Positions 1 through 64,000 of a stretch of DNA of 64,000 nucleotides are shown here, in pieces (position 1 is the stretch's first letter; every line of letters begins with the position of its first letter). Origin of the DNA: Nitrobacteraceae bacterium AZCC 2146 (GTDB lineage: Bacteria > Pseudomonadota > Alphaproteobacteria > Rhizobiales > Xanthobacteraceae). A program made the translations under genes and the position numbers. A model generated the notes under the pieces. That model did not search any database. It was given only the letters and a program-made list of their open reading frames with translations, and was not told where the DNA came from. Location of the stretch: positions 3,720,001-3,784,000 of the forward strand of contig JBAGRP010000001.1 of the NCBI GenBank assembly GCA_036924855.1, written 5' to 3'.

Positions 1-652
1 CCTTGATCATCTTCCAGAACGGCATGTTCGGATTGTTGCGATGCTTCGCCATGTTCACCGGCGTCATCTTGAACGGATAGGCCTGGAACTGGAACGAGCG
101 TTGACCTCCGAAGAAGGATTCCCGGCCGAGCGAATAAATCTCGGCGATCTGTTCGTCGGTCATCGCGTAGCAGCCGCGCGAGGAGCAATCCCCGTGCACC
201 ATCAGTTCAGAGCCGGTACGTCCCAGCGATTTGTCGAACGCATTGGGGAAACCGGTGTTGAACGAAAGGTAGTAGGCCGACTTCGGATTCATCTGCGCCG
301 GCGAGATCGCGTAGAAGCCCTCTGGCGCCTGGCGGTCGCCTTCCTTGACCTTGGGGCCGAGATCGCCGGACCAGCGGCAGATCGGATAGGTCTTCAGCAG
401 TGCGAACTGGCCTGAGCGCGTCTGCTTCCAGACTTCGAGCTCGGCCTCCTGCTTGAACAGCCGCACCAGCATCGGCGACTGCAGGTCCATGTCCTTGGCC
501 TGCATCTCGGCAACGAGCTTTTCCGGAACCGGCTTGTTGGCCTTGGCGTTGCTGGCGAGCGAAACTTCGTCGGTGTTGCATCCAGCCAGCGCAAGGCCTG
601 CTGCGAGCACAGCCGAAGTGATCAGCGCGCGAACGAGCGTGCGATTTATCAA
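1..652 (-). CDS. L,D-transpeptidase (YkuD/YafK-like) lipoprotein, 3' end cut by window edge
   Basis: A periplasmic enzyme expected to form 3-3 crosslinks in peptidoglycan or attach proteins to it. Reading leftwards from 652, the frame opens with a TTG (TTGATAAATCGC) 7 nt after a GGAG ribosome site. The N-terminus has a hydrophobic signal ending in LALAGC, a good lipobox, so it is probably lipid-anchored. Around residue 155-165 is HGDCSSRGCYAM, the catalytic HG..S.GC motif of the YkuD fold with its active-site cysteine. At least 217 residues are visible and the C-terminus lies beyond base 1. There is no ATG near the N-terminus, so ATG-only gene callers would miss or truncate this gene. Family assignment is strong; the exact reaction is inferred. 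Confidence 0.88.
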   Translation of the reverse strand, partial: MINRTLVRALITSAVLAAGLALAGCNTDEVSLASNAKANKPVPEKLVAEMQAKDMDLQSPMLVRLFKQEAELEVWKQTRSGQFALLKTYPICRWSGDLGPKVKEGDRQAPEGFYAISPAQMNPKSAYYLSFNTGFPNAFDKSLGRTGSELMVHGDCSSRGCYAMTDEQIAEIYSLGRESFFGGQRSFQFQAYPFKMTPVNMAKHRNNPNMPFWKMIK

Positions 653-1023
653 AGCGAAGCTCCGCAGCCGATGGGCAAATCTACCCCCAAAACAATCGTC
701 CACGCCCAAAGCCGTGAACGCAGAATATCCCCAAGTACCCCTGCTCGCAAGCCGAACGGCCGCGGCGCAGGGCTCCGGATACCCTTGGTCCTGAGACGTT
801 AAAACTTCGTGCCGGGCCGAATTGCGGCCGAAACCGCAGATTGGCGAAATAAAGGCAGGCGATTGCGGGCATGTTTAATAAATTGCCACCCGGCGCTGGG
901 CGCCAGCCCCTCCCCCGTCATTGCGAGCTCTGAGCGAAGCAATCCAGAAAGCCGCGAGCGCCGAAAGAACTGGATTGCTTCGTCGCAAGGGCTCCTCGCA
1001 ATGACGATAGGGACGGAGCCCCC
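653..1023. other. Gene-free stretch between L,D-transpeptidase and J-domain genes
   Basis: About 370 bases without a supported gene. It holds a palindromic dispersed repeat at 917-1005 (listed separately). The short reading frames here are not conserved-looking, and no RNA gene was recognised. The promoter of the leftward lipoprotein gene should lie just right of 652, but I see no clear -35/-10 pair. Confidence 0.6.
917..1005. repeat. Dispersed palindromic repeat, family A copy 1
   Basis: Outer arms GTCATTGCGAG and CTCGCAATGAC with inner arms GCAATCCAG and CTGGATTGC, giving a long interrupted hairpin of about 89 bases. Two further copies sit at 33699-33786 and 37988-38072. This resembles the REP-like elements scattered through Bradyrhizobium and Rhodopseudomonas chromosomes. 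All three copies lie between genes. Confidence 0.9.
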
Positions 1024-1680
1024 TCAGGAGCCGCGCACAACGGTCTTGAGGTAATTATACGCCTTGATGATCTCGATCAGCCGGTCCTCGGTGGAACGGT
1101 CGCCGCCATTGGCGTCGGGGTGGTGTTGTTTGACCAGCGCCTTGTAGGTCGACTTCACGGTTTCCAGGGTGGCGTCGGGACCCAGCCCCATCACCTGCAG
1201 CGCCTTGCGCTCGGCGTTGAAGATCTTGCGGGTTTCGGCCTTCGGCGCCTCCGCCTTGGCGCCCGGACCCGGTCGCCAGCGGTTGCGGCCGTTGAGTTCG
1301 CTGAACATCGCGAACGGATCGGCGGCGCCTTCCAGATCGGCCTCGGGGCTCTTGCCTTTGCCCTTGCTGCCGTTGGCGCCCATTTTCCAGGTCGGACGAT
1401 GGCCGGTCAGCGCGTCCTTCTGGTACTTCGCCACCGCGTCCAGGGTCATGCCGGAGAAGAAATTATACGACTGGTTGTATTCGCGGACATGGTTCAGGCA
1501 GAAGTGCCAGTATTCCTTGTCGTTGGTGCGGCCCTTGGGGGCGCGGTGCGGCCCCTTGTTCTTGCACTCGGGCCACTCGCACATCGCGGCTTCCTCGCGC
1601 GCGGCGGCCTGCTGCTTCGCGCTCAGCTTGTTGGGCTTGATGCGGATGCTGTCGAAGAATTTGGATGAGTCGATGGCCAT
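1024..1680 (-). CDS. J-domain (DnaJ-like) protein with N-terminal Cys cluster
   Basis: A 218-residue cytoplasmic co-chaperone-like protein. The J domain is at the C-terminus (about residues 160-218), with the HPD tripeptide in KQHHPDANGG that stimulates DnaK ATPase. The N-terminal half has CEWPEC near residue 34 and HFCLNH near residue 60, a Cys/His arrangement that could bind zinc. The middle is a flexible Lys/Gly-rich linker. It lacks the Gly/Phe region and four zinc repeats of true DnaJ, so it is a specialised J protein. It is divergent from bolA, a pairing seen in many rhizobia. The client is unknown. Confidence 0.9.
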   Translation of the reverse strand: MAIDSSKFFDSIRIKPNKLSAKQQAAAREEAAMCEWPECKNKGPHRAPKGRTNDKEYWHFCLNHVREYNQSYNFFSGMTLDAVAKYQKDALTGHRPTWKMGANGSKGKGKSPEADLEGAADPFAMFSELNGRNRWRPGPGAKAEAPKAETRKIFNAERKALQVMGLGPDATLETVKSTYKALVKQHHPDANGGDRSTEDRLIEIIKAYNYLKTVVRGS

Positions 1681-1800
1681 GGCTGACTATGACAACGCAA
1701 TGCAAAAAGCTTCAAGTCTTGACATTCGGATTACTCATCCTCGCTGTGCCGTGATGTCGGCAATTGACGGTTATGGGCCGAAAACGTTAAGCCGATCAGC

Positions 1801-2076
1801 ATGACAGTCAAAGACATCATTACAAAAAAACTGCACGATGCCTTCGCGCCCGAAAGCCTCGACGTGGTCGACGAATCGCATCTGCATGAGGGCCATGCTG
1901 GCCACAGGCCGGGCGGCGAGACGCATTTCAGGGTTTATATTGTATCGCAGTCCTTCGAAGGGAAGAGCCGGATCGACCGCCACCGCATGATCAACACGCT
2001 GCTGGCGGCGGAACTCGCAGGCCCCGTGCACGCGCTGGCGCTGAAACCGCAGACCCCGGCCGAAGCCGCGGGCTAA
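1801..2076 (+). CDS. BolA family protein
   Basis: A 91-residue cytoplasmic protein of the BolA/IbaG class, which partners monothiol glutaredoxins in Fe-S or iron handling and, in some members, binds DNA. The central stretch with HEGHAGH and the following THFRVYIVS segment match the BolA fold, including the conserved histidines. Length is normal for the family. Its stop codon overlaps the convergent CorC-like gene by 4 bases. The 120-base gap to the divergent J-domain gene must hold both promoters. Confidence 0.93.
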   Translation: MTVKDIITKKLHDAFAPESLDVVDESHLHEGHAGHRPGGETHFRVYIVSQSFEGKSRIDRHRMINTLLAAELAGPVHALALKPQTPAEAAG

Positions 2077-3377
2077 AACGCCGTTCCCGCCCGCGGTTTC
2101 TTCTCCACCGGTTCCGGTTCGCGCGGGATCGGGCCGATGCGCAACGCGGTGATGCGGTTGCGTTCGCGGCGCAGGACGCGGAAGCGGAAGCCGTGGAAGG
2201 TAAAACTCTGGCCGCGCTCGGGGATCGAGCGGGCTTCGTGGATCACGAGGCCGGCGACGGTGGTCGCCTCCTCGTCGGGCAGGTGCCAGTCCATGGCACG
2301 GTTGAGGTCGCGGATCGGGACCGAGCCATCGACCACCACGGAACCGTCGGGCTGGGCGCGGACGCCGGCGACTACCACGTCGTGCTCGTCGGAGATGTCG
2401 CCGACGATCTCTTCCAGAATGTCCTCCAGCGTCACCATGCCTTCGACTTCGCCGTATTCATCGACCACCAGCGCGAAATGGGTCTTGCGGCGGCGGAATG
2501 CCTTCAGCTGATCCGACACCGGCCGCATCTCCGGCACGAACCACGGCGGCAGCGCGATGGTCGAGACGTCGATCTTGCTCATGTCGCCGTCGCTGGCGCG
2601 GATCGCGCGCAGCAGATCCTTGGCGTGCAGCACACCGACGATGTTTTCCGGCTTGTCGCGCCACAAGGGAATCCGGGTGTATTCGGTGGCCAGCACCTCG
2701 CGCACCAGTTCCTCCGACGGCAGGTCGGCATTGATCATCACCATCTCGGTGCGATGGACCATGACGTCGGAGACCTGCAGCTCGTTGAGATCGAGCAGGC
2801 CGCCGAGCATGTCGCGGTCGGTCTTGGCGACGCCGCCCTCGTGGTGGATCAGGTCGACGGCGCTGCGCAGCCGTTCGGTCGGCGACAGCAGCGGCTGATT
2901 GTGGCCGATCTTGATGCCGAACATCCTCATCAGCGCCCGCACGATGAATTCGATCAGGGTGAGCAGCGGGCCAAATACCAGCACCATCACCTTCATCGGC
3001 CGTGCCACCAGCAGCGCCACCCGATCGGGCGCGTTGATGGCGATGGTCTTCGGCAGCACCTCGGCGAAGATCACCACCAGCACCGTCATCACGCCGGTGG
3101 CGTAGAGCACGCCGACGTCACCGAACCAGGCGGTGAATAGCCCGGTGGCCAGCGCGGAGGCGCCGATATTGGCGATGTTGTTGCCCAGCAGCAGCGCACC
3201 GATCATCCGCTCGCGCATCGCGAACAGGCGGGCGACCACGCCGGCCTCGCGGTTGCCCTGCTTGGTCAGCCTGTGCATGCTGGCGCGTGAAGCGCCCGTA
3301 AGCGCGGTCTCGCTGGCGGAGAAGAACGCCGACACCAGCAGGCAGCCGAGCACGATGAGAAACGCAATCCAGTCCAT
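2073..3377 (-). CDS. CNNM/CorC-type membrane protein (DUF21, CBS pair, CorC_HlyC domain)
   Basis: A 434-residue inner-membrane protein. Residues 1-170 form the DUF21 region with about four membrane helices, followed by a pair of CBS domains (about 195-320) and a C-terminal CorC_HlyC domain (about 335-420). Relatives are implicated in Mg2+/Co2+ efflux or membrane integrity; older annotations call them hemolysins, which is not supported here. Length and domain order are standard. It lies downstream of aroB on the same strand but is separated from it by a palindromic repeat, so it is probably transcribed separately. Confidence 0.92.
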   Translation of the reverse strand: MDWIAFLIVLGCLLVSAFFSASETALTGASRASMHRLTKQGNREAGVVARLFAMRERMIGALLLGNNIANIGASALATGLFTAWFGDVGVLYATGVMTVLVVIFAEVLPKTIAINAPDRVALLVARPMKVMVLVFGPLLTLIEFIVRALMRMFGIKIGHNQPLLSPTERLRSAVDLIHHEGGVAKTDRDMLGGLLDLNELQVSDVMVHRTEMVMINADLPSEELVREVLATEYTRIPLWRDKPENIVGVLHAKDLLRAIRASDGDMSKIDVSTIALPPWFVPEMRPVSDQLKAFRRRKTHFALVVDEYGEVEGMVTLEDILEEIVGDISDEHDVVVAGVRAQPDGSVVVDGSVPIRDLNRAMDWHLPDEEATTVAGLVIHEARSIPERGQSFTFHGFRFRVLRRERNRITALRIGPIPREPEPVEKKPRAGTAF

Positions 3378-3395
3378 GAACAGTCCGTTCGGTTG

Positions 3396-3499
3396 TCATT
3401 CCGGGGTGCTGGCGCATCCTTGCGTCAGCGACCCCGGAATCTCGATCATTGCGAGATTCCGGGTTCGCCGCGCGAAAACGCGCGCCGCCCCGGAATGAC
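3396..3499. repeat. Dispersed palindromic repeat, family B copy 1
   Basis: Arms GTCATTCCGGGG and CCCCGGAATGAC enclose a second nested palindrome (CCCGGAATCTCG / CGAGATTCCGGG). The related copy is at 9667-9790. It fills the gap between aroB and the CorC-like gene and could act as a transcription barrier between them. Confidence 0.88.
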
Positions 3500-3500
3500 G

Positions 3501-4652
3501 CTACATTTTGTTGGCGGCCAGTTTTCGCGCCAGAAAATCGTGAACGAGGGCGGGTTCGACATCACCAGCGATCACCGCCTGCCCCACCGCTTCCAGCAGG
3601 ATGAAGGTGAGCTTGCCGCGCTTGACCTTCTTGTCCTGCGCCATCAGGCCCATCAGCGCATCGGCGTCGGCGAGGCCTTCCTGGGTGAAGCCGGCGATAT
3701 CCTGCAGTCTGGTCGGCAGGCCCGCTTCAGCGAGGTGATGCTGCACGCGCGTCGCGTCGGCATCGGCGATCATGCCGAGCTGCGCGGACAACTGCGCCGC
3801 CAGCACCATGCCGACCGCAACGCCCTCGCCGTGGAACAGCCGGTCGGAGAAGCCGGTGGCGGCTTCCAGCGCGTGACCGAAGGTGTGGCCGAGATTGAGC
3901 AATGCGCGTTCGCCATTCTCGCGCTCGTCGCGCGCCACGATCGCCGCCTTGGCGCGGCACGAGGTGGCGATGGCGTGTTCCCGGGCGCTGCCGCCGCGCA
4001 CGATGTCGGAGTGGTTGGCCTCCAGCCAGGCGAAAAACGCGGCGTCGCCGAGCACGCCGTACTTTGCGAGCTCCGCATAGCCGGAGCGGAACTGCCGCGG
4101 CGACAGGGTATCGAGCACCGCGGTGTCGGCCACCACCAGAACGGGCTGATGAAATGCGCCGAGCAGGTTTTTCCCTTTCGGCGAATTGATCCCGGTCTTG
4201 CCGCCGACGGAGGAATCAACCTGCGCCAGCAACGAGGTCGGCACCTGCACGAAATCGACACCGCGACGCAGGATCGCCGCGGCGAAGCCGGCGAGATCGC
4301 CGACCACGCCGCCGCCCAGCGCAATGACCAGATCGTTGCGCTCGATTTTTGCAGCAATCAGCGCCTCGCTGACTTTCTCGAGTCCTGCATAGCTCTTCGA
4401 GCCCTCGCCTTCCTCGACCACGATGTGCGAGGTGGCGATGCCCGCTTCCGCCAATGAGGCCTCGGTCGCCTTGAGCCAATGCTTCGCCACGGTGCGGTCG
4501 GTGACGATGGCGGTGCGCACGCCGGGGCGCAAAGCGGCAATGCGCGCACCGAGCGACGGCAGCACATCGCGGCCGATGATGATGTCATAGGTGCGGTCGC
4601 CGAGCGCGACGTCCACCGTGATCGGATCGGAATGTTTCAGCGGCGCGGTCAT
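3501..4652 (-). CDS. aroB: 3-dehydroquinate synthase
   Basis: Second step of the shikimate pathway: converts DAHP to 3-dehydroquinate using NAD+ and a divalent metal, in the cytoplasm. The 383-residue protein shows the NAD-binding stretch ALGGGVVGDLAGF, the active-site run QVDSSVGGKTGIN, and the metal-binding LNLGHTFGHALE histidines. Length is normal. The ATG overlaps the aroK stop codon by 4 bases, so the two are translationally coupled in an aroK-aroB operon. Confidence 0.98.
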   Translation of the reverse strand: MTAPLKHSDPITVDVALGDRTYDIIIGRDVLPSLGARIAALRPGVRTAIVTDRTVAKHWLKATEASLAEAGIATSHIVVEEGEGSKSYAGLEKVSEALIAAKIERNDLVIALGGGVVGDLAGFAAAILRRGVDFVQVPTSLLAQVDSSVGGKTGINSPKGKNLLGAFHQPVLVVADTAVLDTLSPRQFRSGYAELAKYGVLGDAAFFAWLEANHSDIVRGGSAREHAIATSCRAKAAIVARDERENGERALLNLGHTFGHALEAATGFSDRLFHGEGVAVGMVLAAQLSAQLGMIADADATRVQHHLAEAGLPTRLQDIAGFTQEGLADADALMGLMAQDKKVKRGKLTFILLEAVGQAVIAGDVEPALVHDFLARKLAANKM

Positions 4653-5290
4653 AGGATCGGGCTCAAGGGATCGCCTGTCGGTTCGGAGATGGCGGACGCC
4701 GCGCGCGGCCGGAAGATGTGCTCATGCAGCGCGATGATGCTTTCGTCGACGATCTTCTCATGCGGCACGTCGCGGGAATCGATGGTGATGTCGGTCTGCT
4801 CATAGACCGGATGCCGCGCCTCGATCAGCCGGGCGATGACGGCGGCGGGATCGGCTGTCTTCAGCAGCGGCCGGTCGGCGCGGCGCCTGACCCTTCGCAG
4901 GATCACATCGGCATCGGCCTTCAGCCACACCGAGATCGCCTTGTCGCGGATCCGGGCGCGGGTGTCCTCGCGCATGAAGGCGCCGCCGCCGGTGGCCAGC
5001 AGGATCGGCCCGCCCTCCAGCAGCCGGGCGATCACCCGGGCCTCGCCGTCGCGGAAATGCGGCTCGCCATGGACCTCGAAGATGTCCGGGATCGACATCC
5101 CCGCGGCCGCCTCGATCTCGTTGTCGGCGTCGATGAAGGGCAGCCCCAGCCGCAAAGCCATGCGCCGGCCGATGGTCGATTTGCCCGCCCCCATCATCCC
5201 GACCAGCACGACCGAGCGCTTTCCCAGGGCGGCGACGATCGCGGCCTCCTGGGATGTGCTGGCGCTGGCCGGCGAGACGGTTTCGGACAT
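4649..5290 (-). CDS. aroK: Shikimate kinase
   Basis: Phosphorylates shikimate at the 3-hydroxyl with ATP, two steps after AroB. The P-loop GMMGAGKST is at about residue 31, the shikimate-binding DAD follows in FIDADNEIE, and the second substrate loop is ATGGGAF. I start at 5290 (MSETVSPAS) because AGGTG lies 5 bases upstream; a start 42 bases earlier is possible but has no ribosome site. Length is 213 residues, with a short N-terminal extension common in rhizobia. First gene of the aroK-aroB operon. Confidence 0.96.
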   Translation of the reverse strand: MSETVSPASASTSQEAAIVAALGKRSVVLVGMMGAGKSTIGRRMALRLGLPFIDADNEIEAAAGMSIPDIFEVHGEPHFRDGEARVIARLLEGGPILLATGGGAFMREDTRARIRDKAISVWLKADADVILRRVRRRADRPLLKTADPAAVIARLIEARHPVYEQTDITIDSRDVPHEKIVDESIIALHEHIFRPRAASAISEPTGDPLSPIL

Positions 5291-5475
5291 TAAAACACCT
5301 GCAAAATCAATCGGGCGGCCAAAGGAATGCAAGGGATTGCCGCATTTGTGTCACCTATACTACCCCCACCGACGGCGTTGCCAGCAACTCTTGCAATCTG
5401 TATCCGAACAAGGTGGCCGTCCCGGCGGGTCGCGCCGCGCCTCCACCCGCAACATGGCCGCCCTGAGTCCCAGAT

Positions 5476-5622
5476 ATGCCCAGCCTGTTCCGCTTTCTGA
5501 CGGTCGTCGCGGTGATCGCGGGGGTCGTCTATGGCGTGATTTTCGCGCTGGCCAATTTCGTCAACCCGAAGCCGCGGGAAATGACCGTGACCATCCAGCC
5601 GGACAAGTTTCTCAAGAAATAG
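5476..5622 (+). CDS. Small single-pass membrane protein upstream of xerD
   Basis: A 48-residue reading frame starting MPSLFRFLTVVAV. Residues 5-27 form one hydrophobic helix, and the C-terminal half is polar and basic, ending in FLKK. It ends 16 bases before the xerD ATG on the same strand, so the two are probably co-transcribed. It is shorter than common gene-calling cut-offs. I recall similar unannotated peptides before xerD in Bradyrhizobium, but that is memory only. Function unknown. Confidence 0.7.
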   Translation: MPSLFRFLTVVAVIAGVVYGVIFALANFVNPKPREMTVTIQPDKFLKK

Positions 5623-5638
5623 CCGTTAGGTTGGGCCC

Positions 5639-6598
5639 ATGAGCACCAGCAGCACCCCCGACGCCCGCCTTTCCAGCCTGTTCCTCGACATGCTGGCGGC
5701 GGAACAGGGCGCCGGCGACAACACGCTGGACGCCTATCGCCGCGACCTCGAGGATTTCAGCGAATTCGCCGGGCGCGCCAAATCCGGCTTCGCTGCCGCC
5801 GACACCCAGCTGCTGCGCGACTATCTCGAAGATCTCGATTCGCGCGGCTTCAAGTCCACCACGGTGGCGCGGCGGCTCTCCGCGCTGCGGCATCTGTTTC
5901 GCTTCCTGCTCAACGAGCGCGTTCGGTCGGACGATCCTGCCGCGATCCTGTCCGGCCCGAAGCGCGGCCGTAGCCTGCCGAAGGTATTATCGATATCCGA
6001 CGTCGACCGCATGCTGGTGCATGCCAAGACGCTGACGCAAAATCCGGAAACGCCGGCGCAGCAGCGGCTGCGCGATGCCCGGCTGTATTGCCTGCTCGAA
6101 GTGCTCTACGCCACCGGCCTGCGGGTGTCCGAACTGGTGTCGCTGCCGTTGTCGGCAGCGCGGCGCGACGCCCGCATGATCGTGGTGCGCGGCAAGGGCA
6201 ACAAGGAGCGGCTGGTGCCGCTCAACGAGACCGCCAAGCAGGCGATGGCGGATTATCTTGCCGCGATGGCCGAGCTGCAGCGCGAGCAGCCGAAGAAATC
6301 GGCGGTCTCAAAATGGCTGTTCCCGTCTTTCGGCGAGAGCGGCCACCTGACCCGGCAGCATTTTGCCCGCGACCTCAAGGAACTTGCTGCGGCGTCAGGA
6401 ATATCGCCTCGCCTCGTCAGCCCGCATGTGCTGCGCCACGCCTTCGCCAGTCACCTGCTGCATAACGGCGCCGACCTGCGCATCGTGCAGACGCTGCTGG
6501 GCCATACCGACATCTCGACGACGCAGATCTACACCCATGTGGTCGAAGAGCGGCTGAAGAGCCTGGTCCGCGACCTGCATCCGCTGGCGGAGAAGTAG
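5639..6598 (+). CDS. xerD: Site-specific tyrosine recombinase XerD
   Basis: Resolves chromosome dimers at dif together with XerC during segregation. It is 319 residues, with an N-terminal SAM-like core-binding domain (about 10-95) and a C-terminal catalytic domain. The active-site residues are visible: Arg in ATGLRVSEL, the HVLRHAF His/Arg pair, LLGHTD histidine and the Tyr nucleophile in TTQIYTHV. The neighbourhood with aroK-aroB divergent is typical of alphaproteobacteria, which favours chromosomal XerD over a phage integrase. Confidence 0.95.
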
Positions 6599-6612
6599 GT
6601 GCCCACTCTCAG

Positions 6613-6663
6613 GAGTCGTCCCCGCCGCGCGCACGCCTTCGGCGTGCTAGGCGGGGACGACTC
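6613..6663. repeat. Palindromic repeat, family C copy 1 (possible terminator)
   Basis: Arms GAGTCGTCCCCGCC and GGCGGGGACGACTC (14 bp, perfect) around an inner hairpin GCACGCC-TTC-GGCGTGC. It lies between the convergent xerD and methyltransferase genes. There is no T-run. Related copies are at 41203-41318 and 52629-52716. Confidence 0.85.
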
Positions 6664-6677
6664 GTGGAAGGGCCGGC

Positions 6678-7454
6678 TCAGCGCGGCTGCGGATGGACGT
6701 CGTGCATGTCAGCATCGTCGTCGCGCTGCAGCGACGAGGGCACCAGCACCGGCTGCAGCGCGGGAATCAGCCGCGTGCGTTCGCGATGCGCGGGAATGGC
6801 GCGATAGACCTGCTTGGTGGCCTCGACGATGTGCACGCCGGCGAACGGCAGCGCCATCGCCGCGCCCAGCCGTTCCCAGACCATCGCCGAGCGCAGGAAC
6901 CAGCCAACGCCGAACGGCGGCATGAACAGCGCCTCGCTCCACGCCGTCGGGGTGAACCAGGTCTGCCGCAGCAATTGCGTGATCTGCGACCGCGAATAGG
7001 GCCGGCCATGGCCGAACGGCGTGTTGTCGGTGCGGGTCCAGACGCCTCTGCGATTCGGGATGATCGCCATCAGCCGGCCGGACGGCGCCAGCACCCGCCA
7101 GATCTCGCGCAGCAGGCCCTCGGGATCGTCGGACATTTCCAGCGCGTGGACCAGCAGGATGCGGTCGACGGCGGCATCCGGCAGCGGCAGCGAGAATTCA
7201 TCGACCAGGGTGGCCAGCGCCGGCTTGGCGGTCGGCCATTTCAGCACCCCCTGCGCCGCCGGCATGAAGGCGATGCAGCGTTCGCAATTCTCGCGGAACA
7301 GGCCGAGATAGGGCGTGGGATAGCCCAGCCCGAGCACGCGCTGGCCCTCCGCATCCGGCCAGCGGGCGTGAATGCCGCGGTTGATCAGCCGCCGCGCCAC
7401 GATGCCGAGGCGGCGTGAATAGAAGTCCCGGAGGTCGATCACGTCGATGGTCAT
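6678..7454 (-). CDS. Class I SAM-dependent methyltransferase
   Basis: A 258-residue cytoplasmic protein with a Rossmann methyltransferase fold: glycine motif VLGLGYPTPYL at about residue 38, and the motif IV-VI region around VHALEMSDDPEGLL and RVLAPSGRLMAIIPNR. Substrate unknown. The ATG at 7454 begins MTIDVIDLRDFY; a much longer upstream reading frame is rejected because it runs antisense into gloB. Divergent from gloB with about 110 bases between, an arrangement common in rhizobia. Confidence 0.87.
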   Translation of the reverse strand: MTIDVIDLRDFYSRRLGIVARRLINRGIHARWPDAEGQRVLGLGYPTPYLGLFRENCERCIAFMPAAQGVLKWPTAKPALATLVDEFSLPLPDAAVDRILLVHALEMSDDPEGLLREIWRVLAPSGRLMAIIPNRRGVWTRTDNTPFGHGRPYSRSQITQLLRQTWFTPTAWSEALFMPPFGVGWFLRSAMVWERLGAAMALPFAGVHIVEATKQVYRAIPAHRERTRLIPALQPVLVPSSLQRDDDADMHDVHPQPR

Positions 7455-7565
7455 GGTTAGATTTCTACCACGTCGCGGGGTTCCGAGATGCCCCGAATCT
7501 CGCATTGCCGAGGCAGCGTTAACGCCATATGTCAGAGCTGCATCGTTCAGGATCCCGGAGATATC

Positions 7566-8333
7566 ATGGCCGCCGAAATTCGCCTGTTCCCCTGCCTTTC
7601 CGACAATTTCGGTTACCTGATCCACGACCCGCAGAGCAGAGCCACTGCGGCGATCGACGCGCCCGAGGCCGGCCCGATCCTCAAGGTACTGCAGCGCGAG
7701 GGCTGGAAGCTCACCGACATCCTGGTCACGCATCACCACGCCGACCATGTCGGCGGCATTGCCGAGTTGAAGCAGACCTATGACTGCCGGGTCACCGCGC
7801 CCTACGACCAGACGGCTGCGATTCCGCTGGTCGATGTCCGCGTCGGCGAGGGCGATACCGTGCAGGTCGGCGCGCTGATCGCACGGGTGCTGGAAACGCC
7901 GGGCCATACGCTCGATCACATCTCCTACGTGTTCGACAGCGAGCTGGCGCTGTTCGCCGCCGATACGCTGTTCTCGATCGGCTGCGGCCGGGTGTTCGAG
8001 GGCACCTATCCGATGATGTGGCAGTCGCTCAAGAAGCTGCGCGCTTTGCCCGACGATTACCGGCTGTATTGCGGCCATGAATACACCGCCGCCAACGTCA
8101 AATTCGCGCTCGGCATCGAACCGGACAATGCCGCGCTGAAGGCCCGTGCGGAAGAAGTGACGCGGCTGCGCGCGGCCAACAAGCCGACGATCCCCGTGCT
8201 GCTCGGCGACGAGAAGAAGGCCAACGTGTTTTTGCGCGCGGATGAGCCTTCGGTGGCCGCGGCGGTGCGGCTGAAGGGGTTCAGCGCCGAAGAGGTGTTC
8301 GGCGAATTGCGCGAACGCAAGAACAAGTCCTGA
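7566..8333 (+). CDS. gloB: Hydroxyacylglutathione hydrolase (glyoxalase II)
   Basis: Hydrolyses S-lactoylglutathione to lactate and glutathione, the second step of methylglyoxal detoxification. At 255 residues it has the usual length. The metal site THHHADHVGG is at about residue 57, with further ligands in ETPGHTLDH, FAADTLFS and YCGHEYT. The start at 7566 has GGAG 5 bases upstream. Its stop codon shares a base with the next start (TGATG), coupling it to the cupin gene. Confidence 0.97.
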   Translation: MAAEIRLFPCLSDNFGYLIHDPQSRATAAIDAPEAGPILKVLQREGWKLTDILVTHHHADHVGGIAELKQTYDCRVTAPYDQTAAIPLVDVRVGEGDTVQVGALIARVLETPGHTLDHISYVFDSELALFAADTLFSIGCGRVFEGTYPMMWQSLKKLRALPDDYRLYCGHEYTAANVKFALGIEPDNAALKARAEEVTRLRAANKPTIPVLLGDEKKANVFLRADEPSVAAAVRLKGFSAEEVFGELRERKNKS

Positions 8334-8782
8334 TGGCCGGGCAATCGCCCCAGCCAGCGCCCGGCGCAGCCGAAATCATCGCACGGCTGGAGCTTAAGCC
8401 GCATCCCGAAGGCGGATACTATCGCGAGACGTTTCGCGATAGCCGCGCCGATGCCAATGGGCGTTCGGCGTCCACCGCGATCTACTTCCTGCTGGCACGC
8501 CATGAGCGCTCGCACTGGCACCGCATCGACGCGGTCGAGGTCTGGCATTACTATGCCGGCAGTGTGCTGACGCTGGAAATCGCCGACGATCGTGGCGCGC
8601 GCGTGGTCAGGCTCGGCCCCAATCTCGCCGCCGGCGAACAGCCGCAAGCGATCGTCCCGCCGCACGCCTGGCAGGCCGCCTCCACCACCGGCGACTGGAC
8701 GCTGGTCGGCTGCACCGTCGCGCCGGGATTCGATTTCGCGACGTTCGAGCTGGCGCCGAAGGGCTGGGAGCCTTCGGGCTAG
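8333..8782 (+). CDS. Cupin-fold protein (DUF985 family)
   Basis: A 149-residue protein with the DUF985 signature LKPHPEGGYYRETF near the N-terminus, followed by HWHRIDAVEVWHYY, the first cupin metal/ligand motif. The family is a single-domain cupin whose enzymatic role is unsettled. Coupled to gloB by a 1-base overlap, so it may be co-expressed with methylglyoxal detoxification. Its 3' end overlaps the convergent transporter by 4 bases. Confidence 0.9.
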   Translation: MAGQSPQPAPGAAEIIARLELKPHPEGGYYRETFRDSRADANGRSASTAIYFLLARHERSHWHRIDAVEVWHYYAGSVLTLEIADDRGARVVRLGPNLAAGEQPQAIVPPHAWQAASTTGDWTLVGCTVAPGFDFATFELAPKGWEPSG

Positions 8783-9651
8783 CCGCCCTTCCCGATCATG
8801 TCCTTCGCCGCGATCAGTCCACCGCCGGCGATCAAGGCCGCGGCGATCGCAATATTCGCACTCGGCTGTGCGAAGCCGGCGATGATCAGAAATGCAGTGG
8901 AGAGCAGCGGCGTCGCGTAGGAGGCGGCACCGAGCACGCGGATATCACCGCGCTTCATGCCGATGTCCCAGCTGTAGAACGCAGCGCCCACCGGGCCAAT
9001 GCCGAGTGCGGCGATGGCCAGCCACTGGCCGATCGTCTCCGGCCACACAGTGGTTTCGATCGCCCGATGCACCAGGGCTGCGAGCAACGCCGTCACCAGG
9101 CAAAAGCCGGCGACCGCATCGGTCGGCACCGCCTTGAGCCGGCGCGACATCACCGAATAGGCCGCCCACACGAAGGCGGCGACGAAGGCCGCGAGCAGTC
9201 CGGCGATATGGTCGCGACCGAATTCCGTCGGCGCATGGCCGTCGAACAGCAGCACAGTGCCGGCAAGGCCGAGCAGCGCGCCGATGACGTGATGCGGCCT
9301 GAGCCGTTCGCCCGGCAGCAGCGAAGAGAACAGCACGATCAGCAGCGGCCACAGATAGCTCAGCAGCCCCGCTTCCGCCGGCGGTGCGAGGCGCAAGGCC
9401 ATGAAATACAGTGCGTGATAGCCGAACAGGCCGCCGACGCCGACGGCCCATGTCAACGGCGATTGCTTCAACGCACGGATCGCATCGGGACGACCGATCC
9501 AGCTGGCAAATCCGGCCAGTGCACCAATCGCAAAAGTCATCGCCGCCAGCTGAAACGGCGGAATGCGCCCCGTCGCCACGGTCAGCATCGCCAATAGCGA
9601 CCACATCACAATGGCGGTGAGACCGATCTGCGTGGCTGTGCGGGGAGTCAT
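8779..9651 (-). CDS. EamA-type (DMT superfamily) transporter
   Basis: An inner-membrane exporter-like protein of 290 residues with about ten hydrophobic segments in two EamA halves (residues about 10-140 and 150-285). The substrate cannot be read from sequence; relatives export amino acids, metabolites or drugs. I start at the ATG (MTPRTATQIG); a TTG four codons upstream is possible and neither has a clear ribosome site. Convergent with the cupin gene. Confidence 0.88.
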   Translation of the reverse strand: MTPRTATQIGLTAIVMWSLLAMLTVATGRIPPFQLAAMTFAIGALAGFASWIGRPDAIRALKQSPLTWAVGVGGLFGYHALYFMALRLAPPAEAGLLSYLWPLLIVLFSSLLPGERLRPHHVIGALLGLAGTVLLFDGHAPTEFGRDHIAGLLAAFVAAFVWAAYSVMSRRLKAVPTDAVAGFCLVTALLAALVHRAIETTVWPETIGQWLAIAALGIGPVGAAFYSWDIGMKRGDIRVLGAASYATPLLSTAFLIIAGFAQPSANIAIAAALIAGGGLIAAKDMIGKGG

Positions 9652-9666
9652 GAAGCGAAGCAACTA

Positions 9667-9790
9667 TCATTCCGGGGCGGGAGCAGCGATAGCTGCGAGC
9701 GAACCCGGAAACCCGAGATGGCTGAACATCTCTGGATTCCGGGTCTGTCCGCCAGCCGGCTGCGCCGGCCAGCGGCCATCCCGGAATGAC
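9667..9790. repeat. Dispersed palindromic repeat, family B copy 2
   Basis: Arms TCATTCCGGGG and CCGGAATGA with internal palindromes GCCGGC/GCCGG and a CCCGGAAACCCGAGA segment. It fills the gap between phbB and the EamA gene on the same strand. Same family as 3396-3499. Confidence 0.85.
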
Positions 9791-9796
9791 AACCTC

Positions 9797-10522
9797 TCAC
9801 GCGTGATATTGCCCGCCATTCACCGTCAGCGTCGAGCCGGTGATGAAGCCGGCTTCGTCGGCGGCGAGGAACAGCACGGTGCGGGCGATTTCCTCGGGCT
9901 CGCCGAGACGGCCCACCGGGATCTGCGGCAGGATGCTTTTCTCCAGCACTTCCTTCGGCACCGCCTGCACCATCTCGGTGTTGATGTAGCCCGGACAGAT
10001 CACATTGACGGTGATGCCGAGCTTGGCGTTTTCCAGCGCCAGGGCCTTGGTGAAGCCGATGTCGCCGGCCTTGGCGGCGGAATAATTGACCTGGCCGAAC
10101 TGGCCCTTCTGGCCGTTGATCGAGGAGATGTTGATGACGCGACCGAATTTTCGCGTGCGCATGCCCTCGATCACCTGACGCGTCATGTTGAACAGCGAGC
10201 CGAGATTGGTGTTGACCACCAGATTCCACTGCTCCGGCACCATCTTGTGGAACGAGCCGTCCTTGGTGACGCCGGCATTGTTGATCAGCACGTCGACCGG
10301 CCCGACCTCGGCCTCGATCTTCCTGACGCCCTCGGCGCAGGCCTCGAACGAACCGACGTCCCATTTATAGATCGGGATGCCGGTCTCGGCCTTGAACTTT
10401 TCGGCCGCGGCATCGTTGCCGGCGTAGCACGCTGCGACACTATAGCCGGCGGCCTTCAACGCCTTGCTGATCGCAGCACCAATTCCCCTCGTTCCGCCAG
10501 TCACTACTGCAACGCGTGCCAT
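9797..10522 (-). CDS. phbB: Acetoacetyl-CoA reductase (NADPH)
   Basis: Reduces acetoacetyl-CoA to (R)-3-hydroxybutyryl-CoA, the PHB precursor. The 241-residue short-chain dehydrogenase has the cofactor loop TGGTRGIGAAI, NNAG, and the catalytic Ser...YSAAK of the SDR family. The start at 10522 (MARVAVVTGG) is preceded by GGGAGGG 7 bases upstream. It lies downstream of phbA on the same strand, with a strong hairpin between them. Confidence 0.96.
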   Translation of the reverse strand: MARVAVVTGGTRGIGAAISKALKAAGYSVAACYAGNDAAAEKFKAETGIPIYKWDVGSFEACAEGVRKIEAEVGPVDVLINNAGVTKDGSFHKMVPEQWNLVVNTNLGSLFNMTRQVIEGMRTRKFGRVINISSINGQKGQFGQVNYSAAKAGDIGFTKALALENAKLGITVNVICPGYINTEMVQAVPKEVLEKSILPQIPVGRLGEPEEIARTVLFLAADEAGFITGSTLTVNGGQYHA

Positions 10523-10589
10523 GATCAATCCCTCCCTCATTCTTCTTATAGCTTCGAATTAATCCGGCCATGAGACGAACATCAAGTGA

Positions 10590-10620
10590 AAATGCCCGGC
10601 GCGATGCGCCGGGCATTTTG
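10590..10620 (-). terminator. Hairpin terminator between phbA and phbB
   Basis: AAAATGCCCGGCGC - GAT - GCGCCGGGCATTTT, a perfect stem ending in A/T runs on both sides, so it can act in both directions. It sits in the 158-base gap after phbA and before phbB, implying that phbB receives only read-through or has its own promoter. Confidence 0.85.
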
Positions 10621-10680
10621 TTCTATCAGTGTGTGCAGTGCACTCGCGAGATGATGTTTTCAGCACGCGGCGCTGAAGGA

Positions 10681-12164
<1,484 letters not shown>

Positions 12165-12770
12165 ATGGCAAAAACAGATCAGCCTACGACGATCAAGAAA
12201 TACGCGAACCGCCGGCTTTATAATACCGGAACCAGCACTTATGTGACGCTCGAGGATCTCGCCTCGATGGTAAAAGATGGCGAGGATTTCCTCGTTTATG
12301 ACGCCAAGACCGGCGACGACATCACCCGTTCGGTGCTGGCGCAGATCATTTTCGAACAGGAAAACAAGGCCGGCCAGAACTTGCTGCCGACCACTTTCCT
12401 GCGTCAGTTGATCCGCTTCTACGGCGACAGCATGCAGATGGTGGTGCCGAAATATCTCGAGCAGTCGATCGACTCACTGACGCGCGAGCAGGAAAAATTC
12501 CGCAAGCAGATGACCAACACTTTCAGCATGACGCCGTTCGCGCCGCTGGAAGAGCACGTCCGCCGCAACATGGAGTTGTTTCAGCAGACCTTCTCGATGT
12601 TCAAGCCGTTCGTGCCGCCGCGCAATGGCGCCGCTCCAGAACCCGAAAAGGCCCCGGAGCCCGCCTCGGACGTCGACAACATCGATGACCTGCGCCGTCA
12701 GATGAAAGAGATGCAGGAGCGCCTCGAGCGGATGTCGCACGAGCCAAAGCCAGAGCCGAAAGCGGAGTGA
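12165..12770 (+). CDS. phaR: Polyhydroxyalkanoate synthesis repressor PhaR
   Basis: DNA-binding repressor that also senses PHB granules, controlling phasin and its own gene in relatives. At 201 residues, the N-terminus has the KKYANRRLYNTGTSTYVTL signature of the PHB accumulation regulator domain, followed by the second domain (IIFEQENKAG, LRQLIRFYGDSM). The C-terminal quarter is Pro/Glu-rich with a short coiled coil. An in-frame ATG at 12153 would add four residues; neither start has a clear ribosome site. Confidence 0.95.
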   Translation: MAKTDQPTTIKKYANRRLYNTGTSTYVTLEDLASMVKDGEDFLVYDAKTGDDITRSVLAQIIFEQENKAGQNLLPTTFLRQLIRFYGDSMQMVVPKYLEQSIDSLTREQEKFRKQMTNTFSMTPFAPLEEHVRRNMELFQQTFSMFKPFVPPRNGAAPEPEKAPEPASDVDNIDDLRRQMKEMQERLERMSHEPKPEPKAE

Positions 12771-12776
12771 GTTCTT

Positions 12777-12804
12777 CTTCCTTCTCCCTCGTGGGAGAAG
12801 GAAG
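12777..12804. terminator. Bidirectional hairpin between phaR and the GGDEF/EAL gene
   Basis: CTTCCTTCTCCC - TCGT - GGGAGAAGGAAG, a perfect 12-bp stem between two convergent stop codons. It lacks a T-run. Similar hairpins occur at 18780-18798, 21688-21720 and 32351-32385, suggesting a common short repeat used as an end-of-gene barrier. Confidence 0.6.
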
Positions 12805-12807
12805 ACA

Positions 12808-14592
12808 TCACCCTGTCGCGGGTCGTCCGACCGGCGCTACATCCAGCCACGGCCGCTCCGGCGAGGCGAGGCCGATCAGCCGGCCCTGGATGTAGTCGCA
12901 ACCCCAGTCACGCAACATCGTGGCGGACTCATCGTCCTGCACCCATTCCGCCACCGTCTTGATTCCAAGCCTGCGGCTGAGATCGATCAGCGTCTGCACG
13001 AAGGCGCGATCGTCGGCGGAGCGCGCGATGTTCTGCACGAAGGCGCCATCGATCTTCACGATATCGACGCCGAGCTTGCGCAGGTTGCGGAACGAAGTAT
13101 AGCCGGCGCCGAAATCGTCGATGGCAATGCGGCTGCCGAAATTCTTGACCCGGGTGACGAAGCCGCGGACATCGTCGATATCCTGGATCGCCACGGTCTC
13201 GGTGATCTCGACGATCAGCCGCTCGGCAACGCCGGGGCTGGCGCGCATCATCGATTCGATGCTCGACCACCAGTCCGGATCCATCGTGGTATCCGGCGAG
13301 ATGTTGAGGCTGAGCTGCACATGCGGCGACGCCGCCAGTTCGGCGACCACCAGTTCGAGCACGCGGTGATCGACCAGCCGGATCAGGCCGAGCCTCTCCG
13401 CGACCGGCACGATATCCGGCGCCAGCAGGAACTGGCCGTCATGCTGCTGCATTCGCACCAGGCATTCATAGAAAGCCGGATCACGCGCACCGGCGTTCAC
13501 CACCGGCTCGAATGCCATCACGATGCGGCGCTCGTTCAGCGCGGTGACGATCTCGTCGGTGACGCGGATGTTGACGCGGCGCTGCGCCTCGCGCTCGACA
13601 TTGGGCCGCCACATCGCATAGGAGCCGTGGCGGCGCCGCTTCGTCGCATCCAGGATTTCCTGGGCGCGATTCACCGCCTCGTCGACGTTGCGGGCATAGC
13701 GGGGCACGCTGACTGCGCCGATCGACGCCGTCACCGACACCGGACCCGACGTGGTCGGGATCACCTCGTCGCGAATGCCCTGCAGAAAACGCTCGGCGGC
13801 GGCATTGGCGTCATCGACGCTACAGTTTTTCAGGATCAGGCCGAACTTGTTGCCGGAGAACCGGCCGAGCACGTCGCCGCCGCGCAACCGCGCGCGAATC
13901 CGCCTGGCGATATCGCTGATCACCTCGTCGGCGACATCGAAGCCGAAGGCATCGTTGATCCGCGCCAGATGGTCGATGCCGATCAGCATGAAGGCAAAGG
14001 TGGACCGAAACCGGGAGGTTTCCTCGATCGCTTCAGCCAGCGTCGCCAGCAGATGCGCACGATTGAGTTCGCCCGTCACCGGATCGTGCTGCGACAGCTT
14101 CAGCAGCTGTTCTTCGCGGGCGTGGCGCTCGTTGTTGATGCGGACGATGCCCTGCACGCGCAACGGCTTGCCATCGGCACCGGCAAAGCAGCAGCCACTC
14201 TCTTCAATCCAGAGCACGGCGGCGGCGGTGCTGGCGCGGACGCCGTATTCAATGCGGTAGGAGGCGTCGCCGGCGGCCAGCGCGTGGGTCAGCGCTTCCG
14301 TGCGAACGGAGCGCCGCGGCTCGATCAGCGTGGCCAGCTCAGCTCCGCTGGCCAGCGTCGCCGGCGGAATGTCGGCGAAAACCGAACTGACCTGGTCGGT
14401 CCAGACAATGGCGTCGCTGGTGATATCCCAGACAAAGGCGGCCTGACCCAGCGCGGCCAGAATCGCCGCGGCCTGCGGCGGCTCAATCGAGCCGGGGACG
14501 CTCGGGGAATGGGCGGATGTCAAGGTCGCCTCGTTATGGGACGCTGCCTGTGATTCGTACCGTGAAGATACGGTGCTTGTCACCGGCGACAC
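12808..14592 (-). CDS. GGDEF/EAL protein with degenerate motifs
   Basis: A 594-residue cytoplasmic protein: PAS-like N-terminus (about 45-160), GGDEF domain (about 165-325) and EAL domain (about 345-590). The GGDEF signature reads SGNKF (246-250) and the EAL signature reads ECL near residue 380, while DDFGAGYTS and KIDGAFV of the EAL domain remain. The usual AEGVE reads AEWVQ. Loss of GGDEF argues against cyclase activity; phosphodiesterase activity is uncertain and it may be a c-di-GMP receptor. The GTG at 14592 has no ribosome site; a TTG near residue 24 preceded by GAGG may be the real start. Confidence 0.85.
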   Translation of the reverse strand: MSPVTSTVSSRYESQAASHNEATLTSAHSPSVPGSIEPPQAAAILAALGQAAFVWDITSDAIVWTDQVSSVFADIPPATLASGAELATLIEPRRSVRTEALTHALAAGDASYRIEYGVRASTAAAVLWIEESGCCFAGADGKPLRVQGIVRINNERHAREEQLLKLSQHDPVTGELNRAHLLATLAEAIEETSRFRSTFAFMLIGIDHLARINDAFGFDVADEVISDIARRIRARLRGGDVLGRFSGNKFGLILKNCSVDDANAAAERFLQGIRDEVIPTTSGPVSVTASIGAVSVPRYARNVDEAVNRAQEILDATKRRRHGSYAMWRPNVEREAQRRVNIRVTDEIVTALNERRIVMAFEPVVNAGARDPAFYECLVRMQQHDGQFLLAPDIVPVAERLGLIRLVDHRVLELVVAELAASPHVQLSLNISPDTTMDPDWWSSIESMMRASPGVAERLIVEITETVAIQDIDDVRGFVTRVKNFGSRIAIDDFGAGYTSFRNLRKLGVDIVKIDGAFVQNIARSADDRAFVQTLIDLSRRLGIKTVAEWVQDDESATMLRDWGCDYIQGRLIGLASPERPWLDVAPVGRPATG

Positions 14593-14746
14593 TAGGCGAA
14601 GTTCCTAAAGATTTTGAGAAACTGCGGTTTGGCGGCTTTCCCGCGAACCACGCGTCGCTGTGGAGAGGACCGGCACGGCCCTTGCGAGGTCTCTGCTGGA
14701 GGGGCAAGCCTTGTCCCGAATTGAGACGAGCGAGCCCTGAATCGCG

Positions 14747-15070
14747 ATGCCGATTGCCCGAACCAGCCGGATGTCCACCGCCCCGCACCCGATGCGGCGC
14801 GCCGGCGACATTGTCATTGAGGCTGTCGAGGTCAAGGCCGGCGTCGCGCTGGTGCCGGTGGCGCCAACCCTGCGCGCCGCGCCTGTGTCATCCAGCCTGT
14901 CGCGGCCGGATCCGTCTTTCATTGCCCATCTGATCGCAACGGCCGAGCAGAGCCCGCAAACCCGGGTGCTGCGCCGCGCCGAGATCGCGGATGTCGAAGC
15001 GGCCTATCGCGCGGTTGGAAACCAGAATGCAGCAGGGTCAGCGATCAGCCACACGCGGCGGATGGCCTGA
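14747..15070 (+). CDS. Hypothetical protein, 107 residues
   Basis: A soluble, Ala/Arg-rich protein without a recognised domain. The C-terminal half (SFIAHLIATAEQSPQTR and IADVEAAYRAVG) looks like an amphipathic helical segment I have seen in Bradyrhizobium hypothetical proteins. The start may instead be the ATG at 14771. It is convergent with the proline-rich membrane protein, 6 bases between stops. Moderate confidence that it is real; function unknown. Confidence 0.6.
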   Translation: MPIARTSRMSTAPHPMRRAGDIVIEAVEVKAGVALVPVAPTLRAAPVSSSLSRPDPSFIAHLIATAEQSPQTRVLRRAEIADVEAAYRAVGNQNAAGSAISHTRRMA

Positions 15071-15076
15071 AGCGCT

Positions 15077-15754
15077 TCAGCGCGCCGGCGGATTGTCCGG
15101 CGAGGGATGCGCGCCGTTGCCGGGCTGCAGGTCGGGCGACTGAATCTGCGGCGAGGTCTGCGCGACGATTTCCGGCGATACCGGCTTCGGTTCGATTTTA
15201 GGTTCGATCTTGGACTCGACCTTGGGTTCGGGATGATCGAGCAGCACGGCTTCCGCAACGGAGGTCGCGGGCGGCACCACCGGCGACGGCGTCGGCGCGG
15301 GGGCCGGCTCATGGCGCGGTGCGGGTTCGACGCGAACCGGTTCGGGCGCCGGGGCTGGCGCAGCCGCAACGCGCCGCGGCCGGCGGGCGCGCAGCGAAAC
15401 GCCGGCGAGGAAGTCGACCATCGCGGTCAGCGTCAGCAGGAAGAAGGTCGAGTTGCCGAATTTCGGCAGCATCACGAATTCGGCGGCGGCCGCGCCGAAC
15501 ACCAGCAGCGACAGGAAATGATCAGTGAAATATTTCGCGGCGGGGCGTGCGGCGCGCATCACCTCAAGCAGCAACAGCAGAATGCCGAGTGCGACGAGCA
15601 CGTCGTTGAGCGTCACCGTCCAGACGTCCTTGGACATCAAGGTGAGCGTGAATAACGGTATCGGCCCCGACAGAGCTAGGTCGGGCATCAGGAAGACGAT
15701 GATGTTGCAGATCGCCAGCGGAATCAGCAGCAGCGGAAAACCGATTGACGCCAT
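15077..15754 (-). CDS. Membrane protein with Pro/Glu-rich cytoplasmic tail
   Basis: A 225-residue protein. The first 120 residues contain about four hydrophobic helices (IGFPLLLIPLAICNIIVF at the N-terminus). The C-terminal 95 residues are low-complexity, rich in Pro, Ala, Val, Glu and Lys with repeated KIEPK-like units. No named family recognised. I take MASIGFPL at 15754 rather than an ATG six codons earlier because the hydrophobic segment starts there. Function unknown. Confidence 0.75.
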   Translation of the reverse strand: MASIGFPLLLIPLAICNIIVFLMPDLALSGPIPLFTLTLMSKDVWTVTLNDVLVALGILLLLLEVMRAARPAAKYFTDHFLSLLVFGAAAAEFVMLPKFGNSTFFLLTLTAMVDFLAGVSLRARRPRRVAAAPAPAPEPVRVEPAPRHEPAPAPTPSPVVPPATSVAEAVLLDHPEPKVESKIEPKIEPKPVSPEIVAQTSPQIQSPDLQPGNGAHPSPDNPPAR

Positions 15755-15930
15755 CGGAGGCCTTCTTTGCAAGCGAGGAAACCAGAGCGCTTTCCGGCAA
15801 CGCGAAAAGGCATCACCCAGAAAAAGCGGTTAGCTCCAGAGTTGGAGCGAATTCGGGCGGAAGTACAGCTTTACTGAACCCGCCCGACGCTTCGACCCGC
15901 TTGGCCTGAACCTTGACTGGAAAACCGAAA

Positions 15931-15955
15931 GCTCCGCCGCGGGGTGCGGCGCAGC
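15931..15955 (-). terminator. Likely terminator of rpmF
   Basis: On the minus strand CGCCGC-ACCCC-GCGGCG followed by a T-rich run (CTTTCGGTTTT), 19 bases after the rpmF stop. Stem is short but GC-rich. Confidence 0.6.
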
Positions 15956-15969
15956 CTCCCATCCAGTGG

Positions 15970-16155
15970 TCAGGATTCTTTCTTGATCTTCAGAACCTGA
16001 CGACCCTTGTACATGCCGGTCTTCAGGTCGAGGTGATGCGGACGGCGCAGTTCGCCGGAATCCTTGTCTTCCGCATAGGTCGGGGTCTTGATCGCGTCAG
16101 CCGAACGACGCATGCCACGCCGCGACGGCGATGTTTTTCTTCTGGGAACGGCCAT
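15970..16155 (-). CDS. rpmF: 50S ribosomal protein L32
   Basis: A 61-residue basic ribosomal protein beginning [18 protein letters not shown], the conserved L32 N-terminus. It has no zinc-binding Cys pairs, the usual zinc-independent form in alphaproteobacteria. Placed between mtgA and a membrane protein, monocistronic in appearance, with its own terminator. Confidence 0.97.
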
Positions 16156-16306
16156 AGGAATGTCCTTGCAGGGTTATTTCGATCGGCGTCCATACGGACG
16201 GCCCGGCGCTTATCGCGCGGGCGAAATCGCTGATAAGGCCGCGCTTATAACGGAACGGGGACGCCAAAGCTAGGGCGTACGGCGGCGAAAATCGCCCCGA
16301 GATCGA

Positions 16307-17113
16307 TCAAAAGCCGCGATTCTCGGCCCAGCAGCGCTGCAATTCGGCCGCCTGCGCCCGTACCATATAGGTCGAGGCCAGCCGCCGCACCCCCGGCCCC
16401 GGTGTCCGGGCGCTGCGGGTGACCGGGTTGGGCAGGATCGCCGCCAATAGCGCGGCGTCGCGTGGCGACAGGTTCGCCGCCGAGCGGCCGAAAGCGAAGT
16501 TGGCGGCGGATTCGGCTCCGAACTGGCCGGATGGGCCCATTTCGGCGATGTTCAGGTAGATTTCCAGGATCCGCGGCTTGGTCAGCACCAGGTCGATCCA
16601 TAGCGCCAGCGGGATTTCCAGCCCCTTGCGGACCACGCTGCGGCCCGGCCACAGGAACAGGTTTTTCGCCACCTGCTGGGTGATGGTGGAACCGCCGCCC
16701 GAGATTTCGCCGTCCTGGGCATCCTCGATGGCGTTCTGCAGCGAATCCCAGTCGATGCCCTTGTGGCTGCAGAATTTGGCGTCCTCGGCGCCCACCACGC
16801 TGCGCGGCAGCGCCGGCGCCATCGCCTTGAGGTCGATCCATTGTCGCTGCACCGGCGAGCCGCTGAGCCAGCGCCACGCCATCAGCGCCGAAACGGGATG
16901 GCCGCCGCTGTACAGCGGTGTCAGCACGTAGGGCACGAGCAGAAGCAGCAGCACGATCAGGATCAGGCGGCGGACGATGCGCAACGGCGGGGCTTCCGGT
17001 TCGGGGCGGCGGCACCGATAGAGCGGGGATTCCACGGGCTTTTCAAGGCGGTTAAGGTTGCCGGACGGATCTGTAGCAAGAACGCGGCGCGGAATTGACG
17101 AAGCCGGTGCCAT
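16307..17113 (-). CDS. mtgA: Monofunctional peptidoglycan glycosyltransferase
   Basis: Polymerises lipid II into glycan strands at the inner membrane. It has one membrane helix at about residues 46-67 ([15 protein letters not shown]) and a family GT51 domain with the catalytic Glu in [29 protein letters not shown], and RKGLEIPLA. The total of 268 residues is slightly long; a GTG at codon 27 would give 242 residues, closer to the family, and no ribosome site decides. Only 39 bases separate it from divergent ispA. Confidence 0.94.
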
Positions 17114-17152
17114 GAACGATTGTCCGGCGAAATTGATCTGGAGCTATTCTTA

Positions 17153-18076
17153 ATGACGACCGGCGCTTCCACCGACTTTGCCACCCGCCTCGACAAGACC
17201 GCTGATGATACCGAGACCGTGCTTGGCCGGCTGCTAGGCGACGCCATCCTGCCGGACGAAATCGCGCGGCCGAAGCGGCTGATGGACGCGATGCGCTACT
17301 CCACGCTCGGCGGCGGCAAGCGGCTGCGGCCATTCCTGGTGGTCGAGAGTGCCGCAGTGTTCGGCGTGCCGCGCGACGCCGCCCTGCTGGCCGGCGCGGC
17401 CCTGGAATGCATCCACTGCTACTCGCTGATCCATGACGACCTGCCGTCGATGGACAACAGCGACCTGCGCCGCGGCCGCCCGACGCTTCACAAGGCCTAT
17501 GACGACGCCACCGCGATCCTCGCCGGCGACGCGCTACTGACGCTGGCCTTCGACATCATCACGCGGGACGAGATCCACAAGGACGCCACCGTACGCCTGC
17601 TGCTGACCCGCGCCCTGGCGCGGGCGTCGGGCATCGGCGGCATGGCTGGCGGCCAGATGCTCGACCTCGCCGGCGAAGGCCGGTTCGGCGACCGCGAGCC
17701 GGTCGATGTCGCCCGCTTGCAGCAGATGAAGACCGGCGCGCTGTTGCGCTATGGCTGCATCGCCGGCGCCCTTCTCGGGCAATCGACGCCGCAGCAGTAC
17801 AAGGCGCTCGACGATTACGGTCGCGCGCTCGGCGAAGCGTTCCAGATCGCCGACGACCTGCTCGACGTCGAAGGCGACGCCACAGCGCTCGGCAAGCCGG
17901 CCGGCCAGGATGCCGCCATGGGCAAGACCACCTTCGTCACCCAGCTCGGGCTCAACGGCGCCAAGCAGCGCGTCAGCGACCTGCTTGCAACCGCCGACTC
18001 CGCACTGGCGATCTTCGGCGCCAAGGGCGACGTACTGCGCGCCGCCGCGCGCTTCGTCGCCGAACGCAAGAGCTGA
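17153..18076 (+). CDS. ispA: Polyprenyl synthetase, probable farnesyl diphosphate synthase
   Basis: Condenses isopentenyl and dimethylallyl diphosphates to farnesyl diphosphate. At 307 residues it shows both Asp-rich motifs: DDLPSMDNSD in LIHDDLPSMD and DDLLD in QIADDLLD. YSTLGGGKRLRPFLV is the conserved N-terminal substrate site. I start at 17153 (MTTGAST), with GGAG 9 bases upstream. The DUF1345 gene begins 2 bases after its stop, so they form a unit. Window also has ispG at 24 kb. Confidence 0.94.
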   Translation: MTTGASTDFATRLDKTADDTETVLGRLLGDAILPDEIARPKRLMDAMRYSTLGGGKRLRPFLVVESAAVFGVPRDAALLAGAALECIHCYSLIHDDLPSMDNSDLRRGRPTLHKAYDDATAILAGDALLTLAFDIITRDEIHKDATVRLLLTRALARASGIGGMAGGQMLDLAGEGRFGDREPVDVARLQQMKTGALLRYGCIAGALLGQSTPQQYKALDDYGRALGEAFQIADDLLDVEGDATALGKPAGQDAAMGKTTFVTQLGLNGAKQRVSDLLATADSALAIFGAKGDVLRAAARFVAERKS

Positions 18077-18078
18077 CG

Positions 18079-18768
18079 GTGCCGGGCGCCGGCAAGGACC
18101 TCGAAGCGCTTCTCGTTCGCTTCCGGAAAATGCCGGCACCGGTCCGCATCGTCTATGCGCGACCGCGCACTTTTATCGCGATCGCCATCGGCATCGTGGC
18201 GTTTTTCATAGCGCCGCAATCGCTGCGGCTGGTGACGCGGCTCTTGATCGGCTGGGACGTCTTCACCGCGTTCTATCTGTTGCTGGTCTATGTGATGATG
18301 ATGCGCAGCGGGCTGGCGCATATCCGCCGCAGCGCGATCCTGCAAGACGACGGCAGCATCATCATCCTGCTGGTAGCCGCCCTCGGCGCCTTTGCCAGCA
18401 TCGCCGCGATCGTGTTCGAACTCGGCGCCGGCCGTCGCACGCCGCCGGAACTGGCACTGGCCACTGCCACCATCGCGCTGTCCTGGGCCGCCGTGCACAC
18501 CATCTTCGCGCTGCATTACGCCCATGAATTCTATCGCGGCGCCAAGGCGGGCGGCCTCGCCTTTCCCGCCGGCGACCAGCCCGAAGAGCCGGACTACTGG
18601 GACTTCGTGTATTTCTCCTTTGTGATCGGCATGACCGCGCAGGTCTCCGATGTCGGCATCACCACCAAGACGATCCGCCGCATCGCCACCGCCCATGGCA
18701 TCGTCTCCTTCATCTACAACACCGCATTGGTGGCACTGATGGTCAACATCGCGGCAAGCGCGATTTGA
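18079..18768 (+). CDS. DUF1345 membrane protein
   Basis: A 229-residue inner-membrane protein with about five to six hydrophobic segments. The segment SDVGITTKTIRRIATAH followed by SFIYNTALVALMVN is characteristic of DUF1345, a family of unknown function. It starts with GTG directly after ispA; an ATG 17 codons later is an alternative. Downstream a short hairpin (18780-18798, CTCTCCC/GGGAGAG) separates it from the convergent SMP-30-like gene. Confidence 0.85.
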   Translation: MPGAGKDLEALLVRFRKMPAPVRIVYARPRTFIAIAIGIVAFFIAPQSLRLVTRLLIGWDVFTAFYLLLVYVMMMRSGLAHIRRSAILQDDGSIIILLVAALGAFASIAAIVFELGAGRRTPPELALATATIALSWAAVHTIFALHYAHEFYRGAKAGGLAFPAGDQPEEPDYWDFVYFSFVIGMTAQVSDVGITTKTIRRIATAHGIVSFIYNTALVALMVNIAASAI

Positions 18769-18843
18769 TCCTTTTTCCGCTCTCCCCTGGCGGGAGAGGG
18801 TACCTTCACGAAGCGAAGGCGGGAGAAAGGAGCGTCGCGGGGC

Positions 18844-19761
18844 CTACATCCGGGCCAACGGGTTTGCGACCTTGAGCAGCTCGCCGCGATAGGAACCATC
18901 CGCCATGTCATCGGCGGACGTCACGAAGATGGATTTTCCATCCGGTGCAATTGCCAGATTGGCGTGATGACCTCGCAGCTCGACCTTTTTGATGAGTTTG
19001 CCGTCAGGCGTGAGTACCGTAAAGCCGCCGCCTTCATAGAGTCCGACGAACAATCTGCCGGATTTGTCGAGGCGCAGGCCATCGGGCTTAACTACACTAT
19101 GCGGGCCGTCGCCCAGGACCGCGGCCAAATCCACCAATTCGGCTTCGCCTGACAGTTCGCCAGCCGCGCCGATCTCGAATGTAACCACGCGATGCCTGCG
19201 GCTTTCTGCGACATACAGCAGCTTCCGGTCGCTCGATATTGCAAGGCCGTTTGCGTAGCTGATACCGCTGGCCGCCATTCTCACGCGGCCGGAAGTATCG
19301 CGATAGTAGATCTTACCCGGTACGGCGTTGCCAGAGGCTGTGAAGTACACGCCTCCGGCAGAGTCGGCGGCAAGATCGTTTGGAGCGACAAAGCCGCCAC
19401 CGGCTTCATCGTGGCGGATCGTTTCCCGAATGTCTCCGTCTGTCGTGATTCTAACGATCGTCCCATTGTCGTAGCAGGCGACCAGAAGTTCGCCACGCAG
19501 CTCAACGAGACCGTTGGCGCCGCAGCCGTCCTGATGCCAGACCCTCTCGACCTTTGCAAAAGCGATCCGCAGCACATCCGACGTCGCGTAGTCCACAAAA
19601 TAGAGAGTGTCCCCGACAAAGATCGTACCTTCGGGGAAGTGAAGCCCCGTCGCGACGACCTCTGGGGCCTGGAGACTGCTTTCTGCATGTGACGGCGATA
19701 CCAGGAGCAGCAAAGTTGCAAGGAGCATCCGGGTATAATTGGCGGCGCGCACTTTCAGCAT
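18844..19761 (-). CDS. Secreted SMP-30/gluconolactonase-like beta-propeller
   Basis: A 305-residue protein with an N-terminal signal peptide (about residues 10-26, MLLATLLLLVSPSHA) and a six-bladed propeller resembling SMP-30/lactonases: repeated motifs include PNDLAADSAGGVYFT, ANGLAISSDRKLLYVAES and PDGLRLDKSGRLFVG. Such proteins hydrolyse lactones or simply bind ligands. Start supported by AAGGA 4 bases before the ATG. GC is lower than in neighbours. It follows the frameshifted MBL hydrolase, probably in one operon opposite a TetR gene. Confidence 0.85.
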   Translation of the reverse strand: MLKVRAANYTRMLLATLLLLVSPSHAESSLQAPEVVATGLHFPEGTIFVGDTLYFVDYATSDVLRIAFAKVERVWHQDGCGANGLVELRGELLVACYDNGTIVRITTDGDIRETIRHDEAGGGFVAPNDLAADSAGGVYFTASGNAVPGKIYYRDTSGRVRMAASGISYANGLAISSDRKLLYVAESRRHRVVTFEIGAAGELSGEAELVDLAAVLGDGPHSVVKPDGLRLDKSGRLFVGLYEGGGFTVLTPDGKLIKKVELRGHHANLAIAPDGKSIFVTSADDMADGSYRGELLKVANPLARM

Positions 19762-19840
19762 GTGGTCCTTCGGGATTTTTCCAGTTCACGACCGACAGAA
19801 ATGGGCCAGAAATGGCACATGAGCCTCTCCTCTCGCTGCG

Positions 19841-20795
19841 CTATGTCTCAGCCTTGGCGGCAGCAGCCGCACTCCACAGCGAGCCAGGATTGGCACGAGC
19901 GGGATAAAGCTCCAGCATCCCGTCATAGAGCTCGCGGGCGGTTTTCGTTGTGTCGTTCAGCCGAATGAAGTCGCGCAGATACTGGCGCGTTTCTTCCACA
20001 TTGCGCGGACTGTCATCATTGCCGGGAATCTTGTGTCCCGCGACGACGGCCGACGGCTTCAGGGCGTCGATCTTGTCGAGCGCGGCTATCCACTCCAGCC
20101 GATTTTTCCTGTTCGATTCGTTGAGAAATGGATGGATGCCATTGTAGACGGCGTCACCCGCAGCGACCAATCCGATGGACGGGACATGAAGACACGTCGA
20201 ATCGTCGGTATCGGTATGACCGATTTTCACGACGACCAGTTTGTTTCCTTCCAGATCGATTTCATTGCCTTCCAGCGGATCCGCGACCGAAATGACGTCC
20301 GAAATTTGATTGGGAAACAGTTTTCGCCATCGATCGTTCAATTTTTCCGGTGTGACCTGAAGCTTCATTCGTTCGACCACCGCGGGGGTGGCCAGTGCCC
20401 TGACGCCCGGGAATCGTCGCTGCAAAATCGCCAGTCCAAAGAAGTGATCGCCATGGGCGTGCGTGACGTAAATGGCCTTCAGCGTTTTACCACTCGCGGC
20501 AATGGCGTCCGCCAAACCGTTAGACTGGCTCCACCGTAAGGAATGTATCGACCAGCACCGCCTCACGCTCGCCGTAGATTAGCGTCGACGAATTGGCGAC
20601 CCACTGGAGGGATTCCTTGCCGGGCGGAACATCCCGGTTCAGGCCGGGACGCGTAACCGTAAACACCCTGTATCCCAGCCGGGGCGCTTCGTGCTCCGAA
20701 CCGCCCTTGGCTGCTCCCGGCATCATGGGAAGCATTGCCGCCGACACCAGTTTCATGATGTCGCGGCGATTCAAGGCAGCCCCGATTGAACTCAT
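19841..20795 (-). pseudogene. MBL-fold metallohydrolase, frameshifted
   Basis: Two overlapping frames together encode one metallo-beta-lactamase-fold protein. The first (start 20795, GGAG 6 bases upstream) carries a Tat-like leader (NRRDIMKLVSAAML) and ends in VDTFLTVEPV. The second contains THAHGDHFFG, the zinc site, and runs to 19841. Removing one G of the GG at 20527-20528 joins them as TFLTVE-QSNGLADAI. Either a genuine inactivating insertion or a sequencing error. Expected to be exported and hydrolytic if intact; substrate unknown. Upstream partner of the SMP-30-like gene. Confidence 0.85.
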
Positions 20796-21005
20796 CGTCG
20801 TCTCCGTTGGTTTGTGAACGATGCCCGCAACTGCATCCTCGTCCGAGCGGGCCATCGATGCCGCCGCTGCCCGACCATTCCCGCCGATCTACCCTGCGCG
20901 GACGTTTCCTTGACGCTGTCCACCGACAGCGATATATTCCGTATGATCGGTCGTCTTGAATTAGTCAATCTATCGGCGGCGTCATATCGATCAAGGATTG
21001 TTGAA
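20796..21005. promoter_or_regulatory. Divergent MBL hydrolase / TetR control region
   Basis: 210 bases between the two divergent genes, more A/T-rich than the surroundings. It contains ATGATCGGTCGTCTTG, a partial dyad like the operators of NemR/AcuR-type TetR regulators. This is a guess at an operator from context; a TetR protein beside its divergent target is the common arrangement. Confidence 0.35.
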
Positions 21006-21620
21006 GTGGAATCACATCGAGGTGCCAAGCGGGGTCCGAAGCCGAAGCCGGACACCCGCAACAATCTTGTCCAGGCCGGCTTGCGCATATTTCACGCCGA
21101 GGGTTATGCGGCGACCGGCATTCAGCACATCGTAGAGAGTGTCGATGTGCCCAAGGGCTCGTTCTACAATCACTTCGCCAGCAAGGAGGCGTTCGCGGCT
21201 GAGGTGATTGACGCCTATTTCGACCGGAGCGAGGAGCGGCTGCGCGCCTTTCTCTGCAACTCAGATGTCGCCCCGCTGGCCCGGTTGGAGGCGTACTTCG
21301 ACGACCGGATCAAGGCGGTGAAGGCGGCTGGCTTCATCAAGGGATGCTTGCTGGGAAATTTTAGCGTCGAGGCTGCGGATCACAGCGCGCTCATGCGCGA
21401 GCGTCTCGTCAGGCATTTCGGAACGTGGAGCAGCTTCTTCGAGAATTGCATTTCCGAAGCGCAGCAACAGGGCGCGATCAGCGACCGATTCCCCGCAGCG
21501 TTGTTGGGTCGCTTCGTCCTGAATAGCTGGGAGGGCGCATTGTTGCGTATGCGTGTCGAAAAGAATGCTGCTCCGCTCATCGAGTTCAGAAAGGTCATTT
21601 TCGGCCAGCTTCTCGCCTGA
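21006..21620 (+). CDS. TetR family transcriptional regulator
   Basis: A 204-residue repressor-type protein. The N-terminal helix-turn-helix is at about residues 15-60 (GIQHIVESVDVPKGSFYNHFASKEAF). The C-terminal ligand domain resembles the NemR/AcuR branch (GCLLGNFSVEAAD). The GTG at 21006 has AAGGA 8 bases upstream and begins just before the DNA-binding domain; an ATG at 20943 is possible but adds 21 residues of non-family sequence. Likely controls the divergent MBL/SMP-30 operon. Confidence 0.88.
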   Translation: MESHRGAKRGPKPKPDTRNNLVQAGLRIFHAEGYAATGIQHIVESVDVPKGSFYNHFASKEAFAAEVIDAYFDRSEERLRAFLCNSDVAPLARLEAYFDDRIKAVKAAGFIKGCLLGNFSVEAADHSALMRERLVRHFGTWSSFFENCISEAQQQGAISDRFPAALLGRFVLNSWEGALLRMRVEKNAAPLIEFRKVIFGQLLA

Positions 21621-21687
21621 CGACGCGCATCACGGGCGACCTTGGGTGGCGGTGACGGTCGACGCCGTGGCGAGCGCGATCTGAGGC

Positions 21688-21720
21688 TTCTTACCCTCCC
21701 CCGGAGCGGGAGGGGAAGAA
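21688..21720. terminator. Hairpin after the TetR gene
   Basis: CTTCTTACCCTCCC - CCGGAGC - GGGAGGGGAAGAA forms a stem of about 12 bp with a few mismatches. Same style as the hairpin at 12777-12804. No T-run. Confidence 0.45.
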
Positions 21721-21786
21721 ACAACGCCTTGCATTGACCTCGCTGTCCCGACAGGCAAATTACGCCAGTAAAGGACAACGCCTCTC

Positions 21787-23391
21787 GTGGAAGCAAAATT
21801 CCAGATTTTCCTGATCCTGCTCGCGGTGCTCGCGGGCACCGCCTTGGTGGCGCGGCGGATCAATGTCGCCCCGGCGATCCTGTCGCTGCTGGCCGGCATC
21901 GCGCTGGCCTTCGTGCCGGGGATGCCGCAGCTGCAACTGCCGCCGGACGTGGTGCTGCTCGGCGTGCTGCCGCCGCTGATCTATTCGGCCAGCGTCGCCA
22001 TGAGCTGGCGCGAGTTTCGCGGCAATTTGCGGATCATCACACTGCTGGCGATCGGCTGCGTGATCTTCACAGCCTGTCTGGTGGCCACAGCGACGCATCT
22101 GCTGATCGGCCTGCCATGGGGCGTGGGCTTTTTGCTCGGCGCCATCGTCGCGCCTCCGGATGTGGTGGCGCCGCTGGCGATCGCCCGGCGGCTCGGGCTG
22201 CCGCGCCGCATGCTGGTGGTGCTGGAAGGCGAAGGCCTCGCCAACGACGCCACCACGCTGATCCTGTACCGCTTCGCGGTGGTGGCGATCACCACCGGTG
22301 CGTTCTCGCTGCCGAAGGCGGCCGGCACCTTCGCCGCGATTCTCGCGGCCGAGCTGGCGTTCGGCATTGCCGTTGGCTGGCTCAGCCTGCGGCTGCGCCA
22401 TCGCGCGCGGGATCCACAGGTCGAGATCACACTGTCGCTGCTGACGCCGTACATCGCCTATCTGATCCCCGAACATTTCGGCGGCTCCGGCGTGATCGCC
22501 ACCGTCGCCTGCGGGCTCTACATCAGCTGGAACGGACCGCTGCTGATCTCGGCTGCGACCCGTCTGCAGGGCATCTTCTTCTGGGACTTGATGATCTATC
22601 TGATCGAGGGACTGCTGTTCCTGCTGACCGGCTTCCAGATGCGGCTATTGTTCGAGAAATCCAAGGCGTTTCCGTTCGACGACATCATGCTGGCGAGCGC
22701 GCTGGTCGCCATAGTGATCGTCATCGCCCGCTTCGCCTGGGTCTATCCGGCGATCTATCTGCCGCGGGTGTTCAGCAAGGGCTTGCGCAAGCGCGATCCG
22801 GCGCCGACCTGGCGCTGGACGTTCGTGGTCGCCTTCACCGGGGTGCGCGGCGCGGTCTCGCTGGCGGCGGCGCTGGCGCTGCCGTTCGCGCTGCCATCCG
22901 GCGAAGGCTTTCCGTCGCGCGACCTGATCCTGTTCGTCTCCTTCAACGTGATCCTGATCACGCTGGTCGGCTTCGGCCTCGGCCTGCCCATCGTGGTGAA
23001 ACTGCTCGGCATGGGCCAGGCCGGCCGCGATGAGCATGTCGCCGAACACGAGGCCGAACTTGATGCGCGCAGGGAGGCGCTGGCCGCGGCATTGGCCTCG
23101 CTGGACGCCATGACAGACGACCGCGAATTGTCCGACGAAGTGGTGAAATTGCTGCGGGCGCGGCACGAGACCCGCTTCAACCAGCTGCCGGAATCCCTCA
23201 ATCCCGACAACGACGTCTCGGCGATGGGCACCGACCTGGTGCGCGAGCTGATTGCAGCCGAGCGCAAGTTCATCCACGCGCAATTGCGCGACGGCAAGAT
23301 CACCGACGAAAGCCGCCGCCGCATCGAGCGCGACCTCGACCTCGAGGAAGCCAGCATCGCCAACCGCGAATATCGGCGGATGCCGTTGTAA
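21787..23391 (+). CDS. CPA1-family Na+/H+ antiporter
   Basis: A 534-residue inner-membrane antiporter with about twelve helices in residues 1-410 and a cytoplasmic helical tail (about 415-534). Conserved CPA1 motifs: GAIVAPPDVVAPLA near residue 118, LEGEGLANDATTL near 145 (the ND ion-site pair) and GVRGAVSLAAALALP near 355. Starts with GTG. Probably exchanges Na+ or K+ for protons; the ion is inferred from family. Confidence 0.92.
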   Translation: MEAKFQIFLILLAVLAGTALVARRINVAPAILSLLAGIALAFVPGMPQLQLPPDVVLLGVLPPLIYSASVAMSWREFRGNLRIITLLAIGCVIFTACLVATATHLLIGLPWGVGFLLGAIVAPPDVVAPLAIARRLGLPRRMLVVLEGEGLANDATTLILYRFAVVAITTGAFSLPKAAGTFAAILAAELAFGIAVGWLSLRLRHRARDPQVEITLSLLTPYIAYLIPEHFGGSGVIATVACGLYISWNGPLLISAATRLQGIFFWDLMIYLIEGLLFLLTGFQMRLLFEKSKAFPFDDIMLASALVAIVIVIARFAWVYPAIYLPRVFSKGLRKRDPAPTWRWTFVVAFTGVRGAVSLAAALALPFALPSGEGFPSRDLILFVSFNVILITLVGFGLGLPIVVKLLGMGQAGRDEHVAEHEAELDARREALAAALASLDAMTDDRELSDEVVKLLRARHETRFNQLPESLNPDNDVSAMGTDLVRELIAAERKFIHAQLRDGKITDESRRRIERDLDLEEASIANREYRRMPL

Positions 23392-23448
23392 GGTGAAGGA
23401 CGATCAAAACCGGATGCGGACGGGCTGAAAATCCGCTAATCTGGCCGC

Positions 23449-23676
23449 ATGACGAGAGAGGGGCTTGAACTACTCCTGGAACACGTCTCGACTTGGCCTG
23501 AAGAGGCGCAGGACGAGTTGCTCAAGTCGGTTGACGAAATCCAGGTAAAGTATTTTGGCATCTACCAGCTCAGCGACGAAGAACGCGCCGCCGTGCGCCG
23601 CGGTCTTGCCGAGATGCACACGGGGCAACTCGCGAGCGACGAAGAGGTCGCTGCGGTATTCAACCGCTATCGTTGA
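23449..23676 (+). CDS. Antitoxin of a RelB/ParD-like toxin-antitoxin pair
   Basis: A 75-residue acidic protein, largely helical, with LSDEERAAVRRGLAEM, typical of small antitoxins paired with ParE/RelE toxins. Its stop shares a base with the toxin start (TGATG), the usual translational coupling. Family assignment rests mostly on the neighbour. The toxin is frameshifted, so the antitoxin may now be an orphan. Confidence 0.75.
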   Translation: MTREGLELLLEHVSTWPEEAQDELLKSVDEIQVKYFGIYQLSDEERAAVRRGLAEMHTGQLASDEEVAAVFNRYR

Positions 23677-23968
23677 TGAAGGTCCGCTGGTCAAAGACCG
23701 CGCTCATCGAACTGAAGATATTTTCCTGTATATTTCCGAACGCAACCGAAGCGCTGCGAGGTCGGTGGTCAGACGCATCGAAGGACTGACCGAGCAGCTC
23801 GAACAATTCCCGCATATGGGACAGTTGACGAACGAAGCTGGCGCACGGGCGCTTCCAGTCGTGCGCTATCCGTTTGTCGTATTCTACGTGATCGACCTTG
23901 CGGCTGACGAAGTCGTAATCCTGCACGTTCGGCATACGGCTCAGGAGCCGACCTCGGCGAAAGATTAG
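23676..23968 (+). pseudogene. ParE/RelE-family toxin, frameshifted
   Basis: Starting at the coupled ATG, the frame reads MKVRWSKTALIELK, the ParE N-terminus, and then goes out of frame and stops near 23789. The next frame continues with DIFLYISERNRSAA and VRYPFVVFYV through to 23968, the rest of the ParE fold. Adding one G at about 23717 (AAG-GAT instead of AAGAT) restores a 97-residue toxin. This is either a real inactivation, which a resident antitoxin would tolerate, or a sequencing slip. Confidence 0.85.
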
Positions 23969-23995
23969 CTTAAAAATCGCCGGTCGTTGTGAAGC

Positions 23996-25285
23996 CTACT
24001 CCGCCGCGCTCACTGCCTCTGGCAGCGCCGCGCCCTTGCCGTAGCGGTGATCGATGTAGTCGATCACCATCGCCTTGAAATCACCGGCGATGTTGGGGCC
24101 GCGCAGGGTGCGGAATTTCTTGCCATCGACGAACACCGGCGCCGCCGGGGTTTCGCCGGTGCCCGGCAAGGAGATGCCGATGTCGGCATGCTTGGATTCG
24201 CCGGGACCATTGACGATGCAGCCCATGATGGCGACGTTCAGCGATTCGACGCCGGGATACTGGGTCTTCCATGCCGGCATTTCGACGCGGATGAAATCCT
24301 GGATGCTGCGCGCCAGTTCCTGGAACGTGGTCGAGGTGGTGCGGCCGCAGCCGGGGCATGCCGCGACCAGCGGCACGAAGGTGCGGAAACCCATGGTCTG
24401 CAGCAGTTCCTGCGCGACCTGAACTTCCAGCGTGCGATCGCCGCCGGGCTCCGGCGTCAGCGAGATCCGGATGGTGTCGCCGATGCCCTGCTGCAGCAGG
24501 ATGCCGAGCGCAGCCGACGAGGCGACGATGCCCTTGGAACCCATGCCGGCTTCGGTGAGGCCGAGATGGATCGCGTAGTCCGAACGTTCGGCGAGTGTCT
24601 GATACACCGCGATCAGATCCTGCACTGCCGAGACTTTTGCGGACAGGATCATGCGGTTCTTCGGCAGGCCGATTTCCTCGGCGCGCGCGGCCGACAACAG
24701 CGCCGACTGCACCATGGCCTCGCGGGTCACCGCGCGGACATCCTTCGGTGCTGCGAGCAGCGCATTTTCGTCCATCAGCTTGGTGAGCAGCTCCTGATCC
24801 AGCGAACCCCAGTTGGCGCCGATCCGGACGGTCTTGTTGTACTTCAGCGCCATCTCGACGATGTCGGTGAACTGGCTATCGCGCTTGTTCTTGAAGCCGA
24901 CATTGCCGGGATTGATGCGGTATTTGTCGAGCGCCTCGGCGCAGGCCGGATGGTCGGCGAGCAGCTTGTGGCCGATGTAATGGAAATCGCCAATCAGCGG
25001 CGTGGTGATGCCGCGCTTACGCAGCGCGTCGCGGATATGCGGTACCGCCGCGGCGGCCTCGTCGCGATCCACGGTGATGCGGACCATTTCCGAACCGGCG
25101 CGCGACAAAGCGGCGACCTGTTCGATGGTGCCCTGGATGTCGGCGGTATCGGTGTTGGTCATCGACTGCACGACGATCGGCGCACCGCCGCCGACGGCGA
25201 CGTTGCCGACCATGACCTGGGTGCTGCGATGCCGGGCCTTCGGGCCAGCGATATCGCTCTGGGGCGTTTTTTCAAGCATGTTCAT
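23996..25285 (-). CDS. ispG: 4-hydroxy-3-methylbut-2-enyl diphosphate synthase (GcpE)
   Basis: Penultimate step of the MEP isoprenoid pathway, a [4Fe-4S] enzyme. Cluster ligands are visible: CPGCG (two Cys) and the third Cys in [11 protein letters not shown]. The N-terminal TIM barrel begins at about residue 25 with [11 protein letters not shown] take the start at 25285 (MNMLEKTPQ, 429 residues), which leaves 13 bases to the upstream transporter instead of an overlap. An alternative GTG is at 25315. Likely in an operon with the transporter and zur. Confidence 0.96.
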
Positions 25286-25298
25286 GGGGTCTCGAATA

Positions 25299-26246
25299 TC
25301 AGGTTTTGGTGACATTCAGCAATGGATCAATGGTCACCGGTGCGGGTCGGTTAACGAGATACAGCCCGGCGATGACCAAAATGGCCGCCACGCCGAAGGC
25401 CGGGGTCAGCGGGTCGTGCATGATGAAATAGCCACCCGCGACGCCGATCAAAGGGGTGATGAAGGTAAAAGCCGACAATTTGCTGGCGGAATACACCTTG
25501 ACCAGCCCAAACCAGATCAAAAACGTCATTCCGACCACCCAGATCGCCTGCCAAGCCATCAGAGACAGCGTCAGGGCTCCGGGAACCCGGGGGATGGTTT
25601 CTCCGGAGAGCAAGGCCGCGAAGCCCAGGATCGGGATCGACATCGCTACCTGGTATCCCAGGGCCTTTTCCGGCGGGCACCGGATCAGCGCGGTCGCCTT
25701 CACGCACAGCGTCGTTGCCGCCCACAGGATCGCGCCGGCGACGACCATGAGGTCGCCAAGCAGCACCTTGGCATCGACATCGGGCTGCGGCACGCCGATC
25801 GCGAAAGCGACGCCGGCGAAGCTCACGGCCAGGCCGGCCCACTGCACGGCGCGCAGCCGCTCGCCAAGAAATTGATACGCCCCAGCCGCTACGAAGAACG
25901 GCGCAGTGTAGAGGAATACGGCGGCACGGCTCGCCGAGGTATATTGCAGGCCGTGGAAGATCAGCACGAATTCAACGCCGAACAGCAGGCCGGCGAACAG
26001 CCCGGCCTTCAGCGTGCCGTCGCGCTCGAACAGTTTGGTGCCGCGGATCGCGGCGATCGATAGAATCACCAGCAGCGCGCCGGCCGAGCGCAGCATCGCC
26101 TGCAGATAGGGCGGAACATCGCGCAGCACCAGCTTGATGGCGATCTGGTTGAAACCCCAACTCAGGCACAGCACCAGCATGAGCGCCACGGCACCGAGGG
26201 TGAGCGAGCGCCCGCCCGGCGGAAACGTCATGGGTTCTGATGACAT
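25299..26246 (-). CDS. EamA-type (DMT superfamily) transporter
   Basis: A 315-residue inner-membrane protein with about ten hydrophobic segments; the N-terminal helix contains [14 protein letters not shown], a standard EamA opening. Substrate not deducible. It lies 30 bases downstream of the Fur-family gene and 13 bases upstream of ispG on the same strand, so zur-transporter-ispG may be co-transcribed. It is a different protein from the EamA gene at 8.8 kb. Confidence 0.88.
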
Positions 26247-26276
26247 GGGGCCTCGTGCCGGCTTGTCGCCGTGTTG

Positions 26277-26768
26277 TTATTGGCTGCTCTGGCAGTGAGC
26301 GCAGGTACCGGTGATTTCTACAACAGACAATTTCGGGGCGAAGCCGGTGGTGCGCGCGGCATCGTTCAGGCTTTGCGCCACCTTGGTCGCCGGCACTTCG
26401 CCGACCGAGCCGCAGCGGTCGCAGATCAGGAACGCCACCATCGCAGCAGAACCATGGTCATGCGCGCAGGCGAGGAACGCGTTGCGGCTTTCGATGCGGT
26501 GGACGAGGCCGTTTTCCATCAGGAAATCCAGCGCCCGGTACACCGTGATCGGCGCCGGACGCGGCATGGTCTTGGCGAGTTCGTCGATCACCTCATAGGC
26601 GCCGAGCGGCCGATGGCTGGCCAGCAGCGCCTCCAGCACCTGACGGCGGATCGGGGTGAATTTCTGCGACCGGCCGGCGCAAACCGCCTCGGCATGATGG
26701 ATCGCGTCCGCGGTGCAGCGGTCGTGATCGTGGCCTGGGGCCGGGAAACTGGGCTTCGGGGCTGTCAT
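26277..26768 (-). CDS. zur: Fur-family regulator, probably zinc-responsive (Zur)
   Basis: A 163-residue metalloregulator. Residues 35-95 carry the winged-helix (FTPIRRQVLEALLAS, PAPITVYRALDFLMENGLV), then ICDRCG and GTCAHCQ supply the two structural CxxC zinc sites. The N-terminus has GHDHDRC, a metal-binding-looking stretch. The length and the absence of the Fur-type HHDH cluster favour Zur over Fur, Irr or Mur, but this is inference. First gene of a unit with the DMT transporter. Confidence 0.85.
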   Translation of the reverse strand: MTAPKPSFPAPGHDHDRCTADAIHHAEAVCAGRSQKFTPIRRQVLEALLASHRPLGAYEVIDELAKTMPRPAPITVYRALDFLMENGLVHRIESRNAFLACAHDHGSAAMVAFLICDRCGSVGEVPATKVAQSLNDAARTTGFAPKLSVVEITGTCAHCQSSQ

Positions 26769-26864
26769 ACCTGGCTAATCTAGCGATCGCGCGGCTGTTT
26801 CGCTACAGCCGAGCCATGCGTCATGCCAAACCTCGCAATTATCTCACCGCCGGGCGGCACCGGC

Positions 26865-27854
26865 TCAGGCTGGCCGCCCCGGCGCGGCACGTAGATCGGA
26901 CGGCGACATCGCATAGCGCCGGCGAAATGTGCGGTTGAAATAGGACAAATCGCTGAACCCCGCCTCATAGGCAATCGTCGCGATGCGTTGACGGCCGCGC
27001 TGTGGATCCAGCAGCATGGCATGGGCGCAAGCAAGCCGGGCGACGAGGATATGGTCGGACAGGCTGCTGCCATCATCACGAAACAGCTTGCGGACATAGT
27101 CCGGGCTGATCTGCTGCGACAGCGCCAGGGTTTCGGCCGATAGATCGTGTTGCCCGAGCCGGCTTACGATCTCTGCCTTGATGGCACGCAGCCGCGCGGC
27201 GCGTATGCCGGTGCCGGATGAGCCATCCGAAGCCAGCTGAAACGCGCCGGCGAGAAGCACGATGAGATCGCGCAACTGTGTTGCGACATGGCGTTGCAGC
27301 CCGTGGGCAGCACCTGAATCGAGGTCGATGGCCGCCCTGGCATGGGCAACCAGCAGCTGAAGGGCATCGAGATCAGGCGCGAACGGCCGCATCAGCCGGC
27401 CGGCCAGGTCGGGGATCAGCGGCGCCAGCTCGGCGCGGGCCAATTGCACCGTCAAGCGCCTGCCGTCATTGAGCAGCGTGTGGCTTCCGACATCGCAGGT
27501 CGTCATGAGAATGGCCCCGCCCTGCCGCATAATTTCTTCGCGGCCGAACTGCGACGCGCGCGCGTGTCCCCTCAGCACCACCACAAACATGACCGTATCC
27601 AACGTCGCTGGCAGCGCCGGCTCGCCGGTCCGGAAACCGGTGGGTGACTGGGAACCCATCGCCACTTCTGCACCGGGCAGGCGGCGCAGCGCGGCATCGG
27701 AACAGAACGACGCGTCGCTCGCCGGAGGACCTTCACTGCCGAGGATCAACCGGCCGCAGGCATACGCCTGGCTTCGCCCTGAGGAATCAACACTCGGTGC
27801 TTGATCTGTTGCGATGAAGGGGGCTGCGGCGTCGGGGCCGGTGGGTGCGATCAA
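26865..27854 (-). CDS. AraC-family transcriptional regulator
   Basis: C-terminal residues form the double helix-turn-helix of AraC proteins: DLSAETLALSQQISPDYVRKLF and IATIAYEAGFSDLSYFNRTF. The upstream half resembles the AraC-binding-like cupin domain (VVVLRGHARASQFGREEI). The start is uncertain: a TTG at 27854 with AAAGG 7 bases upstream gives 329 residues and includes the whole sensor domain; the first ATG (27659) would cut it. It is divergent from the porin-like gene, a possible target. Confidence 0.82.
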   Translation of the reverse strand: MIAPTGPDAAAPFIATDQAPSVDSSGRSQAYACGRLILGSEGPPASDASFCSDAALRRLPGAEVAMGSQSPTGFRTGEPALPATLDTVMFVVVLRGHARASQFGREEIMRQGGAILMTTCDVGSHTLLNDGRRLTVQLARAELAPLIPDLAGRLMRPFAPDLDALQLLVAHARAAIDLDSGAAHGLQRHVATQLRDLIVLLAGAFQLASDGSSGTGIRAARLRAIKAEIVSRLGQHDLSAETLALSQQISPDYVRKLFRDDGSSLSDHILVARLACAHAMLLDPQRGRQRIATIAYEAGFSDLSYFNRTFRRRYAMSPSDLRAAPGRPA

Positions 27855-28118
27855 GACGATGCCTTTGGTTGGTACAGTCCGTTGGTCGCCAGCAACCCCA
27901 CCAACGTTCACGTCGGGAACCCGAAGGTGACGGGGTCGAAAGCGCAAAAATCCCTGTGGCTTCAACACCACAGCGCGATCAAATCCGCCTGGCGTCGCGT
28001 GGAGTCCGCGCCGCGTCGTGCTGGTTCCAAGCCGGCGCGGGCGCCGACGGCTAATCCGTTTGCGGTGGCGTTCCACCGGGGGCCTGAGGCCTGTCATCTG
28101 TTGTTTGAGGAGATATCG

Positions 28119-28937
28119 GTGAAGCACATCACACTGGCCGCGACCGGCCTCGCCCTGATCGCGCTCTCATCAGCCGCGACTGCCGCAGACATGTCGGTGC
28201 CGTCCCGCGTCTACACCAAGGCGCCGGTGCTGGTGGACCCTGGCTATAACTGGACCGGCTTCTATGCCGGCCTGAACGGCGGCTACAGCTGGGGCCGCAC
28301 AACCGCCACGGTGATACCGACGACGCCCCTGGCGGCCGGGATTGGACATGATGTCGATGGCGCTCTCGGCGGCGGCCAGATCGGCTACAACTGGCAGATC
28401 GACAAGACGTGGGTCCTGGGCCTTGAGGCCGATATCCAGGGCACCGGCGAGCGCGGGCGATCGGCCGACGCACTCGGGCCGATCCGCGCCGGCCGGATCG
28501 GTATCGCGGGAGCCAACACTAGTACCACCGACTTCCCATGGTTTGCGACGTTCCGCGGACGCGTCGGCATTCTCGCCGACCCGAGCCTGTTGCTGTACGG
28601 AACCGGCGGCTTGGCCGTCGGTGAGGTGAAATTCGGAACACAGACAGCCCTCACGGCGCAGTTCTTCGACGGAAACACCCCGATCGGTACACCGATCACG
28701 GCCGTCGGACCCGCACTGTGGGAGAGTCAGACGCGGGTGGGCTGGACGGCCGGCGCGGGCATGGAGAAGAAATTCAGCCCCAACTGGTCGGCCAAACTCG
28801 AATATCTGTATCTCGACTTCGGATCGAAGACCTATTTTGGCGGGACGGCTGACGAAACGCGGGTAAGCTTCCACGACCACGTCTTCCGCGCCGGCTTCAA
28901 CTATGCCTTCAGCCCGGCGGTGGTCGCAAAGTACTGA
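28119..28937 (+). CDS. Outer-membrane beta-barrel protein (Omp25/Omp31-like)
   Basis: A 272-residue outer-membrane protein. Signal peptide residues 1-23 (HITLAATGLALIALSSAATAA), then the YNWTGFYAGLNGGYSWG opening typical of the rhizobial Omp25/Omp31 porin-like family, alternating strands, and an aromatic end. Starts at GTG 28119 with GAGGAG upstream; the longer frame to 27801 lacks support. A strong terminator follows. Surface barrel of unknown specificity. Confidence 0.9.
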   Translation: MKHITLAATGLALIALSSAATAADMSVPSRVYTKAPVLVDPGYNWTGFYAGLNGGYSWGRTTATVIPTTPLAAGIGHDVDGALGGGQIGYNWQIDKTWVLGLEADIQGTGERGRSADALGPIRAGRIGIAGANTSTTDFPWFATFRGRVGILADPSLLLYGTGGLAVGEVKFGTQTALTAQFFDGNTPIGTPITAVGPALWESQTRVGWTAGAGMEKKFSPNWSAKLEYLYLDFGSKTYFGGTADETRVSFHDHVFRAGFNYAFSPAVVAKY

Positions 28938-28957
28938 TTTTCAATACGTTCCCTAGG

Positions 28958-28987
28958 AAAAGCCCGGCCTCGCGCCGGGCTTTTTTT
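28958..28987 (+). terminator. Rho-independent terminator of the porin-like gene
   Basis: AAAAGCCCGGC-CTCGC-GCCGGGCTTTTTTT: a 7-bp GC stem flanked by A and T runs, 20 bases after the stop codon. Textbook form, works on the + strand. Confidence 0.93.
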
Positions 28988-29086
28988 GCTGCGCGCTCGG
29001 AGCCATGGGCGAAATGCAAGACTGTGCCCATCGCGGCAAGGCTCCTCCCAGTCAGCCATGCATTTGCTGCGGGTCAGCACCTAAAC

Positions 29087-29101
29087 ATATCGCATCGATA
29101 T
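29087..29101. promoter_or_regulatory. Candidate MarR operator upstream of marR-emrAB
   Basis: ATATCG-CAT-CGATAT is a perfect dyad in an A/T-rich stretch 41 bases before the marR start, adjoining GCTATACTATAT which could be a -10 region. MarR proteins usually bind such dyads and repress their own operon. Inference from position and symmetry. Confidence 0.5.
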
Positions 29102-29142
29102 AATAAGCAAGCTATACTATATCCCTGACTTACGGAGTGACC

Positions 29143-29634
29143 ATGCCCGGTTCCAATGTCGACTTCCTCTTTGCCCTGTTCGAAACCCAGCGCCTGCTGC
29201 GGCTCTACGCCGAGAAGCAGGCGCGCCGTTTCGGCCTGACCCGCGCCCAATGGGGCGTGCTGGCCAAGCTGGAACGCACCGAGGGCCTGAAACAGGCGGA
29301 AATCGCCGATTTGCTGGAAATTCAGCCGATAACGTTGACGCGGCTGATCGACAAGCTCTGCGACCTCGGCCTGATCGAGCGCCGCAGCGACGACAGCGAT
29401 CGCCGGGTCAATCGCCTCTATCTCACCGAGGCCGCGCGCCCGCTGATGCTGAAGCTCACCGGCCTGCGCAACGAGCTGACGCAGACCGCGTTGGCCGGCC
29501 TCAGCGCCGCCGACACCCATCTGCTGGTCGCCCAGCTCGAGACCGTCAAGAACAACGTCCGCGAGGCGGTCCAGAACCCCGCCCCTGCGCCGACGACGCC
29601 CCCTGCCCTGAAGGAAGAACCGACCTATGGCTGA
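29143..29634 (+). CDS. MarR-family transcriptional regulator
   Basis: A 163-residue winged-helix regulator (start at ATG 29143; GGAG lies 5 bases upstream). The DNA-binding domain is at about residues 50-105 with LEIQPITLTRLIDKLCDLGLIERR and DDSDRRVNRLYLTE. Its last 8 bases overlap the emrA start, so it heads a three-gene operon for drug efflux. Expected to repress the operon until an aromatic or drug ligand binds. Confidence 0.93.
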   Translation: MPGSNVDFLFALFETQRLLRLYAEKQARRFGLTRAQWGVLAKLERTEGLKQAEIADLLEIQPITLTRLIDKLCDLGLIERRSDDSDRRVNRLYLTEAARPLMLKLTGLRNELTQTALAGLSAADTHLLVAQLETVKNNVREAVQNPAPAPTTPPALKEEPTYG

Positions 29635-30769
29635 ACCCGTGCTGAAACTCGCGCCCGACGACGGGTCTTCCGCGGCTGGCACCACACCGCAAGCGGCCCG
29701 TCCCGGTTTTCTGCGGCGGCATCGCCGGACACTGTTGCTGGTAGTACTACCGGCGATCGCGCTGGTCGGCGGCATCGCGTTCTATCTCACCGGCGGCCGC
29801 TACGTGACCACCGACGACGCCTATGTCGGTGCCCAGAAGGTGCTGATCACGCCGGATATTTCCGGCAAGGTCGAAAAGGTCGTGGTGCGCGAGGGCCAGC
29901 ACGTCAAGGAAGGCGACGTGCTGTTCGAGATCGATCCGGTACCGTTCCAGTTCGCCGTGCGACAGGCCAAGGCCAATCTCGACACCGCGAAGACCAATTA
30001 CGACAACCTCGTCAGCAACGTCAAAATCTACGGCCAGATGCAGGACCTGATGCAGCAGGGCGCCGATCTGAAGCAGCGCGACGTCGAACGCAAGTCCTCG
30101 CTTGTGAAGAGCGCAGCGGGCTCGCAGCTCGACCTCGACAATGCCGGGTCATCGCTGGTGACGGCGCGCGCGCAGCTCGAACTGTTGCGCCAGCAACTCG
30201 CCACCTCGAAGAACCAGCTGCTGGGCGATCTCGATCTGCCGCTTGAGCAGTTTCCGCCCTATGCGCAGGCCAAGGCGGCGCTGGACCAGGCGCAGCGCAA
30301 TCTCGACCACACCGTGCTGCGCGCGCCGATGAGCGGCATCGCCACGCAGGTCGACAACATCCAGCTCGGCCGCTTCGTCCCCGCCGGCACGCCTATCCTC
30401 AGCGTAATCGACGACGCCAAACCCTGGGTCGACGCCAACCTGAAGGAATCCGACTTCACCTATATCGCCGTCGGCCAGCCCGTCACCATCGACGTCGATG
30501 CGTTCCCGGACCACGTCTTCAAGGGCACGGTGGGCTCGCTGAGCCCCGGCACCGGCGCGCAATTCGCGATCCTGCCGCCGCAGAACGCCACCGGCAACTT
30601 CGTCAAGGTGGTGCAGCGGGTGCCGGTGCGGATCTATCTCGATACGGCCGACAAGATGGTGCCGAAGCTGAAGGCCGGCATGAGTTCGTTCACCTCGATC
30701 GACACCAACCATCGCCGCTCGCTGGCTGCGCTGTTCGGCCTGTCATCGGCGGCGGCGAAGCAGGACTAA
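29627..30769 (+). CDS. emrA: Membrane fusion protein of an EmrAB-type efflux pump
   Basis: A 380-residue HlyD-family periplasmic adaptor, anchored by one helix at about residues 27-48. Biotinyl-lipoyl-like halves flank an alpha-hairpin: RYVTTDDAYVGAQKVLITP then AQRNLDHTVLRAPMSGIATQV and LKAGMSSFTSID. It links the inner-membrane pump to an outer-membrane channel. Middle gene of the operon; emrB follows 4 bases later. No outer-membrane factor gene is adjacent. Confidence 0.92.
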   Translation: MAEPVLKLAPDDGSSAAGTTPQAARPGFLRRHRRTLLLVVLPAIALVGGIAFYLTGGRYVTTDDAYVGAQKVLITPDISGKVEKVVVREGQHVKEGDVLFEIDPVPFQFAVRQAKANLDTAKTNYDNLVSNVKIYGQMQDLMQQGADLKQRDVERKSSLVKSAAGSQLDLDNAGSSLVTARAQLELLRQQLATSKNQLLGDLDLPLEQFPPYAQAKAALDQAQRNLDHTVLRAPMSGIATQVDNIQLGRFVPAGTPILSVIDDAKPWVDANLKESDFTYIAVGQPVTIDVDAFPDHVFKGTVGSLSPGTGAQFAILPPQNATGNFVKVVQRVPVRIYLDTADKMVPKLKAGMSSFTSIDTNHRRSLAALFGLSSAAAKQD

Positions 30770-30773
30770 ACAT

Positions 30774-32339
30774 ATGAGCACGTCTGCAGCCGCCCCGATC
30801 GCGGTCCCCGGCCTGCGCCGGAACATGGTGACGATCTGCGCCATGACCGCGACCATCATGCAGGCGCTCGACACCACCATCGCCAATGTCGCACTGCCCT
30901 ATATGCAGGGCTCGCTGTCGGCGTCGCAGGACCAGGTCAACTGGGTGCTGACCTCCTACATCGTCGCCGCCGCGATCATGACCGCGCCGGTCGGCTGGAT
31001 CGCCAACCGCTTCGGTCGCAAGAAGATCTTCATCATCTGCTCGGCCGGCTTCACCGTCGCCTCGGTGATGTGCGGGCTCGCACAGGACATCACGCAGATG
31101 GTGCTGTTCCGGCTGCTGCAGGGTGTGTTCGGCGCCGCTTTGGTGCCGCTGTCGCAGGCGGTGATGCTGGACTCCTATGCGCTGCATGAACGCGCCAAGG
31201 CGATGTCGATCTGGGGCATGGGCGTGATGCTGGGGCCGATCATGGGCCCCTCGCTCGGCGCGTGGCTGACCGAGACCTATTCCTGGCACTGGGTGTTCTT
31301 CGTCAACCTGCCGTTCGGCATTGTCACGGTGGCCGGCCTGCTGGTTTTCATGGACGAGACCAAACAGAATCTCGAACTGAAATTCGACTGGTTCGGTTTC
31401 GCCGCCCTCGCCGTCGGCATCGGCTCGATGCAGCTCGCACTCGACCGCGGCGAACAGCTCGGCTGGCTGGAATCCAACGAGATCATCGCCGAATCCATCA
31501 TCGCGATCATCGGTTTCTATTATTTCTTCGCGCATTCCTTCACCACTGCAAAGCCGTTCATCCAGTTCGCGATCTTCAAGGACAAGAATTTCGTCGGTGG
31601 CTGCGTCTTCATGGCGGTCATGGGTCTGGTGCTGTATTCGACCATGGCGCTGTCGTCGCCCTATCTGCAGAACGTGATCGGCTATCCGATCCTGACCGCC
31701 GGCCTGCTGCTGGCGACGCGGGGCTCCGGCACCTTCGTGGCGATGATGCTGGTCGGCCGTTTCATGAAATATGTTGAAGCCCGCACGCTGATCATGTCGG
31801 GCATGGCGCTGATGTCGGTGTCGCTGTTCTTCACATCGCGCTGGACCGACCAGACCGGCGTGTCGGAGATCGTAATCGTCAGCATCGCGCAGGGCTTTGG
31901 GCTCGGCCTGGTGTTCGTGCCGCTGAGCACGGTGGCATTCCTGACGCTGCCCAATCACCTGCGTACCGACGGCACCTCGATGCTGACCCTGCTGCGCAAT
32001 GTCGCCAGCTCGATCGGCATCTCCATCGTGATCGCGCAGCTGACCTCGGGCACGCGGATGGCACACGCCGTACTCGTCGAGCACATCACGCCGTTCAACA
32101 ATGCGCTGCAGATGCCCAATGTCAGCAGCATGCTCGACATGACCACCGATTCCGGCCGGGCGCTGGCCGACGCGATCGTCACCGTGCAGGCGCAGATCAT
32201 CGCCTTCGGGCTGGACTACCAGATGGTGATGCTGGTCACGCTATGCGCGATCCCGCTGGCGCTGATGATCGGCTCGTCGAAAGCGGCGCTGCGCGCGCAG
32301 AGCCAGGCGCCAAGCGATCATGCAGCGGTGATGGAATAG
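30774..32339 (+). CDS. emrB: DHA2-family (EmrB-type) MFS drug:H+ antiporter
   Basis: A 521-residue inner-membrane pump with about 14 hydrophobic segments. Signature motifs: LDTTIANVALPYMQGSL (motif D1), NRFGRKKIF (motif A), and GVMLGPIMGPSLGAWL (motif C). Works with the EmrA adaptor to expel hydrophobic compounds. Followed by a long hairpin shared with the convergent pcaG gene. Confidence 0.94.
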   Translation: MSTSAAAPIAVPGLRRNMVTICAMTATIMQALDTTIANVALPYMQGSLSASQDQVNWVLTSYIVAAAIMTAPVGWIANRFGRKKIFIICSAGFTVASVMCGLAQDITQMVLFRLLQGVFGAALVPLSQAVMLDSYALHERAKAMSIWGMGVMLGPIMGPSLGAWLTETYSWHWVFFVNLPFGIVTVAGLLVFMDETKQNLELKFDWFGFAALAVGIGSMQLALDRGEQLGWLESNEIIAESIIAIIGFYYFFAHSFTTAKPFIQFAIFKDKNFVGGCVFMAVMGLVLYSTMALSSPYLQNVIGYPILTAGLLLATRGSGTFVAMMLVGRFMKYVEARTLIMSGMALMSVSLFFTSRWTDQTGVSEIVIVSIAQGFGLGLVFVPLSTVAFLTLPNHLRTDGTSMLTLLRNVASSIGISIVIAQLTSGTRMAHAVLVEHITPFNNALQMPNVSSMLDMTTDSGRALADAIVTVQAQIIAFGLDYQMVMLVTLCAIPLALMIGSSKAALRAQSQAPSDHAAVME

Positions 32340-32350
32340 GATGGCGCTTC

Positions 32351-32385
32351 CTTAACCTCTCCCCGCAAGGCGGGGAGAGGTTAAG
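32351..32385. terminator. Bidirectional hairpin between emrB and pcaG
   Basis: CTTAACCTCTCCCCG - CAAGG - CGGGGAGAGGTTAAG, a perfect 15-bp stem between two convergent stops 12 and 3 bases away. Long enough to stop read-through from both sides. Confidence 0.75.
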
Positions 32386-32388
32386 ACC

Positions 32389-32973
32389 TCACACGTCGAA
32401 GAACACCGTTTCGTTGTCGCCCTGCAAATGGATATCGAAGCGGTAGACATTGCTGCCAGCCACACGCTTGGCGATCAGGGTGGCGCGACGGTCGGCGGGG
32501 ACCAGGTTCATCACCTCATCGGTGGCGGTCGCAGCTTCGTCGTCGAAATAGATCCGCGTGGTGCTCTGCATGGTCATGCCGCGGCCGAAAATCGACAGCA
32601 GGATATGCGGCGCCTGCGGTTTGCCGTCGGGGCCCGGCACGACGCCGGGCTTGATGGTGTCGAAGGCGAATCCGCCGGTCGTCGAGGTGCCGCAGCGGCC
32701 GAAACCCTTGAAGCTGGCGTTTGGCAGCGCGCGCTTGTCCTGCGGATCGGCGAAGCGGCCCTGCGCGTCGGCCTGCCAGATTTCCAGCATGGCGTCGGGT
32801 ATGACGGCGCCGTCGCCGTCATAGACGACGCCTTCGACGCGAATCCGGTCGCCGGTGACATCTGATGTCACCAGGTTATTGGTGAAGGCGTCGTTCCACG
32901 AATACTTGCCGTTCGGCGTCAGGCCATAGGCGAAGAACGGGCCGACGGTCTGCGAGGGGGTAATTCCGGGCAC
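32389..32973 (-). CDS. pcaG: Protocatechuate 3,4-dioxygenase alpha chain
   Basis: Structural partner of PcaH in ring cleavage of protocatechuate to beta-carboxymuconate. At 194 residues with the intradiol dioxygenase fold (TPSQTVGPFFAYGL at the N-terminus, LEIWQADAQGRF, GGFAFDTIKPG, HILLSIFGRGM). As usual for alpha chains, it lacks the iron ligands. Starts at GTG 32973, overlapping the pcaH stop by one base (TAGTG). Confidence 0.95.
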   Translation of the reverse strand: MPGITPSQTVGPFFAYGLTPNGKYSWNDAFTNNLVTSDVTGDRIRVEGVVYDGDGAVIPDAMLEIWQADAQGRFADPQDKRALPNASFKGFGRCGTSTTGGFAFDTIKPGVVPGPDGKPQAPHILLSIFGRGMTMQSTTRIYFDDEAATATDEVMNLVPADRRATLIAKRVAGSNVYRFDIHLQGDNETVFFDV

Positions 32974-33674
32974 TAGTGTGTCTCCATGGGCGTGGCGTTG
33001 CGTCCGCGCAGCACGATGTTGAAGCGATAGGCCAGTGCCCAGCCCGGCTCGGTGCTGTCGAGATCGAAATCCGACACCATGCGCAGCCGCGCCTTCTCGT
33101 CGGTCACCGAATTGAAGATCGGGTCGAACGGAAACAAGGGATCGTTGGGGAAGTACATCTGCGTCACCAGACGCGAGATGAAGGCGTGGCCAAACACCGA
33201 GAAGTGGATGTGGGCGGGCCGCCAGGCATTGTGATGATTGCCCCAGGGATAGGCGCCGGGCTTCATGGTGATGAACTTGTAGTAGCCCTTGGCGTCGGTG
33301 ACGGCGCGGCCGGCGCCGGTGAAATTCGGATCGAGCGGCGCCGGGTGCTGGTCGACCACATGGACGTAGCGGCCGCAGGCATTGGCCTGCCACAGTTCGA
33401 CCAAGGCGTTCGGCACGCCGCGGCCGTCCTCGTCCTGGACCTGACCGTGGACAATGATGCGTTCACCGATCGGCTCGCCGGCGTGCTGGGTGGTGAGATC
33501 GTGATCCCCGGGCCGCACCGTCTCGTGGCCGTAGACCGGTCCGGTCAGTTCGGACAGCGTCTGCCGCATCAGGATCAGCGGCTTCTGCGGCGCGCGCTTG
33601 ATGGTGCTCTTGTAGCCGGGCGACAGCCGCGGCGCATGGGCGGCATTGCTCTCGACGGGATAGATCAGCGTCAT
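32973..33674 (-). CDS. pcaH: Protocatechuate 3,4-dioxygenase beta chain
   Basis: Iron-bearing chain of the intradiol dioxygenase, 233 residues. Predicted Fe(III) ligands are visible: Tyr in GRYVHV, Tyr in PGAYPWGN and the two His of RPAHIHFS. The start at 33674 (MTLIYPVES) has GAGGA 8 bases upstream; a longer frame crosses the repeat at 33699. Coupled to pcaG. pcaF lies just upstream on the same strand, separated by a palindromic repeat. Confidence 0.96.
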   Translation of the reverse strand: MTLIYPVESNAAHAPRLSPGYKSTIKRAPQKPLILMRQTLSELTGPVYGHETVRPGDHDLTTQHAGEPIGERIIVHGQVQDEDGRGVPNALVELWQANACGRYVHVVDQHPAPLDPNFTGAGRAVTDAKGYYKFITMKPGAYPWGNHHNAWRPAHIHFSVFGHAFISRLVTQMYFPNDPLFPFDPIFNSVTDEKARLRMVSDFDLDSTEPGWALAYRFNIVLRGRNATPMETH

Positions 33675-33698
33675 GTTGGTGTTCCTCAGTGTTTCCTC

Positions 33699-33786
33699 GT
33701 CATTGCGAGGAGCGAAGCGACGCGGCAATCCAGAAGGCCGCAAAGGGGGACTGGATTGCTTTGTCGCAAGTGCTCCTCGCAATGAC
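33699..33786. repeat. Dispersed palindromic repeat, family A copy 2
   Basis: GTCATTGCGAGG ... CTCGCAATGAC with inner arms GGCAATCCAG and CTGGATTGC. It lies between pcaF and pcaH, within what would otherwise be a continuous transcription unit. Confidence 0.9.
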
Positions 33787-33794
33787 GGTCGTTG

Positions 33795-35003
<1,209 letters not shown>

Positions 35004-35239
35004 TGATTTTCTCCCTGAATGCCGCCATCCGCGTTGGATCGCCGGAAATTGGAAGTGTTTTAAGAAGACCGGCGCAACAGGTCAATTGAAGGCTTGCCGG
35101 GAGTTCCGCGTTCCCGGGAGAGCCGATATGCGGCAATGGTTGACCTGTCAACCAGCCCGACCTGACGATGGGGAAAACCGCGGGTTTCGTGGCCGGGCGC
35201 ATAGGAATGGACGGTAAAAATTTGCTAGCGTCCGCCGCC

Positions 35240-37969
35240 ATGACGATCCAGCAGACCATCCCCGCCCCGCCCGAGCCCGCCGTCGCCACGGAGGACATCA
35301 CGCGCGTGTCGCCGATGATGGAACAGTACCTCGAAATCAAGGCCGCCAATCCCGGCCTGCTGCTGTTCTACCGGATGGGCGATTTCTACGAATTGTTCTT
35401 CGAGGACGCCGAGATCGCCTCGCGCGCGCTCGGCATCGTGCTGACCAAGCGCGGCCGCTACCAGGGCGCCGACATCCCGATGTGCGGCGTGCCGGTGGAG
35501 CGCTCCGACGATTACCTGCACCGGCTGATCGCGCTCGGCAACCGCGTCGCGGTCTGCGAGCAGATGGAGAATCCGGCCGAGGCCCGCAAGCGCGGCAACA
35601 AGAGCGTGGTGCGCCGCGACGTGGTGCGGCTGGTGACGCCGGGCACGCTGACCGAAGACACCCTGCTCGACGCCAAGACCAACAATTACCTGCTGGCGAT
35701 CGCCCGCGCCCGCGGCTCGGCCGGCACCGACCGTATAGGGCTGGCCTGGATCGACATCTCCACCGCGGAATTCATCGTCACCGAATGCAGCGTTGCTGAG
35801 CTCGGCGCGACCCTGGCGCGGATCAATCCCAACGAAGTGATCGTCACCGACGCGCTGTACAGCGATCCCGATCTGGGTCCGCTGTTGCGTGAATTGCCGG
35901 CGGTGACGCCGCTGACCCGCGACGTGTTCGACGGCGCCACCGCGGAACGGCGGCTGTGCGATTACTTCGCCGTCGCCACCATGGACGGCCTCAGCGCGAT
36001 GACGCGACTGGAAGCCACGGCTGCTGCCGCCAGCGTCACCTATATCGACCGCACGCAAGTGGGCAAACGCGTCCCGCTGTCGCCGCCGACGCGGGAAGCC
36101 GCCGGCACCACCATGGCGATCGATCCCGCTACCCGCGCCAATCTCGAACTGACGCGAACGCTGGCGGGCGAGCGCCGGGGGTCGCTGCTCGACGCCATCG
36201 ACTGCACCGTCACCGCCGCGGGCTCGCGTCTTCTTGCCCAGCGGCTCGCTGCACCGCTCACCGACGCCGCCGCGATCGGACGCCGGCTTGACGCCATCGC
36301 CACCTTCGTCGCCGACAGCGCGGTGCGCGATGACATCCGCGCCGCCTTGCGCGCCGCGCCGGACATGTCGCGGGCGCTGGCGCGCTTGTCGGTCGGACGT
36401 AGCGGACCACGCGACCTCGCCGGCCTCCGCGATGGCGTGCTCGCCGCCGACAAGGTGCTGGCGCGGCTCGGCTTAGTCGACAACCTGCCGCAGGATATCG
36501 CGGCCGCGATGGATGCGCTACGCCGCCCCTCGCGCGATCTCGCGCGCGAGTTCGAGCGTGCGCTCGCCGAAGACCTGCCGCTGATGAAGCGCGACGGCGG
36601 TTTTGTCCGCGAAGGCTATGAGGCCGCGCTCGACGAGACCCGCAATCTGCGCGACGCCTCGCGCCTCGTGGTCGCCGCGATGCAGGCGCGCTACGCCGAC
36701 GATACCGGCGTCAAGGGTCTCAAGATCCGCCACAACAATGTGCTCGGCTATTTCGTCGAGGTGACGGCGCAGCACGGCGACAAGCTGATGACGCCGCCGC
36801 TGAACGCGACCTTCATCCATCGCCAGACCCTGGCCGGGCAGACCCGCTTCACGACAGCCGAACTCGGCGAGATCGAAGCCAAGATCGCCAATGCCGGCGA
36901 TCGCGCGCTTGGGCTGGAGCTGGAAATCTTCGAACGGCTCTCGGTGATGGTCGCCGAGGCCTCCGACGACCTGCGCGCCGCCGCGCATGCCTTTGCACTG
37001 CTCGATGTCGCCACCGCACTGGCCAAGCTTGCGGTCGACGACAACTATGTGCGGCCGGAAGTCGATACTTCGCTCGGCTTCTCCATTGAAGGCGGCCGGC
37101 ATCCCGTGGTCGAACAGGCGCTGAAGCGTGACGGCCAGCCATTCATCGCCAACGCCTGCGACCTGTCACCGGGACCGGCGCAAAAATCCGGTCAGATCTG
37201 GCTGATCACCGGCCCCAACATGGCGGGCAAATCGACGTTCCTGCGGCAGAACGCCCTGATCGCGCTGCTGGCGCAGATCGGCAGCTTCGTGCCGGCCACC
37301 CGCGCCCGCATCGGCATCGTCGATCGGCTGTTCTCCCGCGTCGGCGCCGCCGACGATCTGGCGCGTGGCCGCTCCACCTTCATGGTGGAGATGGTGGAAA
37401 CCGCAGTGATCCTCAACCAGGCCAGCGAGCGCGCGCTGGTGATCCTCGACGAGATCGGCAGGGGCACCGCGACCTTCGATGGCCTGTCGATCGCCTGGGC
37501 GGCAATCGAGCATCTGCATGAGAGCAATCGCTGCCGTTCGCTGTTCGCGACGCATTATCATGAGCTGACCGCGCTCTCCGCCAAACTGCCGCGGCTGTTC
37601 AACGCCACCGTGCGCGTGAAAGAGTGGCACGGCGACGTGGTGTTCCTGCACGAGGTGCTGCCGGGCTCGGCGGATCGCTCCTACGGCATTCAGGTCGCCA
37701 AGCTCGCCGGTCTTCCGCCCGCGGTGATCGCACGCGCGAAGTCGGTGCTGGCCAAACTGGAAGCGCAGGACCGCGGCCAGACCGCCAAGGCGCTGGCCGA
37801 CGACCTGCCATTGTTTGCTGTGCCCTCGCGTGCGGCGGCCGAGGTCGCTCTGCCCACCGAAGCCGAGCAGCTGATCGCGGCGCTGACGGCGATCCATCCG
37901 GACGAATTGTCGCCACGCGAGGCACTGGAAGCGCTGTATGCGCTGAAGGCGAAATTGCCGAAGGGCTGA
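35240..37969 (+). CDS. mutS: DNA mismatch repair protein MutS
   Basis: Recognises mismatches and starts repair with MutL. At 909 residues all parts are present: mismatch-reading [15 protein letters not shown] near residue 47 (the F-x-E mismatch clamp), core and clamp domains, Walker [11 protein letters not shown] and Walker [17 protein letters not shown] in the C-terminal ATPase. I start at MTIQQTIPA because homologues I recall begin that way; starts at 35168 or 35207 are in frame but unsupported. Confidence 0.97.
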
Positions 37970-37987
37970 GCTGCGTCCTCGATCCTC

Positions 37988-38072
37988 GTCATTGCGAGGA
38001 GCCTTTGCGACGAAGCAATCCAGTCTTCTTTCACTTGTTGCCTCTGGATTGCTTCGCTTCGCTCGCAATGAC
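37988..38072. repeat. Dispersed palindromic repeat, family A copy 3
   Basis: GTCATTGCGAGG ... CTCGCAATGAC with inner arms GCAATCCAG and CTGGATTGC. Between mutS and the convergent membrane protein gene, where it may end both transcripts. Confidence 0.9.
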
Positions 38073-38085
38073 GGAGAAACCTTCG

Positions 38086-38880
38086 TTACCGCGCGATCCG
38101 CCGTCGCCCCCACGACCACAGGCCGAGATTCCACGCGACGCAGGTCGCCAGCGCGAGGCTCAGTGAAATTGCCGAGCCGAGACGCGTGGCGGCCAGATGC
38201 AGCACCACAATCGACAGGCCGAAGCCCATCAGGCCCCAGCCGCCATTGGCGATGACCGCAGCGGTCGGCACGCCGCCGATGCGCGGGTGCAGCGCCAATA
38301 TCAGGCTGGTCAGCACCACCGGATACAGCGCGAGGATGCCGCTGCCGGTGGGGCCGATCGTGGTAGAGAGCGTCACCACGGTGGCAGTCAGCGTTGACAC
38401 CAGCGCAGCGCGCAGCGGGATATCGTACCAGCGGCGGGTGATGAGCGGCATCTTCGCGTGGCGAAACCGTGCCATCAGCGGCAGGCAGATGCCGAAGGCT
38501 ACGGCATTGGCCATGATGCCGCCGATCAAGGACCACTCGAACTGCCGCACCAGCCACGCGCAGCCGAACCAGACCAGCACCGCGGCGCCGAGACTCACAA
38601 TCACGTTGTGGCGTTGCGCCAGCAGCACATAGGTCAGGCCGAGAAATATCGTGGCGGCATTGATCGGCAGGCTGGCCAGCGCGCCCTGTGCGATAAACGC
38701 GGCATCGTGATCGAGCGCCAGGAAGACGTAGGACGGCCCGGCCGAGATCGGCAGCGTGGCCACCAGCGCGCCGATCACCGGGCCGGACCGTTCCGTAATG
38801 ATGGAGGCTGATATCACGAAGGCGGCGGTGATCGCCATGCGCAAAGTGAGCGTCAGGAGGAAGGCAAGTTCGGGGGACAT
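38086..38880 (-). CDS. Polytopic membrane protein of unknown function
   Basis: A 264-residue protein with about seven to eight hydrophobic segments and no named family I recognise. Hints: the N-terminal half contains ERSGPVIGALVATLPISAG, and the C-terminal half has glycine-rich helices (NGGWGLMGFGLSIVVLH). Convergent with mutS. Could be a small transporter; no substrate can be assigned. Confidence 0.75.
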   Translation of the reverse strand: MSPELAFLLTLTLRMAITAAFVISASIITERSGPVIGALVATLPISAGPSYVFLALDHDAAFIAQGALASLPINAATIFLGLTYVLLAQRHNVIVSLGAAVLVWFGCAWLVRQFEWSLIGGIMANAVAFGICLPLMARFRHAKMPLITRRWYDIPLRAALVSTLTATVVTLSTTIGPTGSGILALYPVVLTSLILALHPRIGGVPTAAVIANGGWGLMGFGLSIVVLHLAATRLGSAISLSLALATCVAWNLGLWSWGRRRIAR

Positions 38881-38939
38881 GGCAACCAGACGAGAGAAGG
38901 TGCTTGGCCTTCTCCTTCCTTATGATTCGTCCCGCCTGC

Positions 38940-39449
38940 TTACACCCTGTTGAGCGACACCGAAACCTTCGGGCCGTTCTTGATGGTCTGATAGACCACG
39001 CAATAGCGCTCGGTGAGTTTCAGGAGCAGATCGAGCTTGTCCTGCGGCGCGTCGGTGCCAACGTCGAAACGCAGGCGGATTTCGGCGAAGCCGACGGGAG
39101 CTTCCTTGTCGACGCCGAGCGTACCGCGGAAATCGAGATCGCCCTCGGCGGTCACATTGCCGGACTTCAGCGGGATTTCGACAGCGGTCGCCACCGACTT
39201 CAGCGTGACGCCGGCGCAGGCCACCAGCGCTTCCAGCAGCATGTCGCCGGAGCACAGTTCAAGCCCGGAGCCGCCGGTGGCAGGATGCAGGCCGGCAACC
39301 GAAAGCGCGCGGCCGGTCTCGACCTTGCAGGCGATGCCGTCGCTCTCGATCGAGCCCTTCGCCTTCAAGGTGATGAAGGCGGCCTTCGGATCGGATTTGT
39401 AGCGCTCCTTGATCGGGGCTTGCGTGGCGCGGAGTGCGGCGGCGTCCAT
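38940..39449 (-). CDS. OsmC-family peroxide-reducing protein
   Basis: A 169-residue protein with the OsmC/Ohr fold. Cys in LCSGDMLLEALVACAG at about residue 60 and a second Cys in LTERYCVVYQ at about residue 150 are the redox pair used to reduce organic hydroperoxides. Start at 39449 (MDAAALRATQ) with GGGAGAG upstream. Adjacent to but oriented the same way as the ssu-type transporter; functional link unclear. Confidence 0.88.
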   Translation of the reverse strand: MDAAALRATQAPIKERYKSDPKAAFITLKAKGSIESDGIACKVETGRALSVAGLHPATGGSGLELCSGDMLLEALVACAGVTLKSVATAVEIPLKSGNVTAEGDLDFRGTLGVDKEAPVGFAEIRLRFDVGTDAPQDKLDLLLKLTERYCVVYQTIKNGPKVSVSLNRV

Positions 39450-39501
39450 GTGTCTCTCCCTGTTTTTGTTGACCGCATTTAATGGGGGATGCACGCCGTT
39501 G

Positions 39502-40287
39502 TCACCACCACATGGCTTCGCCGGCGGCGGATTCCGATACGTCATCGGGCACATTGCGGTCGAGCGAACGATCCAGTGCCGTCATGACGCGGCGCTTCGC
39601 CGTATCGAACAACGGCGAGGCGCGGTCGCGCGGCCGCGCCAGATTGACCTGGATCTCGGCGAACAGCCGGCCCGGCCGCGGCCACATCACCAGCACGCGA
39701 TCGGCCAGCACCACGGCTTCGTCGACGTCATGGGTGACCAGCACCAGAGTCGGCCGGGTGTCAGCCCAGAGGCCGAGCAGATGATCCTGCAGGTCGCGGC
39801 GGGTGAAGGCATCAAGCGCCGAGAACGGCTCGTCGAGCAGCAGCACTTCCGGCTGCGGCACCAGCGCGCGGGCGATGGCAACGCGCTGCGCCTGCCCGCC
39901 GGACAATTCGCGCGGCCAGGCCTTGGCCTTCTCAGTGAGACCGACACGCGCCAGCGCCGTCGCGACTTTATCGCGGCGGATGTCCGCCGGCAGGTCGGAT
40001 AATCCAAAACCGATATTGTCGGCGACGCTGAGCCACGGCAGCAGCCGCGGCTCCTGGAAGATGATGCCGATCTTGGCGTGTGGCGCGGCGATATGGATAT
40101 CGTCGAGCACGATGCTGCCGGTGCTGGCGCGATCAAGGCCGGCGACGGCGCGCAGCAGCGTCGATTTTCCGCAGCCGGAACCACCGATGATGGCGACAAT
40201 CTCGCCCTGCGGAATTTTCGCGGAAAATCGCTGCAGCGCGTGGACGCCGTTGGGATAGGTCTTGCCGACCCGGTCGAGCACCAGCAT
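39502..40287 (-). CDS. ssuB: ABC transporter ATPase, sulfonate/nitrate/taurine type
   Basis: A 261-residue ATPase with Walker A GGSGCGKSTLL (about residue 37), signature LSGGQAQRVAIARAL, Walker B VLLLDEPFSALD and the H-loop THDVDEAV. Powers import through the SsuC-like permease. Its ATG overlaps the permease stop by one base (TGATG). Symbol is by class; the substrate (aliphatic sulfonates or related) cannot be fixed from sequence. Confidence 0.9.
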   Translation of the reverse strand: MLVLDRVGKTYPNGVHALQRFSAKIPQGEIVAIIGGSGCGKSTLLRAVAGLDRASTGSIVLDDIHIAAPHAKIGIIFQEPRLLPWLSVADNIGFGLSDLPADIRRDKVATALARVGLTEKAKAWPRELSGGQAQRVAIARALVPQPEVLLLDEPFSALDAFTRRDLQDHLLGLWADTRPTLVLVTHDVDEAVVLADRVLVMWPRPGRLFAEIQVNLARPRDRASPLFDTAKRRVMTALDRSLDRNVPDDVSESAAGEAMWW

Positions 40288-41135
40288 CAGTGATCTCCGC
40301 CCGGGCGGAATGCATCCTGCCAGCGCAGCAGCGGCGTGGAGGCCAGTTCGATCAACCAGTCGGTGGTCTTGCCGAGAATGGCAAAGATGGTGATGGCGGC
40401 GAGGATCTGCGCGGGCTTGCCGAGCTGCTGGCCATCGATCAGGAGATAGCCGAGCCCTTCCGATGCGCCCATGAATTCGGCGGCGACCACGAACATCCAG
40501 CCGAGCCCGAGGCCAACGCGCAGCGATACGATATAGGCCGGCAGCACCGCCGGCAGCAGGATACGGCGGATCATCGCCGGGCCAGAGAGACGAAAGGTGC
40601 GGCCGACCTCGACGATCTTGCGATCCACCGAGAGGATCGCGCCCATCACGCCGAGATAGACCGGGAAGAACACGCCGACCGCGATCAGTGCGATCTTCGA
40701 GGTTTCGAAAATGCCGAGCCACAGGATAAACAGCGGTACCCAGGCGATCGAGGGAATCGCGCGCAGCGCCTGCACGGTGGGATCGAGCAGCCGCCGCGCC
40801 AGCCCCCAATAGCCGGAGATGGCGCCGAGCAGCGTGCCGGCGACGACCCCGAGCCCGAAGCCCGCGCCGACCCGCGAAAGCGTCGCCGCAATGTGCCGCG
40901 ACAGCTCGCCGCTGCGGACGAGCTCCATGATGGTCGTGAAGATACGCGATGGCGGCGGCACCAGCCGGCCGTTCGACCAGCCGGACCAGACGACAAACTC
41001 CCATGCCAGCGCGACGACGAGCGGCAGCACCACGCCGAGCACGGGCCGCGCAAAGTGCTGCCAGCGTTTGTTGGGCGCGGGCGGGTCAATCGCATCGGGG
41101 CGTTCAAGTGCGGGTGTTTCCAGCGTCATCGTCAT
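40287..41135 (-). CDS. ssuC: ABC transporter permease, sulfonate/nitrate/taurine type
   Basis: A 282-residue inner-membrane permease with about six helices and the coupling loop around EVGRTFRLSGPAMIRRILLP, typical of the BPD_transp_1 fold. The N-terminal 40 residues are cytoplasmic and proline-rich. It is the middle gene in the transcription order binding protein, permease, ATPase. A family C palindromic repeat separates it from the binding-protein gene. Confidence 0.9.
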   Translation of the reverse strand: MTMTLETPALERPDAIDPPAPNKRWQHFARPVLGVVLPLVVALAWEFVVWSGWSNGRLVPPPSRIFTTIMELVRSGELSRHIAATLSRVGAGFGLGVVAGTLLGAISGYWGLARRLLDPTVQALRAIPSIAWVPLFILWLGIFETSKIALIAVGVFFPVYLGVMGAILSVDRKIVEVGRTFRLSGPAMIRRILLPAVLPAYIVSLRVGLGLGWMFVVAAEFMGASEGLGYLLIDGQQLGKPAQILAAITIFAILGKTTDWLIELASTPLLRWQDAFRPGGDH

Positions 41136-41202
41136 AGGGAGTTGTGTCTCGCCGGGGATTGCAAGGTGGTCGACGTTTGTGAGCCCGGCCCCCTCAACGT
41201 CT

Positions 41203-41318
41203 CATCCCCGCGAAGGCGGGGATCCATACACGCTGGGCTTCCGGTGAGGCGCTGTGGCTGCGTTCGTTTTCCGCCATTGGCGCCGGAGGCTATGGGTCCC
41301 CGCTTTCGCGGGGACGAC
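41203..41318. repeat. Palindromic repeat, family C copy 2
   Basis: CATCCCCGCGAAGGCGGGGAT at the left and GTCCCCGCTTTCGCGGGGAC at the right, both local hairpins, plus a middle stretch of about 75 bases. It sits in the 196-base gap inside the ssu-type operon, where it may lower permease and ATPase expression relative to the binding protein. Confidence 0.8.
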
Positions 41319-41331
41319 ACCGAGTTTTGGT

Positions 41332-42306
41332 TCAGCTCTTCGGCAACGGCACCTGATCGTCGATCAGCGCATCGACCGTGGCCTTCACATCGACCTTGGC
41401 GTCGATCACGCCGGCCTGCTGCAGTGCGAGACCTGCGGCGAGGATCGACTCGCGCTGCGACGCGCCGATCCGGCTGTGGGTGAATTCGGTGCGCTCCTTG
41501 AGCTGCTTGTCGACGACGGCATCCGGCAACTTGGTGACGCCGATGAAGGCCTTCTTCAACTCATCGTAATTCGCCGCGGAATATTTGCGGGCTTCCTCGT
41601 AGACCGCCAGCACGCGGCGCGCGACGTCGGGATGATCCTTCAGGAATTCCTCGCGCACATTGAGCACGCCCCAGGTGTTGGCGTCGGGCTTGCGGAAAAA
41701 CAGCTTGGCGCCGTCCTCGACTTCGGCCTGCGCCATCATCGGATCCAGACCGGCCCAGGCATCGACGTCACCGCGGATCAGCGCGGTCTTGCCGTCGGCG
41801 TGCTGCAGCAGCACCGGAGTGATGTCCTTTTCGGTGAGCCCGGCATCGAGCAGCGCGCGCACCAGGAAGATGTGCGGATCGGTGCCGCGGGTCACCGCGA
41901 CGCGCTTGCCCTTGAGGTCGGCGACCGATGCAATCTTCGAATCCTTGGTCGTGACCAATGCGGTCCATTCCGGCCGCGAATAGACATAGACCGACTTGAT
42001 CGGATTGCCGTTGATCTTCGCCACCAGCGCCGCGGAGCCTGCGGTGGAGCCGAAATCGATCGACCCGGCGTTGAGGAATTCGAGCGCCTTGTTGGAGCCG
42101 GCCGACTGCACCCAGACGACCTTGATGCCGTCCCTGGCGAATTCCTTCTCCAGCAGGCCGTTCTGCTTGAGGATGATCGAGACCGGATTGTAGGTCGCCC
42201 AGTCGAGCCGGATTTCCTTGAGCGGATCGGCCGCGAAGGCCGCGCCGGGCATGAGGGCCGCAACGGCAATCAACCCGGCGGCCGCCCGCCGTGATATCTT
42301 CAGCAT
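41332..42306 (-). CDS. ssuA: Periplasmic sulfonate/nitrate/taurine-type binding protein
   Basis: A 324-residue exported protein with signal peptide residues 1-26 (GLIAVAALMPGAAFAA) followed by a NitT/TauT-type fold (IRLDWATYNPVSIILKQ, GSIDFGSTAGSAALVAKING, GKRVAVTRGTDPHIFL). Start ATG 42306 has GGGAGAG about 4 bases upstream. The ligand is unproven; relatives bind aliphatic sulfonates, taurine or nitrate. First gene of the transporter operon, divergent from glnD. Confidence 0.9.
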   Translation of the reverse strand: MLKISRRAAAGLIAVAALMPGAAFAADPLKEIRLDWATYNPVSIILKQNGLLEKEFARDGIKVVWVQSAGSNKALEFLNAGSIDFGSTAGSAALVAKINGNPIKSVYVYSRPEWTALVTTKDSKIASVADLKGKRVAVTRGTDPHIFLVRALLDAGLTEKDITPVLLQHADGKTALIRGDVDAWAGLDPMMAQAEVEDGAKLFFRKPDANTWGVLNVREEFLKDHPDVARRVLAVYEEARKYSAANYDELKKAFIGVTKLPDAVVDKQLKERTEFTHSRIGASQRESILAAGLALQQAGVIDAKVDVKATVDALIDDQVPLPKS

Positions 42307-42576
42307 CTCAACTCTCCCTGATGAACGTTCGGAACACGCGATTCGAAGGCGGCTGATGCGCATCGCGGCAATTCTGACGCGCGCGGGCCGCTCTTCTGAA
42401 TTCAAAACATGCTTTAATTTCAATCGCTTAGGAGATCTCGTCAACGAGAAAATACGTACTTGCAATCGGCTCCGGCGAGAACACATTTGCCGGAAATGCG
42501 CAAAAGGCAGCATGGATCGGCTGTTGCCCCATAATGACCGTGACAGCGCCCGCGCCGTCCGATATCCGGGATGATC

Positions 42577-45372
42577 ATGGACAGCATTGCTACACAGACC
42601 CGGCCTGTGGCCGACGACGGTTTCGATACGCGAGGAATCACCGCAGCGATCGACGCGCTGGCCGCGGAGCATCGCGGTCACGACGACCTGTTCCGCTCGG
42701 CGATCGCCAAACTGCTGAAGGCCGAACTGCTGAAGGCGCGTGTCGCTGCCGAAGCGGTGCTGCTGAAGGACCGCCACGGCCGGCGCTGCGCCGAGCAACT
42801 GTGCTTCGTACAGGACGAGATCATCCGCATGCTGTTCGCCGCGGCGACGAAGCATCTGTATCACTCGCCGATTCCGTCCGGCGCCGAGCGCATGGCGGTG
42901 GTCTCCACCGGCGGCTATGGCCGCGGGCTGATGGCGCCGGAGTCCGACATCGATCTGTTGTTCATCCTGCCCTACAAGCAGACCGCGTGGGGCGAGCAGG
43001 TCGCCGAAGTCATCCTGTATTGCCTGTGGGACATGGGCCTCAAGGTCGGCCACGCCACCCGCTCGGTCGATGAATCGATTCGCCAGGCACGCGGCGACAT
43101 GACGATCCGCACCGCGATCCTCGAGACCCGGTTCCTGACCGGCGATCAGGCGCTGTACGACGAACTGGTCAAGCGGTTCGACAGCGAGGTGGTGCAGGGC
43201 ACCGCCGCGGAATTCGTCACCGCCAAGCTCGCCGAGCGCGAGGAGCGACATCGCCGCGGCGGCCAGTCACGCTACCTGGTCGAACCCAACGTCAAGGACG
43301 GCAAGGGCGGCCTGCGCGATCTGCACACGCTGTTCTGGATCGCGAAATACGTCTACCGCGTCCGTGACAGCCGCGAGCTGGTGGCGCGCGGCGTGTTCGA
43401 CGCGCAGGAGTACCGCACCTTCCGGCGTTGCGAAGATTTCCTGTGGTCGGTCCGCTGCAACATCCACTTCGTCACCAACCGCCCGGAAGAACGACTGTCC
43501 TTCGACCTGCAGCGCGATATCGCGGTGCGGCTCGGCTACACCTCGCATCCCGGCATGCAGGACGTCGAGCGCTTCATGAAGCATTACTTCCTGATCGCCA
43601 AGGATGTCGGCGATCTCACCGCGATCCTGTGCGCCAAGCTGGAAGATCAGCAGGCCAAGCCGGCGCCGGCGCTGAGCCGGATGATGGCGAAGCTGCGTCC
43701 CGATCTGAAGCGACGCCGGGTGCCGGGTAGCGACGCCTTCATCATCGACAACAACCGCATCAACCTCGCCGCCCCCGATGTCTTCAAGGAAGACCCGGTC
43801 AACCTGATTCGGCTGTTTCGGCTGGCGCAGAAGAACAATCTCGCGTTCCATCCCGACGCGATGCGCACGGTGACGCGCTCGCTGCGGCTAATCAACGCCA
43901 CCTTGCGCGAGAATCCCGAAGCCAATCGGCTGTTCATGGAGATTCTCACCTCGGACAATGCCGAGATCGTGCTGCGGCGAATGAACGAAACCGGCGTGCT
44001 CGGCCATTTCATCCGCTCGTTCGGCCGCATCGTCTCGATGATGCAGTTCAACATGTATCACCACTACACCGTGGACGAGCATCTGCTGCGCTGCGTCGGC
44101 TTCCTGCAGGAGATCGAACGCGGCGGCAATGAGGAGTTCGTCGTCGCCAGCGACCTGATGCGCAAGATCCAGCCGGAGCACCGCGCGGTGATCTACATCA
44201 CGGTGCTGCTGCACGACATCGCCAAAGGCACGCCCGAAGATCATTCGATCGCCGGCGCGAAAGTGGCGCGGCGGCTGTGCCCGCGGCTCGGCTTCAACGC
44301 CGCCGACACCGAGCTGATCGCCTGGCTGATCGAGGAGCATCTGACCATGTCCACGGTGGCGCAGTCGCGCGACCTCTCGGACTCCAAGACCATCGAGAAC
44401 TTCGCCGCCGTGGTGCAGTCGGTCGAGCAGATGAAACTCCTGACCATCCTCACCACCGCCGACATCCGCGGCGTCGGCCCCGGCGTCTGGAACGGCTGGA
44501 AAGCGCAGCTGCTGCGCACGCTGTATTACGAGACCGAACCGGTGCTGACCGGCGGCTTCTCCGAGGTCAATCGCGCCCAGCGCATCGATGCCGCGCAGCG
44601 CGAGTTCCGCGCGGCCTTCACCGAATGGCCGGAGCCGGAACTCAACGCCTATATTTCGCGGCACTATCCGGCGTACTGGCTCAAGGTCGAGCTCGCGCGA
44701 AAAATCCGTCACGCCCGCTTCCTGCGCGCCTCCGAGGACGCCGGCCACAAGCTGGCCATCAATGTCGGTTTTGACGAGGCCCGCGGCGTCACCGAGCTGA
44801 CGATTCTCGCCGTCGATCATCCCTGGCTGCTGTCGATCATCGCCGGCGCCTGCGCGTCGGCCGGCGCCAACATCGTCGATGCGCAGATCTACACCACCAC
44901 CGACGGCCGCGCGCTCGATACCATCGCGATCACGCGGGAGTACGACCGCGACGACGACGAAGCCCGCCGCGCCACGCGGATCGGCGACATGATCGAGGAC
45001 GTGCTGGAAGGCAAGCTGCGGCTGCCGGAAGCCGTGGCGAAGCGCGCCGCGGGCAAGGGCAAGCTGCGGCCGTTCGTGGTCGAACCGGAAGTCACCCTCA
45101 ACAACCAGTGGTCGGACCGCTACACCGTGATCGAGGTCTCCGGCCTCGACCGGCCGGGCCTGCTGTATCAGCTCACCACCGCGATCTCGAAACTCAACCT
45201 CAACATCGCCTCCGCCCATGTGGCGACCTTCGGCGAGCGCGCCCGCGACGTGTTCTACGTCACCGATCTCTTGGGCGCGCAGATCAACGCCCCGACGCGG
45301 CAGGCCGCGATCAAGCGCGCGCTGATCCATCTGCTCGCCAATGGCGACGCCGCGGAAAAGCCCGCGTCGTAA
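42577..45372 (+). CDS. glnD: PII uridylyltransferase / uridylyl-removing enzyme
   Basis: Central nitrogen sensor: uridylylates PII proteins at low glutamine and removes UMP at high. 931 residues: nucleotidyltransferase domain with GGYGRGLMAPESDIDLLF (about residue 110), an HD domain with LLHDIAKGTPEDHS (about 545) and two C-terminal ACT domains (ILAVDHPWLLSIIAGACASAG and VSGLDRPGLLYQLT). Start at 42577 (MDSIATQ) with GGGAT about 6 bases upstream; an ATG two codons earlier lies inside the ribosome site. Confidence 0.97.
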   Translation: MDSIATQTRPVADDGFDTRGITAAIDALAAEHRGHDDLFRSAIAKLLKAELLKARVAAEAVLLKDRHGRRCAEQLCFVQDEIIRMLFAAATKHLYHSPIPSGAERMAVVSTGGYGRGLMAPESDIDLLFILPYKQTAWGEQVAEVILYCLWDMGLKVGHATRSVDESIRQARGDMTIRTAILETRFLTGDQALYDELVKRFDSEVVQGTAAEFVTAKLAEREERHRRGGQSRYLVEPNVKDGKGGLRDLHTLFWIAKYVYRVRDSRELVARGVFDAQEYRTFRRCEDFLWSVRCNIHFVTNRPEERLSFDLQRDIAVRLGYTSHPGMQDVERFMKHYFLIAKDVGDLTAILCAKLEDQQAKPAPALSRMMAKLRPDLKRRRVPGSDAFIIDNNRINLAAPDVFKEDPVNLIRLFRLAQKNNLAFHPDAMRTVTRSLRLINATLRENPEANRLFMEILTSDNAEIVLRRMNETGVLGHFIRSFGRIVSMMQFNMYHHYTVDEHLLRCVGFLQEIERGGNEEFVVASDLMRKIQPEHRAVIYITVLLHDIAKGTPEDHSIAGAKVARRLCPRLGFNAADTELIAWLIEEHLTMSTVAQSRDLSDSKTIENFAAVVQSVEQMKLLTILTTADIRGVGPGVWNGWKAQLLRTLYYETEPVLTGGFSEVNRAQRIDAAQREFRAAFTEWPEPELNAYISRHYPAYWLKVELARKIRHARFLRASEDAGHKLAINVGFDEARGVTELTILAVDHPWLLSIIAGACASAGANIVDAQIYTTTDGRALDTIAITREYDRDDDEARRATRIGDMIEDVLEGKLRLPEAVAKRAAGKGKLRPFVVEPEVTLNNQWSDRYTVIEVSGLDRPGLLYQLTTAISKLNLNIASAHVATFGERARDVFYVTDLLGAQINAPTRQAAIKRALIHLLANGDAAEKPAS

Positions 45373-45378
45373 ACCGCC

Positions 45379-45402
45379 GCCGGCTTTGAGGCCGGCATTT
45401 CT
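45379..45402 (+). terminator. Possible terminator of glnD
   Basis: GCCGGC-TTTGAG-GCCGGCATTTCT, a short 6-bp GC stem followed by a T-rich tail, 7 bases after the glnD stop. Confidence 0.5.
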
Positions 45403-45490
45403 GTCCAGGCTTGGCAAACACTTCGTAAATACCGACTTCAGTATCAGGGGTACATAGATACGCGCCCTCAACACGGCCGTGGTAGGCACG

Positions 45491-46642
45491 ATGTATGGAT
45501 ATCTGAACCGCAAGAAGGCAGGAATGCAGGCTCTGAATACATTCTTGAAAGGCACAGGACGGCTGCTTTGGTGGCCCGCCGTGGTCGGCGCGATTTTTGT
45601 CATCGGAAGCGCTGTGCTTGGAATTGTTACTTCACTACCGAGCAAAGACACCAAGCTGAAATTGTTCGGCAGCCCAGAATATTTTCATGATCGCTGGAAC
45701 CGCGGTTTCTATTTCGCGGCCTCGGTAAGGAATGCGGTTGTGCTCGTGAGAGCGCTCGGCACAGACAACATGCAGCTTTTGCTCGTCGACTTCGACACCG
45801 GAAAAAAGATCAGGCTCGGCAGCGAGCGTTCGCATCTGCTCTCGCCCTATCTGTCGCAGGACGGAACACGACTCATGTTTACCCGTCAGCTACTTGGGCG
45901 TGAGGGGCATGAGTTGATATCGTGCGAAACCATCAGTTTCACCTGCCGCACGATGATGAGGAGCAATGGCGCAATTCAATCCCCCATCGAGATATCCGGC
46001 CATCGCGTTCTTTACGTTTCCAGCCCGTGGAGGCGGCCCGACGGCCAAGTTCGATTTAGCAGCAATGATATCTGGCTTCTAGATCCTGCAACCGGCTCTC
46101 GCCAATTGACGGACTTCCAGCTCTACCAACTGTATTCACTCAGCGTGAGCGATAATTCGATCTACTTCTCGGGCGTGGGGCCCCGCCCTGAAAAGCCAAT
46201 CATTCCTAAATATGAGCCTGACTTGAACGCGCAGAGCGACATCTTTCGGCTGCCATTTGACCATGAGACGGGAACACTCGAGGCGCCCCCCGAGATGATG
46301 ACGCCATTGTTTGCAGGATCCGGCATCGCGACCCGACCGAGCACATCAGCCAACGGATTGCTGGTAGCGTTTCTCCGAACAAGGACCGGGATCAGTCCCT
46401 ATCACTACAATCTGGTGATAGCGGACCGGAACGAGCATACCGAACGCCTGATTGAAACGTCCGGGTTGGGATTTTCGCAACCCGTCGTCATTGGTGGCGA
46501 CGTCTACGCCGCCGTCACCAAGGACGATCGGGTGTTGATCCAGATGGTCCGTCCGGGAGAGCCTGACATGAAATTGCTCGCCGACATCACCGATGCATCG
46601 GCAGCCGCCGCCGAAACCATCGAGCTGAAAATAGAACCGTAA
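45491..46642 (+). CDS. Membrane-anchored TolB/propeller-like protein
   Basis: A 383-residue protein with one N-terminal membrane helix at about residues 20-45 (LLWWPAVVGAIFVIGS) and a periplasmic repeat region resembling WD40/TolB propellers (LSPYLSQDGTRLMF, NDIWLLDPATGSRQL, SDIFRLPFDHETG). No exact family recognised. Codon use is less GC-biased than glnD, suggesting recent acquisition. The start is uncertain: GTG 45479, ATG 45491 and ATG 45524 are in frame. Confidence 0.7.
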   Translation: MYGYLNRKKAGMQALNTFLKGTGRLLWWPAVVGAIFVIGSAVLGIVTSLPSKDTKLKLFGSPEYFHDRWNRGFYFAASVRNAVVLVRALGTDNMQLLLVDFDTGKKIRLGSERSHLLSPYLSQDGTRLMFTRQLLGREGHELISCETISFTCRTMMRSNGAIQSPIEISGHRVLYVSSPWRRPDGQVRFSSNDIWLLDPATGSRQLTDFQLYQLYSLSVSDNSIYFSGVGPRPEKPIIPKYEPDLNAQSDIFRLPFDHETGTLEAPPEMMTPLFAGSGIATRPSTSANGLLVAFLRTRTGISPYHYNLVIADRNEHTERLIETSGLGFSQPVVIGGDVYAAVTKDDRVLIQMVRPGEPDMKLLADITDASAAAAETIELKIEP

Positions 46643-46686
46643 TGTGAGTCCATCGCGGTTCTTCGCCGGCAAGCTGGTCCCTGTGT

Positions 46687-47091
46687 TCAGAATTTGGTGA
46701 TCGGCTCAAGTACGGCGCCGGTTCGCAACGCGCGCAGTGGCGCGGTGTCGGTGTAGACGCACTCCTCGGCGATGCGGCCGTCCTTGATGCGGAACTTGTC
46801 GACGCCGCGCCAGTCGAAGCGCGCGCCGTTGATGATGCGGGTGGTTTGCCATTCGATGATCACGACGTCGCCCCGCGAGGTCCAGTCCAGCAACTGCCAG
46901 ACGAAATCCGGCGCGGTCTCCTTCTGCACCTCGATCAGCCGCGCGAGTTCGTTGCCGGCCACCGGCCGTCCCACCAGCGGCGTGCGCAGCGTCCCGTCGG
47001 GATGCCACAGCTTGAGAAAAGCTTCGCCATCGCGCGCCGCCCACGCAGCCGCAAAGCGCGTCACGAAATCCTGAATGTCTGCATCGGTCAT
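46687..47091 (-). CDS. NTF2/SnoaL-like protein
   Basis: A 134-residue single-domain protein with an NTF2-like fold: helical start (FVTRFAAAWAARDGEAFLKLW), then strands with HPDGTLRTPL and GRPVAGNELARLI. Relatives are small-molecule binding enzymes such as ketosteroid isomerase or unknown scavengers. The IS630 element sits 30 bases upstream of its start and may separate it from its promoter. Confidence 0.8.
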   Translation of the reverse strand: MTDADIQDFVTRFAAAWAARDGEAFLKLWHPDGTLRTPLVGRPVAGNELARLIEVQKETAPDFVWQLLDWTSRGDVVIIEWQTTRIINGARFDWRGVDKFRIKDGRIAEECVYTDTAPLRALRTGAVLEPITKF

Positions 47092-47121
47092 CGATCGTCT
47101 CCATGTGTGTGCGGGAGACGC

Positions 47122-48173
47122 TAGAGCAGATTCCTCTTAATCCAAGCCGTATCCGGCGTGAGCGAAGAAGTTTATGCATTCGTCAGGTTTGAACTGTTGC
47201 AACGCATTGGCGGCGGCTCGCTCGAGAGCGTCGAGGGTTCGCGCGGCGGACTTGCGCACATGTGCCTTGAGCTTGGCGAAGGCATTTTCGATCGGATTGA
47301 GGTCGGGACTGTAGGGCGGCAGATAGTGGAGTTCGGCGCTGCAGGCTTCAATGGCTTGCCTGACGCCCGCGACCTTGTGAGCGGCCAGATTGTCCATAAT
47401 GACGATATCGCCTGAGCGCAGTGTGGGGACCAACATCTGCTCGACCCAGGCCAAGAAGCACTCTCCGTCCATCGGACCATCGAGAAGCATCGGCGCAACG
47501 AAGCCCGCAAGCGTGAGACCGCCGACAAAGGTGACTGTCTTCCAATGACCGTGCGGAATTGCGGCGCGGCAACGCTCGCCTTTGGGCGCCCAGCCACGAA
47601 GGCGCGCCATCTTCGTCGAAAGGCCGCTCTCATCGATGAAGATCAGGCGTTCGGGGTCAAGATCGTCTTGGCCATCGAACCAAATCTCGCGCGCGGCCTT
47701 TACATCCGCGCGCTCTTGCTCGCTGGCGTGGGCGGTCTTTTTTTATGCGTCTGGCCGTGCCGATCGAGAAACTTCCACACAGCGGTCCTCACAACGGTCA
47801 CGCCGCGTTCCTCCCGCAACCGCTCGACCATCTCGTCAAGCGTTGTGTCGGGCGCCTCGGCAAGCGCGCGCAGAATGAAATCCGCATGCCCATCAAGCAC
47901 GGACCCCTTCGGCTTGCCCTGTTTGGCAGGGCGAACTTCCCCCGTTGCCCGCTTCAGCCGCGCCCATGTCCCGGCCGTCGCAATCCCGATCGCAAAGCGC
48001 TCCGCCGCCTGACGCGTCGATACCCCGCCTTCGATCGCCGAAACTACCCGCTCGCGTAAATCCATGCTGTACGGCTTGCCCATCCCATCCTCCCGACTCA
48101 GTCGCAAAGATGGAATCAGCATTCCCACCTCTAGAGAATCCCCTCCGACTCACTTTTTGGGGAATGTGCTCTA
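47122..48173. mobile_element. IS630-family insertion sequence, complete
   Basis: About 1,048 bases bounded by TA at 47122-47123 and 48172-48173, the TA target duplication of IS630/Tc1-type elements. Terminal inverted repeats read GAGCAGATTCC on the left and GAGCACATTCC inwards from the right. It carries one transposase split over two frames. Inserted between the NTF2-like gene and ogt, so no visible gene is broken. No other copy in the window. Confidence 0.9.
47137..48083 (-). CDS. IS630 transposase made by -1 ribosomal frameshifting
   Basis: The first frame (48083 to 47700, 127 residues, [14 protein letters not shown]) is the helix-turn-helix half; GGAGG lies 5 bases upstream of its ATG. 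The second frame holds the DDE catalytic half: [20 protein letters not shown] and [11 protein letters not shown] supply the three acidic residues. They meet at seven A residues followed by G (+ strand 47738-47744), where a -1 slip in A-AAA-AAG takes the ribosome from frame 1 to frame 2, giving a 315-residue protein. All catalytic residues are intact, so the element may be active. Confidence 0.88.
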
Positions 48174-48231
48174 GATGCATCGCGGACGTGGGTCTGGCGG
48201 CTTTCGGACCTGACGTGTCCGCGCGTGAAAA

Positions 48232-48786
48232 CTAGGCGGCGATCGACGGCGTCTTCGAAGCCATATTGAGCGCGACGCCTTCGTGCGCGAGCAGCCATTG
48301 CTTGCGTTCGAGCCCACCACCGTAACCGGTCAGTGAGCCATTGGCGCCGACGACGCGATGACAGGGCAGCACCACGCTGATCGGATTGGAGCCGTTGGCA
48401 TGGCCGACGGCACGCACCGCCTTCGGCACATCGAGCTGCTGCGCGAGCGCACCGTAGGTGGTCGTGGTGCCGGCCGGAATGGTCTTCAATGCGGTCCAGA
48501 CATTGCGCTGGAAGGTCGTGCCGGCCAGACGCCATGCGATGGCGTCGAGGCGATCGAGATCGCCGGCGAAATAATCCGCAAGCGCCTGTCGCAGCCGTTC
48601 GGGGGCGCGGCCCTTTTTGAGATCGAGCGCGCCATATTGCTGGCGCAGCAGCGTCCGCATCCGCGGCTCGTAATCGGACCAGTCGAGCGCGCGGAGTACA
48701 CCGTCGTCGTCGGTGACCAGCAAGGCGGTGCCGATCGGCGTGTCGATCCGATCGAGATGAAATGTCTCAGGCGGCTTCACGGGCAT
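48232..48786 (-). CDS. ogt: Methylated-DNA--[protein]-cysteine S-methyltransferase
   Basis: Suicide repair of O6-alkylguanine by transfer to its own cysteine. 184 residues; active site PCHRVVGANGSLTGYGGG with Cys at about residue 139, preceded by the DNA-binding helix (PKAVRAVGHANGSN). The start (MPVKPPETFH) overlaps the upstream ada-alkA gene by 20 bases, so the two are co-transcribed as an alkylation response. The IS630 element lies downstream. Confidence 0.95.
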   Translation of the reverse strand: MPVKPPETFHLDRIDTPIGTALLVTDDDGVLRALDWSDYEPRMRTLLRQQYGALDLKKGRAPERLRQALADYFAGDLDRLDAIAWRLAGTTFQRNVWTALKTIPAGTTTTYGALAQQLDVPKAVRAVGHANGSNPISVVLPCHRVVGANGSLTGYGGGLERKQWLLAHEGVALNMASKTPSIAA

Positions 48787-50260
48787 CGGCCCTCCCCTTC
48801 GCAACAGGTTGCTGGATATCCGAAGCCCACAGATGCAGCGCGGCATAGGCACGCCACGGCCGCCACCGCTCGGCATGCGCGAGCAGCTCCGCGGGCGTCG
48901 GCCGCTTGCCGTCAGCCGCCATCGCACGCATCAATCCGATATCCGCGGCGGGAAACGCGTCGGGTTCGCGCAGCTCGCGCATCGCGATGTACTGCGCCGT
49001 CCACTCGCCGATGCCCGGCAACGCACGCAGCTTCGCGATCGCCTGCTCCAGGCTGGCGCCGGGGCTGAAAATCGCGGGATCGACGACGATGGCGCGTGCC
49101 AGCGAGGTGACCGCCAGCGCGCGGGCTTGTGGCATGTTCATGTTGAGATCGATGCCGGCGAGGTGGGCCGGCATTGGGAATACATGGGTGAGACCATCGA
49201 TGCTGCGGATGTCATCGGGGAGCATCGCGCCGTGCGCGGCCACCAATTTGCCAAGCAGCCTGGTCGCGGCGGGCACCGTGATCTGCTGCCCGAAGATGGC
49301 GCGCACCGCGAGTTCGAAGCCGTCCCACGCGCCGGGCACGCGCAGCCCTGGCCGTGCCGCAACCAGCGGCGCCAGCACCGGATCGAGCGCGAGATGCGCG
49401 CCGATCGTATCGGGATCGGCGGCCAGATCGAACACGCGGCGCACGCGGGCGATGATGTTCGGCAACGCCGCGACATTGGCAAAGCGCACGTCAACCCGAA
49501 GCCGGTTGTTGCCAGCGGGCGCAACGCTGAGCGTGCCGCAGACGTCGCCAATCGCGATGCTGCGCCTATAGGTGTTATCGGCGACGATCTCGACGCCGGG
49601 AATCGCACGCGCCGCGAGGAACGACAGCATGGCGTCCCAGTCATAAGGCGGCCGATAAGCGAGGCGAACGGACAGCGCCCCCGCCTCGCGCTTGCCGCGT
49701 TCGTGAATCCGCCGCAGCGACGCCGGCGTCCGCGCGAACAACTGCTGGAAGGTTTCGTTGAAGCGGCGAATGCTGTTGAAACCCGCCGCCATCGCCACCT
49801 CGGCCATCGGCAACGTGGTCTCGTGAATCAGTTGCTTGGCGAGCAGCACCCGGCGCGTCTGTGCGACGGCAACGGGCGAGGCGCCGACATGCTGGCGAAA
49901 CAGCCGCCGCAATTGCCGCGCGCCGACGCCGAGCTTGTCCGCCAGCGTCTCGACATCGGCCTCATCGAGACCGCCCGCCTCGATCAAGGCGAGCGCGCGC
50001 GACACCGTGTTGGAGGTGCCGCGCCAGAACGCCAGATCGGGCGACGTTTCCGGCCGGCAGCGCAGACAGGGGCGGAAGCCGGCCTCCTGCGCCGCCGCGG
50101 CCGATGGATAGAACGAGACGTTCTCGAACTTCGGGGTGCGCGCCGGACAGATCGGGCGGCAGTAGATGCCGGTGGTCGCGACGCCCACGAACAGCCGCCC
50201 GTCGAAGCGGGCGTCGCGGGTTTCAATGGCCCGGTAGCAGGCGATGCGATCCATATCCAT
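48767..50260 (-). CDS. alkA: Ada regulator fused to AlkA 3-methyladenine DNA glycosylase
   Basis: A 497-residue fusion. N-terminus: Ada zinc/methyl-acceptor domain with GIYCRPICPAR and RPCLRCRPE (four Cys). Then an AraC-type helix-turn-helix (VETLADKLGVGARQLRRLFRQHVG, EVAMAAGFNSIRRFNETF). C-terminus: AlkA with HhH motif LPGIGEWTAQYI and catalytic Asp in FPAADIGL. So the protein can sense methylated phosphates, activate transcription and excise alkylated bases. Start at 50260 (MDMDRIACYR); no ribosome site decides between nearby ATGs. Confidence 0.93.
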   Translation of the reverse strand: MDMDRIACYRAIETRDARFDGRLFVGVATTGIYCRPICPARTPKFENVSFYPSAAAAQEAGFRPCLRCRPETSPDLAFWRGTSNTVSRALALIEAGGLDEADVETLADKLGVGARQLRRLFRQHVGASPVAVAQTRRVLLAKQLIHETTLPMAEVAMAAGFNSIRRFNETFQQLFARTPASLRRIHERGKREAGALSVRLAYRPPYDWDAMLSFLAARAIPGVEIVADNTYRRSIAIGDVCGTLSVAPAGNNRLRVDVRFANVAALPNIIARVRRVFDLAADPDTIGAHLALDPVLAPLVAARPGLRVPGAWDGFELAVRAIFGQQITVPAATRLLGKLVAAHGAMLPDDIRSIDGLTHVFPMPAHLAGIDLNMNMPQARALAVTSLARAIVVDPAIFSPGASLEQAIAKLRALPGIGEWTAQYIAMRELREPDAFPAADIGLMRAMAADGKRPTPAELLAHAERWRPWRAYAALHLWASDIQQPVAKGRADAREAA

Positions 50261-50347
50261 GGCGCGATGATCGCTTAACGGGCCGCGCCTGTCTCGCGGT
50301 TTTCGGACATCGTCATTTCGACGATTCAGGACGTCCCGCACCCGGAT

Positions 50348-50776
50348 TCACGTCGGAATTTCCCCGAAGGTCTTTCCCGCCGCCAGCGGCGCTGTCCGGA
50401 TCAGCCGCGAGTCCAGCACGGCCGCCTGGCGGTGCTTGACGGCCTCGCGGTAGACGGGATCGCGGATCATCTCGACGAAGGCGCCAACGCTGGGATATTC
50501 GGCGATGAAGCAATGGTCCCAATGCTCGTCGGCAGGTCCGATCAGCATCAGCTCGAAACGGCCCTGCCACACCACCTTGCCGCCGAGCCGGGTGAACACC
50601 GGCCCGGACTCGCGCCCATAGGCCGCATAGGCTTCCGCGCCGGACGCCGGCCGTCCGTCGGGATAGGCGGCGCGGTCGCGCAGGCGCACCAGATTGAGCA
50701 TGTGGATCGGCCCTTCGCGGTTGTTGTCGCGAAACCGGGCGAAGACCTCCTTGGTCGGATCGATATGTCCGCTCAT
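50348..50776 (-). CDS. DUF1330 protein
   Basis: A 142-residue soluble protein. GPIHMLNLVRLRDRAAYPDG and RFELMLIGPADEHWDHCFIAEYPS match the DUF1330 family, which has a ferredoxin-like fold and no settled enzyme role. Just upstream of alkA on the same strand but 87 bases away. Divergent from the DUF1304 gene. Confidence 0.87.
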   Translation of the reverse strand: MSGHIDPTKEVFARFRDNNREGPIHMLNLVRLRDRAAYPDGRPASGAEAYAAYGRESGPVFTRLGGKVVWQGRFELMLIGPADEHWDHCFIAEYPSVGAFVEMIRDPVYREAVKHRQAAVLDSRLIRTAPLAAGKTFGEIPT

Positions 50777-50869
50777 GCGCGCTTGTCCCTGTGTTCGTTG
50801 TCCGCCCCCATTGTTCCGGGTGGCGTGCTACTATAACCGTTCACCGGGGCGTGTCTGGGGGGACATCAC

Positions 50870-51232
50870 ATGACTATCGTCGGCAACATCCTGGTCGCGC
50901 TGGTCGCGGCGCTGCACATCTATTTCCTGGTGCTGGAGATGTTTCTCTGGACCCAGCCGCGCGGCCTGAAGACCTTCGGCAACACGCTGCAAAAGGCACA
51001 GGATTCTGCGGTGCTCGCCGCCAATCAGGGACTCTATAACGGCTTCCTCGCCGCCGGCCTGATCTGGGGCCTGCTGCATCCGTCCCCGGCCTTTGCCTTC
51101 CAGATCAAGGCGTTCTTCCTGCTCTGCGTCATCGTCGCCGGCGTCTATGGCGCCGTCACCGTCAGCCGCAAGATCCTGTTCGTGCAGGCGGTGCCGGCCG
51201 CGCTGGCGCTGGTCGTGCTCTGGCTCGCTTAA
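50870..51232 (+). CDS. DUF1304 small membrane protein
   Basis: A 120-residue inner-membrane protein with four hydrophobic segments and the DUF1304 pattern: HIYFLVLEMFLW followed by NQGLYNGFLAAGLIWG. Function unknown. Divergent from DUF1330 across 93 bases. Confidence 0.9.
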   Translation: MTIVGNILVALVAALHIYFLVLEMFLWTQPRGLKTFGNTLQKAQDSAVLAANQGLYNGFLAAGLIWGLLHPSPAFAFQIKAFFLLCVIVAGVYGAVTVSRKILFVQAVPAALALVVLWLA

Positions 51233-51349
51233 AAGCTAGCCATTTGGCGGCATTGCCTTGCCGGATGTGTTGATCCAGTATCCGCGACAACGATGGCGTC
51301 CGGCAACGGAATGACCGTCGATCGACACAACATCAGGGAAGGCAACGAC

Positions 51350-52573
51350 ATGAGAACTCCGCTTCTTCATCTGTTCGCCGCGTCCACGCTGGCGATTGCG
51401 CTATCGGCAACGTCGGCCTCCGCGCAAAAGAAGTACGACCCCGGCGCCACCGACACCGAAATCAAGATCGGCCAGACCGTGCCGTTCTCCGGCCCCGCCT
51501 CGGCCTATTCCTCGATCGGCAAGACCCAGGCCGCCTATTTCAGGATGGTCAACGAGCAGGGCGGCGTCAACGGCCGCAAGATCAATCTCATTCAATATGA
51601 CGACGCCTATTCGCCGCCCAAGGCGGTGGAGCAGGTGCGCAAGCTGGTGGAAAGCGACGAGGTGCTGCTGACCTTCCAGATCGTCGGCACGCCGTCCAAT
51701 GCCGCCGTGCAAAAATATCTCAACCAGAAACAGGTGCCGCAGCTGTTCGCCGCCACCGGCGCGACGCGCTTCTCCGATCCGAAGAACTTCCCCTGGACGA
51801 TGGGCTACAACCCGAACTACCAGAGCGAAGGCCGCATCTACGGCAAATACATTCTGGCGAACTACCCCAACGCGAAGATCGCCATCCTGTGGCAGAACGA
51901 CGACCTCGGCCGCGATTACCTCACCGGCATCAAGGCCGGGCTCGGCGACAAGGCTGCTTCGATGATCGTCTCGGATGCCTCCTACGAATTGTCCGACCCG
52001 ACCATCGACTCCCAGGTGGTGAAGCTGAAATCCTCCGGCGCCGACCTGCTGTTCAGCGCCTCCACGCCGAAGTTCGCGGCGCAGGCGATCAAGAAGGTGG
52101 CGGATCTCGGCTGGAAGCCGGTGCACATCGTCGACATCAACGCCACCTCGGTCGGCGCGGTGCTGCAGCCCGCAGGGCTGGAGAATTCCACGGGCCTGAT
52201 CTCGACCAATTACGGCAAGGACCCGGCCGACCCGCAATGGAAGGACGACGCCGGCATGAAGGGCTATCTGGCCTTCATGGAGAAGTACTATCCCGACGGC
52301 GACAAGAACTCGAACTTCAACACCTATGGCTACGGCAATGCGCAGCTGATGGTGGAGGTGCTGCGGCGCTGCGGCGACGACCTGACCCGCGCCAATGTGA
52401 TGAAGCAGGCGACCTCCCTGTCGGGCTTCACCACCGGCATCGGCCTGCCCGGCATGACCATCAAAACCTCGCCGACCGACTACCGCGTCAACAAGCAACT
52501 TCAGATGATGAAGTTCAACGGCGAACGCTGGGAGCTGTTCGGGCCGATCATCGAGGATGATGTGAACGGGTGA
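51350..52573 (+). CDS. Periplasmic branched-chain amino acid-type binding protein
   Basis: A 407-residue exported protein. Signal peptide residues 1-25 (FAASTLAIALSATSASA), then a Peripla_BP_6 fold (TEIKIGQTVPFSGPASAYS, GGVNGRKINLIQYDDAY, TFQIVGTPSNAAVQKYL). Start 51350 has AGGGAAGG upstream. No permease or ATPase genes are adjacent, so it is a lone binding protein; rhizobia have many. Ligand unknown. Confidence 0.92.
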   Translation: MRTPLLHLFAASTLAIALSATSASAQKKYDPGATDTEIKIGQTVPFSGPASAYSSIGKTQAAYFRMVNEQGGVNGRKINLIQYDDAYSPPKAVEQVRKLVESDEVLLTFQIVGTPSNAAVQKYLNQKQVPQLFAATGATRFSDPKNFPWTMGYNPNYQSEGRIYGKYILANYPNAKIAILWQNDDLGRDYLTGIKAGLGDKAASMIVSDASYELSDPTIDSQVVKLKSSGADLLFSASTPKFAAQAIKKVADLGWKPVHIVDINATSVGAVLQPAGLENSTGLISTNYGKDPADPQWKDDAGMKGYLAFMEKYYPDGDKNSNFNTYGYGNAQLMVEVLRRCGDDLTRANVMKQATSLSGFTTGIGLPGMTIKTSPTDYRVNKQLQMMKFNGERWELFGPIIEDDVNG

Positions 52574-52903
52574 GGAGCACGGCTTCACCGCGGCACGATA
52601 GTCTCACGACAACACGACTGCCCCTCCACGAGTCGTCCCCGCGAAGGCGGGGACCCGTACGCCGTGCCGGCTGTGGTGGCGCACGGCAGTAGCGGATTGG
52701 CGCAGCGTAATCCGCCTGCGGTTATCAGACTAAATTACCTTGAGCGATGAGAACCGGACGAGAGGATGTCCTCCCACAACGATCTCAGTCCCGAGAGGGC
52801 TAAACTGGCGTTTCCCATTCTGGCTCCGTTGAGAAAATCAGAAAGATCGAGTAACCAAATATAACCACTTTCTTGAGACTCTATAGAGACTTGAGAGAAT
52901 TCT
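52574..52903. other. Gene-free stretch before the DUF5131 gene
   Basis: About 330 bases. It holds a family C palindromic repeat (52629-52716) and then an A/T-rich end with a 10-bp perfect palindrome CTCTATAGAG between two TTGAGA motifs, plausibly the DUF5131 promoter and an operator. No gene seen; a short minus-strand frame at 52735-52983 looks spurious. Confidence 0.5.
52629..52716. repeat. Palindromic repeat, family C copy 3 plus related hairpin
   Basis: GTCCCCGCGAAGGCGGGGAC hairpin followed by GCGGATT-N10-AATCCGC. The first part matches the family C copies at 6613 and 41203. It marks the left border of the low-GC TcmP/DUF5131 island. Confidence 0.75.
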
Positions 52904-53653
52904 ATGGCTGACACATCAATCGAATGGACTGACGCAACATGGAACCCGGTCGCCGGATGCACCGTGCTGAGCGCTGGCTGCACGAACTGTTACGCGATGC
53001 GAATGGCAGCCAGGCTCGACGCGATGGGCGTCGAAAAATACGAAGGGCTCACTCGCAAGAGCGGCGGTAGAGCGGTCTGGACCGGAAAAATCCGACTCGA
53101 TGAAAAATCACTCGACGCGCCGCGCTCATGGTCAAAGCCGCGCAAAGTTTTCGTGAACTCAATGTCCGACCTATTTCACGACGACGTGCCCGTGGAATTT
53201 ATCCGTCGGGTCTGGGGGGTGATGCAGGATACGCCGCGCCATACCTATCAGATCCTGACAAAACGTCCGGAGCGGATGGCTGAAATTCTCAGCGGCCCCG
53301 GATTTTCCGTGCTCCCGAATGTGTGGCTCGGTACAAGCGTTGAGGATGATCGCGTTCTTAGCCGCCTGGATGCGATCCGAACTGTACCTGCTGCAGTGCG
53401 GTTTGTATCATTGGAGCCGCTCATCGGATCTGTTGCTGCCGGTGATTTGCGCGGGATTCACTGGGCGATCGTTGGCGGGGAGAGTGGCCCGCGCTCGCGT
53501 GAAATGAAGCCGGAATGGGTGGACGAGATCGAGTCGATGTGTCGTCGCTCCGGGGTCGCATTCTTCTTCAAACAGTGGGGTGGAAAGAACAAAAAAGCCA
53601 CGGGACGTTTACTTCGTGGGCGAACCTACGATGAGATGCCGCTGCGGGTCTAA
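52904..53653 (+). CDS. DUF5131 / phage Gp37-Gp68 family protein (three-Cys motif)
   Basis: A 249-residue protein. Near the N-terminus TWNPVAGCTVLSAGCTNCYA gives the three-cysteine motif C-x6-C-x2-C; it then shows KVFVNSMSDLFHDDVP and SLEPLIGSV, both typical of the family. The fold is thought to resemble radical-SAM or SPL-type enzymes, but the reaction is unknown. Members are common in phages and mobile islands and are usually paired with TcmP. GC is lower than the chromosome around it. Start has GAGAG 6 bases upstream. Confidence 0.88.
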   Translation: MADTSIEWTDATWNPVAGCTVLSAGCTNCYAMRMAARLDAMGVEKYEGLTRKSGGRAVWTGKIRLDEKSLDAPRSWSKPRKVFVNSMSDLFHDDVPVEFIRRVWGVMQDTPRHTYQILTKRPERMAEILSGPGFSVLPNVWLGTSVEDDRVLSRLDAIRTVPAAVRFVSLEPLIGSVAAGDLRGIHWAIVGGESGPRSREMKPEWVDEIESMCRRSGVAFFFKQWGGKNKKATGRLLRGRTYDEMPLRV

Positions 53654-54506
53654 AAGATGACTTCCAATTCTGGTTGCGAGGCCAATGGCTTCATTCGACT
53701 TATTTGAAATACAAAGGAAGAGCGAAAACATCTGCGGACTCTTGTGAACCGGCAGTGCCAGAGGTTTGAGCACCTTCCCAAATATCGTGCTAAGCCGTCT
53801 TTGAACGTAAGCTTCGAGGCCGCCAGGGTTCAGATCTCGTCGCCGCTCAGGAATAGCACCGAACAAGTCGGCCTCCTCAATGGGGTATAATTCTTCTTCC
53901 CATGCAGATGAGCCGAACATCCGTGTAAGCGCAGCGCGCTTATGTTGGTCTATGTCTGTTAGACGTCTTGTTGCTTGCCGAAATAGTCCAGCAAGTGGAA
54001 ACAAAAACCACACGTCGATTGCTCGTGTCGAAGCAATCGCTTCTAGGGTGGCCCATTCAACCTCCATTCCGTAGGGGTCGAGGAAGACCACAGCTCGTTT
54101 GTCATCCCAACTGTTGGTAGCTATCAGTCGTCGCAGCGCCGTATTGGCGTCTTCTTCCGCGACCACGATCCGCCGCTGAAGATTGATCGCAGCTAGATCG
54201 TTTAGTGCAGCTACGTAATTTCTATTTTTCTCTATAAAAACAAGAAAATCGAACGATGGGCGAGTATCGATCGCAATTTGAGCTGAGCCGCGCCGTCGTT
54301 CGACAATCTCATCGGCTGGGGCCTCAACGAGAGAGGCTCCCCTTCGCACCGTTCGTACCGTTCGACTACCGGTTCCAGCAAAAGCGTCGATGTACCAAAG
54401 GTCTTTAAAATGGGGCCTTAGTGCAACCGTGAAGGCACGCAGATATCCCTCAATGATAGATAGTTTAAGTTCGGTGTGCTGCCCCCCCAAACTCGTGATC
54501 GACCAT
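53609..54506 (-). CDS. tcmP: Three-Cys-motif partner protein TcmP, start out of frame
   Basis: The partner of DUF5131 proteins. From a 7-G tract onward the frame reads GGQHTELKLSIIEGYL, IDAFAGTGSRTV (methyltransferase-like glycine loop) and VVFLDPYGMEVEW, ending at 53609 and overlapping the DUF5131 gene tail to tail by 45 bases. The only ATG, at 54506, gives MVDHEF and then needs six G residues, not the seven present (54482-54488 as C on the + strand), to join the rest. As it stands, initiation would need a TTG at 54490. Could be a phase-variable tract, a decayed gene or a homopolymer error. Confidence 0.82.
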
Positions 54507-55116
54507 CTACAAGCCCCGCGCGGAGGCCTCCCCAGACCCTACAGCGCAGATTGCCTCAACCAACACGCGAGGACAAGATTGAATGCATTTTCCGATGGTC
54601 CACTGGTTGACACGTGCATGATGTAGACTATATTCCTCTCCGTCCTGCTCGCGAGGGGCGCTTCATGAGGCGTTCTTGAAGTGGAGTTGGGATGCGGCGC
54701 CTGCGGACGTGGCTCGCACCCACGGACTCGGGAGGTCGGGGGGAACCGTCCGGGCCCACTACCGAGGCTCTGCCGCTGTGACGGCTGGACGGGTGCGGGT
54801 AAGGCGGGCGAAAGCCTGCCGGATGAGGGACAATTGCCGCTGGCGGATTGTCTTGTCGCCCGTAGCCGGAAGCACGGTCCCTCGAACAGAAAAGCCGCGA
54901 TGGCGCGCCGAAAGGCGACGCGAGCCGGATGTCCGCTGTCGCAGGCGGGCTTCGGCGCGCGACTTGCTACCCAGTTGCGCCTTTCGGCGCGTCATCCCCC
55001 TCGTTTTCGAGGGGGCACACCGGAAGGCCCACTTTGCGCGGCGGCGCGGAACGGACGGCGCGTGGGCGGATTCTGAAAATTTGGCTGTTTGATAATTGCA
55101 TCGGGGAAGTGACGGG

Positions 55117-55217
55117 CTCGTGTCCCGGACGAGATTCGCGACCCATAGCAATGCAAAATTCATGGGCCCCGGATCTGCGAAGCAATACTTCGTATTGCAT
55201 CGCGTCCGGGGCACGAG
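55117..55217. repeat. Palindromic repeat, family E
   Basis: CTCGTGTCCCGGACG at the left and CGTCCGGGGCACGAG at the right (14 of 15 paired), with an inner hairpin GCAATAC-TTC-GTATTGC. Similar repeats occur in Bradyrhizobium genomes. Confidence 0.8.
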
Positions 55218-55261
55218 GCTGCAGTGTACGGGGCTGCAGTGTACAGGGCTGCCGTGTTCCG
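55217..55261 (+). repeat. Three tandem copies of a 15-base unit
   Basis: GGCTGCAGTGTACGG, GGCTGCAGTGTACAG and GGCTGCCGTGTTCCG follow one another without gap. The third is diverged. Directly upstream of the PBP gene; may vary in copy number. Confidence 0.9.
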
Positions 55262-55365
55262 CGGGCTTCGTCCACGCAACCGTTTCCATCCCGTTAACCT
55301 CCGCTTAACGGCGCTTTAAACCGGGAACGCTAGGTTCGCGCATCGAGCGGGCGTGGTGTTTGCGT

Positions 55366-57612
55366 ATGGCGTGGGGCAAGAAAAAGGGCGGCGGACGCAA
55401 GGAGCCGAAGTTCGGGCTCGCCGCATCGCTGTCCGAGCTGCGGCTCAATCCGCTCGACCGCGTTTCGGTCGCAGACGACGACAGACCGAAGAAATCCCCG
55501 AAGCGCGAATCCGGCGGCGACCGGCCGCGCAAAAGCCGGACCAGCAGCAAGGCGCGATCCAGGGGCGGACTTCGCAGCGGCATCAAGCGGCTGTTTTATT
55601 GGGGCGCGGTGCTCGGCCTGTGGGGCGCGATCGCCGTGGTCGGCGTCGTGGTCTATGTCGGCGCGCATCTGCCGCCGATTCAATCACTCGAAATTCCGAA
55701 GCGGCCGCCGACCATCCAGATCGTCGGCATGGACGGCAGCGTGTTGGCGACAAGGGGCGAACAGGCCGGCACCAATGTGGCGCTGAAGGACCTGCCGCCG
55801 TATCTGCCGAAGGCCTTCATCGCCATCGAGGATCGCCGGTTCTATTCGCATTACGGCGTCGATCCGCTCGGCATCGCCCGCGCCGCGGTCGCCAATGTGA
55901 TGCATCGCGGCGTATCGCAGGGCGGCTCGACGCTGACGCAGCAGCTGGCGAAGAACCTGTTCCTGACCCAGGAGCGGACCATGCAGCGCAAGCTGCAGGA
56001 GGTCGAACTGGCGTTCTGGCTGGAGCGCAAGCATTCCAAGAACGAGATTCTCGAACTCTATCTCAACCGCGTCTATTTCGGCTCCGGCGCCTATGGCGTC
56101 GAGGCGGCGGCGCAGCGCTACTTCGGCAAGTCCGCGAAAAACGTCACGATTGCCGAAGCCGCGATGCTCGCCGGGCTCGTCAAGTCGCCGTCGCGGCTGG
56201 CGCCGAACCGTAACCCGGAAGGCGCCGAGAAGCGCGCGCAGACCGTGCTCGCCGCGATGGCCGACGCCAACTTCATCACCGACGCGCAGGCGCAGGCCTC
56301 GATCGGCCATCCGTCCTACAATGTGAAGGCGGTCGGCGCCGGCACCGTGAATTACGTCGCCGACTGGATCGGCGAGGTGCTGGACGATCTCGTCGGCCAG
56401 ATCGACCAGAGCATCATCGTCGAGACCTCGATCGATCCGAAGCTGCAGAGCGTGGCGGAGACCGCCGTGATCGACGAACTCGCCGCCAAGAGCGTCAAGT
56501 TCAACGTCTCGCAGGGCGCGCTGGTGGCGATGACGCCGGATGGCTCGGTGCGCGCCATGGTCGGCGGCCGCAATTATGCCGAGAGCCAGTACAATCGCGC
56601 GGTCACCGCCAAGCGCCAGCCCGGCTCGTCGTTCAAGCCGTTCGTCTACCTCACCGCGATCGAGGCCGGGCTGACGCCGGAAACGATCCGGCAGGACGCG
56701 CCGCTCGACGTCAAGGGCTGGAAGCCGGAGAACTACACCCACCAGTATTTCGGTCCGGTGACGCTGACCCAGGCGCTGGCGATGTCGCTGAATACGGTCG
56801 CGGTGCGGCTCGGCCTCGAGGTCGGCGCCAAGAGCGTGGTGCGCACCGCGCATCGGCTCGGCATCTCCTCGAAGCTCGACGCCAATGCCTCGATCGCGCT
56901 GGGCACCTCCGAGGTGTCGCTCACCGAACTGGTCGGCGCCTATGCGCCGTTCTCCAATGGCGGCATGGGAGTCACGCCCCATGTGGTGAACAAGATCCGC
57001 AACGTCGAAGGCAACAAGGTGATCTATGCCCGGCCGGCGGACGCGCTCGGCCAGGTGATCGATCCGCGTAGCGTCGCGATGATGAACACGATGATGCAGG
57101 AGACCTTGCTGAGCGGCACCGCCCACAAGGCCGAACTGCCGGGCTGGTTCGCCGCCGGCAAGACCGGCACCAGCCAGGATTTCCGCGACGCATGGTTCAT
57201 CGGCTACACCTCGAAGCTGGTCACCGGCGTCTGGCTCGGCAATGACGACAATTCGCCGACCAAGAAAGCCACCGGCGGCGGATTGCCGGTGGAAATCTGG
57301 ACGCGCTTCATGCGCGCCGCGCATCAGGGCCTGACGCCGGAGCCGGTGCCCGGCCTGCAGCCATCAGGCTTCTTCGCCACCGTCGCGCAAGCGGTCTCAC
57401 AGGTCGTGCCGGGACCGGCGCCGCAGCAGCTCGCGCCGCCGCCGCCGGGCTATGTGCCGAGCGCGCCGATCTATAACGGCACCCGCCCGCAACCGGCAGC
57501 GCCAACGCAAGCGGCCTATCCCGGCGCGCGCGCAGCCCCGCAGCCCAACGCCCGGCCCGAAGCGGCAAGCGGATTGGACGGCTGGCTGGTGGAACGGTTG
57601 TTCGGACGATAG
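55366..57612 (+). CDS. Class A penicillin-binding protein (PBP1A-type)
   Basis: A 748-residue bifunctional peptidoglycan synthase. A basic N-terminal tail of about 70 residues leads to a membrane helix at about 80-105, the GT51 domain (IEDRRFYSHYGVDPLG, GGSTLTQQLAKNLFLT) and the transpeptidase domain with the catalytic S-x-x-K in QPGSSFKPF, SLN in AMSLNTVA and KTG in AGKTGTSQDF. The C-terminal tail is Pro/Ala-rich. I use ATG 55366; a TTG two codons upstream is possible. Convergent with the metallopeptidase. Confidence 0.94.
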   Translation: MAWGKKKGGGRKEPKFGLAASLSELRLNPLDRVSVADDDRPKKSPKRESGGDRPRKSRTSSKARSRGGLRSGIKRLFYWGAVLGLWGAIAVVGVVVYVGAHLPPIQSLEIPKRPPTIQIVGMDGSVLATRGEQAGTNVALKDLPPYLPKAFIAIEDRRFYSHYGVDPLGIARAAVANVMHRGVSQGGSTLTQQLAKNLFLTQERTMQRKLQEVELAFWLERKHSKNEILELYLNRVYFGSGAYGVEAAAQRYFGKSAKNVTIAEAAMLAGLVKSPSRLAPNRNPEGAEKRAQTVLAAMADANFITDAQAQASIGHPSYNVKAVGAGTVNYVADWIGEVLDDLVGQIDQSIIVETSIDPKLQSVAETAVIDELAAKSVKFNVSQGALVAMTPDGSVRAMVGGRNYAESQYNRAVTAKRQPGSSFKPFVYLTAIEAGLTPETIRQDAPLDVKGWKPENYTHQYFGPVTLTQALAMSLNTVAVRLGLEVGAKSVVRTAHRLGISSKLDANASIALGTSEVSLTELVGAYAPFSNGGMGVTPHVVNKIRNVEGNKVIYARPADALGQVIDPRSVAMMNTMMQETLLSGTAHKAELPGWFAAGKTGTSQDFRDAWFIGYTSKLVTGVWLGNDDNSPTKKATGGGLPVEIWTRFMRAAHQGLTPEPVPGLQPSGFFATVAQAVSQVVPGPAPQQLAPPPPGYVPSAPIYNGTRPQPAAPTQAAYPGARAAPQPNARPEAASGLDGWLVERLFGR

Positions 57613-57618
57613 ACCGGT

Positions 57619-58374
57619 TCAGTCCTGCACGCCGTAGCGATGCAGGTCGTTGCCGTGGGTGTCGAGCCAGGTCTTGGCGCGTTCGACGGCGCCGCAGATC
57701 TTCGCCACCACTTTCCAGAACTTGGGCGAGTGGTTCATCTCGACCAGATGCGCGACTTCGTGCGCGGCGAGGTAATCCAGCACGTAAGGCGGCGCGAGGA
57801 TCAGGCGCCACGAGAACGACAGCGATCCCGCCGAGGTGCACGAGCCCCAGCGGCTCGACTGGTCGCGGATCGAGAGCCGCTTCACCCTGACGTTCAGCGC
57901 CTCGGCATAATACTGCGATGCCTTCTGCAGGTCCTTGCGGGCCTCGCGCTTGAGGAAATCATGAATGCGGCGATCGATGTGCTCAGCTTCGCCGGCAACG
58001 CACAGGATCTTCTCGCCGCTGTCGCGCGTCTCCGTCCACACCGTGCCGCGGACGCCTGCGCGATGCACGATGCGATGCGGCGTGCCGCGCAACGGCACCA
58101 CGGTTCCCGACTGAAACGGCTCTGCCTTCGGCAAACGACCAAGACGCGCGGCGATCCAGGCGCCGTGACGCTGTGCAAAGTCCTTGGCGTCAATCAGCGT
58201 GCCACGCGGCGGCATTGTCAGGATCGCTTCGCGATCGCTCGGATGAATGCGCAGCGTGTAACGCCGCGCGCGGCGGTGTCGCCGCAATCGAATTGAGAAG
58301 ATTTGCGAGCCATGCTTGACGGCAAGCGTGAGAGGTTCAGCGGGGCGACGGTAAAGAAGTGCGCGGAAGGCCAT
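57619..58374 (-). CDS. YgjP-type (M48/DUF45) metallopeptidase
   Basis: A 251-residue protein with HEVAHL in LAAHEVAHLVEMNHSPKFW, a zinc-binding HExxH plus a downstream His, as in YgjP/SprT-like DUF45 proteins. SSRWGSCTSAGSLSFSWRL precedes it, also a family hallmark. Start at 58374 (MAFRALLYRR); the frame open further upstream lacks support. Substrate unknown. Confidence 0.88.
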   Translation of the reverse strand: MAFRALLYRRPAEPLTLAVKHGSQIFSIRLRRHRRARRYTLRIHPSDREAILTMPPRGTLIDAKDFAQRHGAWIAARLGRLPKAEPFQSGTVVPLRGTPHRIVHRAGVRGTVWTETRDSGEKILCVAGEAEHIDRRIHDFLKREARKDLQKASQYYAEALNVRVKRLSIRDQSSRWGSCTSAGSLSFSWRLILAPPYVLDYLAAHEVAHLVEMNHSPKFWKVVAKICGAVERAKTWLDTHGNDLHRYGVQD

Positions 58375-58550
58375 GTCTGCAGGTCCGGTCGTCAGGAAAT
58401 CGACCGGATTCTGCCATATCCGCCGCCATGAGAATTGCTCGGCGCAAAAACAAATCATTTGCCCAATATACGGGGCCACCTAACGGTTTGTCCCCTACCC
58501 AATGGGCCTCGGAACAAGAATCTTGATTCAAAATAACGCAGGAACCAGCT

Positions 58551-58582
58551 TTTAAGAAATGAGACCTTCCTCATTTCTTAAA
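58551..58582. repeat. Perfect 13-bp inverted repeat
   Basis: TTTAAGAAATGAG - ACCTTC - CTCATTTCTTAAA, A/T-rich and perfectly paired. It lies in the 347-base gap between the metallopeptidase start (58374) and the phaZ stop (58722). It is too A/T-rich to be a standard terminator and might be an operator. Confidence 0.8.
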
Positions 58583-58649
58583 ATACCGGGGAAATCCGAT
58601 TTCAGTGCCTGATTTCAGAGGCTTACTAAGTCAGCCATCGAATCGAAAT

Positions 58650-58723
58650 CCGAACATCGCGCGCGATTCAGCAACAACATTGCATCGACAACGTTGCTGC
58701 GCGCGATGTTCGGAACTTTTTTT
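58650..58723 (+). terminator. Terminator-like hairpin on the + strand, no gene upstream
   Basis: Arms CCGAACATCGCGCG and CGCGCGATGTTCGG with an inner CAGCAAC/GTTGCTG pairing, then a run of seven T (58717-58723). On the + strand this is a good Rho-independent terminator, but no + strand gene ends here. It also overlaps the phaZ stop codon. It may end a small RNA transcribed from the 58.4-58.7 kb gap, or serve phaZ from the other side. Confidence 0.6.
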
Positions 58724-60047
58724 ACTCCGCAGCCGCCGCAGTTGTCTTCGCGCTCGCCGCCGTCAGCATGAAATCGGAAATGCGCGGCACGATTTCGGAT
58801 TTGAATCGCGAACCGTTGAACACGCCGTAGTGCCCGACGCCCTTCTGCACGTAATGCACGCGGCGATCGTGGGGGATCGAAGAGCACAAAGCATGCGTCG
58901 CTTCGGTCTGGCCAAGGCCGGAGATGTCGTCTTTCTCGCCTTCCACCGTCATCAGCGCGACGTTGACGATCTTCGAGGGATCCACCGGCTTGCCGCGGTG
59001 GGTCATCTCGCCCTTCGGCAGCGAATGCTTGACGAACACGACGTCCACCGTCTGCAGATAATACTCCGCGGTCAGATCCATCACCGCCAGATACTCGTCG
59101 TAGAAGTCGCGATGCTTGTCGGCGAGGTCACCGTCGCCTTGCACCAGGTGATTGAACAGATTCTTGTGGGCATCCATGTGCCTGTCGAGATTCATGCTGA
59201 TGAAGCCGTTCAGCTGCAAAAAGCCGGGATAAACGTCGCGCATCACGCCGGGATGCGGAAACGGCACCTTGGTAATGACGTTGTTGCGGAACCAGTTGAT
59301 GCCCTTCTCGGCCGCGAGGTTGTTCACTGCGGTGGGATTGCGCCTGGTGTCGATCGGGCCGCCCATCAGCGTCATCGACACCGGCACGAGGGGATCGCCT
59401 TCGGCCTCCATGATCGACACCGCCGCCAGCACCGGCACCGAGGGCTGGCACACAGCGATAATGTGCATGTTGCCGCCGAGTGCGTGCAGCATCTCGATGA
59501 CGTAGTCGACGTAATCGTCAAGATCGAAGCGGCCCTCGGCCATCGGCACCATGCGGGCGTCGGACCAGTCGGTGATGTAGACCTCATGGGTCGGCAGGAA
59601 GGCTTCGACGGTGCCGCGCAGCAAAGTCGCGTAATGGCCCGACATCGGCGCCACGATCAGCACACGCGGTTGCGGCGCGCGCAGCGGACGCGGATGCTTG
59701 CGATCGAAATACAACAGACGGCAGAACGGCTTTTCCCACACCGAACGGATCTCGATCGGGGTACGGATGCCGTTGACCTCGGTATCGTGGAGGCCCCATT
59801 CCGGCTTGCCGTAACGGCGCGTGGTGCGCTCGAACACTTCACAGCCGGCAGCGACGGATTTGCCGAATTCGGTATGGGCGAGCGGATTGAGCGGATTCTG
59901 GAACAGCATCCTGGTGGCGTCCGTCACCGCGCGTGCTGGATTGAGCGACGCATAGGCCATCTCATACATCCAATACATGGGCGTGGTCAGTGCCGGGCTT
60001 ACTTCCGAAGGCAAGGCCGGCGGCCTGCCAAATTCACCGATCGGCAT
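58722..60047 (-). CDS. phaZ: Intracellular polyhydroxyalkanoate depolymerase
   Basis: Breaks down stored PHB granules. 441 residues with the PHB_depo_C/alpha-beta hydrolase fold: the nucleophile in AVCQPSVPVLAA fits a Cys-type lipase box of intracellular PhaZ, and VEGEKDDISGLGQT and KGVGHYGVFNGSRF contribute Asp and His. N-terminus MPIGEFGRPP with GGGA 6 bases upstream. Completes the PHB cycle of the window with phbA, phbB and phaR. Confidence 0.95.
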   Translation of the reverse strand: MPIGEFGRPPALPSEVSPALTTPMYWMYEMAYASLNPARAVTDATRMLFQNPLNPLAHTEFGKSVAAGCEVFERTTRRYGKPEWGLHDTEVNGIRTPIEIRSVWEKPFCRLLYFDRKHPRPLRAPQPRVLIVAPMSGHYATLLRGTVEAFLPTHEVYITDWSDARMVPMAEGRFDLDDYVDYVIEMLHALGGNMHIIAVCQPSVPVLAAVSIMEAEGDPLVPVSMTLMGGPIDTRRNPTAVNNLAAEKGINWFRNNVITKVPFPHPGVMRDVYPGFLQLNGFISMNLDRHMDAHKNLFNHLVQGDGDLADKHRDFYDEYLAVMDLTAEYYLQTVDVVFVKHSLPKGEMTHRGKPVDPSKIVNVALMTVEGEKDDISGLGQTEATHALCSSIPHDRRVHYVQKGVGHYGVFNGSRFKSEIVPRISDFMLTAASAKTTAAAAE

Positions 60048-60172
60048 CTATGTTCCCACTGCTGTTGCGTTGCATGATAGTGGGGCCTGCATAAGAAAGC
60101 GTCAATGCGACAGATCTCATGGCTGCTGCTTTGATAACGGTAAAAGCCGCACTTTTCCCTTGGCAATTAGAC

Positions 60173-60991
60173 CTATTCGCCGCCGGAGATCAGCGAGCCG
60201 GCGCGGCGCGCGCTGTTCAAAAGCCCAAGGAATATCGCGAATGAGACAATAAACAGCACGATGTTGATGGCCAGCGCGGTGAGCATCAGGTCGGTGCGAA
60301 ACACGTGGTCGAACAGCAGTGCACGCATGCCTTCGAACACGTAGGTCGGCGGCAACGCCCAGGCGACCATTTGCAGCCAGTGCGGCAGCACCGACACTGG
60401 ATAATACACGCAGGCCAGCGGCATCAGCCCGAACATCAGCGTCCAGACGATGCTCTCGGCACCAAGGCCGTTTCTCAGAACCAGGCCGGAAACGAAGATC
60501 CCGAGCGACCAGCTCGTAAAGATCAGATTGCAGAAGAACACGATCAGCGGGAGGCCGAGGCCGAACAGGTTGAACTTGAAGAACACCAGCGCCAGCAGCA
60601 CCATCGGGATCACGCCGATGGCGAGGCGGATCAGGCTCATGATCATCAGCGAGATCAGGAACTCGATCGGCGTCAGCGGGCTCATCATCAGGTTGCCGAG
60701 GTTGCGCGCCCACATCTCCTCGAGAAACGAGATCGAGAAGCCGAGCTGGCCGCGGAACAGGATGTCCCACAGGATCACCGCACCGATCAGCGTGCCACCG
60801 GCCTGAGCGAAGAAGCCGGCATTTTGCGAAATGTAATTCTGCAGAAACCCCCAGGTGATGATCTGCAGTGCCGGCCAGTAGATCAGCTCCAGCATCCGCG
60901 GCCATGACGACACCAGCAGATACCAGTAGCGCAGGATCATCGCGTTGATGCGGTGCATGGCGATGCCGCGCTGCTGTTCGATGATGCTCAC
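60173..60991 (-). CDS. ABC-2 type exporter permease
   Basis: A 272-residue inner-membrane protein with about six helices, ABC-2 fold (MILRYWYLLVSSWPRMLELIYWP at the start, LPPTYVFEGMRALLFDH near the end). Coupled to the upstream ATPase gene by a 4-base overlap. Similar pairs export polysaccharides, drugs or lipids; substrate unknown. Confidence 0.88.
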   Translation of the reverse strand: MSIIEQQRGIAMHRINAMILRYWYLLVSSWPRMLELIYWPALQIITWGFLQNYISQNAGFFAQAGGTLIGAVILWDILFRGQLGFSISFLEEMWARNLGNLMMSPLTPIEFLISLMIMSLIRLAIGVIPMVLLALVFFKFNLFGLGLPLIVFFCNLIFTSWSLGIFVSGLVLRNGLGAESIVWTLMFGLMPLACVYYPVSVLPHWLQMVAWALPPTYVFEGMRALLFDHVFRTDLMLTALAINIVLFIVSFAIFLGLLNSARRAGSLISGGE

Positions 60992-61782
60992 GAGCCCTGC
61001 TCCCGGCTGCGGCCACGGGCGACGTCGAGAAACACTTCTTCCAGCGTGGCGCGGTTGTAGCGGATCAGGATGTTTTCGGGCGTGTCGTCGTCCTCGATGC
61101 GGCCGGTCTTCATGATGATGACGCGGTCACACAGCCGTTCGACCTCCAGCATGTTGTGCGACGCGAGCAGGATCGTCGCGTGGTTGGTCTTGCGATAGGT
61201 TTCCAGGTGCTGCCGGATCCAGTCCGCGGTGTCGGGATCGAGCGACGCGGTGGGCTCGTCAAGCAGCAACAGCTCGGGCTCGTTGATCAGTGCCTTGGCC
61301 AAAGCGACGCGGGTCTTCTGTCCAGCCGACAGCTTGCCGCTGGCGCGATCGAGGAAATCGCCGAGATCGAGATCCGACGTCAGCTGCGCGATGCGCCCGC
61401 GCAAGTCCGGCACCGCATAGAGCCTGCCGAACACGGTGAGATTCTGCCGCACCGTCAGCCGCATCGGCATGTCGACATAGGGGCTTTCGAAATTCATCCG
61501 GCCGAGCACCTGCGCACTCTGCGCCGGCATCGCACAGCCGAGCACCGAAACGCGTCCCGACGTCGGCAGCACCAGTCCCATGATCATCGCGATGGTGGTG
61601 GTCTTGCCGGCGCCATTGCCGCCGAGCAGGCCGGTGATGCTGCCGCGTGCGATGCGGAACGAAACGTCGTCCACGGCGCGCGTCGTCTTGTAGAGCTTGA
61701 CGAGATGCGCGACCTCGATCGCCGCCGAACTCGTCGGGTCGGTCGCGGGCTGATCGGAAACTGGGAGGCTCTCAATCGTCAT
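60988..61782 (-). CDS. ABC exporter ATPase
   Basis: A 264-residue ATPase: Walker A GGNGAGKTTT (about residue 54), signature LSAGQKTRVALAKAL, Walker B LLLDEPTASLD, switch His in LLASHNMLEVERL. Works with the ABC-2 permease just downstream. Start set at MTIESLPVSD (61782); a longer frame to 61836 would run into the divergent promoter region. Confidence 0.9.
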   Translation of the reverse strand: MTIESLPVSDQPATDPTSSAAIEVAHLVKLYKTTRAVDDVSFRIARGSITGLLGGNGAGKTTTIAMIMGLVLPTSGRVSVLGCAMPAQSAQVLGRMNFESPYVDMPMRLTVRQNLTVFGRLYAVPDLRGRIAQLTSDLDLGDFLDRASGKLSAGQKTRVALAKALINEPELLLLDEPTASLDPDTADWIRQHLETYRKTNHATILLASHNMLEVERLCDRVIIMKTGRIEDDDTPENILIRYNRATLEEVFLDVARGRSREQGS

Positions 61783-61894
61783 GCGCGCCGTTCCTAGCGG
61801 CATCTCGACGCAAAGCGCAAGCCTTTGGCCAATCAAGACATTGCCAGATCAGCCGGATTTGTGGTCGGCCCATCGGGCGTCTAATGTCGCCGGC

Positions 61895-63214
61895 ATGACT
61901 GACGTTACCGCTTCCGACTTTCGCCATCCGCGCCGCTATGTCCGCCTCGATACGATCCTGCGGCTGCGCTGGCTCGCCGCGCTCGGACAGCTCGCCGCGA
62001 TCTTCATCGTGGTGCAAGGCCTCGATTTCGAAGTCCCGGTTCTTCCCTGCATGGCGATTATCGGCTTTTCGACGGCGCTCAACCTCGTGCTGCAGATGCT
62101 GTTCAATCCGATGCAGCGGCTGGAACCGCGCTATGCAGCGGCGCTGCTCGCCCTCAACATCGCCGAGCTAGCGGCGCTGCTGTATTGCACCGGCGGGCTG
62201 CAGAACCCGTTTTCGTTCCTGTTTCTGGCGCCCGTGCTGATTTCAGCGACGGCGCTGCCGACGCGACTGACCATTGCACTCGGCGTGTTCGCCGCGGCCT
62301 GCGCCACTGTATTGGCCTTCTTCCATTTGCCGCTGCCGTGGGATGCCGACGAGCCGCTGGTGCTGCCGCAGATCTATCTTCTCGGCGTCTGGCTCTCGAT
62401 CCTGACCGCCATTGGCGTCACCAGCCTCTATGCGTTTCAGGTCACCGAGGAAGCCCGCAAACTGTCCGACGCGCTCGCCGCCACCGAACTGGTGCTGACG
62501 CGGGAGCAGCACCTGACCCAGCTCGACGGCCTCGCCGCCGCCGCCGCGCATGAACTGGGCACGCCGCTCTCGACCATCTTCCTGATCTCGCGCGAGCTCG
62601 AAAAGACCGCGCACGACAATCCGGAACTGGCCGACGACCTCAAGACCCTGCGCGAGCAGGCGCAACGCTGCCGCGATATTCTCTCAAAAATCACCCAGCT
62701 GAATTCGAGCGGCGCGCCGTTCGACCGCATGCGGCTCTCCACGCTGATCGAGGAAGCCGTGGCGCCGCATCGCGATTTCGGCATCGCCATCAAGGTCCGG
62801 ATCGCGGTAGCCGGCGCCGCCGAACCGGTCGGCATGCGCAATCCCGCGATCCTCTACGGCGTCGGCAATATCCTGGAAAACGCCGTCGACTTCGCCCGCG
62901 AGATGGTCGAGGTCAATGCGTGGTGGAACGCCGACAGCATCGTGATCTCGATATCCGACGACGGCCCGGGCATTCCGCCGGACCTGCTGAAGCGAATCGG
63001 CGAACCCTATCTGTCGCGGCGCCGCGGCGCCGACGAGCCGCAAAGCGAACACACCGGGCTCGGGCTTGGCGTATTCATCGCCCGGACGTTGCTGGAGCGC
63101 ACCGGCGCGAAAGTCTCGTTCGCCAACCGGGTGTTCCCCGATCATGGCGCCGTGGTGCAGATCGCCTGGCCGCGCGAAAGTTTTGAGACTTCGGAACGGT
63201 CGTTCGACGACTGA
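61895..63214 (+). CDS. regB: RegB/ActS/PrrB-type redox sensor histidine kinase
   Basis: A 439-residue membrane kinase with about six helices in residues 20-185. The loop GGLQNPFSFLFLAPV is the conserved quinone-sensing segment of RegB, and the phospho-acceptor box is AAAAHELGTPLSTIF (about residue 217). A Cys in QAQRCRDILSKI is at the position of the redox-active cysteine of RegB. The catalytic domain has GNILENAVDFA, DDGPGI and GLGLGVFIA. In relatives it pairs with the RegA/RegR regulator, which is not beside it here. Confidence 0.9.
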   Translation: MTDVTASDFRHPRRYVRLDTILRLRWLAALGQLAAIFIVVQGLDFEVPVLPCMAIIGFSTALNLVLQMLFNPMQRLEPRYAAALLALNIAELAALLYCTGGLQNPFSFLFLAPVLISATALPTRLTIALGVFAAACATVLAFFHLPLPWDADEPLVLPQIYLLGVWLSILTAIGVTSLYAFQVTEEARKLSDALAATELVLTREQHLTQLDGLAAAAAHELGTPLSTIFLISRELEKTAHDNPELADDLKTLREQAQRCRDILSKITQLNSSGAPFDRMRLSTLIEEAVAPHRDFGIAIKVRIAVAGAAEPVGMRNPAILYGVGNILENAVDFAREMVEVNAWWNADSIVISISDDGPGIPPDLLKRIGEPYLSRRRGADEPQSEHTGLGLGVFIARTLLERTGAKVSFANRVFPDHGAVVQIAWPRESFETSERSFDD

Positions 63215-64000
63215 TCACTCTGCAGGATCGGGAACCGCGAGTGCTTGCTGCGCCGCACGACGCTTCGCAAATCCGGCCAGCACCAGCACCGCGAGGCCGA
63301 GCAGAACCGGCGGAAACACCACGGCGTTGACCGTGGACCAACCATAGCTCGCCAGCAATTGCCCGGACGAGAACGACCCCACCGCCATCACGCCGAACAC
63401 CAGGAAGTCGTTGAAGGCCTGCACCTTGTTGCGTTCCTGCGGCCGGTGAGTTTCCAGCACCAGCGCCGACGCCCCGATGAAGCCGAAATTCCAGCCGATG
63501 CCCAGCACGACAAGGCCGCCCCAGAAATGCATCGCGGTGATGCCGGAGATACCAATCACCGCCGCGAGCGCCTCCAGCGCCAGGCCAATCGCCACGATCC
63601 GCGGCGCGCCGAAGCGGGCGATCAGCGATCCCGTGAAGAAGCTCGGCCCATACATCGCCACGATGTGCCACTGGATACCGAAATTGGAATCGCTGAGGCT
63701 GAGCCCGCAGATCTTCATCGCCAGCGGGGCCGAGGTCATCACCAGGTTCATCATCGAATAGGACACCACGCCGCAAATCGCCGCGGCAATGAAGCGCGGC
63801 TGCCGCGCGATCTCCAAGAGCGGCCTTCCGCCGGTCATGTCGGCCGGCGCCGGTTTCGGCGCATCGACGGTGGCCAACACCGCCATCGCGATCAAGGCCA
63901 CCGCGGCCTGCGCGGCGAAGCTGAAGGCGAACAGGTACGGCGGCCAGATATCCATGGTCCACTGCACCAGTTGCGGACCGAGCACACCGGCGAACACGCC
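63215..64000 (-). CDS. MFS transporter, 5' end cut by window edge
   Basis: At least 262 residues with eight or more hydrophobic segments; GGLVVLGIGWNFGFIGASALVLETHRPQERNKVQAF includes a typical MFS loop. The N-terminal third lies beyond base 64000, so the subfamily is not assigned. Stop codon directly follows the convergent regB stop. Confidence 0.85.
   Translation of the reverse strand, partial: GVFAGVLGPQLVQWTMDIWPPYLFAFSFAAQAAVALIAMAVLATVDAPKPAPADMTGGRPLLEIARQPRFIAAAICGVVSYSMMNLVMTSAPLAMKICGLSLSDSNFGIQWHIVAMYGPSFFTGSLIARFGAPRIVAIGLALEALAAVIGISGITAMHFWGGLVVLGIGWNFGFIGASALVLETHRPQERNKVQAFNDFLVFGVMAVGSFSSGQLLASYGWSTVNAVVFPPVLLGLAVLVLAGFAKRRAAQQALAVPDPAE

What the first reader, a model, noticed from the sequence alone, without database searches (positions are those of the whole stretch)
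52904..54506. TcmP + DUF5131 pair, a possible mobile nucleic-acid-modifying system
Two low-GC genes converge and overlap by 45 bases. One has the three-Cys motif C-x6-C-x2-C of phage Gp37/Gp68 proteins. The other is its known partner TcmP, with a methyltransferase-like FAGTG loop and DPYG motif. This pairing recurs in phages and genomic islands, but no biochemical role is established to my knowledge. The overlap and the shared A/T-rich composition suggest joint transfer. A defence or DNA/RNA-modification function is an inference.
Basis: partly seen in the sequence, partly recalled or inferred. Interest (0 to 1): 0.75.

Follow-up and report, generated by a model that had tools for sequence, protein, structure and literature searches.

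The report
Paired SAM-enzyme genes, candidate phage defence
Two overlapping genes in a soil bacterium encode a near-inseparable pair of probable base-modifying enzymes, sitting in a chromosomal slot where related bacteria keep anti-virus genes; the pair is already listed as a candidate defence system, but its chemistry has not been worked out.

Summary
In detail: DUF5131 (52904-53653, +) and TcmP (53609-54490, -) converge and overlap by 45 bp. The pair is already a named PADLOC candidate (PDC-M41), so it is not a new kind.

Best reading: a mobile two-enzyme nucleic-acid modification module, most likely anti-phage; DNA repair is the main rival. No substrate, cofactor or phage phenotype is shown. 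Caveat: the window's TcmP start is irregular: the relatives' ATG (54506) is out of frame here, leaving a TTG start.

The parts
52904..53653 (+). DUF5131 gene (PADLOC PDC-M41B), 249 aa, predicted radical-SAM-type barrel
52958..52990 (+). Codons of C19, C26 and C29, the C-x6-C-x2-C motif
   Evidence: Invariant in 60 homologues; C-x6-C-x2-C-Y-A in 141 of 142
53609..54490 (-). TcmP gene (PADLOC PDC-M41A), 293 aa from a TTG, predicted RlmJ/Trm1-like methyltransferase fold
54368..54388 (-). TcmP motif I, DAFAGTG (residues 35-41), presumed SAM-binding loop
   Evidence: D35, F37, G39 invariant in 65; motif in 136 of 138
54068..54079 (-). TcmP motif IV, DPYG (residues 138-141), presumed catalytic motif
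   Evidence: D138, P139 invariant in 65; [LI]DP[YF]G in 131 of 138; lies on DPPY of RlmJ
53609..53653 (.). Convergent overlap of the two genes, 45 bp
   Evidence: 103 of 109 convergent pairs elsewhere overlap too
54482..54506 (-). Irregular TcmP 5' end: ATG at 54504-54506 as in relatives, out of frame with the ORF; run of seven G at 54482-54488; ORF open from TTG 54488-54490
   Evidence: 12 relatives checked are open through this place
52576..54625 (.). Segment that differs from the nearest relative G008 at this slot (1,234 unrelated bp there); carries the pair

Best explanation
A mobile two-enzyme module, most likely anti-phage. DUF5131 would hold an iron-sulphur cluster through Cys19, Cys26 and Cys29 and use SAM for radical chemistry on a nucleic-acid base. 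TcmP would use a second SAM to methylate an amino group of a base in DNA or RNA. Both act on the same target, which is why they travel as a pair in any gene order. Shown: the pairing, the conserved sites, the predicted folds, gain at a slot that also carries known defence genes. Inferred: cluster binding, SAM use, a base as target, cooperation of the two, and phage as the reason.
Against: No phage assay exists in what I found. Most of 216 scanned neighbours had no strong PADLOC hit. No nuclease or toxin is part of the pair. The SOS boxes, the recA-recX link in mycobacteria and the SPL fold fit repair as well or better. The window TcmP may be impaired at its start. C-x6-C-x2-C is not the canonical radical-SAM spacing.
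Confidence: 0.5

Rival explanations
1. A mobile DNA-repair or damage-tolerance pair: an SPL-like radical enzyme reverses or processes a base lesion with TcmP as partner methyltransferase, switched on by DNA damage.
For: SPL is the top structural match. LexA-type box upstream of DUF5131 in 17 of 77 genome loci against 13 of 324 neighbour ORFs, 13 of 74 non-redundant upstreams. Rv2734, Rv2735c, recX and recA form one cluster of differentially expressed genes under mitomycin C (PMC5057432); Rv2735c is co-transcribed with recA (PMC3062782).
Against: Most copies, the window's included, have no such box. Patchy occurrence (60 of 296 genomes) and defence company are unlike housekeeping repair. That Rv2735c is the TcmP of BCG_2748c is my inference.
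Confidence: 0.22
2. A phage or prophage self-modification pair that marks its own DNA or RNA against host restriction, sometimes captured by chromosomes.
For: 73 viral loci; Synechococcus and Gordonia phages carry it.
Against: Common in chromosomes without other phage genes, as here; in the Gordonia phage it lies in the lysogeny region, not in the replication module, whereas unpaired long DUF5131 does lie with replication genes.
Confidence: 0.1
3. A viperin-like pair that makes a modified nucleotide or other small molecule which stops phage replication.
Against: SPL scores about 2 Z higher; TcmP is nearest to rRNA and tRNA methyltransferases, not to small-molecule ones.
Confidence: 0.06
4. A toxin-antitoxin pair in which one enzyme damages a cell target and the other protects it.
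For: Small two-gene mobile cassette with near-obligate pairing in any order.
Against: Both proteins keep enzyme-type conserved sites in nearly all copies.
Confidence: 0.05

Closest known systems
PADLOC candidate system PDC-M41 (sister PDC-M30)
   Same: Both proteins match its two components strongly (353 and 248 bits) and are adjacent
   Different: Nothing structural; PADLOC gives a candidate name only. DUF5131 also matches PDC-M30B (326 bits), TcmP matches PDC-M30A only weakly (23 bits)
Spore photoproduct lyase (radical SAM DNA repair)
   Different: 13% identity; C-x6-C-x2-C instead of C-x3-C-x2-C; has an obligate methyltransferase-like partner; active-site residues not compared
RlmJ (23S rRNA A2030 N6-methyltransferase, DUF519) and Trm1 (tRNA guanine N2)
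   Different: 14-18% (DUF519/RlmJ) and 10% (Trm1) identity in the structural alignments; DPYG instead of DPPY; always travels with a three-Cys protein; not housekeeping
Radical SAM mobile pair proteins A/B (TIGR04471, TIGR04470)
   Same: DUF5131 matches TIGR04471 with 72 bits; the substitute partners match TIGR04470
   Different: Far below the cut-offs of 355 and 410 bits; partner here is TcmP

Membership tests
PDC-M41 (PADLOC) | PDC-M41A and PDC-M41B homologues side by side | tested here: met
   248 and 353 bits, overlapping genes
PDC-M41 (PADLOC) | Protection against phage | not testable with these tools
   Candidate only; no assay found in the searches
TcmP (TIGR04474) | Score above the curated cut-off | tested here: met
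   170 bits, cut-off 53
Radical SAM superfamily | Canonical C-x3-C-x2-C | tested here: not met
   C-x6-C-x2-C-Y-A in 141 of 142; so 'radical-SAM-like', not filed as a member. Other spacings exist in some radical SAM enzymes (recalled)
Radical SAM superfamily | Partial TIM barrel fold | tested here: met
   Predicted model only: radical SAM entries lead the list; Foldseek alone is weak, none below E 0.001
Radical SAM superfamily | [4Fe-4S] cluster and SAM cleavage | not testable with these tools
   Needs purified protein
Spore photoproduct lyase | H-donor Cys and SPL active site | not tested
   No residue-level superposition was available; only Z and range
RlmJ / DUF519 | DPPY motif IV | tested here: not met
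   [LI]DP[YF]G in 131 of 138, aligned to DPPY
RlmJ / DUF519 | Overall fold | tested here: met
rSAM mobile pair A (TIGR04471) | Score above the curated cut-off | tested here: not met
   72 bits, cut-off 355
Viperin | Viperin fold and nucleotide site | tested here: inconclusive

The most novel reading that the evidence does not exclude
A two-SAM-enzyme immune module with no nuclease: a non-canonical radical-SAM enzyme and a classical base methyltransferase together install or strip a hypermodified base on invading nucleic acid, in some hosts switched on by DNA damage. The three-Cys subunit can be exchanged between distantly related families, so the module is defined by TcmP plus some radical-SAM partner.
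Probability: 0.3. Interest if true: 0.85.

Novelty: new member of a known kind. Interest (0 to 1): 0.55.

Why it matters
Phage defence by joint radical and methyl-transfer chemistry on a base would be a mechanism with no close counterpart that I know of. The folds, the conserved residues, the partner exchange and the SOS-type boxes turn 'unknown function' into specific tests: cluster, SAM cleavage, modified nucleoside, phage plating, damage induction.

Tried and rejected
Known structured RNA in the pair: no Rfam match reached its gathering score in 50500-57700. Insertion at a tRNA: no tRNA or tmRNA in the window. Terminal repeats of the cassette: nothing convincing among the repeats found. A solved relative by sequence: none for DUF5131 with one sequence, and with a profile only an unrelated ribosomal protein at E 0.51; for TcmP one weak methyltransferase with one sequence (E 0.014) and RlmJ with a profile. 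'Always in defence islands' was rejected: of 324 neighbours picked at 54 of 80 loci (the others were too short on one side, lacked a partner or were duplicates) I scanned the nearest 216; strong PADLOC hits are few, though more varied than in 94 ORFs from 20 arbitrary stretches of related genomes (one HerA, two mad3; mad3 also has two hits among the neighbours). PADLOC tallies are per family, with 25 of 45 families shown, so I cannot give the number of proteins. An E. coli-type CTG-N10-CAG box was not enriched. LexA-type boxes were not clearly enriched before TcmP (4 of 87 genome, 7 of 79 viral) and only slightly before viral DUF5131 (6 of 67), against 13 of 324. The Nostoc protein aligned with the DUF5131 profile only around the Cys motif (22 columns, probability 34), so that swap is less firm than the phage ones. 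Foldseek alone ranks MiaB first for DUF5131 by E-value, SPL second.

Rows dropped or chosen: one search used 64 of 66 TcmP rows (two second fragments of split genes left out). The slot scan used 10 ORFs from 6 of 12 same-genus genomes with cargo sequence, and I chose ORFs that already looked like defence genes; 4 of the 6 genomes gave a hit of E 1e-35 or better, one a weak hit, one none. One search counts only loci with one TcmP of 250-345 aa and one DUF5131 of 235-310 aa (130 loci, 114 after removing near-identical ones); 5 of its 6 non-overlapping 'convergent' pairs are over 1 kb apart.

Full report
OBSERVATION. Two ORFs, 52904-53653 (+) and 53609-54490 (-), converge and overlap by 45 bp. 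The first is DUF5131 (Pfam E 5e-96), the second TcmP (170 bits, cut-off 53). PADLOC already has both: PDC-M41B with 353 bits and PDC-M41A with 248 bits. DUF5131 also matches PHROG 2045, of unknown function; TcmP matches no PHROG. The genome, 7.64 Mb in one contig, holds one match of each family. Whether this is a sequencing error, a real weak start or a damaged gene cannot be told here.

PAIRING. In 296 genomes of the window's family, TcmP occurs in 60 and DUF5131 in 94. Of 64 TcmP places, 61 have DUF5131 within 3 kb: 36 in tandem with DUF5131 first, 7 in tandem with TcmP first, 18 convergent. The three others are partial TcmP matches. Short DUF5131 genes (match of 690-735 nt) are paired in 39 of 41 cases, long ones (over 840 nt) in 0 of 26, the middle group in 19 of 22, fragments in 2 of 22. 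So 'Gp37/Gp68' covers at least two populations. In the best 80 of 558 confirmed loci of the GTDB collection 77 have the partner; in 73 viral loci 67 have it. Gene order varies (convergent, tandem both ways, divergent), so the bond is not just an operon effect. Protein distances correlate across 114 non-redundant pairs (Mantel r 0.552; 0 of 2000 permutations as high, highest 0.171); shared ancestry of the hosts contributes to that and was not removed. Of 109 convergent pairs 103 overlap, and a Synechococcus phage has the same convergent overlapping design, 46 bp.

PARTNER EXCHANGE. Of the six viral exceptions, four (L222, L225, L227, L249) carry two TcmP-like genes and a 252-254 aa protein with C-x3-C-x3-C. 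In L225, L227 and L249 large genes follow that I read as type III restriction-modification; only one was tested with a relevant result (an adenine-methyltransferase match at E 4.5e-6). The other two exceptions lie at contig edges or gave no TcmP ORF. The three-Cys proteins of L222 and L225 match radical-SAM models, and that of L225 aligns with the DUF5131 profile at probability 99, E 2e-18, with the Cys region in register. A fifth viral locus, L224, counted as paired, has the C-x3-C-x3-C spacing too. On a Nostoc plasmid TcmP lies beside an annotated radical SAM protein and BREX genes; that protein aligns with DUF5131 only around the motif.

SETTING. The nearest genome in this slot, G008, matches the flanking genes at 96-99% (the repeat between them at 84%) but has 1,234 bp without detectable similarity where the window has 52576-54625. 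G012 has the pair in the same slot; G014 has two pairs elsewhere. In other members of the genus the slot between the substrate-binding-protein gene and the penicillin-binding-protein gene holds different, often low-GC sequence. Of 10 ORFs that I picked from 6 of these genomes, PADLOC names a PifA-like KAP protein (G005, 1e-99), a CBASS cyclase with 2TM effectors (G003, 2.6e-104 and 3.7e-68), a PDC-S14 protein (G016, 2e-77) and an AbiU-like AIPR protein (G011, 1.2e-35); G010 gave only a weak hit and G014 none. Elsewhere: S. meliloti pSymA has an 845-aa PDC-S28 helicase, taken to be hna, then TcmP, a second TcmP and DUF5131, with a protein beyond that matches GapS1 below its cut-off. A NolR paper lists SMa2243 (TcmP) right after hna in a table; I could not see whether it is set in the same transcription unit (PMC12445080, passages). 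Gordonia phage Fairfaxidum has the pair, overlapping by 11 bp, between integrase and immunity repressor; gp43 is a TcmP relative (probability 97, E 1.8e-10). Repressor-linked genes 43 and 44 of another Gordonia phage are a tested defence system, unrelated in sequence as far as I saw (PMC6426606, abstract and passages). PADLOC hits among 216 neighbours of 54 loci include type III RM, CBASS, DrmD, Hma, DUF1156/PLD-helicase/DUF499, dCTPase and HEC-05 proteins, against HerA and mad3 in 94 control ORFs; most neighbours had no strong hit.

SOS LINK. The alphaproteobacterial LexA box (GTTC-N7-GTTC, recalled) lies upstream of DUF5131 in 17 of 77 genome loci against 13 of 324 neighbouring ORFs (p 2e-6), and in 13 of 74 non-redundant 150-bp upstreams (shuffled mean 0.26, maximum 3; the shuffle keeps base content only). 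Viral DUF5131 (6 of 67) and TcmP (4 of 87, 7 of 79) show little or none of this. The window copy has no such box. In M. tuberculosis Rv2734, Rv2735c, recX and recA form a cluster of differentially expressed genes under mitomycin C, direction not seen (PMC5057432, one passage); Rv2735c is at least partly co-transcribed with recA (PMC3062782, passages); a BCG paper reports a TcmP domain in BCG_2748c (PMC7387457, one passage). That this is the Rv2735c orthologue is my inference.

JUDGEMENT. The pair is a real, near-obligate, mobile two-gene module with two predicted SAM-enzyme folds. Anti-phage use is the best reading of its setting; repair is the best reading of its regulation and of the SPL-like fold; the two are not exclusive. 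It is a member of a listed candidate system, so the kind is not new; the enzymology would be.

Noticed in passing
window 54607-55071: A dispersed repeat borders the cargo: 22 matches in the own genome with query 54600-55300, itself included. It is conserved beside the slot in 11 relatives aligned, begins with a promoter-like TTGACA-N16-TATATT at 54607, folds into a consensus structure with 105 pairs, 22 with changes on both sides, and has no Rfam match up to E 5. Possibly an undescribed repeated RNA.
   Followed up: partly
window 52871-52896: An imperfect palindrome just before the DUF5131 start; a very similar stretch precedes DUF5131 in an Afipia MAG, L101 (by eye). Possibly an operator.
   Followed up: partly
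window 54482-54506: Run of G at the TcmP start with the relatives' ATG out of frame.
   Followed up: yes
L093; L133, L144, L152, L153, L161, L170: Loci with two different TcmP genes and one DUF5131. The longer TcmP type often has DQCG, DQYG or DQFG in place of DP[YF]G: perhaps a heteromer with one altered subunit.
   Followed up: partly
L276 3489-4517 and other phage records: A long DUF5131 gene without TcmP in a mycobacteriophage, upstream of DprA-, DnaQ- and RepA-like genes, annotated 'methyltransferase'. DUF5131 is in 161 of 50,697 phage records, TcmP by the same method in 2, a lower bound since Fairfaxidum gp43 was missed.
   Followed up: partly
L095 5832-7685: On a Rhizobium plasmid the pair (7938-9595, convergent, 25 bp overlap) lies next to an ORF that looks like a reverse transcriptase; by eye only.
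   Followed up: no
L277 3639-9895; L278 1926-5083: On an Agrobacterium and a Pseudomonas plasmid the pair lies near or right beside a site-specific integrase.
   Followed up: no
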